Of a DNA stretch of 64,000 bases, positions 1-64,000 are shown piece by piece. The notes beneath the pieces are model-generated. The model ran no database searches and was not told where the DNA came from. It saw only the letters and a program-made list of their open reading frames with translations. The first letter of the stretch is position 1. Each line of letters starts with the position of its first letter. The stretch is taken from the NCBI RefSeq assembly GCF_014638745.1, contig NZ_BMFO01000001.1, forward strand, positions 248,001-312,000, given 5' to 3'. A program made the position numbers and the translations under genes. The DNA is from Arenimonas maotaiensis. GTDB taxonomy: Bacteria; Pseudomonadota; Gammaproteobacteria; Xanthomonadales; Xanthomonadaceae.

Positions 1-222
1 GAGACGGTGTGGAACGGCGTCAACATCCCCGAATACGCCGACCGCCCAAAACGCATCGACTTCCGCGGCCGGAACATCCGCCTGGAACGCTTCGCGGAAA
101 TGGCGCGCTTCAACTACGGCTCGACCGTGATCCTGCTGTTCCCGGAAGGCAAGATCGAACTGGATGCGTTCGCGCATCAGCAGCCGACCGTGCTCGGCCG
201 GCGCATGGGCCGCGTGCGTTAA
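1..222 (+). CDS. psd: Phosphatidylserine decarboxylase, C-terminal fragment (cut by window start)
   Basis: Phosphatidylserine decarboxylase converts phosphatidylserine to phosphatidylethanolamine at the inner membrane. Only the last 73 codons are in the window, reading in frame from base 1. The visible part contains the self-processing site: Gly-Ser-Thr, with Gly at 118-120 and Ser at 121-123. In this family the bond before that Ser is cleaved and the Ser becomes the pyruvoyl group of the alpha chain. The following STVILLF stretch and the roughly 33-residue alpha chain fit the family. The residue before GST is Tyr, where Leu or Met is more usual. The gene ends 18 bp before a convergent gene. 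The motif and length fit together, so the identification is good despite truncation. Confidence 0.88.
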   Translation, partial: ETVWNGVNIPEYADRPKRIDFRGRNIRLERFAEMARFNYGSTVILLFPEGKIELDAFAHQQPTVLGRRMGRVR

Positions 223-240
223 CGCAAGGCGCCGGTCCGA

Positions 241-2082
241 TCAGGATGGCGGCGGCGCGCCGGCTTTCTCCGTCTCGCCGCATTCCTCCACTTTGTCGTC
301 CAGATCCATGCGATAACGCGTACCGGCGATTTCCAGTTCCCGTAATACCGGCGGCACCACGGCAAAACGGCCGGCCCGCAACGCCTCGCGCGTGCCCGGG
401 CAATTGAACGGCAACAGCAGATTGCCGATCCGGTGCCACCCCTGCGGCCCGCGCTTGAGCACGCCGAGCGAACCGGAGCCGAGCTGCAGCGCCACCTCCT
501 GCGTGCCATCGGCGTCAAGGTCGATCAGGTAGGCGTCGCAGGTCTTGCCGCTGTCGCGCAGGCATTCGGGATATTGCCAGGATTCGTCTTTCATCGCCGC
601 CGGCCAGTCCTGGGCCAGGAAATCGGCAGGCAGCGCCGCGCCGTTCGGCCACACGCGGATGTTGGTGGCCAACAATTCCCGACTCATCTTCGCCGGCTGC
701 GCGTTCCATTCGGTCTGTTTGGCCAAGGCCGCCGCGGCCTTCAGCCGGACGGTGGCGGCATCGGCCAGCGTGTTGTCCGATTGCAGATCGCGCAGGGCGT
801 CCTGACCGAAGCGTTGGCCGCTGAAGCGCAGGTAGTCGTAATCGAAGGCGGCGGCGGTGATGTTGCCGGCACGCAGATGCGCGACCTGGCTGTTGACCGA
901 AATGCGTGCCGGATCGAGCGCCGGCGAGAAAATCGCCAGTAACAGGAACAGCAGCATGAAGGCCGTGAAGATGTTGACAGGCGCGATCCGTGACAGCCAT
1001 TGCGGGCTACGCAGCGCGGCCCAGAAATAACCCGCTCCGCAGCCCAAGGCCACCACCAGACAGAACGCGGCGACCAGGCGGTCGACGGTCCAGCCGTACT
1101 GTCCGACCCGCAGACTGAGTGCATAGGCGGCAATCAGGGCCAGAGGCAGAATCAACAGGACCGCAATTTTCGCACCGAAGCGAATCGGCAGCGCGACTTC
1201 CGAACTGACACTGCCATCCTGGAACGCGGCATTAATTAATACCGCGAGAACTGCCGATGCAGCCAACAGCAATGCCGTCGCGGCTTTGGTGGCCCACAGC
1301 GGCTCCAGGCCGGTGAACGGCAATGCCAGCAGGAATCCACCGATTAGCAGCACGGCCACCGGTAGAATCCAGGACAGCAAAACCAAAACCAGACTGCGAA
1401 CGCCATGCACGATGGCCGGCCGCACGTCGGTGATGTGCAGGGCATAGGCGAAGGCGAAGGTGGTGACCGGAATCGCGAACCACGGCTCGTCCAGCATATC
1501 GCGCAGGAAATCGAGCGTGATCAGGTGGAACAGCGCCGCGCCGAGCACGAGCACCAGCCAGGACAGGCCGGTGAACGCGGCCGCGAACGCGACCTGGATC
1601 AGCAGTTTCCAGGAAGACTCGAAATAGCTGCGATAGGATGCGATGCGGCGGCCGTCCAGCGCGGCGGCGGTGACCATCGAATGCGCGATGAAGAAGCCGG
1701 CCAAGGCATGCACCCACAACTCGGGCGACGGATAGCGGGCGCCGCCGGGGGTGACACCGTAACGCCAATCCGGCGCGCCGAGGCTGCGCCAGATGTCGTA
1801 AAAGCCGAGCAGGGCCAGCACCAGCGCCGCCGGAAGCAACCAGCGCAGCAGGCTACGGCCTGGAATGTGCCCGAGCCCGGAAATCGCCAGACCCGGCGCG
1901 ATGGCGGCGACCAGCAGCAGCGCCGCGAAGAGACCGGAGTTGCCGGCGTTCCAGATGCCGTTCTCGGCGGCCTGGTAGATCAGGTACAGCGCCAAGCCCT
2001 GCAGCAGGCCGATCAGCACGCGGGCGCCGGCGGTGGCGCGGTTGACGTCGGAACGCGGTACGCGGCTTTCGGTCTCGGACAT
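241..2082 (-). CDS. DUF4153-type multi-spanning membrane protein
   Basis: A 613-aa protein. The first two-thirds is a series of long hydrophobic segments (about 10-13 predicted spans, residues ~20-420), like DUF4153 membrane proteins, whose biochemical role is unknown. The C-terminal ~190 residues are soluble and contain a DLDADGTQEVAL stretch resembling FG-GAP/Ca-binding loops. The start chosen, MSETESRV, lies just after a TATAAT-like -10 in the divergent intergenic gap; an in-frame extension upstream would run into the divergent gene. It is convergent with psd. No operon partner is visible. The assignment to DUF4153 is from general architecture and is only moderately certain. Confidence 0.7.
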   Translation of the reverse strand: MSETESRVPRSDVNRATAGARVLIGLLQGLALYLIYQAAENGIWNAGNSGLFAALLLVAAIAPGLAISGLGHIPGRSLLRWLLPAALVLALLGFYDIWRSLGAPDWRYGVTPGGARYPSPELWVHALAGFFIAHSMVTAAALDGRRIASYRSYFESSWKLLIQVAFAAAFTGLSWLVLVLGAALFHLITLDFLRDMLDEPWFAIPVTTFAFAYALHITDVRPAIVHGVRSLVLVLLSWILPVAVLLIGGFLLALPFTGLEPLWATKAATALLLAASAVLAVLINAAFQDGSVSSEVALPIRFGAKIAVLLILPLALIAAYALSLRVGQYGWTVDRLVAAFCLVVALGCGAGYFWAALRSPQWLSRIAPVNIFTAFMLLFLLLAIFSPALDPARISVNSQVAHLRAGNITAAAFDYDYLRFSGQRFGQDALRDLQSDNTLADAATVRLKAAAALAKQTEWNAQPAKMSRELLATNIRVWPNGAALPADFLAQDWPAAMKDESWQYPECLRDSGKTCDAYLIDLDADGTQEVALQLGSGSLGVLKRGPQGWHRIGNLLLPFNCPGTREALRAGRFAVVPPVLRELEIAGTRYRMDLDDKVEECGETEKAGAPPPS

Positions 2083-2110
2083 GGCGGCGGTCTCCGGAGG
2101 CTTTGCCGCG

Positions 2111-2116
2111 ATTATA
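2111..2116 (-). promoter_or_regulatory. Candidate -10 element for the DUF4153 gene
   Basis: On the minus strand this reads TATAAT, a perfect -10 match, 29 bp upstream of the chosen start codon in the 79-bp gap between divergent genes. No convincing -35 is seen at 16-18 bp, so only the -10 is proposed. Confidence 0.4.
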
Positions 2117-2161
2117 GCCCCGCCATGGCAGAATGATGCCATTCCACCGGAGCCGTACACC

Positions 2162-3310
2162 ATGCGCATTCCCGCCCTGCTCGCGTTGTCCGCCGGCTTG
2201 ATTTCGCCGGCCTTGGCCGCCACGGTACGCGTGGCCACGTTCAACGCCTCGCTGTATTCCGAGCGCGCCGACGGCTTGGTCGAACGCCTGCGGAATGACG
2301 ATCCGGCGGCACGCAAGATCGCCGCGGTCATCCAGCACAAACGGCCGGACATCCTGCTGCTGAACGAATTCGACTACGACGCCGATGGCACCGCCGCCGA
2401 CCTGTTCCAGCAACGCTATCTGGCCGTGCCGCAATACGGCCAGGCGGAAATCAGCTACCCGTACCGTTACTTCGCGCCGGTCAACACCGGCGTGCCAAGC
2501 GGTTTCGACCTGGACGGCGACGGCCGCTGCGACGGCCCCGGTGATGCTTGGGGTTTCGGCCGGCATCCCGGCCAATACGGCATGTTGGTGCTGTCACGCT
2601 TTCCGATCGAGCAATCAGCGGTACGCACGTTCCGCGACGTCCTTTGGCGGGACATGCCCGGCGCCTTGGCGCCACAGCATCCGGACGGCTCGTCCTGGTA
2701 TCCGCCCGCGGCGTGGCACGTGTTCCCGCTGTCCTCGAAATCGCACTGGGACGTGCCGGTACGGACGCCGCTGGGCACGATTCATCTGTTGGCCGCGCAC
2801 CCCACGCCGCCGGTGTTCGACGGCCCGGAAGACCGCAACGGCCGGCGTAACGCCGATGAAATCCGGTTCTGGCGTGACTATATATCGACGCAGAACGCCG
2901 ATTGGATCGTCGACGACGAGGGCCGGCGCGGCGGCTTGGCCGCGGAAGCGCGCTTCGTGATCGTGGGCGACCTCAACGCCGATCCGGCCGACGGCGGCGG
3001 CCGGCGCGAGGCCATCATCGAGTTATTGGAACATCCGCGCATATTGCGCATGGCCACACCGCAGTCCGTCGGTGCGGAGGCGGCGGCTTGGGCCGATGGC
3101 GGCGCCAACACCGGTCACCGTGGCGCGCACCGGCACGACACCGCCGCGTTCGGGCCGCAATCGGGCAATCTGCGCGTCGATTACGTGTTGCCGTCGACCG
3201 GTTTCCGGGCCACCGCCTCGGGCGTGTTCTGGCCGATGCCGGACGAAACCGGCGCGGACTGGCTGGACGCCAGCGACCACCGCATGGTGTGGGTCGATCT
3301 GACGGATTAA
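2162..3310 (+). CDS. Secreted endonuclease/exonuclease/phosphatase (EEP) family protein
   Basis: A 382-aa protein with an N-terminal signal peptide ([19 protein letters not shown], cleavage near residue 20), so probably periplasmic or secreted. The EEP fold motifs appear in order: ATFNASLY near the start of the mature chain, NEFDYD (metal-binding Glu), HPTPP in the middle, [13 protein letters not shown] and the terminal [10 protein letters not shown] with the catalytic Asp-His. These are the residues used by DNase I-like nucleases and phosphodiesterases, and substrate cannot be told from sequence. The start is preceded by GGAG about 10 bp upstream. Its 3' end overlaps the convergent purT by 4 bp. 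Confidence 0.85.
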
Positions 3311-4503
3311 ATCAGGTCGACCTTCAACGCGGCGGCGGCGCGGCGCGCCTTGGCGCGCGCGGCCTCGATCGACACATCGCGGGCCAAGGTGACCGCCACG
3401 CGGCGGGAGCCGTCCACCGACGGTTTGCCGAACAGGCGCAGTGCGGTGCCGGGTTCGATCAAGGCCCGGTCGACCTCGCGGAACTGCGGAATGCCCTTGC
3501 CCTTGGCCAGAATGGCGACCGAAGCCGACGGTCCGTAATCGGCGATTTCCGGAATCGGCAGGCCGAGGATGGCGCGCGCGTGCAGGGCGAATTCCGACAG
3601 CTCCTGCGAGATCAGTGTGACCAGTCCGGTGTCGTGCGGGCGCGGCGAGACTTCGCTGAACCAGACCTTGTCGCCTTTCACGAACAGCTCGACGCCGAAC
3701 ACGCCGTAGCCGCCGAGCTCGTCGGTGACGGCGCGGGCGATGCGTTGCGCCTCGGCCAGCGCGGCGTCGCGCATCGGCTGCGGCATCCAGCTCTCGCGGT
3801 AGTCGCCGTCGACCTGCAGATGGCCGACCGGCGCGCAGAACGAGGTGCCGTCGCGGTGGCGCACGGTCAACAGGGTGATTTCGTAATCGAAGTCGACGAA
3901 GCCTTCGACGATGCAGCGGCCCTGGCCGGCGCGGCCGCCGGTCTGCGCCTTTTCCCAGGCCGGGGCGATGTCGTCCACGCCGCGCACCGTGCTCTGGCCC
4001 TTGCCGGACGAGGACATCAGCGGCTTGACCACGCACGGCAGGCCGATGGCCTTGACCGCTTCCAGGTATTCGGCCTCGGTGTCGACGAAGCCGTACGGCG
4101 AGGTGGGCAGCCCGAGCGTTTCCGCGGCCAGCCGGCGGATGCCTTCGCGGTCCATGGTCAGGCGCGCGGCGCGCGCGGTCGGAATCACCCGCAGGCCGGC
4201 ACCCTCCTCCAACTCCACCAAGGTCTGGGTGTGGATGGCTTCGATTTCCGGCACCACCAGATGCGGTCTGACATGCGCGATCAGATCGCGCAATGCGGCC
4301 GGGTCGAGCATGTTCAGCGTATGGCATTCGTGCGCCACCTGCATCGCCGGCGCGTTGTCGTAACGGTCGGCGGCGATCACCTGCACGCCGAAACGCTGCA
4401 GTTCGATGGCCACTTCCTTGCCGAGTTCGCCGGCGCCGAGCAGCAGGACACGGAAGGCGTTGCGGGCTTCGGGCGTGCCGATGGCGGTGGCTTGGACGGT
4501 CAT
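3307..4503 (-). CDS. purT: Formate-dependent phosphoribosylglycinamide formyltransferase (GAR transformylase 2)
   Basis: PurT makes formyl-GAR in the third step of purine synthesis using formate and ATP, without folate. The 398-aa product matches the family length of about 390. It has the N-terminal nucleotide-binding motif [15 protein letters not shown], the central VVPEIEAI segment, and the ATP-grasp domain with [14 protein letters not shown] and the metal-binding region [20 protein letters not shown]. The ATG is in the 42-bp gap to the divergent lipoprotein gene. The 3' end overlaps the convergent EEP gene by 4 bp. The motifs are characteristic of PurT rather than PurK. Confidence 0.95.
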
Positions 4504-4545
4504 GGCGATTGTCGGCGGATGATGGGGTATGTCATTATACGCAGG

Positions 4546-5478
4546 ATGAAACGCCTCGTTCCGGCGCGCCTGCGCCCCGCACTGCTGACCCTGTTCTGTA
4601 CCGGACCCTTGTTGCTTTCAGCCTGCCAGGCGACGTCCGAGTCGGCCGTGCAGCGCTGGTCGGAACCGGCGTTCGCCGGCATTCCCGACGCAGGCAAACT
4701 CGGCGAACTGTCCGGCATGGCGCGCTCCAACCGCCATGACGGCATCTTCTGGGCCATGAACGACGGCGACAACGCCGCCGAGCTGGTCGCCATCGACGCG
4801 CAAGCCAAGACCCGTGCGACAATCCAAGTCGAGGGCGTGCGCAACATCGACTGGGAAGACGTGGCCAGCTATGAAATCGACGGCCGCAGCTATCTCGCCA
4901 TCGCCGATACCGGCGACAACGGCGGCATCCGGCCGGAGCTGTTCATCCATATATTCGAAGAGCCCGAACAACTGGCCGACGTCACGCTCAAGCCGATACG
5001 CAGCCTCCGCTTCCGTTGGGCCGACGGCGCCCGTGACGTCGAATCGATGATGGCCTCCGGTCAACGCGGCCGCTTCTACCTGATTTCCAAGAAGCGCGTG
5101 CCGGCGGAACTGTTCACGTTGGCCATGGACGCCGCCGACGGCAGCTCGCCGGAACTGCTGTCGGTGCTGGACGGCATCGCCCAGCCGGATGCGAAGACCA
5201 TGAATACCAAGGGTGACTTCGGCCGCTACCGCGCGCAGATCACCGGCGCCGACCTCGAACCGGACGGCCAAGTGTTCGCGGTGCTCAATTACCAGCAGAT
5301 CAATTTCTTCGCCCTGCCCGAGCGTCCGGTGCCGGCACTGAAACCGCTGGCCACCATCACCCTGCCGTGGCTGCCGCAGGCCGAAGCCATCGGCTATTCC
5401 GCCGACGGCGACAGCCTGTTCGTCGGCAGCGAACAGGCACCGACGCCGCTGATCCGCTTCGACCGCATCCAGCCCTGA
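4546..5478 (+). CDS. Putative outer-membrane lipoprotein, beta-propeller-like
   Basis: A 310-aa protein starting with a lipoprotein signal: basic n-region, hydrophobic stretch and LSAC lipobox with Cys at residue 27. The mature part has features of a propeller or esterase-like fold: [31 protein letters not shown], and the C-terminal [20 protein letters not shown]. These resemble SdiA-regulated or phytase-like propellers, but no catalytic function can be assigned. An in-frame ATG nine codons earlier exists; the later ATG is preferred because AGG precedes it and it gives a normal signal peptide. A rho-independent terminator follows immediately. Confidence 0.75.
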
Positions 5479-5505
5479 GCGGATAGCCGGCTCCGTCCAA
5501 TTACC

Positions 5506-5531
5506 AAGGCGACCCTCGTCGCCTTTTTTAT
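5506..5531 (+). terminator. Rho-independent terminator after the lipoprotein gene
   Basis: AAGGCGA pairs with TCGCCTT across a 6-nt loop and is followed by a T-run (TCGCCTTTTTTAT). It lies 28 bp after the lipoprotein stop codon. Confidence 0.85.
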
Positions 5532-5560
5532 TTCATTGATTTTTAATATTTTTCCTTCAC

Positions 5561-5588
5561 TTGACGCAGTCAATATATTTGATATCAT
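5561..5588 (+). promoter_or_regulatory. Promoter of the SPFH operon
   Basis: TTGACG (5561-5566) and TATCAT (5583-5588) are separated by 16 bp in a strikingly AT-rich island (about 5525-5600) within GC-rich DNA. A near-direct repeat of TTTGATA sits at the -10 and just downstream, a possible operator. The start codon is 26 bp downstream, with GGAG about 6 bp before it. Confidence 0.65.
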
Positions 5589-5613
5589 TTTGATACCAAT
5601 CACGGAGAATCCC

Positions 5614-6480
5614 ATGAAAGAAAACCAACTCGCGTCCTATCACGGCATCGTCAGCCTCCTCGTCGGCCTGCTCGTCATCGCCGTCGCCGGCTTCGGCTTC
5701 TTCATTGGTGGCGTGCAAGGCCAGGCGCCGGCTATTGGCATTGGCTCGCTACTGATGCTGACATTGGCCGCCTTCAGCTTGGCCGGTCTGTACATGGTGG
5801 AGCCGAACCAGGCCGCCGTGCTCAGCCTGTTCGGCAAATATGTCGGCACGGTCAAGGAACAGGGCCTGCGTTGGAACAATCCGTTCTACGGCAAGAAGAA
5901 GGTGTCGCTGCGCGTGCGCAACTTCGAATCCGGCAAGCTGAAGGTCAACGACCTCGACGGCAGCCCGATCGAGATCGCGGCGGTGGTGGTCTGGGGCGTG
6001 GTCGACTCGGCCGAAGCGGTGTACAACGTCGATGACTACGAAAGCTTCGTGCACATCCAGTCGGAAGCGGCGCTGCGCGCGATGGCCACCAGCTATCCGT
6101 ACGACCAGCACGAGGACGGCAAGATCGCCTTGCGCAGCCACGCCGACGAAATCGCCAAGCACTTGACCGAAGAGATCCAGGAGCGCCTGGCCGAAGCCGG
6201 CGTGCGCGTGATCGAAGCGCGCATCAGCCATCTGGCCTACGCGCCGGAAATCGCCCAGGCCATGCTGCAGCGCCAGCAGGCCAGCGCCATCATCGCGGCC
6301 CGCACCCGCATCGTCGAAGGCGCGGTCAGCATGGTCGAAATGGCGCTCGGCGAGCTGTCCAAGCGCAACGTGGTCGAGCTCGATCCCGAGCGCCGCGCCG
6401 CGATGGTATCCAATCTGCTGGTGGTGCTGTGCGGCGAACGCGGCACCCAGCCCGTGGTCAATGCCGGCTCGATCTACTGA
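5614..6480 (+). CDS. SPFH/Band 7 domain membrane protein
   Basis: A 288-aa protein with two N-terminal transmembrane segments (residues ~10-32 and ~42-62), followed by an SPFH/band-7 domain beginning at [19 protein letters not shown] and running through [29 protein letters not shown] helical region follows ([19 protein letters not shown], then [22 protein letters not shown]). Members scaffold membrane microdomains or regulate proteases; the specific partner here is unknown. It is the first gene of an apparent operon with a ribbon-helix-helix protein and a hydrolase. An SPFH gene beside an Arc-type gene is a common pairing in Proteobacteria. Start set by the strong GGAG ribosome binding site. 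Confidence 0.88.
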
Positions 6481-6489
6481 CCGCTCGCC

Positions 6490-6687
6490 ATGAGCGAGAA
6501 AAAGGCCTTTCCGCTGCGCATCAACGCCCGGGTGCTGGAAGCCGTCCAGCACTGGGCCGATGATGAGTTGCGCTCGCTGAACGCACAGATCGAATATGTG
6601 CTGCGCGACGCGTTGCGCCGCAACGGCCGATTGAAGGCACCGAACGCGGATACCGGGGAAAACGCCGGCACAGGAGAATCCGAATGA
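6490..6687 (+). CDS. Arc-family ribbon-helix-helix DNA-binding protein
   Basis: A 65-aa protein whose first 45 residues (KAFPLRINARVLEAVQHW then SLNAQIEYVLRDALRR) fit the Arc/MetJ ribbon-helix-helix pattern: a beta strand PLRIN, helix A, and helix B with the SLNAQIE turn. The C-terminus is polar and probably disordered. It starts 9 bp after the SPFH gene and overlaps the following hydrolase by 4 bp (ATGA), so the three are probably co-transcribed. The likely target is the operon's own AT-rich promoter, by inference from position only. Confidence 0.8.
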   Translation: MSEKKAFPLRINARVLEAVQHWADDELRSLNAQIEYVLRDALRRNGRLKAPNADTGENAGTGESE

Positions 6688-8051
6688 AACACGCACCGAC
6701 AGTCCTGCCGCTGCTGCTGGCGATGGTCCTGCCTTGCACTATGGCCGCCGCCGGCAACACACCCGGCACCGGGGCCACTGCCTCGGCCAATACCGAATCC
6801 GCACCGGCCATCGGCATCGCGGATCGCTTCCTGGTCCTGCTCGATGCCGGCGACCATGCCGGTGCGCATGCCCTGTTCGACGACTCCCTCGGGAAAAGCC
6901 TGTCGTCGGTACAGTTGGGCGATGTCTGGAACGCGCTGCCGCGCCAATTCGGCGCGCTGCGCAGCCGCGGCGCGGCGCGGCTGACCGCGCAAAACGGCCA
7001 GAACCTGGTGTTCTACCGCCACCAATTCGCCAATGCGGCACTGGATGCGCTGGTCGCGGTCGATGCACGCGGCAGGATTTCGGGCTTCCGCATCCTGCCT
7101 GCGGCGGCGCAGACGCCTCCCACTCCCTTACCTGTCGCCGATTCCGCGTTTTCGGAACGCATGTTGCAGATCGGCGATGACGCCACCGGACTGCCGGCGA
7201 CGCTGACCCTGCCCGCCGGCGATGGCCCCTTCCCCGCCGTGGTGCTGGTGCACGGCTCCGGGCCGCACGACCGCGACGAAAGCATTGGGCCGAACAAACC
7301 GTTCAGCGATCTGGCCCATGGTCTGGCGCGCGACGGTATCGCCGTGCTGCGCTACGAGAAACGCACCAAGGCGCGGCCGCAGGATTTCGCCGGCGGCCAT
7401 TTCACGCTGCGCGAAGAAACGGTGGACGACGCCGTCGCCGCACTGGCGCTCCTGCGCCGGACGCCCGGCATCGATGCGGCCCGGGTATTCGTGCTCGGCC
7501 ATAGTCTGGGCGGTTACGCGGCGCCGATGATCGCCAGACAGGCCGGCAACGTGCGCGGTCTCGTGCTGTTGGCGGCCAACGCCCGCGATCTGCACGACAT
7601 CGTGCCGGAGCAGGTCGAATACCTGGCCGAACTGGACGATGCGGTCACCGAGCCGGAGTTGCAGGCGATTGCCGCGATGCGCGCGCAACGCGATGAAATC
7701 GAGGCGATGCGCGGCGGCGGACCGGCGCCGGCCAAGCCGATGCTGGGTTTGCCGGAAACCTATTGGCGCGGGCTGCTGGCTTACGATCCGGTAGCCGAAG
7801 CCAAGGCCTTGAAATTGCCGATGCTGTTGGTCCAAGGCGAACGCGACTACCAAGTGACGGTGGCCGGCGATCTGGCGCGCTGGCAGAAAGGCCTGTCCGG
7901 CCGAGCCGACGTGCGCATCCGGCGCTATCCGGCGTTGAACCATCTGCTGATGCCGGGCCAAGGCCGGGGCAATCCGCAGGAGTACCTCAAGCCCGCGCAG
8001 GTCGATGCCGCCGTGATCGCCGACATCGCGGCGTGGATCAAGGCGCACTGA
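6684..8051 (+). CDS. Alpha/beta hydrolase with N-terminal DUF3887-like domain
   Basis: A 455-aa exported protein: signal peptide over the first ~24 residues, then a DUF3887-type segment (about 45-135), then an alpha/beta hydrolase domain. The nucleophile elbow is GHSLGGY. Before it are VVLVHGSGPHDRDE (oxyanion loop) and IAVLRYEKRTKARP. After it LLVQGERDYQV supplies the acid and NHLLMPG the catalytic His. These are traits of serine esterases or peptidases; the substrate is unknown. It overlaps the Arc gene by 4 bp and is followed 4 bp later by a PH-domain gene. Confidence 0.85.
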   Translation: MKHAPTVLPLLLAMVLPCTMAAAGNTPGTGATASANTESAPAIGIADRFLVLLDAGDHAGAHALFDDSLGKSLSSVQLGDVWNALPRQFGALRSRGAARLTAQNGQNLVFYRHQFANAALDALVAVDARGRISGFRILPAAAQTPPTPLPVADSAFSERMLQIGDDATGLPATLTLPAGDGPFPAVVLVHGSGPHDRDESIGPNKPFSDLAHGLARDGIAVLRYEKRTKARPQDFAGGHFTLREETVDDAVAALALLRRTPGIDAARVFVLGHSLGGYAAPMIARQAGNVRGLVLLAANARDLHDIVPEQVEYLAELDDAVTEPELQAIAAMRAQRDEIEAMRGGGPAPAKPMLGLPETYWRGLLAYDPVAEAKALKLPMLLVQGERDYQVTVAGDLARWQKGLSGRADVRIRRYPALNHLLMPGQGRGNPQEYLKPAQVDAAVIADIAAWIKAH

Positions 8052-8055
8052 GGCC

Positions 8056-8586
8056 ATGGCGACCGTGAAATCCTTCGAACTGGCGCCACCCGGTCCGGCC
8101 GCGAATCTGCTGCTGATCGCCGCGGCCCTGCTGCCGGCGCTGGTGACGGCAGCCGTCTGGGCCGGCGATCCGGCCGCGTTCGAGGCTGTGCCGGCATGGG
8201 CATTGGTCATGATCATCCTGTTCGGCCCGGTGCTGATCGGATTCGGGCTGCTGCATGCGCGCAATCCGCGCATCGAATTGGACGCGGTGCATTTGACGCT
8301 GCGATTGGGCCTGATCCGCACGCGCTGGCGGCGCGCCGACCTGCAGGTGCAGCAGGCGCGCCTGCTCGACCTGGACGGCGAACGCGACTGGCAACCGCGA
8401 TGGAAGCTGTTCGGGGCCGCCCTGCCCGGCCTGCAATCCGGGCTGTTCCGGCTGCGCAACGGCCGAAACGCGCGCGTGTACCTGACGGCACGGCAGGCGG
8501 TGGTGTTGCTGCCTACCCAACGCGGCCCGATTTTATTAAGCTTGGTGCGACCGAGGGATTTCCTCGCCGCCCTGCAGAGCGCCTGA
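8056..8586 (+). CDS. PH-domain-like membrane protein of unknown function
   Basis: A 176-aa protein with two N-terminal membrane spans (~17-38 and ~46-66), followed by a segment beginning NPRIELDAVHLTLRLGLIRTRWRR. That beta-rich, basic layout resembles the bacterial PH domain (bPH) after a membrane hairpin. No catalytic motif is seen. It lies 4 bp after the hydrolase, and its TGA shares one base with the next ATG (TGATG), so it is in the same transcription unit. The functional link is unknown. Confidence 0.6.
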   Translation: MATVKSFELAPPGPAANLLLIAAALLPALVTAAVWAGDPAAFEAVPAWALVMIILFGPVLIGFGLLHARNPRIELDAVHLTLRLGLIRTRWRRADLQVQQARLLDLDGERDWQPRWKLFGAALPGLQSGLFRLRNGRNARVYLTARQAVVLLPTQRGPILLSLVRPRDFLAALQSA

Positions 8587-9380
8587 TGCTGACGCCCCCG
8601 GAATACCGACTGATCAACGGCCGCGTGTACGACGCGGTGCCGGCCTGTCTGTACCGCGCCCACGGCAACGCGCAGGCGCGGCAGCTTGCGTCGGCCGATT
8701 GGCTGGTCCGCGACCGCCGCGACGGCCGTTACGTCGCCACGCTGCATCACGGCCGCGCGCGCTTCTTCCTGCGCAACAGCCGGCCGCGCCCGCGCGCCGA
8801 TGCGCTGGATGAGCTGTTGTTCGATGCCGCTGCCGGATCGGGCCTGCGGCCGGTGTCCGACCTTGAGCCGCTATTGGCCGAACTTGGCCTGGACGTGCTG
8901 GAATACGCGGAACGTAGCGGACTGGCGCCGGTGGCCGAACCGGTGCAACTCGAATACGCCGGCCGCGACCGCTACCGGCGGCCGCTGTGGCTGGACTACG
9001 ACGCCGCCAAAGCCTGGCGGCGCATGCGTGCCGCCGCCGGTGGCGACGGCGTGATCTTGGACGCCATTTCCGGCTTCCGCAGCGCGCATTACCAGATGGG
9101 CATCTTCCGCCGCAAGCTGGCCCGCGGCCTGACGGTTTCCGACATCCTGCAGGTCAACACCGCGCCGGGCTTCAGCGAGCACCACAGCGGGCACGCGCTC
9201 GACATCGGCACACCCGGCGAGCCACCGGCCGAAGAACGTTTCGAAGCCACGGCCGCCTTCGCCTGGCTGCAGGCCCGCGCCGGCGCTTTCGGTTTCGGCA
9301 TGAGCTATCCGCGCGGCAACCGCCACGGCATCGCCTACGAGCCGTGGCACTGGTGTTGGTCGGAAGACGCTCAGTCCTGA
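8586..9380 (+). CDS. M15-family D-alanyl-D-alanine carboxypeptidase (VanY-like)
   Basis: A 264-aa protein. The C-terminal half holds the M15B zinc-peptidase motifs: ISGFRSAHYQ, then SEHHSGHALDIG with the His-x6-Asp zinc ligands, then YEPWHWCW containing the final His. Such enzymes trim D-Ala from peptidoglycan stem peptides. The first ~130 residues do not match a family I recognise, and no signal peptide is apparent at this start. The start is set by the TGATG overlap with the preceding gene. Its 3' end overlaps the convergent glycosylase gene by 10 bp. Confidence 0.82.
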   Translation: MLTPPEYRLINGRVYDAVPACLYRAHGNAQARQLASADWLVRDRRDGRYVATLHHGRARFFLRNSRPRPRADALDELLFDAAAGSGLRPVSDLEPLLAELGLDVLEYAERSGLAPVAEPVQLEYAGRDRYRRPLWLDYDAAKAWRRMRAAAGGDGVILDAISGFRSAHYQMGIFRRKLARGLTVSDILQVNTAPGFSEHHSGHALDIGTPGEPPAEERFEATAAFAWLQARAGAFGFGMSYPRGNRHGIAYEPWHWCWSEDAQS

Positions 9381-10036
9381 GAGCGCTTGGCCGGCTGTTT
9401 GCCGGAATCGGCGATGCGCCATAGATAGAACGCGGCCAACGTGCGGTACGGCGCCCAGGCCTCGCCGCGCGCCAGCAACGCCTTCGGCGCCGGCATCGCG
9501 GCCAGGCCGTCCAACGCCATCGCGCCTTGGCGCACGCCCAGGTCGTCGACCGGCAGCACGTCCGGCCGGCCCAAGCGGAACATCAGCATCATCTCCACCG
9601 TCCAGCGGCCGATGCCGCGGGTGGGCACCAGCGCGTCGATGATGGCCTCGTTGTCGAGATACTGCAGGCGGCGCGAATCCGGGATCTCGCCGGCCTTCTC
9701 GCGCCGCGCCAGATCGCGCAGGGCCAGCACCTTGTTGCCGGACACGCCGCAGGCGCGCAGCTGTTCATCGCTCAGCCGGGCCAGATTGCGGTGATGGAAG
9801 GACGGCGCGCCCATGGCCTGTTCGACCCGCGCCACGATGGTGGCCGCGGCCTTGCCGCTGAGCTGCTGGTACAGGATGGCGCGCGCCAAGGCGTCGGCCA
9901 CATCGAACGGCCTGCGCCAGCCGGCGGCGTGCTCCAACGGCGCGATGCGGCGGACCCATGGCACGAACGCCGGATCGGCCTTGAGCAGGGTGCGGCGCGC
10001 CAAATCGATGTCGAAACCGCGTTTAAAGCGCACCAT
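9371..10036 (-). CDS. DNA-3-methyladenine glycosylase II family (AlkA-like, HhH-GPD)
   Basis: A 221-aa base-excision repair glycosylase. It contains AILYQQLSGKAAATI in the first third and the helix-hairpin-helix plus GPD loop LVPTRGIGRWTVEMMLMFRLGRPD...PVDDLGVRQG, in which the conserved catalytic Asp follows PVD. The length fits the short AlkA/MagIII group that lacks the N-terminal AlkA domain. It removes alkylated purines such as 3-methyladenine. It is last in a minus-strand run after the ABC transporter genes, overlapping the upstream permease gene by about 14 bp. Confidence 0.88.
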   Translation of the reverse strand: MVRFKRGFDIDLARRTLLKADPAFVPWVRRIAPLEHAAGWRRPFDVADALARAILYQQLSGKAAATIVARVEQAMGAPSFHHRNLARLSDEQLRACGVSGNKVLALRDLARREKAGEIPDSRRLQYLDNEAIIDALVPTRGIGRWTVEMMLMFRLGRPDVLPVDDLGVRQGAMALDGLAAMPAPKALLARGEAWAPYRTLAAFYLWRIADSGKQPAKRSQD

Positions 10037-12581
10037 GGCCGATCCTCGAGAAGTCCTTCTGGTTGCGCCGGCGCCAGGCCAACACCGCGGCGATCGCCAA
10101 CAGCAGCAGCGGCATGCCGAAGATATTGACCGCCTTCACGCGCTGCCCGAGCCGCTCGACGTCGGCGTTGAGTTCGCGTTGGATGCGCCGAAGCTCCTGG
10201 CGCAGGCGCACCTTGTCGGCGGCCAAGGCGCGGTAGTCGGCGTCGTTCAGCCGGTTCTCGGGGATGCGGCCGTCCACCTGCAGGCCGTTGATGCCGGCCT
10301 GCACGGTGTCCAGCTCGGCCAACAGGCGGGTCTGGCTTTCGCGATAGGCCTGCTCGGCGGCGCGACGGATGCGGTCGACCTTGTCGAACGGCCGCGAGAC
10401 GCTGCCGCGGCTGCGGATGCTGATCAGGTCGTCGGAACCGGACAGCTGGTCGATGGCGTTGAAGAAGAAATCGCCGTTGCTGGCCTGCGCGCTGAACACC
10501 GGTTGCCCGAACAGGTTGTTCTCGACCACCCACAGCCGGTCGCTCAGGAAATCGGTGTCGGCAATCACGATCAGGTTGATGCCGGCGCCGCCGGCGGCCG
10601 GCTTGTCGCGGCTGAACCGCGCGGCCAGCACGAACGGCTCCTGCGCCGAGACGAAGCGGTTGAGCAACCGTTCGGGATCGGCGGCGGCCTGGCGGTAGGC
10701 GTCGGCGGCGATCAGCCGCGAGGAATCCGAGCTCTGCAGCAGCGGCTCGATGCGCAGCGGGCTGTCGTCCAGCACCGACAGCGCGCCGGCGCCCGACAGC
10801 ACGATGCGGTCGAGGTCGGCGGTGACCGGATCGCGCTGGTTCATGGCCTCGGCCGGCAGGCTGATCAAGCCCGGGTTGCGCTTCGGGAACTGGTTCTCGT
10901 CGAGCTGCATCAGCCAGGCGTATTTGCTGTCGAGCACCACCTGGCCGGGATCGAAACCGATGCCCCAACGCCGCAGGAGGCCGCCGAAATCGGAACCCAG
11001 GTAGAGATCGGCCGGAACCGGACTGCCGAGCCGGAAGCCCGGGACCGATTCGGCATCGGGATCCAGCAACAGTACCGCATGCCCGCCGGATTCGACGAAA
11101 TCGCGGATGCGCGCCAGAGTCTCCGCCGGCCATTGCCGCGGATGCATGATCCACAGCACGTCGGTGTCCTCGGGAATGCGCAGGCCCTGCGGCGACAGGT
11201 GGCTGAGCTGATAACGCTCGGACAGTTGGCGGTACACGACCCAGGCCGGCGACGAGCCGCCCTGCAGCGGATTGCCCTCGCCCGAGACCGGCAGGTCGCT
11301 GACCAGCACGACCTTCGGACGTTCCTGGCGCTGCACCGACTGAATCAGCTTCGACAGCTCGTATTCGAGATGCTGTTCGGCCTCGGGCTTGATGAAGCCG
11401 ATCGACTGGTTGCGGCCGCCGGAGTCGGCGGTCAGCCCGAAATACAGCGGTCCGGAGCCGTCCTCCAGCGGAATCGCCAGGATGCCTTTGCCGATGGCGC
11501 GGTCCTCGGCCGCCGAATACGGCTCGGGATCCACGGCCTCGAAACGGATGCGGCCGCCCGACTGCGCGGCGTATTCGCCGATCTTCTCGCTCACCCGATC
11601 GGCGTATTGACGGAACTGCGGGTACGGACGCGCCTCCTTTTCGGAGTAATACAGGGTCAGGGTCACCGGCTCGCGCGTCGCGGCGATGATGCGCCTGCTG
11701 CCCTCGCTCAGGCTGAACAGCCGGTTCTCGGTCAGGTCGACGCGCAGCGGCGGCAGCAGCGTCTGCACCGCGAACGCCAGCGCCAGATAGCACACAACCG
11801 ACGCGACGGCCGCCAGCGGCAGCAACGCCGCGCGCTTCCAGAGCGGCAGGCCGCCCTTGCGCGCCTGCAGCAGCAGCACGTTGGCGCCGAGCCAGAACGC
11901 GGCGGTGATGGCGAAATACAGCAGGTCGCGCAGATCGAGCACGCCGCGGGTCACCGACTGCAGATGGGTGAGCATGCTGAGCGAGGCGATCAGGTCGACC
12001 ACCGACTGCGGAAACAGCTCGCGCACCGGATTCAGCGCCAGCGGATAGCCGGCCAGCAGATACAGCAGGATCAGCAATGCGCTGAGGATGTACACCACCA
12101 GCTGGTTCTCGCTCAGCGCCGACAGGCACAGGCCGATCGCCAGCATCGCCGCCAGCATGGCCGCGGCGCCGACATACCCGAGCGCGATGACGCCGTGGTC
12201 GGGATCGCCGAGCCAGGACAGGCTCAGCCACAGCGGAAACGACAGCAGCAACGCCGAGACCGCCACGCCCCAGGCCGCGGCGAACTTGGCCAGCACCGTC
12301 TGCCAAGGCGGCACCGGCAGCGCGTCGAGCAGTTCGATGGTGCCGGAACGGAACTCCTCGGACCAGGCGCGCATCGACAGCGCCGGCACCAGCAGCAGGC
12401 AGACCCACGGCAACAGCCGGAAATAGGACTGCATGCCGGCCTGGCCGGCCTCGAACAGGTCGCCGAGGTAGAACACGAAGCTGTTCGACAGCAGCAGGAA
12501 GATGACCACGTACACCAGCGCCAGCGGCGTGCGCCAGTACGCCCGCCACTCGCGCCGGACCAGGGCCGGAAAGGCGCTCAT
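10023..12581 (-). CDS. ABC-2 permease fused to a GldG-like substrate domain
   Basis: An 852-aa protein joining two modules. Residues ~1-240 are an ABC-2 permease with six membrane spans (begins ALVRREWRAYWRTPLALVY; SMRAWSEEFRSGTIELL is typical of GldF). After another hydrophobic stretch the periplasmic GldG-like part follows (RVDLTENRLFSLSEGSRRII; VLLLDPDAES), ending in a coiled region (about 740-815) and a last membrane helix. GldF and GldG are separate proteins in Bacteroidetes gliding systems; here they are one chain. It overlaps the ATPase gene by 4 bp, so the two form an exporter. The cargo is unknown. This is not evidence for gliding motility. Confidence 0.82.
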   Translation of the reverse strand: MSAFPALVRREWRAYWRTPLALVYVVIFLLLSNSFVFYLGDLFEAGQAGMQSYFRLLPWVCLLLVPALSMRAWSEEFRSGTIELLDALPVPPWQTVLAKFAAAWGVAVSALLLSFPLWLSLSWLGDPDHGVIALGYVGAAAMLAAMLAIGLCLSALSENQLVVYILSALLILLYLLAGYPLALNPVRELFPQSVVDLIASLSMLTHLQSVTRGVLDLRDLLYFAITAAFWLGANVLLLQARKGGLPLWKRAALLPLAAVASVVCYLALAFAVQTLLPPLRVDLTENRLFSLSEGSRRIIAATREPVTLTLYYSEKEARPYPQFRQYADRVSEKIGEYAAQSGGRIRFEAVDPEPYSAAEDRAIGKGILAIPLEDGSGPLYFGLTADSGGRNQSIGFIKPEAEQHLEYELSKLIQSVQRQERPKVVLVSDLPVSGEGNPLQGGSSPAWVVYRQLSERYQLSHLSPQGLRIPEDTDVLWIMHPRQWPAETLARIRDFVESGGHAVLLLDPDAESVPGFRLGSPVPADLYLGSDFGGLLRRWGIGFDPGQVVLDSKYAWLMQLDENQFPKRNPGLISLPAEAMNQRDPVTADLDRIVLSGAGALSVLDDSPLRIEPLLQSSDSSRLIAADAYRQAAADPERLLNRFVSAQEPFVLAARFSRDKPAAGGAGINLIVIADTDFLSDRLWVVENNLFGQPVFSAQASNGDFFFNAIDQLSGSDDLISIRSRGSVSRPFDKVDRIRRAAEQAYRESQTRLLAELDTVQAGINGLQVDGRIPENRLNDADYRALAADKVRLRQELRRIQRELNADVERLGQRVKAVNIFGMPLLLLAIAAVLAWRRRNQKDFSRIGHGAL

Positions 12582-13504
12582 GCGCGCGCCTCGGCCACGG
12601 TCTTGGCGAACACCTCGTCCAGGCGGCCGTATTCCAGACGCATGTCCTGATACGGCACCTGCCTGTGCGCCAGGCGCTCGGCGATGAGCTGGTTCTGCGG
12701 CTTGCTGCCCTGCACGAACACGTACAGACGCCCGTCGACCGCGTTCTGCTCGAAGCCGCTGACGCCGGACAGACCTTCCAGCGCGGCGCGCGCGGCGATG
12801 CTTTCCTGCGCCACGAACGACACCGCGTTGTGGTAGCGCGACTGCTGCAGCAGCTCGTCGGTGGTCCTGTCGAGCCGGATGCGGCCGCCCGCCATGATCA
12901 CCGTGCGCGGACACAGCGACAGCACTTCGTCGATCTGGTGCGTGCTCATCAGCACCGCGCTCTGTTTCGAAAGCTCGAGGATCATCGCGCGCACCTGCTG
13001 CTTCTGGATCGGATCGAGGCCGTCGGTCGGCTCGTCCAGCAGCAGCACCGGCGGGCGGTGCATCACCGCCGCCGCCAAGGCCACGCGCCGGGCCGAGCCT
13101 TTCGACAGGGTCGCGACCGGCTGGTAGGCGATGGCGTTGAGCGAAAGTCCGGCGAATACGGCCTCGAGCGCCTGCACGGCCTCGGCCCGCGGTAGTCCGC
13201 GGGCACGCGCGACGAAACGCAGGTAGTCCAGCACCGTATCCTCGCGGTAGATCGGGGCGTGTTCCGGCAGATAGCCGAGGCGGCGCCGGGCGTCGAGCCC
13301 CTGCCGCATGCTGTCGAAACCGGCGATCGCCGCCTGTCCGGCGTCCGGCCGCAGGAAGCCGGCCAGCATGCGCATGGCGGTGGTCTTGCCGGCGCCGTTC
13401 GGGCCGAGCAAGGCGACGATCTCGCCGCGCTCGACCTGCAGCGTGAACCCGTCGACGGCCTGGATGGCGGCGAACGCCTTGCAAAGTCCTTGAGCCTGGA
13501 TCAT
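12578..13504 (-). CDS. ABC transporter ATP-binding protein (partner of permease-GldG fusion)
   Basis: A 308-aa ATPase: Walker A GPNGAGKTTAMRML near residue 35, Walker B VLLLDEPTDGLDP, and a signature reading LSKGSARR instead of LSGGQ. That degenerate signature is common in ABC-2/GldA-type ATPases. The last ~90 residues are a C-terminal extension (FVAQESIAARAALEGL and on) as in GldA/NatA proteins. The start ATG is 57 bp downstream of the next gene's terminator. The ATGA overlap with the permease gene points to translational coupling. Confidence 0.92.
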   Translation of the reverse strand: MIQAQGLCKAFAAIQAVDGFTLQVERGEIVALLGPNGAGKTTAMRMLAGFLRPDAGQAAIAGFDSMRQGLDARRRLGYLPEHAPIYREDTVLDYLRFVARARGLPRAEAVQALEAVFAGLSLNAIAYQPVATLSKGSARRVALAAAVMHRPPVLLLDEPTDGLDPIQKQQVRAMILELSKQSAVLMSTHQIDEVLSLCPRTVIMAGGRIRLDRTTDELLQQSRYHNAVSFVAQESIAARAALEGLSGVSGFEQNAVDGRLYVFVQGSKPQNQLIAERLAHRQVPYQDMRLEYGRLDEVFAKTVAEARA

Positions 13505-13558
13505 CCTTCTGTCTCTGCCATGAGCGGCCAGTCTATCGGATGCAGCCGGCCGCGGACA

Positions 13559-13588
13559 AGAAAAAAGCGGGCAATGCCCGCTTTTTTC
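13559..13588 (-). terminator. Rho-independent terminator after the SRPBCC gene
   Basis: AAAAAAGCGGGC, loop AAT, GCCCGCTTTTTT: a symmetric hairpin with A and T tracts on both sides. It sits 15 bp past the stop codon of the minus-strand SRPBCC gene and is in principle bidirectional. Confidence 0.9.
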
Positions 13589-13603
13589 CGGAATCCACGA
13601 CGC

Positions 13604-14653
13604 TTACTTGACCGGCCAATAGACCTTGAACTTGGCGTCCTCGGTCATCATCTGCGGCACCGGCACCAGATATTCCTCGTAGGCGCGGTCGCGGGTCGAA
13701 GCGCCGTTGACCAAAGCCCAGGCGCGAACGACCTGGCGCTCGCTTTCCAGACCGGTGGCGTAGCCGGTGTAGTCGGTGGTCGCGGCGCGGCCGGCCGGCA
13801 ACTGTTCGAACACCACTTCGGCTTCGGTCTTCACGTCCCAGGCGCCTTCGGTCTGGCCGTCCTTGCTGACCGGCTGCACGACGTCGAAGCTGTAGCTGTC
13901 GGAGGTGAATTCGTTGGTCACGATGCGCATCGGGCCGGAGGCCTTCAGGCCGTTGGCGGCGATGATCTTGTTGATCCAGGCCATTTTATTGACGATGGCC
14001 AGGGCGATTTCGTTGTTGTCGCGCTTGGCGATCACGGTCGCGCTCAGCACGTTCGCGGCCGGCAGGTCGACGAAGCTGATCGGGTTCTCGCGGTCGGCGT
14101 AGCTCAGCTTCGGCACGGTGGCCAGGAAGGTGTTCAGGCGCTTGCCGCCGGCCTTCAGCTTGTCGCCGACGTTGCGCTCGACGTACATGCCGGCGTAGCG
14201 GCCCAGCAGGTTCCAGCCGTAATCGACTTCATAGACCTGGCGGATTTCGACGTTCTTGTTCAGCGGACCGGTGCGCTTGAAGAAGATGGTCAGGGTCTTG
14301 TCGCTGCCCTGCGAGCTGTCCTCGATCTTGAACTTGATCTTCTCTTCCGGCACGCTTTCGACCAGTTCCCACTTGCCCGAACCGGTGGAGCGGTTCAGCG
14401 AGCTGTAGCTCATGGTCGCGCCGACGCCCGAGGCCGGGTCGCTGACCTGCGATTTCAGCATGCTGTCCGAACGCAGGACGCTCCATTCGTCGAAGCGGTT
14501 GAAGCCGTTGAGCACGTCGAACACGGTGCCGATCGGGCGGTTGCTTTCGGTTTTGTATTCCACGGTGCGCTGCGAGGGCAGGAACAGGGCCACGGCGGCG
14601 AACAGCACCACGACCACGGCCAGTGAAATCAGGAATTCGTAAATCCGGTTCAT
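13604..14653 (-). CDS. Membrane-anchored SRPBCC (polyketide cyclase/START-like) protein
   Basis: A 349-aa protein with one N-terminal transmembrane helix (residues ~7-27), then an SRPBCC-type domain beginning VEYKTESNRPIGTVFDVLNGFNRFDEWSVL, the usual helix-grip opening of polyketide cyclase-like proteins. The second half is less clear and contains NKMAWINKIIAANGLKASGPMRI. The ligand is unknown. It is a single gene with its own terminator downstream. Confidence 0.72.
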   Translation of the reverse strand: MNRIYEFLISLAVVVVLFAAVALFLPSQRTVEYKTESNRPIGTVFDVLNGFNRFDEWSVLRSDSMLKSQVSDPASGVGATMSYSSLNRSTGSGKWELVESVPEEKIKFKIEDSSQGSDKTLTIFFKRTGPLNKNVEIRQVYEVDYGWNLLGRYAGMYVERNVGDKLKAGGKRLNTFLATVPKLSYADRENPISFVDLPAANVLSATVIAKRDNNEIALAIVNKMAWINKIIAANGLKASGPMRIVTNEFTSDSYSFDVVQPVSKDGQTEGAWDVKTEAEVVFEQLPAGRAATTDYTGYATGLESERQVVRAWALVNGASTRDRAYEEYLVPVPQMMTEDAKFKVYWPVK

Positions 14654-14770
14654 TTAAAGACTCTCTCCAAGGACAAACCGCCCTACCGGGCAATCAGTCC
14701 TAAAGGATACCACTTTAATGCCGCCTTGGTCAGTCCGCCCGGGCGTTTTTCAGCCCGGGCCGGGCGCCGT

Positions 14771-15412
14771 TCAGACGATCTTCAATTCAAAGGCCTTGAG
14801 CACCGCCCGGGTCCGGTCGCGCACGCCCAGCTTGGACAGGATGTTGGACACGTGGTTCTTGATGGTGCCCTCGGCCACATGCAGGGAGTTGGCGATTTCC
14901 TTGTTGGAAAAACCGCCGGCCATCAGGCGCAGGATCTCGGTTTCGCGCTCGGTCAGCGGGTCCGGGCGCTCCAGGCTGACGAAGTGGTTGTTCAGCCCCT
15001 CCAGACCGGACAGCAGGCGCTGCGACATGGCCGGCTGCACCAGCGAGCCGCCCTTGGCCACCACCTCGATGGCCTCGACCAGCTGCTCCAGGCTGACGTC
15101 CTTGAGCAGGTAGCCCTTGGCGCCGGCTTTGATGCCGGCCAGCACCAGCTCGTCGTCGTCGAAGGTGGTCAGGATGATGGTCGGCGGCAGCAAGCCTTTG
15201 GCCGACAGCTCCTGCACGGCTTCCAAGCCCGATTTGACCGGCATGCGCATGTCCATCAGCACCACGTCGGGCTTCAGCCCGGGAATGGTGTCGATGGCCT
15301 GCTGGCCGTCGCCGGCTTCGGCGATGACCTGGATGTTCTCGGCCAGGGACAGCAGGGACTTGACGCCTTGGCGCACCAAGGTCTGGTCATCGACCAATAC
15401 GACGCGGATCAT
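14771..15412 (-). CDS. NarL/LuxR-family response regulator
   Basis: A 213-aa two-component response regulator. The receiver domain (~1-120) has the acidic pair in VVLVDDQTL, the phospho-acceptor Asp in DVVLMDMRMPV (near residue 54), the Thr in IILTTFDDD, and the Lys in AKGYLLKDV. The LuxR helix-turn-helix follows: LTERETEILRLMAGGFSNKE to TIKNHVSNILSKLGVRDRTR. The ATG overlaps the 3' end of the histidine kinase gene by 4 bp, so the two form a DesK/LiaS-type pair. Target genes are not evident. Confidence 0.93.
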   Translation of the reverse strand: MIRVVLVDDQTLVRQGVKSLLSLAENIQVIAEAGDGQQAIDTIPGLKPDVVLMDMRMPVKSGLEAVQELSAKGLLPPTIILTTFDDDELVLAGIKAGAKGYLLKDVSLEQLVEAIEVVAKGGSLVQPAMSQRLLSGLEGLNNHFVSLERPDPLTERETEILRLMAGGFSNKEIANSLHVAEGTIKNHVSNILSKLGVRDRTRAVLKAFELKIV

Positions 15413-16569
15413 GTGCAGGCTCCCAAAGGTAGTGTGATGGTGACGCCGAAGCCCTGCCCCGGCGCGGTCTGGATGCGCATTTGGCCTTTGGCGGCCTCGA
15501 CGCGCTCCTTCATGCCGCGCAGGCCGTTGCCGAGCCTGCCCGGACCGCCGCCTTTGCCGTCGTCCTGGGACTTCAGGATCAACAGGTTATCGAGCTTTTG
15601 CAAGGACAATTCGAGCTTGCGGGCGTTGGCGTGCTTGATGGTGTTGGTGAGCAGTTCCTGCACGCAGCGCACGATGGCTTGGGCGCAGGCGGAATCCTCG
15701 ATGCGCAGATCGGGGTCGGCCTGCAGCTCGATGGCCAGATTCGGCACCGATTCCAGCAACGGCGCGATGGCGGCCAGCACGTCGATGGCCGGGCCGTGGC
15801 GCATCTCGGAAACCGCCTCGCGCACGTCCGAGAGCAGCAATTTGGCCAGCGAATGGCTCTGCTTCACGTGCTCCTGGGCCTGGCCTTCGGTCAGGTGGCC
15901 GGCCACCTCCAGGTTCAGGCTGAGCGCGGTCAGGTGGTGCCCGAGCAGGTCGTGCAGCTCGCGCGAGATGCGCAGGCGTTCGCCGATGCGCGAGTCCTCG
16001 GCCAGCAGGGCGCGCGCCGCGCGCAACTCGGCGTTCAGCCGGCGCTGCTCCTCGCGGGCCGCGGCCTGCAGTTTGGCGACATAGCCGGTGACGAACACGA
16101 AGGTCGAGAACCCGGCGTACAGCAGGCTCTGCATCAGCGCCTCCCACCAGGTCAGGTCCATCGGTCCGAAAATGAACACCGGAACCACGGTCAGATGGCT
16201 GAGCACCAACCAAGCGAGTCCCAGAGGCAGCGGCAACAGCCAGGGCAGGATGCCGGCGATGACCATCAACAGCACGCTGCCCAGGCCGGTCGAGGAGTAA
16301 TAACTGACCGCGATCGCCGAGGCGCTGAGCAGGAACAGATACAGGCCGTCGCGCCAGCTGGTGCGGTAGATGCTGAGCCGGCCGGCGACCCGTACGTACA
16401 GCAGGCCGAAGGCCGCGAACGACACCACCCAACCGGCCAACGAGCGCGCCAACAGGCCGCTTTCGGCCAAGCCCTGGTGCCAGGCGTAGGCCAACGGCAC
16501 CCCGACCATGACCCAGGTGAACAGGCCGGCGTAACGGAGCAGCTGCTGGTGGTTCAGGCGCGAATTCAT
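15409..16569 (-). CDS. Membrane histidine kinase (HisKA_3 type)
   Basis: A 386-aa sensor kinase with about five or six membrane helices in the first ~175 residues and no large periplasmic domain. A coiled linker and the HisKA_3 dimerisation/phospho-acceptor motif SRELHDLLGHHLTALSLNLE follow. The ATPase domain has the N-box VQELLTNTIKHANA and G-box residues DDGKGGGPGRLGNGLRGM. The stimulus is unknown; the all-membrane sensor resembles DesK-type envelope sensors. A start eight codons upstream (16593) is also possible. It is translationally coupled to the regulator by a 4-bp overlap. Confidence 0.9.
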   Translation of the reverse strand: MNSRLNHQQLLRYAGLFTWVMVGVPLAYAWHQGLAESGLLARSLAGWVVSFAAFGLLYVRVAGRLSIYRTSWRDGLYLFLLSASAIAVSYYSSTGLGSVLLMVIAGILPWLLPLPLGLAWLVLSHLTVVPVFIFGPMDLTWWEALMQSLLYAGFSTFVFVTGYVAKLQAAAREEQRRLNAELRAARALLAEDSRIGERLRISRELHDLLGHHLTALSLNLEVAGHLTEGQAQEHVKQSHSLAKLLLSDVREAVSEMRHGPAIDVLAAIAPLLESVPNLAIELQADPDLRIEDSACAQAIVRCVQELLTNTIKHANARKLELSLQKLDNLLILKSQDDGKGGGPGRLGNGLRGMKERVEAAKGQMRIQTAPGQGFGVTITLPLGACT

Positions 16570-16664
16570 AGCCGCATCATACCCGCATATCAAGGACTTG
16601 GCGGCGGCCGAAAGTCATGCCCGCGGCCGTCCGGCAAAAACCCCCACCCGCGCGGGGGACTCCA

Positions 16665-16673
16665 TGCGATAAT
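16665..16673 (+). promoter_or_regulatory. Extended -10 promoter before the GNAT/minCDE run
   Basis: TGC-GATAAT is an extended -10 element, 46 bp before the GNAT start codon, in the gap after the divergent kinase gene. No good -35 is needed for extended -10 promoters and none is seen. It would transcribe the GNAT gene and possibly minC. Confidence 0.45.
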
Positions 16674-16719
16674 CGCGCCTGAGCCGCAGTCGGGCCGGAA
16701 GTTTTTTGGAGCAGTGTCG

Positions 16720-17316
16720 ATGTCGATTACGATCCGAGACGTGCAAGAGCACGAACTGGACGCCATTTTGGCCATGAACAACGCCGCCGGCAGCGGAATC
16801 CTGCCGATGAATCAGGCCCAGATCCGCTACTTCTGGCAGAACGCGGACTATTTCCGGGTCGCCGAAACCGACGACTGCCTGGTCGGCTTCCTGATCGCGA
16901 TGACCCGCGACGCCGATTACGAGAGCAGCAACTTCCGCTGGTTCAAGGACCATTACGGCGCCTTCGTGTACGTCGACCGCATTGTCATCGCCAAAGGCCA
17001 ACGCAGCGCCGGCATCGGCCGCCTGTTCTATGCCGACGTGCAGAGCTTCGCCGAAGTGCGCGCCCCGGCCCTGGTGGCCGAGGTGTTCATGGAGGAAAGC
17101 ACGCACCCCGCCCTGCTGTTCCACGGCAGCTTCGGTTTCCATGAGGTCGGCCAGCACCAGATGCCGGATTCGCCGCTGCGCGCCGCGATGCTGTACAAGG
17201 AAATGTGCAGCTACCCGTTCGTGCAGGCCACCTACGGCAGCCAGCTGCCGGCCGTGCCCTGGCTGCAGGGCCGCCGCCGGCCGGCGGCCGACGCGCGCCG
17301 GGCCACGGGAACCTGA
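16720..17316 (+). CDS. GNAT-family N-acetyltransferase
   Basis: A 198-aa protein. It has the GNAT acetyl-CoA-binding region in YVDRIVIAKGQRSAGIGRLFYADV, where a Q/R-x-x-G-x-G/A-like pyrophosphate loop reads QRSAGIG. The adjacent AEVFMEESTHPALLFHGSFGFHEVG is the usual motif B with the GF turn. The acceptor is unknown. It is followed directly by minC, whose ATG begins 1 bp past this stop codon, a tight arrangement suggesting co-transcription with the division-site genes. Confidence 0.85.
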   Translation: MSITIRDVQEHELDAILAMNNAAGSGILPMNQAQIRYFWQNADYFRVAETDDCLVGFLIAMTRDADYESSNFRWFKDHYGAFVYVDRIVIAKGQRSAGIGRLFYADVQSFAEVRAPALVAEVFMEESTHPALLFHGSFGFHEVGQHQMPDSPLRAAMLYKEMCSYPFVQATYGSQLPAVPWLQGRRRPAADARRATGT

Positions 17317-17317
17317 C

Positions 17318-18070
17318 ATGGCCAAGAGCGCCTCTCTCGAACAGCACGGGGAAGTCAAATTCGGCCAGGTCGGCATCGCCAACCTGCGCATCCAGTCGCT
17401 CGACATCGACGCCCTGGCCGCGGAAATGCGCGAGCGCGTCGAGCGCGCCCCGAAGCTGTTCCGCAACGCCGCGGTAATCCTGGATTTCAGCGCCCTGTCG
17501 GCCTGCCCGGCGGCCGACACCGTGGACCGTCTGATCGACGTCCTGCGCGGCGCCGGCGTGTTGCCGGTCGCCATCGCCTACGGCACCCCGGCCATCGAGC
17601 AACTGGCCGCGCAGGTCGGCCTGCCGATCCTGGCCAAGTTCCGCGCCGGCTACGAACGCGAAGCCGCCGAACCGGTGGCCGCGCCCGCCGCGCCGCCGCC
17701 TGCCGCACCGGCCGCCGCGCCGACCGCCACGGCCCAAGCCGAACCCGGCGTGCTGCAGACCCAACCGCTGCGCTCCGGCCAGCAGGTGTACGCCGCCGGC
17801 CGCGACCTGACCGTGTGCGCCATGGTCGGCGCCGGCGCCGAAGCCATCGCCGACGGCTCCATCCACATCTACGGCGCTTTGCGCGGCCGGGCCCTGGCCG
17901 GGGCCTCGGGCAACGCCAAGGCCCGCATCTTCTGCCGCGAGTTCAACGCCGAGCTGGTCGCCATCGCCGGCACCTACAAGGTGCTCGACGAGATCCCCAA
18001 GAAGCTGTTGGGCAAGGCCGTGCAGATCTGGCTGGACAAGGACCAGCTGCGCATCGAAGAGCTGGCCTGA
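17318..18070 (+). CDS. minC: Septum site-determining protein MinC
   Basis: MinC inhibits FtsZ ring assembly away from mid-cell and is recruited to the membrane by MinD. The 250-aa product has the N-terminal FtsZ-interacting domain (residues ~10-110, AAVILDFSALSACPAAD), an Ala/Pro-rich linker (about 112-140), and the C-terminal beta-helix domain (RSGQQVYAAGRDLTVCAMVG, DGSIHIYGALRGRALAGASG, EFNAELVAIAGTYKVLDEI). It heads a minC-minD-minE cluster in standard order. The long Pro/Ala linker is typical of high-GC members. Confidence 0.96.
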   Translation: MAKSASLEQHGEVKFGQVGIANLRIQSLDIDALAAEMRERVERAPKLFRNAAVILDFSALSACPAADTVDRLIDVLRGAGVLPVAIAYGTPAIEQLAAQVGLPILAKFRAGYEREAAEPVAAPAAPPPAAPAAAPTATAQAEPGVLQTQPLRSGQQVYAAGRDLTVCAMVGAGAEAIADGSIHIYGALRGRALAGASGNAKARIFCREFNAELVAIAGTYKVLDEIPKKLLGKAVQIWLDKDQLRIEELA

Positions 18071-18120
18071 GGCATAATGGCTGCGGGGAACCGGAAACGA
18101 AAAACATAAGGAGAGCAGTT

Positions 18121-18930
18121 TTGGCAGAAATCATCGTAGTGACCTCCGGCAAGGGCGGCGTCGGCAAGACCACCTCCAGCGCCAGCATCGCCTGCGGCCT
18201 GGCCAAGGCCGGCAAGAAGACCGTGGTGATCGACTTCGACGTCGGCCTGCGCAACCTCGACCTGATCATGGGCTGCGAACGCCGCGTGGTGTACGACTTC
18301 GTCAACGTCGTGCACGGCGAAGCCAGCCTGAAGCAGGCGTTGATCAAGGACAAGCGCCTCGACAACCTGTTCGTATTGGCCGCCTCGCAGACCCGCGACA
18401 AGGACGCGCTGACCAAGGAAGGCGTGGGCAAGGTGCTGAACGACCTGCAGGCCGAAGGCTTCGACTACATCCTGTGCGACTCCCCGGCCGGCATCGAAAA
18501 AGGCGCGTTCCTGGCGATGTACTTCGCCGACCGCGCGGTGGTCGTGGTCAATCCGGAAGTGTCCTCGGTGCGCGACTCCGACCGCATCCTCGGCCTGCTG
18601 GCCTCCAAGACCAAGAAGGCCGAAGCCGGCGAACGCATCGTCGAGCATCTACTGCTGACCCGTTACAACCCGGCGCGCGTGGAGAAAGGCGAGATGCTGT
18701 CGATCGCCGACGTGCAGGAGATCCTCGGCCTGAGCGTGGTCGGCGTGATCCCGGAATCGCCGGAAGTGCTGCAGAGCTCCAACTCGGGCAATCCGGTGAT
18801 CCTCGACGAAGAATCGCAGGCCGGCCAGGCCTACACCGACGCCGTCGCCCGCATCCTCGGCGAGGACCGCCCGATGCGTTTCACCACGGTCGAGAAGAAG
18901 GGTTTCTTCTCCAAGATGTTCGGAGGCTGA
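18121..18930 (+). CDS. minD: Septum site-determining protein MinD
   Basis: MinD is a membrane-binding ATPase that oscillates with MinE and places the division septum. The 269-aa product starts with TTG (AAGGAG lies 9-14 bp upstream) and reads AEIIVVTSGKGGVGKTTSS, the deviant Walker A. DFDVGLRNLDLIMG and YILCDSPAGIEKGA (Walker B) follow. The C-terminal amphipathic membrane-targeting helix is visible as EKKGFFSKMFGG. The TTG start is preferred because no suitable ATG exists and the family N-terminus fits. A CATAAT hexamer in the 50-bp minC-minD gap could be a weak internal promoter. Confidence 0.97.
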   Translation: MAEIIVVTSGKGGVGKTTSSASIACGLAKAGKKTVVIDFDVGLRNLDLIMGCERRVVYDFVNVVHGEASLKQALIKDKRLDNLFVLAASQTRDKDALTKEGVGKVLNDLQAEGFDYILCDSPAGIEKGAFLAMYFADRAVVVVNPEVSSVRDSDRILGLLASKTKKAEAGERIVEHLLLTRYNPARVEKGEMLSIADVQEILGLSVVGVIPESPEVLQSSNSGNPVILDEESQAGQAYTDAVARILGEDRPMRFTTVEKKGFFSKMFGG

Positions 18931-18933
18931 ACC

Positions 18934-19212
18934 ATGGGACTGCTGCGCAACATCATCGAACAACTCGAGAAACTGGACAGCAAACCGACCTCGGCGGCCA
19001 CCGCCAAGAACCGGCTGCAGATCCTGGTCAACCAGACCCGCCGCGACGCCAACGCCCCGGACTACATGCCGCGCCTGCGCAGCGAACTGCTGGAAGTGAT
19101 CAAGAAGTACGTGCAGGTCAACGAAGAGGCGGTCAAGGTCAACTTCGAAAAGGACCGCGACGGCATCCAGGAAGTGCTCGACATCCAGATCGCCCTGCCC
19201 GACAAAGGCTGA
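18934..19212 (+). CDS. minE: Cell division topological specificity factor MinE
   Basis: A 92-aa MinE. The N-terminal MinD-activating part contains TAKNRLQILVNQTRRD, and the C-terminal dimerisation part contains MPRLRSELLEVIKKYVQVNE. MinE stimulates MinD ATPase to create pole-to-pole oscillation. It starts 3 bp after minD and is followed 2 bp later by the HEACH gene. Confidence 0.96.
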   Translation: MGLLRNIIEQLEKLDSKPTSAATAKNRLQILVNQTRRDANAPDYMPRLRSELLEVIKKYVQVNEEAVKVNFEKDRDGIQEVLDIQIALPDKG

Positions 19213-19214
19213 GC

Positions 19215-19754
19215 ATGGGATTCGAGGCGGACGCGCCGGTGTTGCGTCTGCGCGACACCGACATCGGACAGGCCCGGCATCTGCTGGGCCTGTTTTCGTT
19301 GCGGCTGGTCGTGGTCGCCGACGGCGAACCGATCCCCGGCAGCTATTGGGGCGAATGCGAGGCCGGCCTGATCGGCAGCGACGTGTACGCGCGCGCCGAC
19401 ACGCCCCTGCACTCGCTGCTGCACGAGGCCTGCCACCTGATCGTGCTGCCGCCCGAGCGCCGGGCCGCGGTGCACACCGACGCCACCGATTCGGTGCCGG
19501 AAGAGGACGCCACCTGCTACCTGCAGCTGCGGCTGGCCGATTACCTGCCTGGCTTCGGTTTTTCGCGCGCCTGCGCCGACATGGACGCCTGGGGCTACAG
19601 CTTCCGGCTGGGCTCGGCCGGCGCCTGGTTCGAGCGCGACGCCGAGGACGCGCGTGCCTTCCTGGAGCGCGCCGGCCTGTTGGCCCCGGACGGCGCCCTT
19701 CCGCTGCTGGCGCACTTGCCGAAAGCCGCGCCAGACCCTACGCTAGAACGCTGA
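19215..19754 (+). CDS. Uncharacterised protein with HExxH (zincin-like) motif, downstream of minE
   Basis: A 179-aa protein. Residues 70-74 read HEACH, a zinc-protease HExxH motif, set in LHSLLHEACHLIVLPPERR. About 20 residues later VPEEDATCYLQ offers a possible third ligand Glu, as in gluzincins. There is no signal peptide, so it is probably cytoplasmic. It begins 2 bp after minE, so it is likely co-expressed with minCDE. I do not recognise a named family. Enzymatic activity is an inference from the motif alone. Confidence 0.75.
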   Translation: MGFEADAPVLRLRDTDIGQARHLLGLFSLRLVVVADGEPIPGSYWGECEAGLIGSDVYARADTPLHSLLHEACHLIVLPPERRAAVHTDATDSVPEEDATCYLQLRLADYLPGFGFSRACADMDAWGYSFRLGSAGAWFERDAEDARAFLERAGLLAPDGALPLLAHLPKAAPDPTLER

Positions 19755-19770
19755 TCCACAGGAGCCCGCC

Positions 19771-21690
19771 ATGAACCGCCGCACACCGATCGCCCTCGCC
19801 CTTCTGCTCGCCCTCGGCGCGGGCCACAGCGCCGCCGCCAAGAAACCGGAGCCGGAATCGGCCGACCAGTTCGTGGCGCGGGTCAACAAATCCTTCAGCG
19901 ACATCTACAACGAGCTGACCTCGGCCTCCTGGCTGGCCGCCACCTACATCAACGAAGACAGCCAGCGCATCGAATCGGCCGCCAACCAGCGCAGCCTGAC
20001 GATGCTGAACGGCTTTCTGGAGCAGGCCAAACGCTACCGCGGCCACTACCGCGCCGACACCGCGCGCGCGCTGCAGCTGATCCGGCTGTCGACCGCGATG
20101 CCGGCGCCGCAGGATCCGGCCCAGCTCAAGGAACTGACCGAGATCGTCAGCCGCCTCGGCGCCGCCTACGGCGCCGGCAAATACTGCCCGGACGCCGCCA
20201 AACCGGACGCGTGCCTGGACATCGGCGAAATCTCCGACATCCTGGCCGACACCCAAGGCAAGAGCTACGAGGAACTGGAGCGCGCCTGGAAGGGCTGGCA
20301 CACCATCTCGGTGCCGATGCGCAAGGACTACCAGCGCTTCGTCGAGCTGACCAACACCGGCGCACGCGAAATGGGCTTCGCCAACACCGGCGACCAGTGG
20401 CGCTCCGGCTACGACATGAGTCCCGCCGACTTCCAGCAGGAAAGCGACCGCCTGTGGGGCCAGGTGCGTCCGCTGTACGAACAGCTGCAGTGCTACGCCA
20501 AGAACAAACTGGTGCAGAAGTACGGCAGCAAGGGCGAGATCGACGGCATGATCCCCGCGCATCTGACCGGCAACCTGTGGCAGCAGGACTGGGGCGCGCT
20601 GTGGCCGCTGCTGGAGCCGTACAAAGGCGTCGGCAGTCTCGACATCAACGGCGCGCTGGCCGCCAAGCGCAAGGCCCTGTTCGACAAACTGGTGGCCGAC
20701 GCCGGCGGCGCCGAGAAGCTGAGCGCCGTGCAGCTGGCCGAACTGGAACGCAAGGCCGACCTGGAAAGCGCGGTGGCCATGACCCGCATGGCGGAAAGCT
20801 TCTACACCGGCCTGGGCATGCCGGCGTTGCCGAAGTCGTTCTACGCCAACTCGCAGCTGGTGCAGCCGCGCGACCGCGACGTGGTCTGCCACGCCAGCGC
20901 CTGGCCGATGAACACCAGCGGCGACGTGCGCATCAAGATGTGCATCAAGCCGAACGAGGAGGAGTTCACCACCATCTACCACGAGCTCGGCCACGTGTAT
21001 TACTACTTGGCCTACAAGGACCAGCCCTACCTGTTCCAGAACGGCGCGCATGACGGCTTCCACGAGGCCATCGGCGACACCATCGTGCTGTCGATGACGC
21101 CGGAATACCTGAACTCGATCGGCTTGGTCGACAAGCCGGCGGTCAGCGACGAAGCGGTGATCAACGCCCAGATGCGCATGGCGCTGGCCAAGGTCGCGTT
21201 CATGCCGTTCGGGCTGATGATCGACCGCTGGCGCTGGGGCGTGTTCGACGGCTCGATCGCGCCGGAGAACTACAACAAGGCCTGGTGGAGCCTGAAGGCC
21301 AAGTACCAGGGCGTGGCCCCGGCCGATGCCCGCGGCGAGGAATTCTTCGACGCCGGCGCCAAGTACCATGTGCCGGGCAACACCCCGTATACCCGCTACT
21401 TCCTATCGCACATCCTGCAGTTCCAGTTCTACAAGGCGCTGTGCGACGCCTCCGGCCATAAGGGTCCGCTGTACCAGTGCAACTTCGCCGGCAACGCCGA
21501 AGCCGGTCGCCGGTATTGGGCCATGCTGGGCAAAGGCGCCAGCCAACCCTGGCAGCAGACCATGAAGGAGCTGACCGGCAAGGAGGAAATGGACGGTTCG
21601 GCCGTGCTGGAATACTTCGCGCCGCTGCAGGCCTGGCTGACCAAGCAGAACGAAGGCAAGCAGTGCGGCTGGCAGGCGCCGGAGGCCTGA
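19771..21690 (+). CDS. M2-family peptidyl-dipeptidase (ACE-like), secreted
   Basis: A 639-aa protein with a signal peptide (first ~22 residues, cleaved after AAA). It has the M2/ACE zinc motif TIYHELGHVYYYLAYK, with the third ligand in DGFHEAIGDT. The length is close to a single ACE domain. Bacterial members such as the Xanthomonas ACE homologue cleave dipeptides from peptide C-termini in the periplasm. GGAG precedes the ATG by 8 bp. The last base of its TGA is the first base of the Rieske gene's ATG. Confidence 0.93.
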   Translation: MNRRTPIALALLLALGAGHSAAAKKPEPESADQFVARVNKSFSDIYNELTSASWLAATYINEDSQRIESAANQRSLTMLNGFLEQAKRYRGHYRADTARALQLIRLSTAMPAPQDPAQLKELTEIVSRLGAAYGAGKYCPDAAKPDACLDIGEISDILADTQGKSYEELERAWKGWHTISVPMRKDYQRFVELTNTGAREMGFANTGDQWRSGYDMSPADFQQESDRLWGQVRPLYEQLQCYAKNKLVQKYGSKGEIDGMIPAHLTGNLWQQDWGALWPLLEPYKGVGSLDINGALAAKRKALFDKLVADAGGAEKLSAVQLAELERKADLESAVAMTRMAESFYTGLGMPALPKSFYANSQLVQPRDRDVVCHASAWPMNTSGDVRIKMCIKPNEEEFTTIYHELGHVYYYLAYKDQPYLFQNGAHDGFHEAIGDTIVLSMTPEYLNSIGLVDKPAVSDEAVINAQMRMALAKVAFMPFGLMIDRWRWGVFDGSIAPENYNKAWWSLKAKYQGVAPADARGEEFFDAGAKYHVPGNTPYTRYFLSHILQFQFYKALCDASGHKGPLYQCNFAGNAEAGRRYWAMLGKGASQPWQQTMKELTGKEEMDGSAVLEYFAPLQAWLTKQNEGKQCGWQAPEA

Positions 21691-22778
21691 TGCGCGCCGA
21701 CGCCGCCGATCTGGCACCGCAGCCGCTGGCCACCGCCACCGCCCTGCCCGCGCGTTTCTACACCGGCGAGGCGACGGCCGATCTCGACCAGCGGGCGGTG
21801 TTCGACCGCCACTGGCAATACATCTGCCACGCCAGCCAGATCGGCGATGAGGGCGATTACACGGTGGCGGCCATGGGCCGCCTGCCGGTGATCGTGATCC
21901 GCACCGCCGACGGCCTGCGCGGCTACCACAACGTCTGCCGGCACCGTGCCGGCCCGATGGCGCACTGCCCCGGCAAGGGCGCCAAGCAGCTGCGCTGCAA
22001 GTACCACGGCTGGACCTACAATCTGGACGGCAGCCTGCGCACCGCGACCGAGATGAAGGACGTGGCCGACTTCGACATCGCCGACGTGCGCCTGCCGGAA
22101 GTGCACGTGCGCGAGTTCGAGGGCCTGGTGTTCGCCGCCGCCTCGAACGATGCGCCGCCGTTCGAAGAGTACGTGGAAGGCATCGCCGAACGCCTGGCGG
22201 TCAGCGGCCACCGTCTGGTCGACCTGCGCTTCCACCAGCACCTGCATTACGACATCGACTGCAACTGGAAGACCTACGTCGACAATTATCTGGAAGGCTA
22301 CCACGTGCCGCACGTGCATCCGGAGCTCAACAAGCTGCTGGATTACCGCAGCTACGTGACCGAAACCAAGCGCTGGCATTCCATGCAGTTCAGCCCGCTG
22401 GAAAGCGGCGACGACCTGTACGGCTCGGGCGAGGCGCTGTACTACTTCATGTACCCGAACACCATGCTCAACATCCTGCCGGGCCGCCTGCAGACCAACC
22501 GGGTGCTGCCGTTACCGGGCAACCGCTGCCGCGTGGAGTTCGATTTCTTCTACGTGGAGAGCAAAGGCGAAAGCGACGACATCCGCCGCCAGCGCGACCT
22601 GGAATTCTCCGATGTGGTGCAGGACGAGGACATCCGCATCTGCATCGACGTGCAGAAGGGCCTGGACAGCGGCTCGTATCACGCCGGCCGGCTGAACCCG
22701 CTACGCGAGAACGCCCTGCACCACTTCCAGGAACTGCTGCGCGCGGATTACCGCGCGCACGGCGGATCAGCCGGCTGA
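21690..22778 (+). CDS. Rieske-type ring-hydroxylating oxygenase alpha subunit
   Basis: A 362-aa oxygenase. The Rieske [2Fe-2S] domain has CRHRAGPM and CKYHGWTY (Cys-x-His ... Cys-x2-His), residues ~80-110. The catalytic domain has the non-haem iron facial triad region DNYLEGYHVPHVHPEL. It resembles the choline monooxygenase/carnitine oxygenase (CntA) branch more than classical aromatic dioxygenases. No reductase or ferredoxin partner is adjacent, so the electron donor and substrate are unknown. The ATG shares one base with the preceding TGA. A strong terminator follows. Confidence 0.88.
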   Translation: MRADAADLAPQPLATATALPARFYTGEATADLDQRAVFDRHWQYICHASQIGDEGDYTVAAMGRLPVIVIRTADGLRGYHNVCRHRAGPMAHCPGKGAKQLRCKYHGWTYNLDGSLRTATEMKDVADFDIADVRLPEVHVREFEGLVFAAASNDAPPFEEYVEGIAERLAVSGHRLVDLRFHQHLHYDIDCNWKTYVDNYLEGYHVPHVHPELNKLLDYRSYVTETKRWHSMQFSPLESGDDLYGSGEALYYFMYPNTMLNILPGRLQTNRVLPLPGNRCRVEFDFFYVESKGESDDIRRQRDLEFSDVVQDEDIRICIDVQKGLDSGSYHAGRLNPLRENALHHFQELLRADYRAHGGSAG

Positions 22779-22802
22779 TCCATGCGCTAAAGATCCAAGT
22801 TC

Positions 22803-22834
22803 ACGCGGCGCACTTCGGTGCGCCGTGTTTTTTG
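22803..22834 (+). terminator. Rho-independent terminator after the Rieske oxygenase gene
   Basis: A stem of about 11 bp (ACGCGGCGCAC with GTGCGCCGTGT) closes a TTCG tetraloop and is followed by TTTTTT. It lies between the plus-strand oxygenase and the convergent MFS gene. Confidence 0.92.
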
Positions 22835-22849
22835 GATCGAACCCCGACA

Positions 22850-24106
22850 TCACAACTCGTCGGTCGGTTCGAACGCCGCCGGCTCGGCCGGGCTGTGCGG
22901 CGGTGCGTGCGGTTGCCGCAGATAGACCAGCCAGATGCCGATGGCGGCGACCACGAACAGCAGCGCGGCGATGGCCAGATGCAGCGGGTGCTTGCCCAGC
23001 AGGGGAACCAGCAGGCCGGAGATCAGCGCGTTGCCCATCAGGCCGATGAAGGCCTGCATCGAGGATGCCGTGCCGCGGATGGCCGGATACAGGTCGAGCA
23101 GCGCGATGGTCACGATCGGGAACACCAGCGCGATGCCGAACGCGAAGCCGGTCATCGGCAGCACCGCCCACGGCAGGCGCAGGGTCTCGGTGGACAGGCA
23201 ATACGCCAGATTGGCCACGGCCGACAGCAGGCAGATGGCGAAGCCCCAGGCCACCAGACGCGAGGCCGAGACCTTGCCGGCCAGACGGCCGCTGAGGAAG
23301 GCGCCTACGCTCATGCCGGCGATGGTGGGCACGAAGAACCAGCCGAACTGGGTCTCGTCCAGGCGCAGGTGCAGCATCACGTAATCCGGCGCCGCCGCGA
23401 TGTACAGGAACAGGCAGCCGAACAGGCTGGTGCTGGTCAGCGCCAGCAGCCGGAACGGCCGGCTGGACAGCATGCCGCCGTAAGCCTTGGCCAGCGTGAC
23501 CGGATGCAGCGGCGTACGCTTGGCCGCCGGGTGCGATTCCGGCAGCAGGCTGCCGACGATGGCCAGCATCAGCGCCGACAGCGCCACCAGGAACCAGAAG
23601 ATGCCGCGCCAGTCGCTGCCGACCAGGATGAAGCCGCCGATAATCGGCGCCACCGCCGGCGCGATCGAGAAGATCATCGACACCAGGCTCATCATGCGCT
23701 GGGCGTGGTCGCCGTCGAACACGTCGCGGATCACCGCGCGCCCGACGATCAGGCCGACGCCGGCGCACAGGCCCTGCACGAAGCGGTAGACCAGCAGTTC
23801 CTGCAGGCTGCCGGCCATGGCGCAGCCGACCGAGGCCAGCAGGAACAGCGCCAGCCCACCGAGGATCACCGGTTTCCGGCCGAAAGCGTCCGACAGCGCG
23901 CCATGTAACAGCGACATCGCGGCGTAGCCCAGCAGATAGACGCTGATGGTCTGCTGGATGGCGGCGTCCATCACCCGCAGGTCGACCGCCAGGGCGTGGA
24001 AGGCGGGGAAGATGCTGTCGATCGCGAACGGCCCGACCATCGCCAGCAGGCCGAGGATGATCGCCAACCGGCGGCGCGAAATCGCCAGATTTCCGGCGCG
24101 GCTCAT
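22850..24106 (-). CDS. Bcr/CflA-type multidrug efflux MFS transporter
   Basis: A 418-aa transporter with about 12 membrane spans. The family opening is LLAMVGPFAIDSIFPAFHAL. The MFS loop 2-3 motif reads GALSDAFGRKPVILGG, and motif C-like FVQGLCAGVGLIVGRAVIRDVF follows, as in the DHA1 drug:H+ antiporters Bcr/CflA. The start chosen overlaps the upstream 57-aa membrane-protein gene (ATGA), so the two are coupled. Longer starts would cover that gene. Confidence 0.9.
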   Translation of the reverse strand: MSRAGNLAISRRRLAIILGLLAMVGPFAIDSIFPAFHALAVDLRVMDAAIQQTISVYLLGYAAMSLLHGALSDAFGRKPVILGGLALFLLASVGCAMAGSLQELLVYRFVQGLCAGVGLIVGRAVIRDVFDGDHAQRMMSLVSMIFSIAPAVAPIIGGFILVGSDWRGIFWFLVALSALMLAIVGSLLPESHPAAKRTPLHPVTLAKAYGGMLSSRPFRLLALTSTSLFGCLFLYIAAAPDYVMLHLRLDETQFGWFFVPTIAGMSVGAFLSGRLAGKVSASRLVAWGFAICLLSAVANLAYCLSTETLRLPWAVLPMTGFAFGIALVFPIVTIALLDLYPAIRGTASSMQAFIGLMGNALISGLLVPLLGKHPLHLAIAALLFVVAAIGIWLVYLRQPHAPPHSPAEPAAFEPTDEL

Positions 24107-24276
24107 AGCGGAATCGGCGGCAGGCCGAGCGCCGGCGCCAAATACCACCAGGCCGCGGCCAGCACGAAGGCGACCAGGCCCAGACGCAGCAGGAAGCCGG
24201 CCGCCTTGAACAGCAGATACAGGCAGAAAACGGCAATCAGGCCGATGACCAGACCGGTGACGAGGGTGGTGCTCAT
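24103..24276 (-). CDS. Small membrane protein (57 aa) coupled to the Bcr/CflA pump
   Basis: A 57-codon ORF with ATG, reading [20 protein letters not shown] at its start and ending in [10 protein letters not shown]. It is almost wholly hydrophobic, with two probable transmembrane helices (about 6-26 and 28-48) separated by a short Lys/Arg-containing turn. Its TGA overlaps the ATG of the efflux gene in ATGA. AGGAG lies about 7 bp upstream of its start. I recognise no family. The coupling suggests a helper subunit or stabilising peptide for the pump, which is inference only. Confidence 0.65.
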
Positions 24277-24381
24277 GCAGGCTCCTTTGCCCGTCTAGTT
24301 TACTCCATCATGGCGGCGCCAAGGCCGCCCGTTGCCCGGCGTTCCCCGTTAGAATGGGGCTTTGCAGCATCCGAGTTCCGC

Positions 24382-26631
24382 ATGACCGACATGACCCGCC
24401 CCAGTTTCCACGGCTTCGAGCAGATTCCGCTGCGCGAATACGCCGAACGCGCCTATCTCGACTACTCCATGTACGTGGTGCTCGACCGCGCCCTGCCCTT
24501 CCTCGGCGACGGCCTGAAGCCGGTGCAGCGCCGGATCATCTACGCCATGAGCGAGCTGTCGCTGAACGCCTCGGCCAAACCGAAGAAATCGGCGCGTACC
24601 ATCGGCGACGTCATCGGCAAATACCACCCGCACGGCGATTCGGCCTGCTACGAGGCCATGGTGCTGATGGCGCAGCCGTTCTCCTACCGCTATCCGCTGA
24701 TCGAGGGCCAGGGCAACTTCGGCTCCAGCGACGACCCGAAATCGTTCGCGGCCATGCGCTACACCGAATCCAAGCTGACCCCGATCGCGGAAGTGCTGCT
24801 GGGCGAACTCGGCCAGGGCACCGTGGACTGGAACCCGAACTTCGACGGAACCCTGCAGGAGCCGACCTGGCTGCCGGCGCGTCTGCCGCACATCCTGCTC
24901 AACGGCACCACCGGCATCGCCGTCGGCATGGCCACCGACATCCCGCCGCACAACCTCAACGAAGTGGTCAGCGCCTGCATCCGCCTGCTCGACGACCCCG
25001 ACGCCAGCGTGCGCGACCTGTGCGAACACGTGCTGGGCCCGGATTATCCGAGCCGGGCCGAGATCATCACGCCGCGCCAGGAGATCGCGGCCATGTACGA
25101 GAGCGGCGGCGGCTCGATCCGCGCGCGCGCCACCTACGTCAAGGAAGGCAACGACATCGTGCTGACCGCGCTGCCGTACCAAGTGTCGCCCTCGAAGGTG
25201 ATGGAGCAGATCGCGCAGCAGATGCGCGCCAAGAAGCTGCCCTGGCTGGAGGACCTGCGCGACGAGTCCGACCACGAGACGCCGACCCGCCTGGTGCTGG
25301 TGCCGCGCTCGAACCGGGTCGACGTCGACGCGTTGATGGGCCACCTGTTCGCAACCACCGACCTGGAGAAGAGCTACCGGGTCAACTTCAACATCATCGG
25401 CCTGGACGGACGGCCGCAGGTCAAGGACCTGAAATCGCTGCTGGGCGAATGGCTGGGCTTCCGCATGGACACCCTGCGCAAACGCCTGAACCACCGCAAG
25501 GACAAGGTCGAGCGCCGCCTGCACCTGCTGGAAGGCCTGCTGACCGCCTTCCTCAACCTGGACGAGGTGATCCACATCATCCGCACCGAAGACGAGCCGA
25601 AAGCGGTGCTGATGGCGCGCTTCGGACTCAGTGAGGAACAGGCCGACTACATCCTGGAGACCAAGCTGAAGCAGCTGGCGCGCCTGGAGGAGATGAAGAT
25701 CCGCGGCGAGCAGGAATCGTTGGCGGCCGAGCTGGCCAAGATCACGGCCATCCTGGGTTCCAACGCCAAGCTCAAGAAGCTGCTGAAGGACGAACTGCAG
25801 GCCGATGCCGCCAAGTTCGGCGACGCCCGCCTGTCGCCGCTGGTCACCCGCGGCTCGGCGCAGGCCATCGACGAAAGCGCGCTGGTGGCCAGCGAACCGA
25901 TGACCGTGGTGCTGTCGCAGAAAGGCTGGATCCGCGCCGGCAAGGGCCACGAGCTCGATCCGGCGGCGCTGGGCTACCGCGAGGGCGACGCCCTGCGCGA
26001 CTTCGTGCGCGGCCGCAGCACGATGAACGTGGCGGTGCTGGACTCCACCGGCCGTAGCTATTCCTGCCTGACCCACACCCTGCCCTCGGCGCGCGGCAAC
26101 GGCGAACCGCTCAGCGGCCGCTTCACGCCGCCGTCCGGGGCCGAGTTCGTCGGCCTGGCCTCGGCCGAACCGGCGCAGAAGTTCATCGTCGCCAGCAGCT
26201 TCGGCTACGGCTTCATCACCGCGTTCGAGAACTTCCTGGCCGGCAAGAAGGCCGGCAAGCAGCTGATCAACGCCGACGCTGCGGCCGAGATCCTGCCGCC
26301 GGCCGCGGTGCACGACATCGAGACCGATTTCGTGGTGGCGATCAGCTCGACCGGCAACCTGTTGGCGTTCCCGGCCAAGGAACTGCCCGAGCTCGACAAG
26401 GGCAAAGGCAACAAGATCCTGCAGATCCCGCCGGCCAAGCTGAAAGCCGGCGAGGAAACCGTCATCGCCATCACCTGCGTCAAGCTGGGCGGCGAATTGG
26501 TGCTGCACTGCGGCCAGCGCAAGCTGGTATTGGCCTGGCGCGACCTGCAGGCCTACCAGGGCGCGCGCGCCCAGCGCGGCCACGCCCTGCCGCGCGGCTT
26601 CCAGCGCGTCGACAGCATCGAAAGCCAATAA
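24382..26631 (+). CDS. parC: DNA topoisomerase IV subunit A
   Basis: ParC is the DNA-cleaving subunit of topoisomerase IV, which decatenates daughter chromosomes. The 749-aa product has the winged-helix/tower core with [17 protein letters not shown], the region around the active-site Tyr in [15 protein letters not shown], and a C-terminal beta-pinwheel ([15 protein letters not shown] and on). The quinolone-resistance region reads [15 protein letters not shown]: Ser and Glu at the positions equal to E. coli Ser80 and Glu84 are unmutated. The start at MTDMTRP gives the usual N-terminus. parE is not in the window. Confidence 0.97.
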
Positions 26632-26654
26632 TCCCCACCTAAGCCGGAGCCGCC

Positions 26655-26789
26655 ATGCGTGTGATCCTGAAACGTCTGTTGTTGGCGCTGACCGCGCTGG
26701 TGTTGCTGCTGGTATTGGCGGCCTACGGCCTGCTGCGCACCGCCTCCCGGGTCATCGGGCCGAAATGCCCATCGGGCTTGACCTGGTAA
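26655..26789 (+). pseudogene. 5' stub of a membrane-anchored protein, truncated at a junction
   Basis: A 44-codon reading frame following parC, with GGAG before its ATG. It begins MRVILKRLLLALTALVLLLV, a signal-anchor helix, and continues YGLLRTASR before the frame runs into foreign sequence and stops. Codons up to about 26745 read like the start of a large exported protein; I cannot name the family. Codons after that point read better on the opposite strand, as the end of a peptidoglycan-binding repeat. It is therefore a gene cut by a rearrangement or assembly join. Confidence 0.6.
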
Positions 26790-26866
26790 CCCGCCCGCTT
26801 GAGCAGCACCTGGGTGACCGCGACGATGGGCAGGATGTTTCCGTACTCTGCGATGGCATAGCTCAT
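26723..26866 (-). pseudogene. N-terminal fragment of a peptidoglycan-binding-domain protein, truncated
   Basis: Minus-strand ORF of 47 codons downstream of asnB. It reads ILPIVAVTQVLLKRAGYQVK then PDGHFGPMTREAVR: the core pattern of a PG_binding_1 repeat (LLKRAGY...DGxFGPxTREAV), which should continue with a Phe-Gln helix. Instead the frame stops after SRP, inside sequence that belongs to the plus-strand stub after parC. About 35-40 residues of genuine coding sequence survive. Together with the converging stub this marks a breakpoint at roughly 26735-26752. Confidence 0.65.
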
Positions 26867-26956
26867 GGCGCGACCCGATGGCATGGGGCGCTCATTCCAT
26901 CCGCCACGCGGGCGCCCGACAATTCATCGAACGCCATAGGCCGCTTGTCGAAGCGG

Positions 26957-28642
26957 CTAGATCGCCGCCACCGCGGCGTTGTGCACGCCGGCCACCGCGC
27001 GGCCGGAAGGATCCGCCATGGTCGCGAACGCGGCATCCCAGGCGATCGCCGCCGGTGACGAGCACGCGATCGACTTGCCGCCCGGCACCGTGTTCGCGCA
27101 GGCGTCGCCCGGGAAGATGTCCTCGAAGATCCGGCGATAGAAATACGCCTCGCGGGTCTGCGGCGGGTTGATCGGGAAGCGTTGCTCGGCTGCGGCGAAA
27201 TCCGCATCGCTCACGTGGGCCTCGGCATGCGCCTTCAGGCCATCGATCCAGCCGTAGCCCACGCCATCGCTGAACTGCTCCTTCTGCCGCCACAGGATTT
27301 CCTGCGGCAGGTAACCCTCGAAGGCCTCGCGCAGGACCGACTTTTCCATCTTCCCGCCGCCGCTCATCTTGTGCATCGCGTCCATGCGCATCGCCACGTC
27401 CATGAACTCGACGTCCAGGAACGGCACCCGCGGCTCCACGCCCCAGGCCATCATCGACTTGTTGGCGCGCAGGCAATCGAAGCTGTGCAGCGCGTCGAGC
27501 TTGCGCACCAGCTCCTCGTGGAATTCGCGCGCGTTCGGTGCCTTGTGGAAGTACAGGTAGCCGCCGAACAGTTCGTCGCTGCCCTCGCCGCTCAGCACCA
27601 TCTTCACGCCCATCGCCTTGATCCGGCGCGCCAGCAGGAACATCGGCGTCGATGCACGGATGGTGGTGACGTCGTAGGTCTCGATATGGCGGATCACTTC
27701 CGGCAGCGCATCCAGCCCTTCGGCGAAGCTGTAGGTGAAACCGTGATGCACGGTGCCCAATGCATCCGCGGCGATCTGCGCGGCAGCGAGATCCGGCGAA
27801 CCCTCCAGGCCAATCGCGAAACTGTGCAGGCGCGGCCACCAGGCTTCGCCCTTGTCGTCGTCCTCCACCCGCTTGCGCGCGAACTTGGCGGCGCAGGCCG
27901 CGACCAGCGAGGAATCCAGCCCACCCGAGAGCAGCACGCCGTACGGCACGTCGCTCATCAGCTGGCGATGCACCGCGCGCTCGAAGGCCTCGCGCAGTTC
28001 GGCCTTGTCCGCGGCCACGCCTTGGACCGCGTCATAGTCGCGCCAGGCGCGCTTGTACCAGTGCACCAGCTCGCCGGTCGCGCTGTCGTAGACATGGCCG
28101 GGCGGGAACGCCGCCACGTCGTCGCAGACGCGCACCAGCGATTTCATCTCCGACGCCACCCACAGGCGACCATCGGCATCGTGGCCCCAGTACAACGGAC
28201 AGATGCCCATGTGGTCGCGCGCGATCAGCACGCGCTTCGCGGCTGCATCCCACAATGCGAAAGCGAAGATGCCGTTGAGCCGGCCCAGCCAGGTCTCGGG
28301 CGCTTCGCCGTCGCGATGCAGGGCGTTGATCACTTCGCAGTCGGAGCCGGTCTGGAACGCGTAGGGCTTGGCGAGGCGGCGTTCGAGGTCGCGGTGGTTG
28401 TAGATCTCGCCGTTCACCGCCAGCGCAAGGTCGCCATCGGCGGAATGGATGGGTTGCGCGCCACCGGCGGGATCGACGATCGCCAGCCGCTCGTGGACCA
28501 GCAGCGCGTTCGCATCCACGTGCACCCCGCTCCAGTCTGGCCCACGGTGCCGCTGGCGCGCGGACAGCGACAGTGCCAGTGGCCGCAGGGGATGCAGGTC
28601 CGCGCCGGGGCGGAGGTCGAAGACGCCGAGGATCGAGCACAT
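26957..28642 (-). CDS. asnB: Glutamine-dependent asparagine synthetase B
   Basis: AsnB makes asparagine from aspartate, ATP and glutamine in the cytoplasm. The 561-aa product starts with Met-Cys, exposing the catalytic Cys2 of the class II glutaminase domain (CSILGVFD; RHRGPDWSG; VNGEIYN). The synthetase domain has the PP-loop GVLLSGGLDSSLVAA and later LSGEGSDELFGGYLYFHK. The start at 28642 is fixed by Cys2 and by AAGGA 9-13 bp upstream; an in-frame upstream Met would bury Cys2. A leader peptide and terminator precede it (see those entries). A GC-rich hairpin follows its stop codon. Confidence 0.96.
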   Translation of the reverse strand: MCSILGVFDLRPGADLHPLRPLALSLSARQRHRGPDWSGVHVDANALLVHERLAIVDPAGGAQPIHSADGDLALAVNGEIYNHRDLERRLAKPYAFQTGSDCEVINALHRDGEAPETWLGRLNGIFAFALWDAAAKRVLIARDHMGICPLYWGHDADGRLWVASEMKSLVRVCDDVAAFPPGHVYDSATGELVHWYKRAWRDYDAVQGVAADKAELREAFERAVHRQLMSDVPYGVLLSGGLDSSLVAACAAKFARKRVEDDDKGEAWWPRLHSFAIGLEGSPDLAAAQIAADALGTVHHGFTYSFAEGLDALPEVIRHIETYDVTTIRASTPMFLLARRIKAMGVKMVLSGEGSDELFGGYLYFHKAPNAREFHEELVRKLDALHSFDCLRANKSMMAWGVEPRVPFLDVEFMDVAMRMDAMHKMSGGGKMEKSVLREAFEGYLPQEILWRQKEQFSDGVGYGWIDGLKAHAEAHVSDADFAAAEQRFPINPPQTREAYFYRRIFEDIFPGDACANTVPGGKSIACSSPAAIAWDAAFATMADPSGRAVAGVHNAAVAAI

Positions 28643-28686
28643 CGTGGAAATCCTTGTGGAGGTGTTGTTATTCGAAGGGGAAAACG

Positions 28687-28712
28687 AAAAAACCCGCACT
28701 TCTCAGTGCGGG
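28687..28712 (-). terminator. Intrinsic attenuator terminator in the asnB leader
   Basis: On the minus strand CCCGCACT pairs perfectly with AGTGCGGG over a GAGA loop and is followed by TTTTTT. It lies between the leader-peptide stop codon and the asnB ribosome binding site, 45 bp before the asnB ATG, so it would stop transcription before asnB. The 5' arm can alternatively pair with GCGGGTCGG inside the leader ORF. Confidence 0.9.
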
Positions 28713-28723
28713 CTTCGGAGAGA

Positions 28724-28804
28724 TCAGCGTGTGACGCGCGCGCTAATCGCCGACCCGCGGGGGCTGGCGTTATTGCGATTGTTATTGGCGCACACGAAAG
28801 TCAT
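28724..28804 (-). CDS. Asn-rich leader peptide of an asnB attenuator
   Basis: A 26-codon ORF, MTFVCANNNRNNASPRGSAI then SARVTR. Codons 7-12 are AAT AAC AAT CGC AAT AAC: five Asn codons in six. It ends 11 nt before the 5' arm of the terminator. Codons 16-18 (CGC GGG TCG) contain GCGGGTCGG, which can pair with CCGAAGCCCGC at 28708-28718 and so disrupt the terminator. This is the architecture of ribosome-mediated attenuators (his, thr, ilv, trp leaders): with scarce Asn-tRNA the ribosome stalls at the Asn run, the antiterminator forms and asnB is expressed. Function is inferred from sequence; the match between codon identity and enzyme product is strong support. Confidence 0.8.
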   Translation of the reverse strand: MTFVCANNNRNNASPRGSAISARVTR

Positions 28805-28810
28805 GGGGTG

Positions 28811-28840
28811 ATCTTAACCCGCCTCTGCGCCGCTGCGCAA
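28811..28840 (-). promoter_or_regulatory. Candidate promoter of the asnB leader, overlapping the dapE stop codon
   Basis: Minus strand TTGCGC (28840-28835), 18-bp spacer, TAAGAT (28816-28811). The -10 overlaps the dapE TAA. The expected start of transcription, about 7 nt after the -10, coincides with the leader ATG at 28804, which would make the leader peptide mRNA leaderless. There is no Shine-Dalgarno between the -10 and the ATG, consistent with that. Confidence 0.5.
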
Positions 28841-29974
28841 CGGTTGCGCCAGCAACCGTTCCACCAGCGCCAGGTAAAGCGCCGGCAGGCGCTCCAGGTC
28901 CGCGACCGCCACGTGTTCGTCGACCTTGTGGATGCTGGCGTTGACCGGCCCGATCTCGATGCACTGCGCGCCCAGCGGCGCGATGAAGCGAGCATCCGAG
29001 GTGCCGCCACCGGTGCTTTCCTCGGGCGGCGCACCGGCGAATTCCCCGAGCACGGCGCGCGCGGCCGCACGCAACGGGCCTTCCGGGGTATGGAACGGTT
29101 CGCCGCCGCGATGCCACCGGATCACGAAATCCAGGCCGTATTCGCGCAGGATGGTCTCGCACTCCGCTTCCAGCTGCACCGCGGTCCAGTTCGGGTTGTA
29201 GCGCAGGTTGAACAGCACCTGCAGCTCGCCCGGGATCACGTTGTTGGCGCCGGTACCCGCGTGGATGTTGGACATCTGCAGGCTGGTCGGCGGGAAGCTT
29301 TCGTAGCCCGCGTCCCACTGCTTCCACGCCAGTTCGGCCAGCGCCGCCAGCGACTGGTGGATCGGGTTGCGCGCCTTTTCCGGATAGGCCACGTGGCCCT
29401 GGATGCCCTTCACCGTCAGCGTGGCGGACAGCGTGCCGCGACGACCGACGCGCAGCAGGTCGCCAAGCGTCGATTTCGACGACGGTTCGCCGGTGATGCA
29501 CCAGTCGATGCGCTGGCCGCGCTCGCGGAAGGTGTCGGCGACCTTGCGCACGCCGTCGATGGCATCGCCCTCCTCGTCCGAGGTCAGCAACAACGCCACC
29601 GTCCCCGCATGGTCCGGATGCGCGGCAACGAAGGCCTCCAGGGCAACGACGAACGCAGCCACGCTGCCCTTCATGTCCGCTGCGCCGCGTCCGTACAGCA
29701 CGCCGTTGCGCACTTCGGGCACGAACGGATCGCTGGCCCAATCCCCGTGCGGCCCTGGTGGCACCACATCGGTATGCCCGAGAAGCACCAGCACCGGCCC
29801 GTCGCCGCTGCCATGCGTCGCCCACAGGTTGTCGACCTCGCCGAAGCGCAGGTGTTCGCAGGCGAACCCGGCACACTGCAAGCGCTGCGCGATCAGCTGC
29901 TGGCAGCCTGCATCGTCCGGGGTGATCGACGGCCGGGCGATCAATTCCTGGGTCAACGCCAACACGTCGCTCAT
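28814..29974 (-). CDS. dapE: Succinyl-diaminopimelate desuccinylase
   Basis: DapE removes succinate from N-succinyl-LL-diaminopimelate in lysine and peptidoglycan precursor synthesis. The 386-aa product is of family length (~375). M20 peptidase motifs are in order: [15 protein letters not shown] (zinc His/Asp), [15 protein letters not shown] (bridging Asp), [13 protein letters not shown] (catalytic Glu-Glu), and [12 protein letters not shown] near the C-terminus. The start chosen lies 10 bp after the upstream arsC-like gene with GAGG before it. It is in a minus-strand run with dapD and the arsC-like gene, so two lysine-pathway genes sit together. Confidence 0.96.
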
Positions 29975-29984
29975 GGCCGCATCC

Positions 29985-30337
29985 TCACTCGGCGAACAGT
30001 TTCTTGTACTGGGTGTCCTTGAAGCCGAGCACCACACGGCCGTCCGGGAACACCAGCACCGGACGCTTCACCAGCGCCGGATATTCCTTCAGCAGCATCA
30101 GGTACTCGGGCTTGGAGCCCGGCGATTTCTTGTTCGGCAACAGGTTGCGCCAGGTGGTGCTGGCCTTGTTCAGTAGCGCGTCGAAGCCGCCGAGCTGTTC
30201 GGCCCAGGCGCTCAGCATCTCCGGGGCGACCGGGTTGCTGCGGTAATCGATAAAAGTGAACGGCCGCTCGATGCGCTTCAGCCAGTTCTGCGCCTTTTTG
30301 CAGGTGTCGCAGTTCGGCAGGCCGTAGAGGGTCAGGC

Positions 30338-30341
<4 letters not shown>
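29985..30341 (-). CDS. ArsC/Spx-like protein (YffB type)
   Basis: A 118-aa thioredoxin-fold protein. It opens [19 protein letters not shown], the ArsC-family CxxC site, and ends [20 protein letters not shown]. The YffB branch (Spx/MgsR family) is distinct from arsenate reductases that confer resistance, and its biological role is poorly known. The ATG overlaps the dapD stop in ATGA, and dapE follows by 10 bp. Position between dapD and dapE is commonly seen in this bacterial order. Confidence 0.9.
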
Positions 30342-31161
<820 letters not shown>

Positions 31162-31165
<4 letters not shown>

Positions 31166-33783
31166 GGTTTCCTTCCTTGCAGATAGTCTAACAGCGCCTC
31201 GTGCAGCGAATGCAGGGCGTCGGGATCGGTGATGGCGCGGTCTTCGCGGTCGCTGAGCACGAAGATGTCCTCGGCGCGTTCGCCGAAGGTGGCGATGCGG
31301 GCGTCGTGCACGCGCACCTTGCGCTGCAGCAGCACGTAGGCGATGCCGGCCAGCAGGCCCGGGCGGTCGGCGCAGACCAGGCTCATCAGAGTGCGGCCGT
31401 CGGCGGCGGACGGGCTGAATTCGATGCGCGGCGCGATCTTGAAATGCCGCAGTCGGATCGGCAGCAGGTGTTTGGCCGGCCGGATGCTGGCCGGATCCTT
31501 CAGCGCCGCCTGCAGGGTCTGCGCCACGCGCTTGGCGTCGGGCGTGTGGCCGCCTTTCAGGGTGACGAAGTTGTCGAGGGCGTAACCGTCGATCGACAGC
31601 AGCACGCGCGCGTGCGCCACGCCCAAATCCAGGCGGTCGAGCGTGGCCATCAGGCCGGAGAAGATGCCGTCGCGGTTCGGCGTGCGCACGAACACCTCGA
31701 GCGAATCGCCGCCCGGCAGCTCACGCACCAGCACCTGGGTGTCGCCGGCGGCGGCCAGGATGCCCTGCGTCTGCCAGACCAGTTGCTCGGGCCGGTAGCG
31801 CAGGAAAGCGTCTTCGGGGAACGTATCCCACAGCGCGGCGATCACGGCTTCGTCCAGGCCGGCGTCCATCAGCGCCGCCATCGCCATATCGCGGGTGTCG
31901 GCGCGGATGTCGGCGGCGTTCAGCGGATGCTCCAGACCGACGCGCAGCACGTAGCGGGTGGCGGTGTACAGATCGGCCAGCAGCTGGTCCTTGAACGCGT
32001 TCCACAGCTTCGGGCTGGTGCCGGCGATGTCGGCGCAGGTCAGCACGTACAGGTAGTCCAGATGTTCGCGGTCGGCGACCGTACGGGCGAAGGCGTTGAC
32101 CACGTCCGGATCGGAGATGTCGGATTTCTGCGCGGTCAAGGACATCAGCAGATGCTGGCGCACCAGCCACTCGACCAGCTGGGCGTCGGCGCTGGGCAGG
32201 CCGTGCGCGGCCGCGAAGCGCAGGAAGTCGTAGGCGCCGAGCTCGGCATGGTCGCCGCCGCGGCCCTTGGCGATGTCGTGGAACAGGCCGGCCAGCCAGA
32301 TCAACGAAGGTTTGCGCAGACGCGGGAAGACTTCGTGCGGCAGCGCGAAGCCGTCCAACCTGCCCTGCTCGAAGCGGCGCAGGTATTCGAGCACGTTCAG
32401 CGTATGCTGGTCCACGGTATAGACATGGAACAGGTCGTATTGCATGCGCCCGGTGACCTTGCCGAACTCCGGCAGGTAACGCGCCAGCACGCCCAGACGC
32501 GCCATGCGCTGCAGGCTGAGCACGCCGTGCGGCTGGGCGACCAGCTCCATGAACGCGGCGCGTGCCGGCTCCGGTTGCTGGCCATACGGCAGGATGGTGT
32601 CGAGCGCCTCGGCCAGGCCACGGGCGGTATCGGAATGCAGGCCTTTGCAGGCATCCTGGCTGCCCCAGATCCGGAACAGGCCCAACAGCGCCGGCATGCC
32701 GAGTTCGGCGAAGCGGTTGTCGGCGGCCAACAGGTAGCCGTTCTTCAGCACATAACCGTCGGCCAGCGGCGTGATCGCCGGCTCGACGGCGAGATGCTCC
32801 TCGAAGCGCTGCAACAGGCGGTCGTTGATGCGCAGCAGGATGGCGGCGGCGCGGAAGAAGGCCTGCATCAGCTGTTCCACGGCCAGGCTCTCCGGGCTGT
32901 CGTGCAGGCCGTACAGTTCCGCCAGGCGCTTCTGGTGGTCGAACAACAGGCGCTCCTCGGGCCGCTTCACCAGCAGATGCAGACCGAAACGCAGCCGCGC
33001 CACGATGCGCCAATCGCGCAGCAGCGCGTCCCATTCGGCCTCGCCGAGCAGACCCAGCGGCACCAGGCCGGCCAACGACGGCACGCCGTACAGCTTCTTG
33101 GCCAACCAGTTCAGGGTATGGAAATCGCGCAGGCCTCCCGGACCGTCCTTCAGGTTCGGTTCCAGGTTGTCGGCGGTGTTGTGGAAGCGTGCATGCCGGC
33201 GGCGTTGCTCGTCGCGCTTGGCCTCGAAGTATTCGCGGGCGCCGTAAACCTCGGGCGATTCGATCGCCTGCTTGAGCGCGTCGTGGATTCCGGCATCGCC
33301 GGCCAATAGACGCGTCTCCAACAAGGCGGTGTAGGTCGCCACCTCGGCGCGGCTCTCGGCCAGACAGTCATCGACCGAACGCACCGCCTGGCTGAGCTTC
33401 AGGCCGCAGTCCCACAACAGCGAGAAGAAGCCAGCCACGGCCTCGGCGCGGGCCTGCTGCGCCTCCGGGGAGCCGCAGACTAGGATGTCGACGTCGGAAT
33501 GCGGATACAGCTCGCCCCGGCCGTAGCCGCCGGTGGCGACCAGGACCAGCGGCACCTGTTCGCCCAAGGTCAGCGTCCAAGCGCGCACGGTCAGCGCGTC
33601 GATGATGGTGCGGTAGTGCGCGATCAAGGCCTCGACCGGTGCGCCGGCGACCAGACGTTCGGTCAACTCAAGGCGCGCTTCGGCCAGCAGGACTTTCGCG
33701 GCGGCGCTGAACTCCGGCGCCGATCCGGCGCGGCCGCAAGCCGCCAGCGCATCCGACAGCCGCGGCTCGGCCCCGTCGGTCAC
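31162..33783 (-). CDS. glnD: Bifunctional uridylyltransferase/uridylyl-removing enzyme (PII modifying)
   Basis: GlnD senses glutamine and uridylylates or deuridylylates PII proteins, controlling nitrogen metabolism. The 873-aa product has the nucleotidyltransferase motif [19 protein letters not shown], the HD hydrolase motif [13 protein letters not shown], and two ACT domains at the C-terminus ([40 protein letters not shown]). The GTG start is chosen because its last two bases join the map stop codon in GTGA, giving translational coupling; an ATG 25 codons upstream would lie well inside map. Confidence 0.95.
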
Positions 33784-34556
33784 AGGTCGTTGTCGTCGCC
33801 CGGCAGGCGGGTGAGGATCTCCACGCCGTCGTCGGTCACCAGCACGGTGTGCTCCCACTGCGCCGACAGCGAACGGTCCTTGGTGACCACGGTCCAGCCG
33901 TCCGGCATCAGCCGGGTGTGGCGGGCGCCCTCGTTGATCATCGGCTCGATGGTGAAGGTCATGCCCTTCTCCAGACGCAGACCGGCACCCGGCTGGCCGT
34001 AGTGCAGCACCTGCGGGTCCTCGTGGTACACGCGGCCGATGCCGTGGCCGCAGTATTCGCGCACCACCGAGAAGCGCTCGGCCTCGGCCAGCGTCTGGAT
34101 GGCGTGGCCGATGTCGCCCAAGGTGGCGCCCGGGCGCACGGCGCGGATGCCGGCGAACATCGCCTCGCGGGTGATTTCGACCAGACGCCGGGCCTTCACC
34201 GACGGCTCGCCGACGTAGTACATGCGGCTGGTGTCGCCGTGCCAGCCGTCCTTGATCACGGTCACGTCGATGTTGATGATGTCGCCGTCCTTGAGCACCT
34301 TGGCCGGGGACGGAATGCCGTGGCAGATGACGTTGTTGACCGAGGTACAGACCGTGGCCGGGAAGCCCTTGTAGCCGACGTTGGCCGGGATGGCCTGCTG
34401 GACCTGAACGATGTGTTCATGGCAGATGCGGTCGAGCTCGGCGGTGGTGACGCCGGGTTTGACATGCGGGGCCACGACCTGCAGCACTTCCGCGGCCAGG
34501 CGGCCGGCCACGCGCATCTTTTCGACGTCTTCGGGGGTTTTGATCGATACTTTCAT
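33780..34556 (-). CDS. map: Methionine aminopeptidase type I
   Basis: Removes the initiator Met from nascent proteins. The 258-aa product starts [20 protein letters not shown], typical of type I enzymes (a Met nine codons upstream is less likely). Metal ligands are visible: [20 protein letters not shown] (two Asp), [20 protein letters not shown] (His), [10 protein letters not shown] (Glu), and the final Glu in [10 protein letters not shown]. It is first in the map-glnD-dapD minus-strand run and divergent from rpsB, as is usual in Gammaproteobacteria. Confidence 0.97.
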
Positions 34557-34574
34557 CCCGCCATTATCCGATAC

Positions 34575-34604
34575 TTGCGGCAAAATCGCACTTTCTTGTA
34601 TAAT
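34575..34604 (+). promoter_or_regulatory. rpsB-tsf promoter
   Basis: TTGCGG (34575-34580) and a perfect TATAAT (34599-34604) with an 18-bp spacer, in the gap between divergent map and rpsB. It gives a leader of about 160 nt before rpsB. Confidence 0.7.
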
Positions 34605-34650
34605 TCCGGGGCTTCACCGCCCACGCCGAGCGTCAATCGGCGAATTCACA

Positions 34651-34707
34651 CACCGGATATTCCCCCGCTTCGGGGTGCCCCTCGGGGTTCGAAGCGGCGA
34701 TCCGGTG
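34651..34707 (+). promoter_or_regulatory. Structured 5' leader of rpsB (candidate S2 autoregulatory element)
   Basis: A nested hairpin in the rpsB leader: CACCGGAT (34651-34658) pairs with ATCCGGTG (34700-34707), CCGCTTCG (34665-34672) pairs with CGAAGCGG (34690-34697), and GGGGTGCCCC-type pairing fills the tip. Ribosomal protein S2 is known to repress its own operon through such a leader in Gammaproteobacteria. The pairing is seen; the regulation here is inferred. Confidence 0.6.
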
Positions 34708-34772
34708 GAGGCCCAACCCCGGAACCCGACGCCTGCAGACAGGCCGGTTCCCTTTCGCGAAAAGGATTCACC

Positions 34773-35594
<822 letters not shown>

Positions 35595-35605
35595 GCCGTG
35601 ACCCC

Positions 35606-35625
35606 GGGGGTGCGCAAGCACCCCC
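35606..35625 (+). terminator. Hairpin in the rpsB-tsf spacer (possible attenuator)
   Basis: GGGGGTGC, loop GCAA, GCACCCCC: a perfect 8-bp stem with a stable GNRA loop, followed by TTCCCC rather than a T-run. It probably lowers read-through into tsf or stabilises the rpsB 3' end rather than fully terminating transcription. Confidence 0.55.
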
Positions 35626-35677
35626 TTCCCCATCGGCCGAGCGCCGATGCGACTCCCTGAACAATCCGAGGTCCCCA

Positions 35678-36550
35678 ATGGAAATTACCGCTAGCCTGGT
35701 GAAAGAACTCCGCGAGCGCTCCGGCGCCGGCATGATGGAATGCAAGAAGGCGCTGTCCGAGAACAACGGCGACATCGACGCCGCGATGGAATTCCTGCGC
35801 AAGACCGGCCTGGCCAAGGCCGACAAGAAAGCCGACCGCGTCACCGCCGAAGGCCGCATCGGCATGGCCGCCGACGGCGGCAAGGCCGTGCTGGTCGAAG
35901 TCAACTCCGAAACCGATTTCGTGGCCAAGGACGAGAACTTCGTCAACTTCGTCAACGCCGTCGCCCAAGCCGCACTGGCCTCCGGCGCCGCCGACGCCGA
36001 CGCCCTGAAATCCGCCCCGATGGCCGGCGGCACCGTGGAAGAAGCCCGCGCCGCGCTGATCGCCAAGGTCGGCGAGAACGTGCAGGTCCGCCGCCTGGTG
36101 CGCGTGGAATCGGCCAACAACGTCGCCGCCTACATCCACGGCGGCCGCATCGGCGTGCTGGTGGAACTGGCCGGCGGCGACAACGAACTGGCCCGCGGCA
36201 TCGCCATGCACGTGGCCGCCATGAACCCGCCGTACAACAAAGCCGCCGACGTGCCGGCCGATTTCATCGCCAAAGAGAAGGAAATCGAGCTGGCGAAGAT
36301 GCCGGAGAAGGACAAGAACAAGCCCGCCGACATCCTCGAGAAGATCATCGCCGGCAAGGTCAGCAAGATCGTCAACGAAGTCACCCTGTACGGCCAGCCG
36401 TACGTGCTGAACACCGACCTGAGCGTCGAAGCCGCGGTCAAGGCCGGCGGCGCCGACGTCATCGGCTTCCAGCGCCTGGTGGTCGGCGAAGGCATCGAGA
36501 AGGTGGTGGAAGACTACGCCGCCGAAGTCGCCAAGGCCATGGCGGTCTGA
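35678..36550 (+). CDS. tsf: Translation elongation factor Ts
   Basis: EF-Ts is the nucleotide exchange factor for EF-Tu. The 290-aa product opens with [20 protein letters not shown] followed by KKAL, the hallmark N-terminus, and contains [18 protein letters not shown] in the core. Length is near E. coli's 283. It follows rpsB and ends 5 bp before a strong terminator. Confidence 0.98.
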
Positions 36551-36555
36551 TCCGG

Positions 36556-36584
36556 AAAAAGCCACCCTCGGGTGGCTTTTTTTT
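36556..36584 (+). terminator. Rho-independent terminator after tsf
   Basis: AAAAAGCCACC, loop CTC, GGGTGGCTTTTTTTT: a strong stem with an eight-base T-run, a few bases past the tsf stop codon. Confidence 0.95.
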
Positions 36585-36610
36585 CGCCTGACCTCGAACA
36601 AGGAAGACAC

Positions 36611-36967
36611 ATGAGCCGAATCACCCCCTTGGATTACGCCAGCCTCCCGCATGAGGCCTACCGGGTGGCGCCGGAGAAGATGCTCGCAGGCAGCCCGGAG
36701 CAGGCTGTGCGCAACGCCTTCAGCGACCCGTCCGGCCAATTCCATGTCGGCTTCTGGGAAGCGCAGCCCGGCAAATGGCGGGTCGCCTATACCGAACACG
36801 AATACTGCGAGATCCTCGACGGCGTGATCGTGATGACCGACGACGCCGGCCACGCACGCACCGTGCGCAAAGGCGACCGCTTCACCATCGAAGCCGGCTA
36901 CCGCGGCACCTGGGAAGTGCTCGAGCCGGCGCGCAAGGTCTACGTCATCTTCGAACCGAAAGCCTGA
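36611..36967 (+). CDS. Cupin-domain protein (Cupin_3/DUF861 type)
   Basis: A 118-aa single-domain cupin. The stretch FHVGFWEAQPGKWRVAYTEH then EYCEILDGVIVMTDDAGHAR is the cupin motif 1 region with Cupin_3-style EYCEILDG, and GDRFTIEAGYRGTWEVLEPA forms motif 2. AAGGA lies upstream of the ATG. It sits alone between the tsf terminator and pyrH. Metal ligands are not fully conserved by eye, and the substrate is unknown. Confidence 0.82.
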   Translation: MSRITPLDYASLPHEAYRVAPEKMLAGSPEQAVRNAFSDPSGQFHVGFWEAQPGKWRVAYTEHEYCEILDGVIVMTDDAGHARTVRKGDRFTIEAGYRGTWEVLEPARKVYVIFEPKA

Positions 36968-37021
36968 ACCGCCGACCGCCTTTCCGTTAAAATACCCACC
37001 GCACACCGCCCGGAGCCCGCC

Positions 37022-37738
37022 ATGAGCCAACTCAAATACCGCCGCATCCTGTTGAAACTGTCCGGCGAGGCCCTGATGGGCGACGGCGACTACGGCATCG
37101 ACCCGGCCGTGATCAACGGCTTGGCGAAGGAAATCATCGAAGCGCAGAAAGCCGGCGCGGAGATCGGCGTGGTCATCGGCGGCGGCAACATCTTCCGCGG
37201 CGCCGGCTTGGCCGCCGGCGGCATGGACCGGGTCACCGGCGACCACATGGGCATGTTGGCCACGGTAATCAACGCCCTGGCCATGCAGGACGCGCTGGAG
37301 AAGCACGGCGTCAACGCCCGGGTGATGAGCGCGATCAAGATCAACCAGATCTGCGAGGACTATATCCGCCGCCGCGCCGTGCGCCATCTGGAGAAAGGCC
37401 GCATCACCCTGTTCGCGGCCGGCACCGGCAACCCGTTCTTCACCACCGACTCCGCCGCCGCGCTGCGCGCCACCGAGATCAACGCCGAGCTGCTGCTGAA
37501 GGCGACCAAGGTCGACGGCATCTACGATGCCGACCCGAAGAAGAACCCGGGCGCCAAGCGTTTCGACAAACTGACCTACGACGAAGTGCTCGCGCGCGAC
37601 CTGCAGGTGATGGACACCGCCGCCTTCGCCCTGTGCCGCGAGAACGACATCCCGCTGCGCATCTACGACATGGGCCGCGAAGGCGCGTTGATGCGCATCC
37701 TGCAGGGCGAGGACATCGGCACCCTGGTCACCCGCTAA
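37022..37738 (+). CDS. pyrH: UMP kinase
   Basis: PyrH phosphorylates UMP to UDP; bacterial UMP kinases are hexamers of the amino-acid kinase fold. The 238-aa product has [14 protein letters not shown] at the N-terminus, [31 protein letters not shown], and the [20 protein letters not shown] loop. A TAAAAT hexamer at 36988-36993 may be its -10 element. It is followed 2 bp later by the CDF gene instead of directly by frr. Confidence 0.98.
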
Positions 37739-37740
37739 CC

Positions 37741-38661
37741 ATGCACGCGCATCCGCACGGCCACGGACACGGGCATGCCGGCCACGGAAACAGCCAGCAT
37801 CTGTTCGCCTGGGCGATGTGGATCAACCTGGCGTATTCGGCGCTGGAGGCCGGCATCGGCATTTACAGCAATTCGCTGGCGCTGATTTCCGACGCCCTGC
37901 ACAATCTGGGCGACGCCGCCGGCTTGGCTTTGGCCTGGGGCGCGGCCTGGATGGCCAGCCAACCGCCGACCGAGCGCCACACCTTCGGCTGGCGCCGCGC
38001 CACGCAGATCTCACCGCTGTTCAACGCACTGATCCTGGTCGGTTTCAGCGGCGCCCTGCTGTGGGAGGCGATTACCCGCCTGCACGCGCCGCCCGAGGTA
38101 CCGGGGCTGACGGTGATGGCCGTCGCCGGGCTCGGCATCGTGGTCAACCTGGGTACCGCCGCCCTGTTCCACCGCGGCCAGCACACCGACCTGAACAAGC
38201 GCGGCGCCTACCTGCATCTGCTGGCCGACGCCGCGGTGTCGCTGGCGGCGGTCATCGCCGGCCTCGGCATCTGGTGGGCCGGCTGGCGCTGGCTCGACCC
38301 GCTGACCGCGGTGCTGGTGGCGGTGGTGATCGGCGTCGGCAGTTGGGGCCTGCTGAAGGCCAGCTTTCTGCAGGTGATGGACGCCGTTCCCGAGGGACTG
38401 GATAAAGCCGAGGTCGAACGCTGGCTGCTGGCCCTGCCCGGCGTCTCGGCCGTGCACCACGTGCATATCTGGTCGCTCGGCGCCGAGGAGATCGCGCTGA
38501 CCGCGCATGTCGTGCGCGCCACCGCCGAAGGCCATGACGACTTCATCGACGCCGCCAACCACGGGCTGCACGAACGCTTCGGCATCAACCATGCCACGCT
38601 GCAGATCGAGCTCGGCGGCGCCTGCCTGCACGACCACCACGACCACGCCCCGCACCACTGA
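37741..38661 (+). CDS. Cation diffusion facilitator (CzcD/ZitB-like) metal exporter
   Basis: A 306-aa CDF transporter. It has a His-rich N-terminus (MHAHPHGHGHGHAGHG), six predicted membrane spans, and the Zn-site motifs SDALHNLGDAAG in TM2 and HLLADAAVSLAAV in TM5. The cytoplasmic C-terminal domain includes VHHVHIWSLGAEEIALTAHV, and the chain ends in a second His cluster. Such proteins export Zn2+ or similar divalent ions in exchange for protons. It is inserted between pyrH (2 bp upstream) and frr, an unusual but compact location. Confidence 0.92.
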   Translation: MHAHPHGHGHGHAGHGNSQHLFAWAMWINLAYSALEAGIGIYSNSLALISDALHNLGDAAGLALAWGAAWMASQPPTERHTFGWRRATQISPLFNALILVGFSGALLWEAITRLHAPPEVPGLTVMAVAGLGIVVNLGTAALFHRGQHTDLNKRGAYLHLLADAAVSLAAVIAGLGIWWAGWRWLDPLTAVLVAVVIGVGSWGLLKASFLQVMDAVPEGLDKAEVERWLLALPGVSAVHHVHIWSLGAEEIALTAHVVRATAEGHDDFIDAANHGLHERFGINHATLQIELGGACLHDHHDHAPHH

Positions 38662-38701
38662 GCTTTTTCAGCGATTTTAAGCGTTTAGCGGCCGCTCGGG
38701 C

Positions 38702-38707
38702 TATAAT
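38702..38707 (+). promoter_or_regulatory. Candidate -10 element for frr
   Basis: A perfect TATAAT 29 bp before the frr ATG, in an AT-richer gap after the CDF gene. A matching -35 is not convincing. Confidence 0.45.
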
Positions 38708-38736
38708 TGGGCCTGTCCCGAAAACCGGAGCCACGC

Positions 38737-39294
38737 ATGCTCAACGAAATCAAGAAAGACGCGCAGACGCGCATGGCCAAAAGCATCGACGCCCTCAAGC
38801 ACGAGCTGAGCTCGCTGCGTACCGGACGCGCCAGCACCGGCCTGGTCGACAACCTGAAAGTCAATTACTACGGTACCGACACCCCGCTCAGCCAGGTCGC
38901 CACGGTCGCCATCGCCGACGCGCGCTCGATCACCATCACGCCGTGGGAGAAATCCATGGTCGGCGCGGTCGAGAAGGCCATCCTGGCCTCCAACCTCGGC
39001 TTCACCCCGAACACCCTCGGCCAGGTCATCCGCATCAACCTGCCGCCGCTGACCGAAGAACGCCGCAAGGAGCTGATCAAGCACGTGTACGCCGAAGGCG
39101 AGAACGCCAAGATTTCGGTGCGCAACATCCGCCGCGACGCCATCTCGGCGGTGAAGGATCTGCTCAAGGACAAGGCCATCTCGGAAGACGAGGCGCACCG
39201 CGCCGAGGACGAGATCCAGAAGATCACCGACAAGGCGGTCAAGGACATCGACGACGTCGCCAAGGCGAAAGAATCCGAGCTGCTGGCCGTCTGA
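38737..39294 (+). CDS. frr: Ribosome recycling factor
   Basis: RRF splits post-termination ribosomes together with EF-G. The 185-aa length equals the E. coli protein. It has LKHELSSLRTGRAST, the long-helix start, and INLPPLTEERRKELIKHV and VRNIRRDAISAVKDL further on. The ATG is preferred over an upstream in-frame Met because GGAG precedes it by 7 bp. Confidence 0.98.
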   Translation: MLNEIKKDAQTRMAKSIDALKHELSSLRTGRASTGLVDNLKVNYYGTDTPLSQVATVAIADARSITITPWEKSMVGAVEKAILASNLGFTPNTLGQVIRINLPPLTEERRKELIKHVYAEGENAKISVRNIRRDAISAVKDLLKDKAISEDEAHRAEDEIQKITDKAVKDIDDVAKAKESELLAV

Positions 39295-39298
39295 GCCG

Positions 39299-40045
39299 AT
39301 GGCCATGCCTACCGAGGCCGCGCGCCTGCCCCGCCACATCGCCGTCATCATGGACGGCAACGGGCGTTGGGCCGAGCGCCGCGGCAGCATCCGCAGCGTC
39401 GGCCACCGCGCCGGCGCCAAGGCGGTGCAGACCGCCATCGAATTCTGCCTCGAGCGCGGCATCGGCTGCCTGACCCTGTTCGCGTTCTCCAGCGAGAACT
39501 GGCGGCGCCCGGAAGAGGAAGTCGGCACGCTGATGAAGCTGTTCCTGCGCATGCTCGAATCGGAGATCGAGGAACTGCACCGGCGCGGCGTGCGCATCGG
39601 CTTCATCGGCCAGCGCAGCGATTTTCCGGCCGAAATCCGGGAAAAGATGGATTGGGCCGAACGCCTGACCGCCGGCAACGACACCCTGCGCCTGAACATC
39701 GCCGGTAGCTACGGCGGCCGCTGGGACATCGTCAACGCCTGCCGCCGGTTGCTCGCGGCCAATGACGGCGCGCCGCTGCGCGCCGAACAGGTCACCGAGG
39801 AAAGTCTCGGCGGATTCATGGCCCTGGCCGACCAGCCCGAGCCCGACCTGCTGATCCGCACCGGCGGCGACTGCCGCATCAGCAACTTCCTGCTCTGGCA
39901 GATGGCTTACACCGAGTTCTGGTTCACCCCGGTGCTCTGGCCGGACATCGACCGCGCCGTGCTGCAGCAGGCGCTCGACGACTACGCCGGACGCGAGCGC
40001 CGTTTCGGCCTGATCAGCGCGCAAGTGCGCGGAGAATCGGCATGA
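39299..40045 (+). CDS. uppS: Undecaprenyl diphosphate synthase (cis-prenyltransferase)
   Basis: Makes the C55 lipid carrier for peptidoglycan and O-antigen synthesis. The 248-aa product has the diagnostic motif HIAVIMDGNGRWAERRG, then GAKAVQTAIEFC, LTLFAFSSENWRRP, and the C-terminal DLLIRTGGDCRISNFLLWQM. A start two codons later (39305) is equally possible. The 3' end overlaps cdsA by 4 bp. Confidence 0.97.
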   Translation: MAMPTEAARLPRHIAVIMDGNGRWAERRGSIRSVGHRAGAKAVQTAIEFCLERGIGCLTLFAFSSENWRRPEEEVGTLMKLFLRMLESEIEELHRRGVRIGFIGQRSDFPAEIREKMDWAERLTAGNDTLRLNIAGSYGGRWDIVNACRRLLAANDGAPLRAEQVTEESLGGFMALADQPEPDLLIRTGGDCRISNFLLWQMAYTEFWFTPVLWPDIDRAVLQQALDDYAGRERRFGLISAQVRGESA

Positions 40046-40866
40046 GCCATGGCGCACGGCTGAAATCGGCCCTCTGGATGATTCCGCTGGCGGTCGCGGC
40101 GGTGCTGTACCTGCCGACGCCCTGGATGGGCGCTTTGATGGCGGCGGTATTGCTGGCCGGCCTGCATGAATGGACCGGCATGGCCGGGCTGTATACGCCG
40201 CGCGGCAAGCAGCTGTATCTGCTGACCAATGCCGCGCTGATGGCGGCGCTGGCCTGGACCGACGGCCCCGGACACCGCGGTCTGTGGCTGGCCTGCCTGG
40301 CCGGCGGCGCGTTCTGGCTGTTGGCGGCGTTGTGGCTCTGGCGCTTCGATTTCCTGCGTGAGCGTTCGATCCGCAGCCGCGTCCTGAAGTTGTTGGCCGG
40401 CACCTTGGCCTGCGTCCCGGCCTGGGCCGCCCTGGTCTGGATCCACGGCAGCCCGCAAGGACCGGTCTGGACCTTGTTCGTCATCGGCCTGATCGCCGCC
40501 GCCGACAGCGGCGCCTATCTGTTCGGGGTCAATTTCGGCAAACGCAAACTGGCGCCGAACATCAGCCCGGGCAAAAGCTGGGAAGGCTTCTGGGGCGGCT
40601 TGGCCGCCACCGTCGCCTTGGCCGCGCTGTGTCTGCCGCTGTTCGATACGTCCAACGCCGGTTACGCGCGTTTCGCGCTGCTCGGACTCGCGGTCGGCAT
40701 CTTCTCGGTGGTCGGCGACCTGCTGGAAAGCCTGCTGAAACGCCACGCCGGCATCAAGGACTCCAGCAGCCTGATTCCCGGCCACGGCGGCCTCTTGGAC
40801 CGCCTGGACAGCATCGTGTCCGGACTGGTGGTGGCGGCCTTGGTGAAGTTCTGGCTGGGTCTATGA
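40042..40866 (+). CDS. cdsA: Phosphatidate cytidylyltransferase (CDP-diglyceride synthase)
   Basis: CdsA forms CDP-diacylglycerol for phospholipid synthesis in the inner membrane. The 274-aa product has about eight hydrophobic spans, and near the C-terminus carries the signature [20 protein letters not shown] with the conserved Ser, Asp and Lys. The internal [20 protein letters not shown] holds the second acidic site. It overlaps uppS and dxr by 4 bp each (ATGA), so the three are translationally linked. Confidence 0.96.
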
Positions 40867-42020
40867 GACGCGTCTGCCTGTTCGGCGCGACGGGATCCAT
40901 CGGCCGCTCGACCCTGGACGTGATCGACCGCCATGCGGAGCGCTTCACGGTGTCGGCGCTGTCGGCGCACACCCAGGTCGATGCCCTGCTCGAACTGTGC
41001 CGGCGTTATCGTCCCAAACAAGCCTGCATCGCGCAGGCCGATCTGCATCCGCAGCTGCGCGACGGCCTGCGCGCCGCCGGCCTCGACACCGAAGCCTTGG
41101 CCGGCGCGGAAGGACTGGACGCATTGGCCGCCGACGGCGGTTCGGATACCGTGGTCGCCGCCATCGTCGGCGCAGCCGGCGTGTCGTCCACGCTCGCCGC
41201 CGCCCGCGCCGGCAAACGCATCCTGCTGGCCAACAAGGAATCGGTGGTGCTGGCGGGGCAGTTGCTGATGCGGACCGTGCAGGCGCATGGCGCGCAACTG
41301 TTCCCGATCGACAGCGAACACAACGCCATCTTCCAATGCCTGCCGCCAAACGGCGGCAGACAGGGCGTACGCCGTCTGGTGCTGACCGCTTCCGGCGGCC
41401 CGTTCCGCGGCTACTCGCGCGCGCAGCTGGAAGCCATCACGCCCGAGCAGGCCTGCAAGCACCCGAACTGGTCGATGGGCCGCAAGATTTCGGTGGATTC
41501 CGCCAGCCTGATGAACAAGGGCCTGGAAGTGATCGAGGCGCACCACCTGTTCGACATGCCGCCCGGGCGCATCGACGTGGTGGTGCACCCGCAAAGCATC
41601 GTGCATTCGATGGTCGACTACCTCGACGGTTCGGTGATCGCCCAGATGGGCCTGCCCGACATGCGCACCGCCATCGCCTACGGCCTGTCGCATCCGGAGC
41701 GGATCGACGCCGGCGTCGGCGCGCTGGACTTGGCCGCCTTGGCCAAACTCGAGTTCGAAGCGCCCGACCGCGCCACCTTCCCCTGCCTCGACCTGGCCTA
41801 CGAGGCCATCGCCCGCGGCGGCAACGCGCCGGCCGTGCTGAACGCCGCCAACGAGGTCGCGGTCGAGCGCTTCCTGGCCGGCGATCTGCCGTTCCTGGGC
41901 ATACCGGACACCATCGCGCGCGTGTTGGCCGCCGTGCCATGGGAACCCGCGGCCGATTTGGCGGTCCTATTGGCCAGCGACGGCGAAGCGCGACTGCGCG
42001 CCGCCGGCCAAGCCCTCTGA
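40863..42020 (+). CDS. dxr: 1-deoxy-D-xylulose 5-phosphate reductoisomerase
   Basis: Dxr catalyses the first committed step of the MEP isoprenoid pathway. The 385-aa product opens with the NADPH-binding [16 protein letters not shown]. It has [16 protein letters not shown], the substrate motifs [13 protein letters not shown] and [12 protein letters not shown], and the flexible loop [20 protein letters not shown]. Within this cluster it supplies precursors later used by ispA and uppS. Confidence 0.97.
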
Positions 42021-42030
42021 CCTGCGAGCC

Positions 42031-43365
42031 ATGAACGTCATCAGCCCCGTCTTCTGGTACATCATCACCATCGGCGTTTTGGTCGCGGTACACGAATGGG
42101 GCCATTTCATCGTGGCGCGCGCCTGCGGCGTGCACGTCGAGCGCTTCTCGATCGGCTTCGGCCGCGCGTTGCTGTCGCGCACCGGCCGCAATGGCACCGA
42201 ATACCGTTTGGCGCTGGTTCCGTTCGGCGGCTACGTGAAGATGCTGGACGAACGCGACGGCGACGTGCCGGCCGAGCTGCGGCCGTTCGCCTTCAACCGG
42301 CAGCCGGTCGGCCGCCGCTTCGCCATCGTCGCGGCCGGTCCGCTGGCCAACCTGATCCTGTGCATCGGCCTGCTGTGGGCCGCGTTCGGGTTGGGCGTAC
42401 AGGAACTGCGGCCCTTGCTCGGCCCGGCGCACGGGCTGGCGCAGCAGGCCGGTTTCCAAGCCGGCGACGAACTGCGGGCGGTCGATGGCCGTCCGGTGCA
42501 GACCTGGAACGACGCCCTGCCGCCGCTGGCGCTGGCCGCCATCGACCGGCGTCCGATCCGCATCGACGTCGAAACCCTGGACGGCGAATCGCGTACGCGC
42601 CATCTGGCGCTGGAGCGCCTGCCGGCCGACTTCGCGCAAGGCAAGCTGCTGCAGGAAATCGGCCTCAGCCCCTACTTCGCCGCACCGGCCGCGATCGTCG
42701 GCAGCGTCGAAGCCGGCAGTCCGGCCGACGGCGTGCTGCGCCCGGGCGACCGCATCACCGCCATCGAAGGCGAGCCGGTCAAGGACTTCGGCGATGTCGC
42801 CGCGCTGTTGAAGGAACGCTCGGGCACCGGGCGCAATCTGCGCGTGGACGTCGCGCGCGGCGGTGCGGCACTGCAGTTCCTGATCGAACCGAAGGCGATG
42901 GCGGTCGGCGGCGAAACCCGCTGGCGGCTGGGCATCGCCAGCCCGGCGGCGACCCGGACCGTGCAGTATCCGTTCTGGCAAGCGCTGCCGAAAGCGATCG
43001 GCAAGACCGCCGACATGACCGCCAACAGCCTGTCGGTGATCAAGCGCCTGCTGACCGGCGCGGCCTCGATGGACAACCTGTCCGGCCCGGTCGGCATCGC
43101 GCAGGCCGCCGACCACCAGGCCGGCTGGGGTCTGGCGGCGTTCCTGTCGTTCCTGGCCGCGGTGTCGCTGGCGCTGTGCATCATGAACCTGCTGCCGATT
43201 CCGGTGCTCGACGGCGGCCATCTGCTGTATTTCGCCGTGGAATGGGCGACCGGCCGGCCGCTGTCGGAAGCCGCACAGGCCATCGGCCAGCGCATCGGCC
43301 TGCTTTTGCTGGCCGGCCTGATCGGAATGGCCATTTTCAACGATTTTTTTCGTATCATCTCCTAA
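42031..43365 (+). CDS. rseP: Site-2 membrane metalloprotease RseP
   Basis: RseP cleaves the anti-sigma factor RseA inside the membrane during the sigma-E envelope stress response. The 444-aa product has the zinc motif HEWGH at residues 21-25 in TM1, two PDZ domains (about 115-290), and the C-terminal LDG motif in NLLPIPVLDGGHLLYF. Length matches E. coli RseP (450). It is 30 bp upstream of bamA, the usual arrangement. Confidence 0.97.
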   Translation: MNVISPVFWYIITIGVLVAVHEWGHFIVARACGVHVERFSIGFGRALLSRTGRNGTEYRLALVPFGGYVKMLDERDGDVPAELRPFAFNRQPVGRRFAIVAAGPLANLILCIGLLWAAFGLGVQELRPLLGPAHGLAQQAGFQAGDELRAVDGRPVQTWNDALPPLALAAIDRRPIRIDVETLDGESRTRHLALERLPADFAQGKLLQEIGLSPYFAAPAAIVGSVEAGSPADGVLRPGDRITAIEGEPVKDFGDVAALLKERSGTGRNLRVDVARGGAALQFLIEPKAMAVGGETRWRLGIASPAATRTVQYPFWQALPKAIGKTADMTANSLSVIKRLLTGAASMDNLSGPVGIAQAADHQAGWGLAAFLSFLAAVSLALCIMNLLPIPVLDGGHLLYFAVEWATGRPLSEAAQAIGQRIGLLLLAGLIGMAIFNDFFRIIS

Positions 43366-43395
43366 TCCACCCGGCGTCACCACACTGGAATCCCC

Positions 43396-45918
43396 ATGAC
43401 CTCTCCCAAATTCCGCAAAAGCCTGCTGTGCCTGTCCTTGGCCGTGGCGCTCGGACAGCCCGTCCACGCCCAGGTCGCCGACACCTTCGTCGCCGGCGAC
43501 ATCCGGGTCGACGGCCTGCAGCGCATCTCGGCCGGTACGGTGTTCACCTACCTGCCGATCGAGAAGGGCGACGAGGTCACCGGCGCCAAGACCACCGAGG
43601 CCATCCGCGCCCTTTACAAGACCGGCTTCTTCAGCGACGTCCGCTTCGAGCGCCAGGGCGACATCCTGGTTGTCAGCGTGGTCGAGCGGCCGTCGATCAA
43701 CACCCTGACGCTCAAAGGCAACAAGGAAATCAAGACCGAAGACCTGCTCAAGGGCCTGAAAGGCATCGGCCTGGCCGAGGGCGAGACCTACAACCCGCTG
43801 AACCTGGACCGGGTCACCCAGGAACTGCTGCGCCAGTACAACAACAAGGGCAAATACGGCGTCACCATCACCCCGACCGTGGCCACCATCGACCGCAACC
43901 GGGTCGACGTCACGCTCGACATCGCCGAAGGCAAGGGCGCGCGCCTGCGTGACATCAACATCGTCGGCAACGCGGTCTATGCCGACGACGTGCTGCGCGA
44001 AGGCTGGGAATCGAACACCAGCAACTGGCTGTCCTGGTACAAGCGCGACGACCAGTATTCGCGCGAGAAGCTGTCCGGCGACCTCGAGAAGCTCTCGGAT
44101 TATTACCTCGACCGCGGCTACGTCGACTTCAACGTCGAATCGACCCAGGTCGCGATCACCCCGGACAAGAAGGACATCTTCCTGACCGCCAACGTGACCG
44201 AAGGCGAAGTCTACAAGGTCAGTTCGGTCAAGGTCAGCGGCGACACCATCGTGCCGGTCGCCGAAGTCGAGAAGCTGGTGCTGGTCCGCGCCGGCAACAC
44301 CTTCTCCCGCCAACTGCTGACCGCGACCAACGACCGCATCACCGCCATGCTCGGCAACATCGGCTATGCCTTCGCCGAAGTGAACCCGGTCCCGGAAATC
44401 GACCGCGAGGGCCGGGAGATCGGAATCGACTTCGTGGTCACCCCCGGACCGCGCGTGCAGGTCCGCCGCATCGAGATCGAAGGCAACGTGCGCACCAACG
44501 ACGAAGTGGTTCGGCGCGAGATGCGCCAGTTCGAAAACAGCTGGTATTCGCAGTCGGCGCTGGACCGCTCCAAGATCCGCCTGCAGCGCCTGGGCTTCTT
44601 CGAGACCGTCGAAGTCGAATCGAAACCGGTTCCGGGACGCCCGGATCAGGTCGATGTCGTGATGAAGGTCAAGGAGCGCAACTCCGGCAGCTTCGTGTTC
44701 GGTCTCGGCTACCAGCAGCTGTACGGCATGACCGCCTCGGTGCAGCTCAGCGAGAACAACTTCCTCGGCACCGGCAACCGGATGGCGGTCTCGGTGCAGA
44801 ACAACAGCTATTCCAAGCGCCTGAGCTTCTCCTATACCGACCCCTACTTCACCGAGAACGGCGTCAGCGTCGGCTACAACGTCTCGTTCAGCGATTACAA
44901 CCAAGGCGATTTCAACACCGCGCGCTACACCTCGAAGAACTTCAATTTCGAGTCGGTCATCGGCATCCCGCTGAGCGAGACCGACAGCGTGCAGTTCGCG
45001 CTCGGTTTCGACAAGATCGACCTGACCACCACCCTCGGCTCGACCCCCAAGCCGCTGATCGACTACCTCGACGACATCCTCGGCACCCAGCCGTATTTTC
45101 CGTGCTTCCCGTCGGTCGACGACGACAACAACCCCGCGACGCCGTCCGAGAACGACGACAACAACCCCGCGGCGCCGGACCCCGACATCTGCGGCTTCAA
45201 CCAGACCTGGCCGACCCGTCAGGTGCGCGCGCAAGCCGGTTGGGGCCGCGACTCGCGCAACGATTACCTGTTGCCGACCGCCGGCACCTACCACCGGATC
45301 GGCGCCGAATTCTCGTTCCCGGGCTCGGACATCTCCTACTACAAGCTCAGCTACCAGTTCGAACACTACCGTCCGCTGAATTCCTGGCTGGTGCTCAAAA
45401 TCGGCACGGACTTGGGCTACGGCGACAGCTACGGCAACAGCGGCGGTTACGGCCTGCCGTTCTTCAAGAACTTCTACGTCGGCGGGCCGCAGTCGGTGCG
45501 CGGCTACGAGGCCAACACCCTGGGACCGAGCTACGGCACCTGCGCCATCGTCGCGCCGGCAACCACCTGCGTTCCGAACTACCTGCAGCCGCTCGGCGGC
45601 GCCCTGAAAGTAGCCGGCACCTTCGAGCTGCTGTTCCCGAAACTGTTCAACTCGCGCGGCACGCGCCTGTCGGCCTTCCTCGACTACGGCAACGCCTTCG
45701 CCGGCAGCTTCGACTACAGCGGCTACACCGATCCGAGCGTGGGCGCGGTGTACGGCACCGAGAAATTCAAGCTGAACGCCCTGCGCGCCTCGGCCGGCGT
45801 CGCCCTGCAGTGGCAGGCCCCGGTCGGCCCGATTTCGATCAGCTACGCGATGCCGATCAACGAAGGCGAGTTGGACCGCGTCGAACGTCTGCAGTTCACC
45901 TTCGGCCAGCAGTTCTAA
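43396..45918 (+). CDS. bamA: Outer membrane protein assembly factor BamA
   Basis: BamA is the core of the outer-membrane beta-barrel assembly machine. The 840-aa product has a signal peptide (cleaved near VHAQ), five POTRA domains (about 30-425), and a 16-stranded barrel ending in LQFTFGQQF, with a terminal Phe as in outer-membrane proteins. The barrel's VRGYEANTLGPSYG contains the conserved VRGF/Y-type loop-6 motif. An Asp/Asn/Pro-rich insert lies in an outer loop near residues 575-600, containing two 11-residue repeats; Cys residues flank it (PCFP and DICGF). Confidence 0.97.
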   Translation: MTSPKFRKSLLCLSLAVALGQPVHAQVADTFVAGDIRVDGLQRISAGTVFTYLPIEKGDEVTGAKTTEAIRALYKTGFFSDVRFERQGDILVVSVVERPSINTLTLKGNKEIKTEDLLKGLKGIGLAEGETYNPLNLDRVTQELLRQYNNKGKYGVTITPTVATIDRNRVDVTLDIAEGKGARLRDINIVGNAVYADDVLREGWESNTSNWLSWYKRDDQYSREKLSGDLEKLSDYYLDRGYVDFNVESTQVAITPDKKDIFLTANVTEGEVYKVSSVKVSGDTIVPVAEVEKLVLVRAGNTFSRQLLTATNDRITAMLGNIGYAFAEVNPVPEIDREGREIGIDFVVTPGPRVQVRRIEIEGNVRTNDEVVRREMRQFENSWYSQSALDRSKIRLQRLGFFETVEVESKPVPGRPDQVDVVMKVKERNSGSFVFGLGYQQLYGMTASVQLSENNFLGTGNRMAVSVQNNSYSKRLSFSYTDPYFTENGVSVGYNVSFSDYNQGDFNTARYTSKNFNFESVIGIPLSETDSVQFALGFDKIDLTTTLGSTPKPLIDYLDDILGTQPYFPCFPSVDDDNNPATPSENDDNNPAAPDPDICGFNQTWPTRQVRAQAGWGRDSRNDYLLPTAGTYHRIGAEFSFPGSDISYYKLSYQFEHYRPLNSWLVLKIGTDLGYGDSYGNSGGYGLPFFKNFYVGGPQSVRGYEANTLGPSYGTCAIVAPATTCVPNYLQPLGGALKVAGTFELLFPKLFNSRGTRLSAFLDYGNAFAGSFDYSGYTDPSVGAVYGTEKFKLNALRASAGVALQWQAPVGPISISYAMPINEGELDRVERLQFTFGQQF
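45121..45171 (+). repeat. Short direct repeat inside bamA (extracellular loop insert)
   Basis: An 18-bp sequence GACGACAACAACCCCGCG occurs at 45121-45138 and again at 45154-45171, a 33-bp period in frame. It encodes two copies of an acidic DDNNPA-type motif in a predicted surface loop. Confidence 0.85.
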
Positions 45919-45924
45919 ACGCGG

Positions 45925-46935
45925 ATGCTGACGCTAAAGGCGCTGGCGGAGCGGTTCGGACTGCCCTACCGGGGCGACCCGGGTACGCCGGTGCACGGCA
46001 TCGGCACCTTGGCCAACGCCGGACCGGGCCAGCTGGCGTTCCTGGCCAATGGCAAATACGCCGGCCAGCTGGCCGACACCAAGGCCTCGGTGGTGGTGCT
46101 GTCCGAGGCCGAGGCCGACGCCTGCCCCTGCGCCTGTTTGATCAGCGCCAACCCCTACACCAGCTTCGCGCTGATCAGCGTCCTGTTCGATGATGGCGAC
46201 GACCTGCCCACCGGCGTGCATCCGACCGCGGTCATCGCGGCCAGCGCCGCCGTGGCGCCCGGCGCGCGCATCGGCCCGTATACGGTGGTCGGCGAACGCG
46301 CGGTCATCGCCGCCGGCGCGCAACTGCACGCGCATACGCACGTCGGTACCGATTGCGTGGTGGGTGAAGACTGCGTGCTGATGCCCAAGGTCACGCTGGT
46401 CAAGCGCGTGCGCCTCGGCCGGCGCGTGCGCGTCCACTCCGGCGCGGTGCTCGGCGCCGACGGCTTCGGCATCGCCTTCCACGACGGGCACTGGACCAAG
46501 ATCGCCCAACTCGGCGGCGTCGCCATCGGCGACGACTGCGAGATCGGCGCCAACACCACCATCGACCGCGGCGCCATCGAGGACACCGTGCTCGAGAACG
46601 ACGTGCGGCTCGACAACCAGATCCAGATCGGCCACAACGTCCGCATCGGCGCGCATACGGCCATCGCCGGCTGCGTCGCCGTCGCCGGCTCGACCCGCAT
46701 CGGCCGCTGGTGCCTGATCGGCGGCGCGGCCGGCATCGTCGGCCATATCGAGATCGGCGACCGGATCACCGTCGGCGCCATGAGCCTGGTCACGCACTCG
46801 CTGCGCGAACCGGGCGAATACGCCTCCGGCACACCGATCCAACCCAAAGGCGAATGGCGCCGCAACGCCGCCCGCTTCGCGCGCCTGGACGCCATGGCGC
46901 GCGAACTCAACACACTGAAGAAATCCCGGGATTGA
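45925..46935 (+). CDS. lpxD: UDP-3-O-(3-hydroxyacyl)glucosamine N-acyltransferase
   Basis: LpxD performs the third step of lipid A synthesis, adding the N-linked acyl chain. The 336-aa product has the N-terminal uridine-binding domain ([18 protein letters not shown]) and a long left-handed beta helix of hexapeptide repeats. [15 protein letters not shown] and [16 protein letters not shown] carry the typical active-site region, and a C-terminal helix follows. It starts 6 bp after bamA. Confidence 0.97.
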
Positions 46936-46937
46936 CC

Positions 46938-47411
46938 ATGCCATACGATGTTTCCAAACTGCCCGTCGACGCCGTCTGCATCCAGAAGCTGCTGCCGCAC
47001 CGCTATCCGTTCCTGCTGGTCGACCGCGTCACCGAATTCGAGCCGGGCGTGCGCGTGCGCGCGCTGAAGAACGTCAGCGTCAACGAGGCCTTCTTCAACG
47101 GCCACTTCCCCGGCGCGCCGGTGATGCCCGGCGTGCTGATCGTGGAGGCCCTGGCGCAGGCCGGCGGCCTGCTCAGCCAGCTGACGCTGATGGGCGACGA
47201 CGGCTGCACCGGCAACGAGGGCAAGCTGTTCTATCTGGTCAAGATCGACAACGTGCGCTTCTCCAAGATGGTGGTGCCCGGCGACCAGCTGGTGCTGGAC
47301 GTCACCCTGAAGCGCAAGATCCGCAACATGGCGCTGTACGAGGGCGTGGCCCGGGTCGACGGCAAGGACGTGGCCAGCGCCGAGATCCTGTGCGCGGAGG
47401 GCGGCCAGTGA
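46938..47411 (+). CDS. fabZ: 3-hydroxyacyl-[acyl-carrier-protein] dehydratase
   Basis: FabZ dehydrates beta-hydroxyacyl-ACP in fatty acid elongation and competes with LpxA/LpxD for the same substrate. The 157-aa hot-dog-fold protein has [14 protein letters not shown] and the active-site [20 protein letters not shown], with the catalytic His and Glu. Its position between lpxD and lpxA is standard. The stop codon overlaps the lpxA GTG start. Confidence 0.97.
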
Positions 47412-48181
47412 ACATCCACCCGACCGCCGTGATCTCGGCCGAAGCGCGCATCCACCCCAGCGTGCGCATCGGCGCGTACACCGTGATCGAGGGCGAGGTC
47501 GAGATCGGCGAAGGCACCGAGATCGGCCCGCACTGCGTGATCACCGGCCCGACACGCATCGGCCGCAACAACCGCATCTACTCGCACGCCGCGCTCGGCG
47601 GCGATCCGCAGGACAAGAAATTCCGCGGCGAACGCTGCGAGCTGGTGATCGGCGACGGCAACACCATCCGCGAGTTCACCACCTTCAGCCGCGGCACCGG
47701 CGACGGCGGCGGCGTGACCCGCATGGGCGACGACAACTGGATCATGGCCTACGTGCATATCGCGCACGACTGCGTCATCGGCGACCACACCATCTTCGCC
47801 AACAACGCCTCGCTGGCCGGCCACGCCGAAGTCGGCGACTGGGCCATCCTCGGCGGCTTCTCCGGCGCGCACCAGTTCTGCAAGATCGGCGCGCACGCCT
47901 TCGTCGGCATGGGCAGCCTGGTCAACGCCGACGTGCCGCCGTTCGTGATGACCTCGACCCAATACGCCGAACCGCGCACCATCAACGCCGAAGGCCTGAA
48001 GCGCCGCGGCTTCGGCCCGGAGCGCATCCGCGCCATCAAGAACGCCTACCGCACGGTGTACATGGCCGGCAAACCGCTCGAGGAGGCCAAGGCCGAGCTG
48101 CGCGCGATGGCGGCCGAATCCGACGACGTGAAGTTGATGCTGGATTTCATCGAAGCCAGCAGCCGCGGCATCCTGCGCTGA
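47408..48181 (+). CDS. lpxA: UDP-N-acetylglucosamine acyltransferase
   Basis: LpxA catalyses the first step of lipid A synthesis. The 257-aa length is close to E. coli (262). It opens [20 protein letters not shown], hexapeptide repeats, and has [20 protein letters not shown] with the catalytic His. The GTG start overlaps the fabZ stop (GTGA), which decides it over an upstream in-frame ATG lying inside fabZ. Confidence 0.97.
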
Positions 48182-48185
48182 ACCG

Positions 48186-49331
48186 ATGAAGATCGCCATC
48201 GTCGCCGGCGAGGCCTCGGGTGACCAGCTGGCGGCGGCGCTGATGGCGGCGTTGCGCGCGCGGCGCCCGGATGTCGAGTTCATCGGCCTGGGCGGCCCGG
48301 CCATGCAGGCCCAGGGTCTGCGCTCCTGGTTCGATTACGGCCGACTGTCGGTGATGGGGCTGGTGGAAGTGCTCAAGCACCTGCCCGACCTGCTGCGGTT
48401 GCGCAGGGATCTGCTGGCGCGCATCCTCGCGCAGAACCCCGACGTGGTGATCGGCGTCGACGCGCCGGACTTCAACCTCGGACTGGAGAAGCGCTGCAAG
48501 GCCGCCGGCCTGCGCACCGTGCATTTCGTCAGCCCCTCGGTCTGGGCCTGGCGCGAGCAGCGCGCGGCCCGCATCGCCGAATCCGCCGACCGCGTGCTGT
48601 GCCTGTTTCCGATGGAGCCGCCGATCTACGCCCGTTACGGCGTCGATGCGGTGTTCGTCGGCCATCCGATGGCCGATGCCGTACCGCTGGAACCCGAACG
48701 CGCGGGGGCGCGCGCCACGCTGGGGTTGGAAGCCGACACGCGCGTGCTGGCCATCCTACCCGGCTCGCGGCTGTCGGAAATCCAGCGTCTGCTGCCGGTG
48801 TTCCTGCAGGCCGCTACGCGCATCCGGCACGGCCTGCCCGGCATCCGTTTCTGCATTCCGGCCGCCGATGCCCGCTGCCGGCAGGCGATCGACGCGCAGC
48901 TGGCCGTCGCCGGCATCGATGACGTGCAGGTGCTTGATGGTCAGGCGCGGACCGCGATGATCGCCGCCGACGCGGTGCTGTTGGCCTCGGGCACCGCGGC
49001 GCTGGAGGCCATGCTGTGCAAACGCCCGATGGCGGTGGCCTACCGCATCTCGCCGCTGACTTACCGCATCGTCAAGCTGTTGGGACTGCTGAAGGTGGAA
49101 CGCTTCAGCCTGCCGAACGCGTTGTCGGGCCGCGATCTGGTGCCGGAACTGATGCAGCACGACTGCACGCCCGAACGCATCGCCGACACGCTGTTGCCGA
49201 TGCTGACGCGCGACACGCCCGACCCGGCGCTGCTGGCCGAATACACGCGTTTGCATCATCTGCTCCGGCAGGACGCCGCCGGACGCGCCGCCGATGCGGT
49301 GCTGGAACGGGTCGGCGGCACGCGGCCATGA
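48186..49331 (+). CDS. lpxB: Lipid-A-disaccharide synthase
   Basis: LpxB (GT19) condenses UDP-2,3-diacylglucosamine with lipid X to form the lipid A disaccharide. The 381-aa product opens [19 protein letters not shown]. It has [41 protein letters not shown], and [14 protein letters not shown] in the nucleotide-binding half. The start is 4 bp after lpxA. It overlaps rnhB by 4 bp. Confidence 0.97.
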
Positions 49332-49912
49332 CCGTCGCCGGCGTCGACGAGGCCGGACGCGGACCGCTGGCCGGGCCGGTGCTGTGCGCGGCGGTGATCC
49401 TGCCGCCGGATGACGGTCTGGCGGGGCTGGACGACTCCAAGAAACTGACCGAAGCCCGGCGCGAACGCCTGTTCGACGCCATCCGCGATGCGGCTGTCGG
49501 CTACGCCATCGTGGCGGTGGCGGCCGAGGAAATCGACCGGCTGAACATCTTCCAGGCCACGATGCAGGGCATGGCACGCGCAATACGTGCTTTGCCAGTT
49601 TGTCCGGAGCTGGCGCTGATCGACGGCAACAAGATCCCGCCCGGCCTGCCCTGCCCGGCACGGGCGCTGGTCGGCGGCGATGCCTTGGAGCGCAGCATCA
49701 TGGCGGCCTCGGTGCTGGCGAAAGTGAGCCGGGACCGGCAGATGCTGGCGCTGCATGCCGAATATCCCGAATACGGATTCGACCGTCACAAGGGCTACCC
49801 GACTCCGGCGCATCTGCAGGCCCTGCATCGCCATGGCGCCTGTCCGCAACACCGGCGCAGCTTCGCGCCGGTGCGCGCGGCTATTGCGGAATTAGGCGGA
49901 AAGTCACCCTGA
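49328..49912 (+). CDS. rnhB: Ribonuclease HII
   Basis: RNase HII nicks RNA-DNA hybrids and removes misincorporated ribonucleotides. The 194-aa product has [20 protein letters not shown] with the first catalytic acids, [26 protein letters not shown], and [19 protein letters not shown]. The ATG overlaps the lpxB stop (ATGA). Confidence 0.97.
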
Positions 49913-49984
49913 CTTCCCCCGCATGCGCGCCGCGCTGCCGGCATGGATACTGATGGGGCAATCCGCCGACAGCCGAGGTGTCCC

Positions 49985-50206
49985 ATGTCCTGCAATCCGA
50001 CCCTGATGAGCCTGAAACCCCGCTTCCAAGACGACCATGAATGGAGCCGCTTCCTGGACTTCGTGGAAACCCGACGCGTGCGCGGCAGCGCCGAGGAACT
50101 GTGGCTGCAGTGGGACATCCACCGGCTGACATGCCAGGCCACGCTGCAGCCCTGGCCGGGCGGCGGCCGCTACCGGCCGGAGGCGCACGCGCCGTTGTTC
50201 CGCTGA
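49985..50206 (+). CDS. Small hypothetical protein between rnhB and dnaE
   Basis: A 73-aa ORF (an in-frame ATG at 49943 would add 14 residues). The sequence includes WSRFLDFVETRRVRGSAEEL and the C-terminal GRYRPEAHAPLFR. It is polar, with no signal peptide or membrane helix, and I do not recognise the family. AGGTGT precedes the chosen ATG weakly. Codon use is like the neighbours, which supports a real gene only modestly. Confidence 0.45.
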   Translation: MSCNPTLMSLKPRFQDDHEWSRFLDFVETRRVRGSAEELWLQWDIHRLTCQATLQPWPGGGRYRPEAHAPLFR

Positions 50207-50303
50207 AGCCCGCGGCACGCGGCGGAGCGCCATACGGCGCGCTGTCAAGCCTTGTTATCCCCGGACGGGGCGTCTAAGCTTAAGGTCCGTTCCAGGCGCG
50301 ACC

Positions 50304-53300
50304 ATGACCCCGACCTTCGTCCACTGCCACCTGCACAGCGAATTCTCGCTGACGGATTCCACCATCCGTCTGCCCGAACTGGTGGCGCGCTGTGCGGCGC
50401 TGGGCATGCCGGCGGTGGCGGTGACCGACAACTGCAACCTGTTCGCCCTGGTCAAGTTCTTCAAGGCCGCCGAGGGCGCCGGCATCAAGCCGATCGCCGG
50501 CGCCGACCTGTTCATGGACAACGGCCAGGGCGGCTTCCACCGAATCACCGTACTGTGCCAGAACCAGGCCGGCTACCTCGGCCTGTCGCGGCTGATCTCG
50601 CGCGCGCATCTGGAAGGCCACACCCGCGAACTGCCGGTGATCGAGCCGGAATGGCTGTTCGCCGAGAGCGAAGGCCTGATCGTGCTGCACGGCCGGCACA
50701 GTCCGCTGGCGCATCTGATGCTTCAGGGCGACAAGCCCGACGCGGTAAGCCGGACCGCGGAATGGCTGAGCCTGTTCCCGCGCCGGCTGTACATCGAGAT
50801 CACCCGGCTCGGCCTGCCGGAGGAAGCCGGCTTCAACCCGCGCGCGATCGCCTTCGCCAACCGCCACCATCTGCCGTTGTTGGCCAGCAACGACGTGCGC
50901 TTCCTCGACGCCGCCGATTTCGAGGCGCACGAGGCGCGCACCTGCATCGCCGCCGGCCGGGTGCTGGACGACCCGAAGCGGCCCAAGGCCTACAACGCCG
51001 AGCAGTACCTGAAGTCGCCGGAGGAAATGGCGGCGCTGTTCGCCGACCTGCCCGAGGCCTTGGCCAACAGCGTGGAACTGGCCAAGCGCTGCAACCTCGA
51101 GCTGTCGCTCGGCACCTATTACCTGCCCGACTTCCCGGTACCGGAAGGCCATGACCTGGACAGCTGGATCCGGCACGAAGCGCACGAAGGGCTGGCGCGC
51201 CGCCTTGCCAAATTCCCGCTGGCGCCGGGGCATGACCGCGAGAGCTACCGCCAGCGGCTGGACACCGAGCTCGACGTGATCGTGACGATGGGCTTCCCCG
51301 GCTACTTCCTGATCGTGGCCGACTTCATCAACTGGGGCAAGAGCCAGGGCATCCCGGTCGGTCCGGGCCGCGGCTCGGGCGCCGGTTCGCTGGTGGCCTG
51401 GTCGCTGGGCATCACCGACCTCGACCCGATCCGCTACGACCTGCTGTTCGAGCGCTTCCTGAACCCGGAACGGGTGTCGATGCCTGACTTCGACATCGAC
51501 TTCTGCATGGACCGCCGCGACGAGGTCATCGACTACGTGGCGCGCAAATACGGCCGCGACAAGGTCAGCCAGATCATCACCTACGGCACCATGGCCGCCA
51601 AGGCGGTGGTGCGCGACACCGGCCGCGTGCTGGGCATGCCCTACGGCCTGGTCGACTCGGTCGCCAAGCTGATTCCGATGACCCTCGGCATCAGCCTCGA
51701 CGACGCGCTCGGCCTCTCGGACGCGGCCAAGAAGGACGCCTCGCTGGCCTCCAGCGAACTGATCGCGCGCTACCACAGCGAAGACGACGTGCGCGACCTG
51801 ATCGACCTGGCGCGCAAGCTCGAGGACCTGACCCGCAACGCCGGCAAGCACGCCGGCGGCGTGGTCATCGCGCCGCGGCCGCTGACCGACTTCAGCCCGC
51901 TGTACGCCGAACAGGTCAGCCCCGGCGAGACGCCGACCAGCGTGGTCACCCAGTTCGACAAGGACGACGTGGAGGCGGTCGGTCTGGTGAAGTTCGACTT
52001 CCTCGGCCTGCGCACGCTGACCATCATCCAATGGGCGGTGGACGCGGTGAACGCCGCGCGCGCGCAGTCGGCCGACGATCCGATCGACATCCTGGCCATC
52101 CCGCTGGACGACGCCGACACCTACCGGCTGCTGTCCAAGGGCCTGACCACCGCGGTGTTCCAGTTCGAATCGCGCGGCATGAAGGATTACATCAAGAAGC
52201 TCGAGCCGAGCACCTTCGAGGACCTGATCGCGCTGGCCGCGCTGTACCGGCCAGGCCCGCTCGGCTCGGGCATGGTCGACGACTTCATCAACCGCCGGCA
52301 CGGACGCGAGCCGGTGGTGTATCCGCACCCCAGCCTGGAAGGCATCCTGAAGCCGACCTACGGCGTCATCGTGTACCAGGAACAGGTGATGCAGATCGCG
52401 CAGGTGATGGCCGGCTACTCGCTCGGCGGTGCCGACCTGCTGCGCCGCGCGATGGGCAAGAAGAAGCCCGAGGAGATGGCCAAGGAGCGCCTGAAGTTCG
52501 AGGACGGCGCGCGCGCGCTCGGCATCGACGGCAAGATCGCCACCGGCGTGTTCGACCTGATGGAGAAGTTCGCCGAATACGGCTTCAACAAGTCGCACTC
52601 GGCCGCCTACGCCCTGGTCGCCTACCAGACCGCCTGGCTGAAGACGCATTACCCGGCGCAGTTCCTGGCCGCCACGCTGTCGTCCGACATGGACAACACC
52701 GACAAGGTGGTGAACTTCCTGCAGGACTGCCGCGGCTTCGGCATCCGCGTGCTGCCGCCGGACGTCAATGCCTCGACCTACATGTTCGCCGCGCTCGACC
52801 GGCACACCATCCGCTACGGCCTAGGCGCGGTCAAGGGCGTCGGCGAAGGCGCCTGCCTGGCGATCGCGCGCGAACGCGAAGCCCGTGGCCCGTTCGCCGA
52901 CCTGCTGGATTTCTGCAAACGCGTGGACTCCAGCAAGCTCAACCGGCGCGTGCTCGAGGCGCTGATTCAGGCCGGCGCGCTGGACGCGCTGGGCGCCAAC
53001 CGCGCCTCGCTGATGCTGCAGCTGCCGGAAGTGCTGAAGGCCACCGAACAGATGGCGCGCGAAGCGCAATCGGGCCAAGTCTCGCTGTTCGGCGAAGGCC
53101 CGAGCAACGACATCCGCATCGAGCTGGCGGAAATCGCCGACTGGCCGGTGGAGGAACGCCTGAAGGCCGAACGCGACACGCTCGGCTTCTTCCTCAGCGG
53201 CCACCCGCTCGATCCGTGGGCGGCCGAACTGAAGCAGCTGGGCGTGTGCCCGCTGTCGGAACTGGAAAAGACCTGGCAGGAGCGCAAGGACCGCCGCGGC

Positions 53301-53831
53301 GAAGCGCACGTGGTGGTGGCCGGCCTGATCAGCCAGATGCGCAAGCGCGGCGACAACCAGGCCTTCGTGCTGGTCGAGGACCAGCAGGACGGCCTGGAGT
53401 GCGCGTTCTTCAGCGAGGCCTACCAGGAGTCGTCGGCGCTGCTGACCCGCGACCGCATCGTGCTGATCGAAGGCAGCCTGCGCGAGGACAGCTTCAACGG
53501 CGGCTTCTCGCTGCGCGCCAAGCATTGCTGGGATTTCCACGCCCTGCTGCTGCAGTACGCCAAGGGCATCCAGTGCAAGCTCGACCTCTGCCACCCGGAC
53601 ACCTGGCAGACGCTGCAGGCCCTGTTGATGTCGTACCGGCCGGGGCCGACGCCGGTGATGCTGCAATTGCGCACCGCCAGCGCCGAGGGCCGCCTGCGCG
53701 CGCCCGCGCACCACTCGGTGCGCTGCGAAGCCGGGCTGATCAGCCGCCTGCGGCAGATCGAGGGCATGGGCGAGGTGCAGGTGGCGCTGGCCCGGCCGTG
53801 GGCGCTGGCCGGCACCGCGAGCGCGGCCTGA
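50304..53831 (+). CDS. dnaE: DNA polymerase III alpha subunit
   Basis: The replicative polymerase catalytic subunit. The 1175-aa length matches E. coli DnaE (1160). The N-terminal PHP domain begins FVHCHLHSEFSLTDSTIRLP. The palm holds the catalytic aspartates in RVSMPDFDIDFCMDRRDEVI, with VGPGRGSGAGSLVAWSL before it. The fingers include GGADLLRRAMGKKKPEEM, and an OB fold lies near residues 990-1080. A C-terminal domain follows. It is flanked by rnhB and accA as in many Gammaproteobacteria. Confidence 0.98.
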   Translation: MTPTFVHCHLHSEFSLTDSTIRLPELVARCAALGMPAVAVTDNCNLFALVKFFKAAEGAGIKPIAGADLFMDNGQGGFHRITVLCQNQAGYLGLSRLISRAHLEGHTRELPVIEPEWLFAESEGLIVLHGRHSPLAHLMLQGDKPDAVSRTAEWLSLFPRRLYIEITRLGLPEEAGFNPRAIAFANRHHLPLLASNDVRFLDAADFEAHEARTCIAAGRVLDDPKRPKAYNAEQYLKSPEEMAALFADLPEALANSVELAKRCNLELSLGTYYLPDFPVPEGHDLDSWIRHEAHEGLARRLAKFPLAPGHDRESYRQRLDTELDVIVTMGFPGYFLIVADFINWGKSQGIPVGPGRGSGAGSLVAWSLGITDLDPIRYDLLFERFLNPERVSMPDFDIDFCMDRRDEVIDYVARKYGRDKVSQIITYGTMAAKAVVRDTGRVLGMPYGLVDSVAKLIPMTLGISLDDALGLSDAAKKDASLASSELIARYHSEDDVRDLIDLARKLEDLTRNAGKHAGGVVIAPRPLTDFSPLYAEQVSPGETPTSVVTQFDKDDVEAVGLVKFDFLGLRTLTIIQWAVDAVNAARAQSADDPIDILAIPLDDADTYRLLSKGLTTAVFQFESRGMKDYIKKLEPSTFEDLIALAALYRPGPLGSGMVDDFINRRHGREPVVYPHPSLEGILKPTYGVIVYQEQVMQIAQVMAGYSLGGADLLRRAMGKKKPEEMAKERLKFEDGARALGIDGKIATGVFDLMEKFAEYGFNKSHSAAYALVAYQTAWLKTHYPAQFLAATLSSDMDNTDKVVNFLQDCRGFGIRVLPPDVNASTYMFAALDRHTIRYGLGAVKGVGEGACLAIAREREARGPFADLLDFCKRVDSSKLNRRVLEALIQAGALDALGANRASLMLQLPEVLKATEQMAREAQSGQVSLFGEGPSNDIRIELAEIADWPVEERLKAERDTLGFFLSGHPLDPWAAELKQLGVCPLSELEKTWQERKDRRGEAHVVVAGLISQMRKRGDNQAFVLVEDQQDGLECAFFSEAYQESSALLTRDRIVLIEGSLREDSFNGGFSLRAKHCWDFHALLLQYAKGIQCKLDLCHPDTWQTLQALLMSYRPGPTPVMLQLRTASAEGRLRAPAHHSVRCEAGLISRLRQIEGMGEVQVALARPWALAGTASAA

Positions 53832-53840
53832 AAGCCCTGA

Positions 53841-53846
53841 TACAAT
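53841..53846 (+). promoter_or_regulatory. Candidate -10 element for accA
   Basis: TACAAT lies just after the dnaE stop codon and 27 bp before the accA ATG. No clear -35 is seen in the overlapping dnaE coding region. Confidence 0.4.
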
Positions 53847-53872
53847 AGCGCCATCGTTCCGCGGACCCGACC

Positions 53873-54835
53873 ATGAACCCCAATTTCCTCGACTTCGAAC
53901 AGCCGATCGCCGACCTGGACGCCAAGATCCAGGAGCTCAAACGCGCCAGCCACGGGCCGGGCGTCAATATCGAGCTGGAGGTGGACGGCCTGCAACGCAA
54001 GCTGGAGCAGCGTACCGCCGAGATCTTCGGCAAGCTCAGCGCCTGGCAGATCTCGCAGCTGTCGCGCCATCCGCAACGCCCATACAGCCTGGACTACTTC
54101 GAGCTGATGTTCGACGAGTTCCACGAACTGGCCGGCGACCGCACCTTCGCCAACGACAACGCCATCGTCGGCGGCCTGGCGCGCCTGAACGGCCGCGCCT
54201 GCATGGTCATCGGCCACGAGAAGGGCCGCGACACCAAGAGCAAGGTCCGCCGCAACTTCGGCATGCCGCGCCCGGAAGGCTACCGCAAGGCGCTGCGCCT
54301 AATGCAGACCGCCGAGCGCTTCGGCCTGCCGGTGCTGACCTTCATCGACACCGCCGGCGCCTGGCCGGGCATCGACGCCGAAGAACGCGGCCAGTCCGAA
54401 GCCATCGCACGCAACCTGCTGGAGATGTCGGAGCTGCGCGTGCCGGTGGTCTGCAGCGTGATCGGCGAAGGCGGCTCGGGCGGCGCGCTGGCCATCGGCG
54501 TCGGCGACGTGACCCTGATGCTGGAATACAGCACCTATTCGGTGATCACCCCGGAAGGCTGCGCCTCCATCCTGTGGAAGACCCGCGACAAGGCGCAGGA
54601 AGCGGCCGAGCAGATGAACATGACCGCGACCAGCCTGAAGAACCTGGGTCTGGTCGACCGCGTGGTGCCCGAACCGCTCGGCGGCGCGCACCGCAATCCG
54701 GCCGCCATGGCCGAGATGCTGAAAGCCGCGATCTGGGACGAGCTGCAGAAGCTGGAAGCGATTCCGACCGACGAGCTGCTCGAGCGCCGCTACAAGCGCC
54801 TGCGCGGCTACGGAGCGTACGACGTCGCCTCCTGA
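53873..54835 (+). CDS. accA: Acetyl-CoA carboxylase carboxyltransferase subunit alpha
   Basis: AccA, with AccD, transfers the carboxyl group from carboxybiotin to acetyl-CoA, producing malonyl-CoA for fatty acid synthesis. The 320-aa product begins [19 protein letters not shown] and has [40 protein letters not shown], and [17 protein letters not shown], all typical. Length matches E. coli (319). tilS starts 4 bp later. Confidence 0.98.
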
Positions 54836-54839
54836 GGCC

Positions 54840-56120
54840 ATGCGCGCCTTGCCGGCCGCCTGCCTGCCACCCTCGGCCACGGTCCGGGTCGGCTTCAGCG
54901 GCGGGCTGGATTCCACCGTCCTGCTGCATTGGCTGAAGCACACGTTGCCGGCCGATGCCGTCTTGCACGCCATCCATGTGCACCACGGCCTGCAGGCCGA
55001 GGCCGATACGTGGGCAACGCATTGCCGGGTGCTGTGCGCCGATTGGGGCATTCCCCTGCAAATCGAGCAGGTGCGCATCGCGGACCGTAGCCGCAACGTC
55101 GAACAGCAGGCGCGCGAGGCGCGCTACGCCGCCTTCGAACGCCGCCTGCAGGCCGGCGACACCCTGGCCCTTGCGCACCACGGCGACGACGTCGCCGAAA
55201 CCCTGCTGCTGCGGCTGATGCGCGGCGCCGGTACCGAGGCGCTGGGCAATATGGCCGAGCGCGAAACCCGCGCCGGCTACCACCTGTGGCGGCCCCTGCT
55301 CGGATTTTCACGCGCCGAGCTGCTGGCCTACGCGCAGGCGCACGCGCTGGCCTGGGTGGAAGACGCCAGCAACGCCGACACCGGACCGGACCGCAACTTC
55401 CTGCGCCAGCGCGTGCTGCCGCTGCTTGAATCTCGCTTCGGCAACGTGCGCGCCCGATTGAACCACAGTGCCGCCTTGCTGCGCGAAGACGCCGACCTGC
55501 TGCGGCCGCTGCTCGACGACGCGTTGGTGATGTGCCGCTCCGAGGCCGGATTGTCCTTGCAACCGCTACGCGCGCTGACACCCGCGTTGCAAGGGCACGT
55601 GCTGCGCGCCTGGCTGCAACGCGCCGGCCACACGGCGCCCGGTGCGGAGGCCTTGCGCGAGTTCCTGCGCCAGCTGGCCGAACACACCCCCGACGACGAC
55701 ACCCGGCTGGACGGCCCCGGCTACCGCATCGCGCTCTGGGCCGGCGAGCTGCATCTGCGCCCGGATGCCGATGCGGCGGATATCGCGGCATTCGACCAGC
55801 TGTGGGACGGCCGCACGCCGTTGCGGCTGCCGCGCGGCGGTGAACTGGCCTGGGCCGGCGAGGCGCCGTTTCCGCTGCGCGTGCGCTACCGGCTCGGCGG
55901 CGAGCGCATCCGCCTGCCCGGCCGCGACATGCATCATTCCGTGAAAAAACTGCTGTCCGAGCGCGTGCCGCCGTGGGAACGCGCCGCCCTGCCCTTTGTT
56001 TATAATGACGACGGTGAACTGCTGGCGGTCGGCGACGTGCTGGTCTCGGCGGTTCTGGACGATCTTTCACGCCGACACGGCATCCGCCTGCGTTGGCATC
56101 CCGCCGCGAGCCCGACATGA
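54840..56120 (+). CDS. tilS: tRNA(Ile)-lysidine synthase
   Basis: TilS converts C34 of the CAU-anticodon tRNA-Ile to lysidine, letting it read AUA. The 426-aa product is near E. coli length (432). The N-terminal PP-loop [15 protein letters not shown] is followed by [14 protein letters not shown], and [20 protein letters not shown] is the usual substrate region. The C-terminal domain includes [20 protein letters not shown]. Its TGA overlaps the xseB ATG. A TATAAT at 56000-56005 lies inside the gene and could be an internal promoter. Confidence 0.95.
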
Positions 56121-56377
56121 GCAAATCCCCGAAAACGCCCGAGACCTCGCCGGTCGCCGACTTCGAAAAGGCCCTGGCCGAACTGGAACAGGTGGTGGCG
56201 GCCATGGAACGCGGCGAACAGAGCCTGGACCAGTCGCTGGCGTCCTACGAACGCGGCATCGCCCTGTACCGGCAATGCCAGAGCGCGCTGGAGCAGGCCG
56301 AACAGCGCGTGACCCTGGTCACCAACGCGGCCGATCCGGACGCGCAGACGCCGTTCCGCGAATCCGATGCCGACTGA
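56117..56377 (+). CDS. xseB: Exodeoxyribonuclease VII small subunit
   Basis: XseB forms ExoVII with XseA. The 86-aa product contains [20 protein letters not shown] and [19 protein letters not shown], the helical hairpin typical of the family. The ATGA overlap with tilS sets the start. It overlaps ispA by 11 bp. xseA is not in the window. Confidence 0.96.
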
Positions 56378-57227
56378 CGCCGCGCGCTTGGAGCGCGCCC
56401 TCGACGCCCTGTTGCCGCCGGCCGATGCCATTCCCGCGCGCCTGCACGCGGCCATGCGCTACGCCGCGCTGGACGGCGGCAAGCGCCTGCGCGCGCGGCT
56501 GGTGTACGCCACCGGCCGCCTGTTCGGCCTGCCGGAAGCCACGCTCGACCCGGCCGCCTGCGCGGTCGAGCTGATCCACGCCTACTCGCTGGTGCACGAC
56601 GACCTGCCGGCGATGGACGACGACGCCCTGCGCCGCGGCAAACCGACCGTGCACGTGGCGTTCGACGAAGCTACCGCCATCCTGGCCGGCGACGCCCTGC
56701 AGACCGCCGCCTTCCAGGCGCTGGCCGGCGCCGACTGGCCGGATGCGGCCAAGCTCCGCGTGCTGGCCGCGTTGCTGGCGGCGTCCGGCTCACGCGGCAT
56801 GTGCGGCGGGCAACAGCTGGACATGGACGCCAACGGCCAAGGCCTGGACCTGGACGCGCTGCGGCAGGTGCACGCGCTGAAGACCGGCGCGCTGATCAAG
56901 GCCGCGATCCGGATGCCGGCGGAATTGGCCGGCGCCGATGCCGCGGCGCTCGCCGACCTGTCGGCGTTCGCCGACGACCTGGGCCTGGCGTTCCAGATCC
57001 GCGACGACATCCTCGACGTCGAGGCCAGCACCGAACAGCTCGGCAAATCGGCCGGCAAGGACGCGGCGCAGGACAAATCGACCTACCCGGCCCTGCTCGG
57101 CCTGGACGGCGCGAAAGCCTGGCTGGCGCAATTGGCGGAACGCCTGCCGCGGCATCTGGCGCGCTTCGGCGAGCGGGCGAACGAACTGCGCGAATTGGCC
57201 GATTTCGCGGTCAGCCGCGGTCATTGA
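56367..57227 (+). CDS. ispA: Farnesyl diphosphate synthase (trans-prenyltransferase)
   Basis: IspA condenses IPP with DMAPP/GPP to give farnesyl diphosphate, feeding UppS, quinone and other isoprenoid routes. The 286-aa product has the first Asp-rich motif in [20 protein letters not shown] and the second in [20 protein letters not shown], with [16 protein letters not shown] near the N-terminus. It overlaps xseB by 11 bp, the typical xseB-ispA coupling. A dxs gene, often next, is absent here; an unrelated pair follows. Confidence 0.96.
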
Positions 57228-57248
57228 AACCGGGGTCTCCATCGATTC

Positions 57249-57278
57249 TTGACATCTATTTTTAACTTTGTGTATAGT
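57249..57278 (+). promoter_or_regulatory. Promoter of the membrane-protein/XRE pair
   Basis: TTGACA (57249-57254), 18-bp spacer, TATAGT (57273-57278), in an AT-rich block after ispA. The consensus -35 is complete. Confidence 0.75.
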
Positions 57279-57312
57279 TTATTTAACATCATGTGATGTT
57301 ATCCATACACAA
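57268..57312 (+). promoter_or_regulatory. Nested palindromic operator candidate
   Basis: A perfect inverted repeat AACATCA-TG-TGATGTT (57285-57300) lies just downstream of the -10. It is enclosed by a second inverted pair, TTGTGTAT (57268-57275) and ATACACAA (57305-57312), with nearly the same centre. The position overlaps -10 and start of transcription, where a repressor would act. The XRE protein encoded two genes down is the obvious candidate ligand. Confidence 0.6.
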
Positions 57313-57322
57313 GGGGCCTCCT

Positions 57323-57748
57323 ATGCCGTACCGCGAAAAAGTCGCTTGGCTGTCGCTGCTGACCATGCTGGCGGTGTTCATCCCGTATTTCACCTGGAGC
57401 ACGCTGCATCCGCCGGGGCCGGAAATCCCCAACCTCGGCCAGATGGCGCTGTATGCCGTCACCAGCCTGTCTTGGGCGGCGCTGTTGGGCATCGGCCACC
57501 TAGTGCTGCGCTGGCGCTCGCCGGGCGAGGCCAAACTGCCGATGGACGAACGCGACATCGCCATCGCCCATAAAGCCCGCGGCTACGCCTATGGCGTGCT
57601 GATCGCCGGGATGATTCTTGTCGGCGGCATGATGCCATTCACCCACGGCGGCTGGGAAATCGCCAACGCCGCGTTCTTCATGATCGTGCTGGCCGAAGCG
57701 GTGTTCTCTATTGGCATCATCCGGGCCTACCGCAGGCAGCACGCGTGA
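57323..57748 (+). CDS. Four-helix membrane protein paired with an XRE regulator
   Basis: A 141-aa integral membrane protein with about four transmembrane helices (residues ~8-26, 42-62, 85-105, 112-132). The loop after helix 2 reads LPMDERDIAIAHKARGYAYG, a DERD-type motif seen in DUF2178-like membrane proteins that accompany YozG-type XRE regulators. It overlaps the XRE gene by 4 bp. Function is unknown; association with a small repressor suggests a stress-linked or self-regulated membrane function. Confidence 0.7.
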   Translation: MPYREKVAWLSLLTMLAVFIPYFTWSTLHPPGPEIPNLGQMALYAVTSLSWAALLGIGHLVLRWRSPGEAKLPMDERDIAIAHKARGYAYGVLIAGMILVGGMMPFTHGGWEIANAAFFMIVLAEAVFSIGIIRAYRRQHA

Positions 57749-57966
57749 GCGGCGTGATCCGCAACAAGATCCGCACCCTGCGCTTCCTGCACGGCGAGAT
57801 GTCGCAGGCCGAGCTGGGCCAGCGCATCGGCCTGACACGGCAGACCGTGGCCGCGATCGAAGCCGGCAAGTACGCACCCTCGCTGGAGGCCGCGTTCCGC
57901 ATCGCCGATGTGTTCGGCGTGCCGCTGGCCGAGGTGTTCGAGTGGGATGCCACCGCGACGGTTTAA
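57745..57966 (+). CDS. XRE-family transcriptional regulator
   Basis: A 73-aa single-domain HTH protein: NKIRTLRFLHGEMSQAELGQ then TRQTVAAIEAGKYAPSLEAA, the canonical Cro/C1-type helix-turn-helix, followed by FRIADVFGVPLAEVFEW. This short form without a ligand domain resembles YozG/YgzD proteins. The start ATGAGCG overlaps the membrane-protein gene stop. It is likely the autorepressor for the pair through the upstream palindrome. Confidence 0.9.
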   Translation: MSGVIRNKIRTLRFLHGEMSQAELGQRIGLTRQTVAAIEAGKYAPSLEAAFRIADVFGVPLAEVFEWDATATV

Positions 57967-57981
57967 TCGGACAATCAGCGG

Positions 57982-58424
57982 GTAGGGGCGCTGCTTGCTG
58001 CGCCCATTGCGTTGAATGATCCGGGCGTTGCGTTGAATGATCCGGGCGTTGCGTTGAATGATCCGGGCGTTGCGTTGAATGATCCGGGCGCTGCGCTGAA
58101 TGATCCGGGCGTTGCGTTGAATGATCCGGGCGTTGCGTTGAATGATCCGGGCGCTGCGCTGAATGATCCGGGCGTTGCGTTGAATGATCCGGGCGTTGCG
58201 TTGAATGATCCGGGCGTTGCGTCGAATGATCCGGGCGCTGCGCTGAATGATCCGGGCGTTGCGTTGAATGATCCGGGCGTTGCGTCGAATGATCCGGGCG
58301 CTGCGCTGAATGATCCGGGCGTTGCGTTGAATGATCCGGGCGCTGCGCTGAATGATCCGGGCGTTGCGTTGAGTGATCCGGGCGCTGCGTTGAGTGATCC
58401 GGGCGCAGCAAGCAGCGCCCCTAC
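57982..58424. repeat. Repeat island: 24-bp inverted repeats enclosing a tandem array
   Basis: Perfect 24-bp inverted repeats lie at 57982-58005 and 58401-58424; each begins or ends with GTAGGGGCGCTGC and contains its own near-palindrome, like REP-type elements. They enclose the 21-bp tandem array exactly. No gene is supported here: the repeat stays open in all frames only because its period is a multiple of three. It separates the convergent XRE and pmbA genes and could act as a transcription barrier. Confidence 0.9.
58006..58404 (+). repeat. Tandem array, 19 copies of a 21-bp unit
   Basis: The unit is GTTGCGTTGAATGATCCGGG plus C, with few variants: GCTGCGCTG, GTTGCGTCG, and GAGTGATCC near the right end. 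All 19 copies keep the 21-bp period with no indels. The last copy runs into the right inverted repeat. There are no spacers between units, so it is not a CRISPR. Confidence 0.95.
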
Positions 58425-58431
58425 ATGTGGA

Positions 58432-59775
58432 TCAATCGTTGCCGGCCACCGTCATCTTGCCGACCAGGATCGAGCCGACGCGGATGTGCGAGCGGGTGTC
58501 GATATCGCTGCCGATGGCCTCGATGGCCGGCAGCATCTGCGCCAGATTGCCGGCGACGGTGAGTTCGTCGACCGCGTATTGGATCTCGCCGTTCTCGACC
58601 CAGAATCCGGCCGCGCCGCGCGAGTAGTCGCCGGTCAGCGTGTTCACGCCCTGGCCCATCAGCTCGGTCACCAGCAGGCCGGTGCCCATGGCCTTGATCA
58701 GGCTCGGCAGGTCGCCGGCGTTGGACGTGACGCGCAGGTTATGCACGCCGCCGGCGTTGCCGGTGCTCTGCAGGCCGAGCCGGCGCGCCGAATAGCTGCC
58801 GAGCAGATAGCGCCGGATGACGCCGCCGGCAACGATGGCGCTGGCCGCGGTGGCCACGCCTTCGGCGTCGAAATAGGCCGACCGGAAGCCGCGCACGATG
58901 TGCGGATCCTCGTACAACTCGACCCATTCCGGGAAGATCTGCCGGCCGATGGAATCCTGCAGGAAGCTGGCGTGGCGGTACAGGCTGCCGCCGGAGACCG
59001 CGCCCAGGAACGAACCGATCAAGCCGCGCGCCAGCTCCGGCGCGAACAGCACCGGATACTGGCCGGTCTTCACCGAACGCGGATTCAGGCGCGCCGCCGT
59101 GCGCTCGGCGGCCTTGCGGCCGATGGCCTCGGCCGGGTCCAGGCCGTCGAAGGCCAGCGCGGTGGAATACCAGTAGTCGCGCTGCATGGCCTGGTCCTTG
59201 CCGGCGATCAGCGAGCAGCTGAGCGAATAGTGCGTGCTGCGTTCGGCGCCGAAGAAACCGTGCGAGTTGGCGTACACCGCCGTGCTGCGGCCGCTGCTGA
59301 ACGAGGCGCCGTCGGAATTGCTGATGCCGTCGCGCGCCAGGCCGGCGGCTTCGCAGGCCAGCGCCAGCGCGATGCCCTGCCCGGCGTCGATTTCGGCCGG
59401 ATGCCAAAGGTCGAAGTCCATCACGCGCGTGGCCATGCGTTCGGCGTCGGCCAGGCCGGAGGCCGGATCGGCTTCGGTATAGCGCGCGATGGCGCAGGCC
59501 TGGGCCACGGTCTCGCGCAGCGATTCCGGACGCAAATCGGCGGTGCTGGCGGTGCCTTTGCGCTGGTCCATGTACACGGTGACCGCCACGCCCTGGTCGT
59601 TGGTGCGCTCCACGGTCTCCACCTCGCCCAGGCGCACGTTGGCGGCGAAGCCGGTGTCCTGCGACAGCGAAACCTCGGCCTGATGCGCGCCGCTGTCGCG
59701 GGCCAGGCGCAGGACCTGCTCGGCCAGGGTGTACAATGGCGCGGCATACGGCGGATCTGTGGGCGTGGTGTTCAT
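58432..59775 (-). CDS. pmbA: Metalloprotease-associated protein PmbA/TldE
   Basis: TldE/PmbA forms a heterodimeric protease with TldD, involved in microcin maturation and CcdA antitoxin degradation in E. coli. The 447-aa product has the VTVYMDQRKGTASTADL N-terminal region, VMDFDLWHPAEIDAGQGIAL, and the C-terminal GVNTLTGDYSRGAAGFWVEN characteristic of the family. The catalytic zinc motif is in TldD, not here. It is close to tldD with darP in between. Confidence 0.95.
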   Translation of the reverse strand: MNTTPTDPPYAAPLYTLAEQVLRLARDSGAHQAEVSLSQDTGFAANVRLGEVETVERTNDQGVAVTVYMDQRKGTASTADLRPESLRETVAQACAIARYTEADPASGLADAERMATRVMDFDLWHPAEIDAGQGIALALACEAAGLARDGISNSDGASFSSGRSTAVYANSHGFFGAERSTHYSLSCSLIAGKDQAMQRDYWYSTALAFDGLDPAEAIGRKAAERTAARLNPRSVKTGQYPVLFAPELARGLIGSFLGAVSGGSLYRHASFLQDSIGRQIFPEWVELYEDPHIVRGFRSAYFDAEGVATAASAIVAGGVIRRYLLGSYSARRLGLQSTGNAGGVHNLRVTSNAGDLPSLIKAMGTGLLVTELMGQGVNTLTGDYSRGAAGFWVENGEIQYAVDELTVAGNLAQMLPAIEAIGSDIDTRSHIRVGSILVGKMTVAGND

Positions 59776-59805
59776 GGTCTGGTATACCTGAATGGGATTG
59801 CGTGA

Positions 59806-60348
59806 ATGACGAAACGTGGCATCGATGAAGAAACCGGCGAATTCCTAGGCCCGAGCCGCGGCGAGGAACGCCGAGCCGCCCTGGCGGTGCTGGAGCTGGC
59901 CGCGCGCATGGTGGAACAGCCGATGGCGCGCCTGATGCAGATGCCGGTGTCCGAGGACATGCTGGCGCACATCGCGACGGCGCAGAAGATCACCGCGCAG
60001 ATCGCGCGCAAGCGCCAGATCCAATACGTGGCCAAGCAGATGCGCAAGGAAGAGGCGGAAACGCTCGATTCCTGGCGCGCGCTGCTGGACTTCGACAAGC
60101 AGGACGTGCGCCGCGAGATCGCCGAAGCGCACCGCATCGAAGCGCTGCGCGATAAATTGGTGGACGGCGACGCGAACGCCCTGACGCAATTGCTGGGCCA
60201 GTTTCCGCAGGCCGACAGCCAGCACATCCGCCAGCTGATCCGCAACGCGCAGTTCGAGCGGCAGAAGAACAAGCCGCCGCACGCCTACCGCGAACTGTTC
60301 CGCGTGCTGCGCGAGCTGCATCGGGAGCCTCCGGCCGCGCACGATTAA
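59806..60348 (+). CDS. darP: Ribosome-associated protein DarP (DUF615, YjgA)
   Basis: DarP promotes the final steps of 50S subunit assembly. The 180-aa product has the family pattern: [20 protein letters not shown] followed by AKQMRKEE, and [20 protein letters not shown] near the C-terminus. yjgA next to pmbA is the usual arrangement. The 3' end overlaps the convergent tldD by 4 bp. Confidence 0.96.
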
Positions 60349-61790
60349 GCGTGCGTGCCGCCGACGGTCATGCCGTCGATCTTCAGACTCGGCTGACCGA
60401 CACCGACCGGCACGCTCTGGCCGTCCTTGCCGCAGATGCCGACGCCGGCGTCCAGCGCCAAATCGTTGCCGATCATGCTCACTTTGGTCATGGTGTCCGG
60501 GCCGTTGCCGATCAGGGTGGCGCCCTTCACCGGCCGGGTGATCTTGCCGTCCTCGATCAGATACGCCTCCGAGGCGGTGAACACGAACTTGCCGGAGGTG
60601 ATGTCGACCTGGCCGCCGCCGAAGTTCGGCGCGTACAGGCCCTTCTTCACCGAGGCGATGATCTCTTCCGGCGGCGTGCTGCCGGCCAGCATGTAGGTGT
60701 TGGTCATGCGCGGCATGGGCAGGTGCGCGAAGCTCTCGCGGCGGCCGTTGCCGGTGGGCGCCACACCCATCAGGCGCGCGTTCAGGGTGTCTTGCATGTA
60801 GCCGCGCAAGATGCCGTCCTCGATCAGCACGTTGCATTGGCTCGGGGTGCCTTCGTCGTCCACGCTCAGCGAACCGCGGCGCTTGGCCAGCGTGCCGTCG
60901 TCCACGATGGTGACGCCCTTGGCCGCCACGCGCTCGCCGATGCGGCCGGAATACACCGAAATGCCCTTGCGGTTGAAGTCGCCCTCCAGGCCGTGGCCGA
61001 CCGCCTCGTGCAGCAGCACGCCGGGCCAGCCGGAACCAAGCACCACCGGCATCACGCCGGCCGGGGCATCAATCGCTTCCAGATTGACCTGCGCCTGGCG
61101 CAAGGCCTCATCGGCGATTTCGAACGGACGCTTGCCGCTGAACAGCTCGGCGTAATCGAAGCGCCCGCCGCCGCCGGCATAGCCGGATTCGCGCCGGCCG
61201 TTCTGCTCCACGATGACCTGCACGTTGACCCGCACCAGCGGCCGGATGTCGGCCGCCAACACGCCCACCGAGTTCAGCACCAGCACGGTATCGACCGCGC
61301 CGGCCAGGCTGACCGTGGCCTTGATCACCCGCGGGTCCTTGGCGCGCACATAGGCGTCCACCGCGCGCAGCAGCGCCACTTTCTCGTCGGCCGGCATGGC
61401 CGCCACCGGGTCCAGGCCGTCGTACAGCGCCGTGGGCGCCGGGCCGCGGCCGGCCGTGCGGTGCGCCTGCGAAGCGCCGTTGGCCGAAATGCCGCGGGCG
61501 GCCAGGGCCGATTCGCGCAGGGCGGCGGCGTCCATGGCGTCGGAATAGGCGAAGCCGGTCTTCTCGCCGCTCACGGCGCGCACGCCCACGCCCTGCTCGA
61601 TGGAGTGGGCGCCGTCCTTCACGATGCCGTCCTCGAAGGTCCAGTTCTCGCGTTTGCTGTGCTGGAAGTAGAAATCGCCGAAGTCGATGCCGGGGCCCAT
61701 CAGGTCGCCCATGGCGCGGTCGATGCCATCCAGATCGAGGTTATAGGGGGTCAGCAGTTGCGCCGTGGCGCGGGTCAGTATGTCGGTCAT
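60345..61790 (-). CDS. tldD: Metalloprotease TldD
   Basis: The catalytic subunit of the TldD/TldE protease. The 481-aa product carries the HExxxH zinc motif in [19 protein letters not shown], and [20 protein letters not shown] in the C-terminal half. Length matches E. coli TldD (481). The start, [19 protein letters not shown], is 260 bp from the first cassette recombination site, so tldD is the last ordinary chromosomal gene before the integron array. Confidence 0.97.
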
Positions 61791-62043
61791 GGCCTATTTT
61801 AGCAGTCCGGGCCGTGAAGGGCTGGTGCCGCGCGCAGGCGGCGTTTCTCGGGCGTTTATCGGAGTCTTTCCGCCGTCATAACCCATATCGGGGCATTCTG
61901 GCCGTTAAAGCCCCCTAACGTCGCCGACGCGAATCCGGTGCCACGCGGAAAATAAGGCTGATTTCCCAAGACTTTTTCTAATTGAATAAATTTCAGAACT
62001 GATTTCTAATGGATTTATACGGCAATGACGCCGTCTATTAATA
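61791..62043. other. Integron-proximal spacer between tldD and the first cassette
   Basis: A 253-bp gap. The first ~150 bp is GC-rich and has no credible ORF. From about 61950 the composition turns AT-rich, continuing into the cassettes. I see no integrase gene or fragment of one. The last ~30 bases before the first core site could be an attI half-site or the right half of a decayed attC, but no convincing partner arm is found. Confidence 0.6.
61982..62010 (+). promoter_or_regulatory. Candidate cassette-array promoter (Pc-like)
   Basis: TTGAAT (61982-61987), 17-bp spacer, TCTAAT (62005-62010): four of six and five of six matches to the sigma-70 consensus. It points into the array, 34 bp before the first core site, as expected for an integron cassette promoter. 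Confidence 0.5.
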
Positions 62044-62050
62044 GTTAGGC
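62044..62050 (+). other. First core recombination site (GTTAGGC), array entry point
   Basis: GTTAGGC matches the R' consensus GTTRRRY. It precedes the first cassette ORF by 7 bp. In an integron this position belongs to attI or to the last attC of an upstream cassette; which applies here is unresolved. Confidence 0.7.
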
Positions 62051-62486
62051 ACTTTAAATGCAGCGCGACATCGCACCACAAGCAAAAAATTCTGTAACAC
62101 TAGAAAGCCTTGTTGGCGCAATGTTGCTATCAGCTGCATTTCTGGTATACGGGGCTTATGGCCTTTATCAGAACGACCTTCTCTTGCCAACCCGAGTTGG
62201 AATTCAACATTTACAGAGCATAGATGCAGTTGCCTTTTATGCTGTAGTTCTCATTGCTGTTCCAACCAATGCAATTAAGCTACGCGAGTGGATGAAACAT
62301 GGAGACGGAAACAGTAATGCCTTTAAAACTGCTGATTTCTATTCAAAACTTTCTGTTTATGCGTACATCGTATTTCTTATTATTGATATTTTTTCGTGAA
62401 GTGCCTAACTAGTCATCCAAGCGGACAGCCGCCCCGTTACTTGGTATTCTGATTCTGTTCGCGGCGGCAGCCGCTTAATTCAATCG
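62045..62486 (+). mobile_element. Gene cassette 1 (unknown membrane protein)
   Basis: A 442-bp cassette running from the crossover point in the first GTTAGGC to the crossover in attC at 62486. It holds a single ORF in array orientation and its own attC, the standard cassette build. AT-rich compared with the chromosome. Confidence 0.85.
62058..62399 (+). CDS. Cassette-encoded membrane protein, unknown function
   Basis: A 113-aa protein with three likely transmembrane helices: about 19-37 (LVGAMLLSAAFLVYGAYGLY), 53-70 (AVAFYAVVLIAVPTNAIKL region) and 93-112 (LSVYAYIVFLIIDIF). A charged loop REWMKHGDGNSN separates the last two. I do not recognise the family. There is no Shine-Dalgarno before the ATG, common for first cassettes that rely on the array promoter. 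Low GC and codon use differ clearly from the upstream chromosome, indicating foreign origin. Confidence 0.75.
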   Translation: MQRDIAPQAKNSVTLESLVGAMLLSAAFLVYGAYGLYQNDLLLPTRVGIQHLQSIDAVAFYAVVLIAVPTNAIKLREWMKHGDGNSNAFKTADFYSKLSVYAYIVFLIIDIFS

Positions 62487-62492
62487 TTAGAC
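62403..62492 (+). other. attC site of cassette 1 (90 bp)
   Basis: R'' GCCTAAC at 62403-62409 and R' GTTAGAC at 62486-62492. The inner pair is L'' CAAGCGG (62418-62424) with L' CCGCTTAA (62471-62478). A variable 46-bp middle includes a GC hairpin. The site begins 4 bp past the cassette-1 stop codon. Confidence 0.9.
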
Positions 62493-63342
62493 ATCATGAG
62501 GGTAGCGGTGACCATCGAAATTTCGAACCAACTATCAGAGGTGCTAAGCGTCATTGAGCGCCATCTGGAATCAACGTTGCTGGCCGTGCATTTGTACGGC
62601 TCCGCAGTGGATGGCGGCCTGAAGCCATACAGCGATATTGATTTGTTGGTTACTGTGGCCGTAAAGCTTGATGAAACGACGCGGCGAGCATTGCTCAATG
62701 ACCTTATGGAGGCTTCGGCTTTCCCTGGCGAGAGCGAGACGCTCCGCGCTATAGAAGTCACCCTTGTCGTGCATGACGACATCATCCCGTGGCGTTATCC
62801 GGCTAAGCGCGAGCTGCAATTTGGAGAATGGCAGCGCAATGACATTCTTGCGGGTATCTTCGAGCCAGCCATGATCGACATTGATCTAGCTATCCTGCTT
62901 ACAAAAGCAAGAGAACATAGCGTTGCCTTGGTAGGTCCGGCAGCGGAGGAATTCTTTGACCCGGTTCCTGAACAGGATCTATTCGAGGCGCTGAGGGAAA
63001 CCTTGAAGCTATGGAACTCGCAGCCCGACTGGGCCGGCGATGAGCGAAATGTAGTGCTTACGTTGTCCCGCATTTGGTACAGCGCAATAACCGGCAAAAT
63101 CGCGCCGAAGGATGTCGCTGCCGACTGGGCAATAAAACGCCTACCTGCCCAGTATCAGCCCGTCTTACTTGAAGCTAAGCAAGCTTATCTGGGACAAAAA
63201 GAAGATCACTTGGCCTCACGCGCAGATCACTTGGAAGAATTTATTCGCTTTGTGAAAGGCGAGATCATCAAGTCAGTTGGTAAATGATGTCTAACAATTC
63301 GTTCAAGCCGACCGCGCTACGCGCGGCGGCTTAACTCCGGCG
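62487..63342 (+). mobile_element. Gene cassette 2 (aadA2)
   Basis: An 856-bp cassette bounded by crossover points at 62486/62487 and 63342/63343. The size and both ends agree with the aadA2 cassette of clinical class 1 integrons as I recall it. Confidence 0.92.
62496..63287 (+). CDS. aadA2: Aminoglycoside (3'')(9) adenylyltransferase, streptomycin/spectinomycin resistance
   Basis: ANT(3'')-Ia adenylates streptomycin and spectinomycin, inactivating both. The 263-aa product contains the nucleotidyltransferase motif HLYGSAVDGGLKPYSDIDLL, with the Gly-Ser pair and Asp-x-Asp metal ligands, then IPWRYPAKRELQFGEWQRND. Diagnostic stretches such as LMEASAFPGESETLRAIEVT and WNSQPDWAGDERNVVLTL agree with AadA2 rather than AadA1. 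The 792-bp ATG form is given; a GTG at 62508 preceded by GAGGG would give 259 aa. Base composition and context show recent acquisition by cassette insertion. Confidence 0.96.
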   Translation: MRVAVTIEISNQLSEVLSVIERHLESTLLAVHLYGSAVDGGLKPYSDIDLLVTVAVKLDETTRRALLNDLMEASAFPGESETLRAIEVTLVVHDDIIPWRYPAKRELQFGEWQRNDILAGIFEPAMIDIDLAILLTKAREHSVALVGPAAEEFFDPVPEQDLFEALRETLKLWNSQPDWAGDERNVVLTLSRIWYSAITGKIAPKDVAADWAIKRLPAQYQPVLLEAKQAYLGQKEDHLASRADHLEEFIRFVKGEIIKSVGK

Positions 63343-63348
63343 TTAGGT
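63289..63348 (+). other. attC site of the aadA2 cassette (60 bp)
   Basis: R'' GTCTAAC (63289-63295), then CAAGCCG paired with CGGCTTAA, the tip CGCGCTACGCGCG, and R' GTTAGGT (63342-63348). This is the compact 60-bp site known for aadA cassettes. Confidence 0.95.
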
Positions 63349-63381
63349 AACAAGTCCCACCCTCAAAGAGGAATCAAACCA

Positions 63382-63993
63382 ATGTCAGATTGCGGCTGCG
63401 GCGCAGAGCAAGCAGAGAAGCTAGAAAGAACTACTCTGGCCTATCTTCTTTCTATCAATGGGGTAATGTTCGTGGTTGAGGCTGCGTTAGGCTTCTACGC
63501 CCAATCAACCGGCCTTATCGCAGATTCATTGGACATGCTAGCGGATGCTACCGTTTACGGAATATCACTTTACGTCGTAGGTAAAGGCATTTCTCAGCAA
63601 GCAAAAGCAGCAAGTGTAAGCGGTGTACTCCAAATCATTCTCGGTCTTGGAGTCCTTTTTGAGGTTGTGCGTCGCTCACTCTATGGAAGCGAACCTCAAA
63701 GCATGCTCATCATGGCTGTCGGGCTTCTAGCGCTAATAGCTAACGTAGCCTGCCTAATGCTCATATCCAAGCACCGAGACGGCGGGGTTCACATGCGAGC
63801 ATCCTGGATATTCTCCACAAATGACGTAATTGCTAACGTTGGCGTCATCTGTTCTGGCGCTCTCGTTTGGCTCCTCGGTAGTAGATACCCAGATTTAGTT
63901 ATCGGGGCAATAATATCCGCCGTAGTAGTCAGAGGCGGCATAAAAATTCTTAAAGATGCCAAAGCAACCAAATCCCAAGAAATTGTTACCTAA
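63382..63993 (+). CDS. CDF-like cation transporter encoded in a cassette
   Basis: A 203-aa membrane protein with about five or six helices and the CDF layout but no cytoplasmic C-terminal domain. Residues 4-6 read CGC, a possible metal-binding pair. The TM2 metal motif is LIADSLDMLADA, with Asp where CDF zinc transporters have His. The TM5 motif is STNDVIANVGVI: one Asp remains, but the His four residues before it is replaced by Phe. The site is therefore non-canonical; it may transport another ion or have lost transport. GAGGA lies 9-13 bp before the ATG. The stop codon overlaps the next attC. Confidence 0.8.
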   Translation: MSDCGCGAEQAEKLERTTLAYLLSINGVMFVVEAALGFYAQSTGLIADSLDMLADATVYGISLYVVGKGISQQAKAASVSGVLQIILGLGVLFEVVRRSLYGSEPQSMLIMAVGLLALIANVACLMLISKHRDGGVHMRASWIFSTNDVIANVGVICSGALVWLLGSRYPDLVIGAIISAVVVRGGIKILKDAKATKSQEIVT

Positions 63994-64000
63994 CAATGCC
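63988..64000 (+). other. Partial attC of cassette 3 (cut by window end)
   Basis: ACCTAAC at 63988-63994 fits the R'' consensus RYYYAAC and overlaps the stop codon of the cassette-3 gene. The rest of the site lies outside the window. Confidence 0.75.

Follow-up and report, generated by a model that had tools for sequence, protein, structure and literature searches.

In Proteobacteria, the trp, his, thr, leu, ilv and phe attenuators share a design in which a short ORF with many end-product codons precedes mutually exclusive 2:3 and 3:4 hairpins, with the terminator placed before the biosynthetic gene. Leaderless short ORFs rich in Cys codons are known from mycobacteria, and asn genes in Firmicutes are frequently under T-box control. 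In the alphaproteobacterium Sinorhizobium meliloti, the 5' end of the trp attenuator RNA rnTrpL is the ATG of the leader ORF, which makes this RNA leaderless (PMC7298713). Here, we describe a leader ahead of asnB in a stretch of 64,000 nucleotides from Arenimonas maotaiensis (contig NZ_BMFO01000001.1, positions 248,001 to 312,000; referred to below as the window). This leader is very probably a ribosome-mediated transcription attenuator, which would set asnB read-through according to the charging of Asn-tRNA(Asn). Its parts, in the order in which they would be transcribed, are the following:

28835..28840, minus strand: -35-like element TTGCGC, within the 3' end of the upstream dapE (TTG recurs at the same place in relatives)
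28811..28816, minus strand: -10-like element TAAGAT, after a spacer of 18, ending 6 nt before the leader ATG and overlapping the dapE stop codon (pattern match, conserved place)
28724..28804, minus strand: leader ORF, 26 amino acids and TGA (direct reading; an Asn-rich ORF ahead of asnB is also present in relatives)
28769..28786, minus strand: putative control codons AAT AAC AAT CGC AAT AAC, codons 7-12 (direct reading)
28744..28772, minus strand: predicted 1:2 protector hairpin of the untranslated leader (fold prediction alone)
28759..28763, minus strand: run of five Cs, six in the relatives L072, L082, L083 and L084 (sequence comparison)
28750..28758, minus strand: region 2, candidate antiterminator 5' arm, GCGGGTCGG (duplex energies, alignment, covariation)
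28708..28718, minus strand: region 3, candidate antiterminator 3' arm, CCGAAGCCCGC, overlapping the terminator 5' arm (duplex energies, alignment, covariation)
28687..28716, minus strand: intrinsic terminator (regions 3:4) and T run (terminator scan, covariation, shuffles)
28643..28657, minus strand: asnB ribosome-binding region ACAAGGATTTCCACG (anti-Shine-Dalgarno pairing better at asnB starts than at leader starts)
26957..28642, minus strand: asnB, asparagine synthase B (glutamine-hydrolysing), 561 amino acids (family match)

The leader ATG is read directly at 28804 on the minus strand and the TGA at 28726-28724, and the 26-residue peptide is MTFVCANNNRNNASPRGSAISARVTR. An earlier note on this DNA had described a 26-codon ORF with the six control codons at positions 7-12, a perfect 8-bp hairpin followed by T6, and then asnB, all of which can be read directly: the codons run from 28786 to 28769, the terminator core is the perfect 8-bp stem CCCGCACT-GAGA-AGTGCGGG (28712-28693) followed by T6 (28692-28687), and the downstream product matches NCBIfam asparagine synthase B (NF006949, 3.9e-257). 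Its proposal that region 2 (28758-28750) is able to pair with region 3 (28718-28708), overlapping the terminator 5' arm, was likewise confirmed. The upstream gene is dapE (TIGR01246, 3.8e-156), whose stop codon ends 9 nt ahead of the leader ATG.

Runs of Asn codons as dense as this are rare. Across the six frames of the window, 4 of 112,113 stop-free 9-codon stretches hold at least five Asn codons, all four being overlapping views of the leader, and the 285,393 flanking bases of 41 related loci hold none. A scan of public genomes with the AsnB protein gave 80 loci that were kept, 42 from Lysobacterales (41 by record title, plus L017, titled only Pseudomonadota) and 38 from elsewhere. The 42 include Lysobacter, Xanthomonas, Stenotrophomonas, Pseudoxanthomonas, Luteimonas, Thermomonas, Arenimonas, Dyella, Rhodanobacter, Fulvimonas and Frateuria; their best upstream nine codons hold five to seven Asn in 32 loci, four in 6 and three in 4 (L006, L034, L041 and L046), and every one of these leaders has a terminator-like hairpin behind the Asn run. 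Outside the order, 15 of the 38 loci reach three Asn per nine codons, 6 reach four and none reaches five. Because 21 of these 38 also reach three or four, such a count alone is little proof, and for the 10 of 42 leaders in that range the case for a putative attenuator rests on placement, hairpin and promoter. Four loci titled Holophagales, Rhodococcus, Deltaproteobacteria and Sphingobacterium (L019, L025, L031 and L079) carry an AsnB 63-80% identical (best segment) to that of the window and have no leader; the first three are counted among the 38, and all four may reflect contamination, mislabelling or transfer. Together with leaders from further genomes, and after removal of those identical in every letter, the Lysobacterales loci make up a set of 87 distinct leaders, with at least five Asn in the best nine codons in 64, four in 17 and three in 6 (the window has five). 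One further batch of 40 genomes included 10 that gave no locus and lie outside the counts, as does locus L104, from genome G331, which is outside the 87. Absence of the ORF or its Asn codons from relatives, which the earlier note had named as speaking against its proposal, is not what is seen: both are conserved across the 87 leaders.

How consistently the leader accompanies asnB was followed through 398 genomes of the order, 305 of which have an AsnB match at E <= 1e-150. The leader model was run on the same 398 and is unspecific by itself, with some match at E <= 0.01 in 373 of them and ilv leaders reaching 5.6e-8, and adjacency to asnB was therefore checked. By comparison of the two result tables by eye, the window's family has 120 genomes with AsnB, 3 of them divergent (E about 1e-230), and a leader match of 1.3e-8 or better in 116 of the other 117, G331 being the sole exception. 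Family f12 has 112 genomes with AsnB, 6 of them divergent, and a leader match at 1e-8 or better in 102 of the other 106; in the remaining four the leader was found adjoining asnB (G223, locus L133; G247, L137; G382, L159; and G394, by coordinates). In family f2 it is present in 3 of 3 genomes, every time adjoining asnB. In all 112 genomes with both coordinates tabulated, the match is on the asnB strand and 23-221 nt ahead of the gene, and the leader also adjoins asnB in 9 of 9 further low-scoring genomes; G331, G246, G103 and G379 have no leader-model match near asnB. The nine genomes of the window's family that lack an AsnB match in the E <= 1e-150 search have a best leader-model match of 5.3e-6. 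Alignment across relatives, which the earlier note had proposed, finds the Asn run, the terminator, the alternative stem and their spacing kept in at least three families (f1, f12 and f2).

Several loci stand apart from this pattern. Within the window's family, G331 alone has an AsnB of the window type and no adjoining leader, and the sequence ahead of its asnB does not resemble that of its relatives. Three genomes of the window's genus (G001, G011 and G012) have AsnRS, no AsnB match at E <= 1e-20 and a best leader match of 8.8e-5, so that leader and asnB are apparently missing together. Among 25 loci with a divergent AsnB or from other families (L107-L131), 22 have at most three Asn per nine codons (L125 and L127 could not be oriented and are outside that count), and L117 (G094, family f7) has an Asn-rich leader, MFAIYNTINTTNNRLLRSAGSF, and a terminator before an AsnB 63% identical to the window's. 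By eye, the promoter-like site of L117 lies about 25 nt before the ATG, so that this leader does not look leaderless, and we take it to be an older or independent version. A class-wide search with the leader model found matches at E <= 1e-6 in 13 of 369 genomes, of which 4 belong to the window's family. The other 9 come from outside the order; their loci (L168-L176) have at most three Asn per nine codons and ordinary terminators, and were set aside. A second match in the window (22720-22833) was also rejected, as it covers the terminator and last part of a gene resembling aromatic-ring/betaine oxygenases; the best NCBIfam match of this gene (3.6e-40) is under that model's cut-off.

The terminator is the most strongly supported of the RNA structures. 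A scan of 28600-28900 found one site, compared with a shuffle average of 0.3, and the window leader as a whole folds at -49.2 kcal/mol (200 shuffles: -36.8 +/- 3.6; z -3.45) into a 1:2-type hairpin and the terminator. All 87 leaders contain a terminator-like hairpin (86 by script, L156 by eye); the script's criterion is permissive, with 73% of shuffles containing something that passes, and none of 860 shuffles (10 for each of 86 leaders) scores as high as the real hairpin. At least five Ts fall within the 8 bases after the stem in 69 of 86 leaders. In the covariation alignment, which comprises 86 leaders (L156, whose asnB start the script had misplaced, is left out), 93.8% of cells in the terminator stem are paired and there are 143 two-sided changes, compared with 46.2 in shuffles (0 of 500 as high). 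A hairpin of this kind might simply be the terminator of the upstream gene, with an Asn-rich ORF arising by chance or low complexity and an asnB promoter further downstream, and a terminator right after dapE, which ends so close to the leader in the window, would be ordinary. However, only 4 of 42 loci (L007, L008, L009 and L041) have a dapE match whose end is 310 nt or less from asnB, whereas leader and hairpin are present in the others too; in 32 of 86 leaders, fewer than 45 nt separate the hairpin from the asnB ATG; the Asn run is unequalled in flanking DNA; the leader stop codon keeps a fixed distance from region 2 in most relatives, as described below; and a sigma-70 consensus scan of 28600-28900 reported no promoter, albeit missing the conserved site before the leader as well. 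We consider a plain terminator very unlikely.

For the antiterminator, RNAalifold on the first alignment returned the terminator only, and the 2:3 pairing was therefore tested by duplex energies and named pairs. The 2:3 stem is paired in 81.1% of cells, a value reached by 0 of 500 shuffles and compared with 30-44% for slid versions of the stem. Its two-sided changes number 37, compared with 22.5 in the 500 shuffles, none of which reaches the real count. Altogether it exceeds shuffles on three of five covariation measures and has fewer compensatory changes than the terminator; it is not above shuffles in the number of pairs with two-sided change, which 478 of 500 shuffles reach, or in further pair types, where 489 of 500 do so. 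Own 2:3 duplexes average -22.2 kcal/mol and swapped ones -18.8, with none of 10,000 permutations as good; these shuffle and permutation controls ignore relatedness, and the covariation rests on few lineages. One pair changes from G-C to A-U in seven sequences, with U in region 3 and A in region 2 in all seven, and since the terminator 3' arm has kept its G in five of them, the change follows the antiterminator and not the terminator; the seven sequences are related and may represent one or two events. Taken alone, the 2:3 pairing of the window (-17.4 against -13.7 +/- 2.3 kcal/mol) is modestly better than shuffles, 13 of 200 of which are as good, and 16 of 43 single duplexes are matched by at least 10 of 200 shuffles, including those of the window (13) and L017 (138). 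It is thus comparison among relatives, and not the window sequence by itself, that supports the predicted 2:3 pairing. The 1:2 hairpin is predicted less securely: at least four of the five core bases pair upstream in 57 of 86 leaders, three of five do so in the window, and the mean z is only -0.56.

The spacing of these elements is what an attenuator would call for. All 86 leaders have an Asn codon whose first base is 12-36 nt ahead of the GCGGG core of region 2, and in 61 of them the last Asn codon precedes this core by 14 or 17 nt. Measured from the start of the core, the distance to the stop codon is exactly 13 nt in 60 of the 86 and no more than 25 nt in 85. Given the usual size of the ribosome footprint, which is the basis for judging what is covered, a ribosome stalled at the Asn run is predicted to leave region 2 free and one at the stop codon to cover it. 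In the proposed model, transcription would start from the putative promoter at the end of dapE, at or within one or two bases of the leader AUG. When charged Asn-tRNA is scarce, a ribosome would stall on the Asn codons and region 2 (GCGGG...) would stay free to pair with region 3, so that the terminator is blocked and RNA polymerase enters asnB. When Asn-tRNA is plentiful, the ribosome would reach the stop codon just past region 2 and cover it, allowing the 3:4 terminator to form, and if the leader is not translated at all, region 2 would be held in the predicted 1:2 hairpin, again with termination as the outcome. The peptide-attenuator design that the earlier note placed ahead of asnB is in this way supported by the 87 leaders, their hairpins, covariation and spacing, with the window's own copy being atypical.

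The window is the single exception in stop position: its distance from core start to stop codon, 32 nt, is greater than in any of the other 85 leaders. Its C-run is one base shorter (five Cs, compared with six in the four relatives listed above), which puts the codons behind the Asn run into another frame and brings the TGA to 7 nt before the terminator stem. The stop-codon step of the model would accordingly be altered in this genome, and the displaced stop could reflect either genuine weakening or, as a one-base homopolymer difference, a mistake in the assembly. It is possible, if on the doubtful side, that the Asn attenuator operates in relatives and that this genome's copy is degenerate, a reading compatible with the attenuator as such. 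A ribosome at a stop codon beside the terminator would no longer cover region 2 and may hinder region 3, and both the isolated position of the window among the 86 leaders and the additional C in L072, L082, L083 and L084 fit degeneration; against it, the Asn run, region 2, region 3 and the terminator are intact, and a one-base difference in a homopolymer can be an assembly error. The frame shift also bears on whether the leader peptide might be a functional small protein with the RNA structures being secondary. Conservation of the ORF in many genera fits such a role, and a trans-acting leader peptide, peTrpL of Sinorhizobium, is reported (PMC7298713). However, the C-terminal part of the window's peptide is frame-shifted whereas the RNA pairing letters remain, the peptides vary between groups in length and at both ends outside the Asn run, and for five leader peptides no family was matched in NCBIfam and none over cut-off in Pfam, which together make a functional peptide very unlikely indeed.

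For the attenuator, codon choice within the leader may matter as well. AAT makes up 216 of 458 Asn codons in leaders and 54 of 339 in asnB. The choice and density of control codons set attenuator sensitivity, as argued in PMC1183508, and the AAT preference in leaders may serve this purpose. Arg codons recur in the run and dual Asn/Arg control was considered, and it was rejected, as Ala is as frequent there (91 versus 84). All 21 genomes examined, including the one from which the window comes, have an AsnRS match over cut-off, and charged tRNA would therefore be able to report free Asn.

The leader mRNA itself is probably leaderless, with transcription starting at the AUG, this being the simplest reading of the promoter placement. 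A TTG... element, followed after 16-19 nt by.A...T ending 5-8 nt before the leader start codon, is present in 64 of 87 leaders, compared with 1.7 expected from shuffles, which ignore relatedness, the pattern having been defined after viewing the sequences; the same test on the asnB start finds 2 of 87. This recurring pattern emerged only through comparison of relatives. Of the 23 leaders that miss its strict form, 17 show TTGC and a variant -10 (e.g. TCTAGT or TTTAGT). The CAGGAT of Lysobacter could also be a weak Shine-Dalgarno sequence, with the TTGC 17-18 nt upstream favouring a -10. The 64 leader starts with the promoter pattern show no Shine-Dalgarno enrichment: their mean anti-Shine-Dalgarno energy is -3.80 (shuffles -4.12), with 21 of 64 at -5 or lower, compared with -6.28 and 57 of 64 at the corresponding asnB starts. 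The positions -6 to -1 before the leader ATG are GC-rich and conserved in relatives, with C at -1 in 62 of 64. A GC-rich stretch between the -10 element and the start is also found in promoters under stringent control, and a second layer of regulation is possible. A similar architecture is seen at two loci of the same family, L177 (G021) and L178 (G035), where leaders rich in Leu, Val and Ile codons (LVVLVLITSPPGAG and ILVLVLITQPTGAG, respectively) lie upstream of an ilvC-like gene; in L177 this gene matches ketol-acid reductoisomerase over its first 70 residues (5.8e-24). Both have TTGACA, 17 nt, a weak -10 and then 7-8 nt to the ATG, and thus may be leaderless too, which suggests that leaderless leader peptides may be a general style of attenuation in Lysobacterales.

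Asparagine might alternatively be sensed by a T-box, a riboswitch or an RNA-binding protein, with the ORF being incidental, as the frequent T-box control of asn genes in Firmicutes could lead one to expect. Between 28300 and 29100, however, no T-box match was obtained at E up to 10 and no Rfam family reaches its gathering threshold; the best, Leu_leader (16.7 bits against 50, over the leader), is itself a peptide attenuator, and Thr_leader (14.3 bits against 55) lies on the opposite strand. What is conserved is above all an Asn run that can be translated, together with the terminator/antiterminator pairing, and sensing by a ligand- or tRNA-binding RNA or by an RNA-binding protein is extremely unlikely. 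The ribosome-mediated attenuator proposed here also appears to be new in its specificity. In the full-text literature searched, a scope outside which most subscription papers lie, no asparagine or asnB attenuator was found. Term look-up in PMC1183508 and PMC1262725 gave no mention of asparagine or Asn, and that of PMC2965389 none of asparagine or asnB, its single 'asn' being run-together author names. Asn specificity and the proposed control of asnB are therefore new as far as this literature was searched. On a narrow balance we also favour the broader view that the leaders form an order-wide family of Asn-specific attenuators, undescribed as far as searched, with a leader peptide read from a leaderless mRNA. 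Asparagine would join the amino acids sensed through leader-peptide attenuation, and the attenuator would offer an explanation for how asnB is regulated in Xanthomonas, Stenotrophomonas, Lysobacter and Rhodanobacter. If leaderless, the RNA could be loaded by a ribosome once its 5' end emerges, coupled to RNA polymerase from the first nucleotide, and the synchronisation of ribosome and polymerase, which is central to attenuation theory, would become testable without a 5' untranslated region. Leaders this small are easily missed: NCBIfam has no family matching the five peptides tried, and Rfam none that the RNA matches at threshold.

By its sequence features, the 1:2 hairpin aside, the asnB leader appears to belong with the ribosome-mediated leader-peptide attenuators. 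Like the trp, his, thr, leu, ilv and phe attenuators, it combines a short ORF in which end-product codons abound with exclusive 2:3 and 3:4 hairpins, a less securely predicted 1:2 hairpin and a terminator before the biosynthetic gene; unlike them, it has Asn as its putative control codon and asnB as its target, and matches no Rfam leader family. The putative ilv leaders L177 and L178 are close enough to be matched by the Asn-leader model (5.6e-8 and 6.0e-7), whereas they carry Leu, Val and Ile codons and precede a different gene. With the mycobacterial Cys-rich ORFs it would share a leaderless leader peptide that senses a single amino acid, the two differing in Cys and in phylum. Finally, S. 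meliloti trpL resembles it as a leaderless attenuator RNA and differs in its Trp codons, in its target trpE(G) and in belonging to the Alphaproteobacteria, with the transcription start site being stated for trpL and predicted for the asnB leader.
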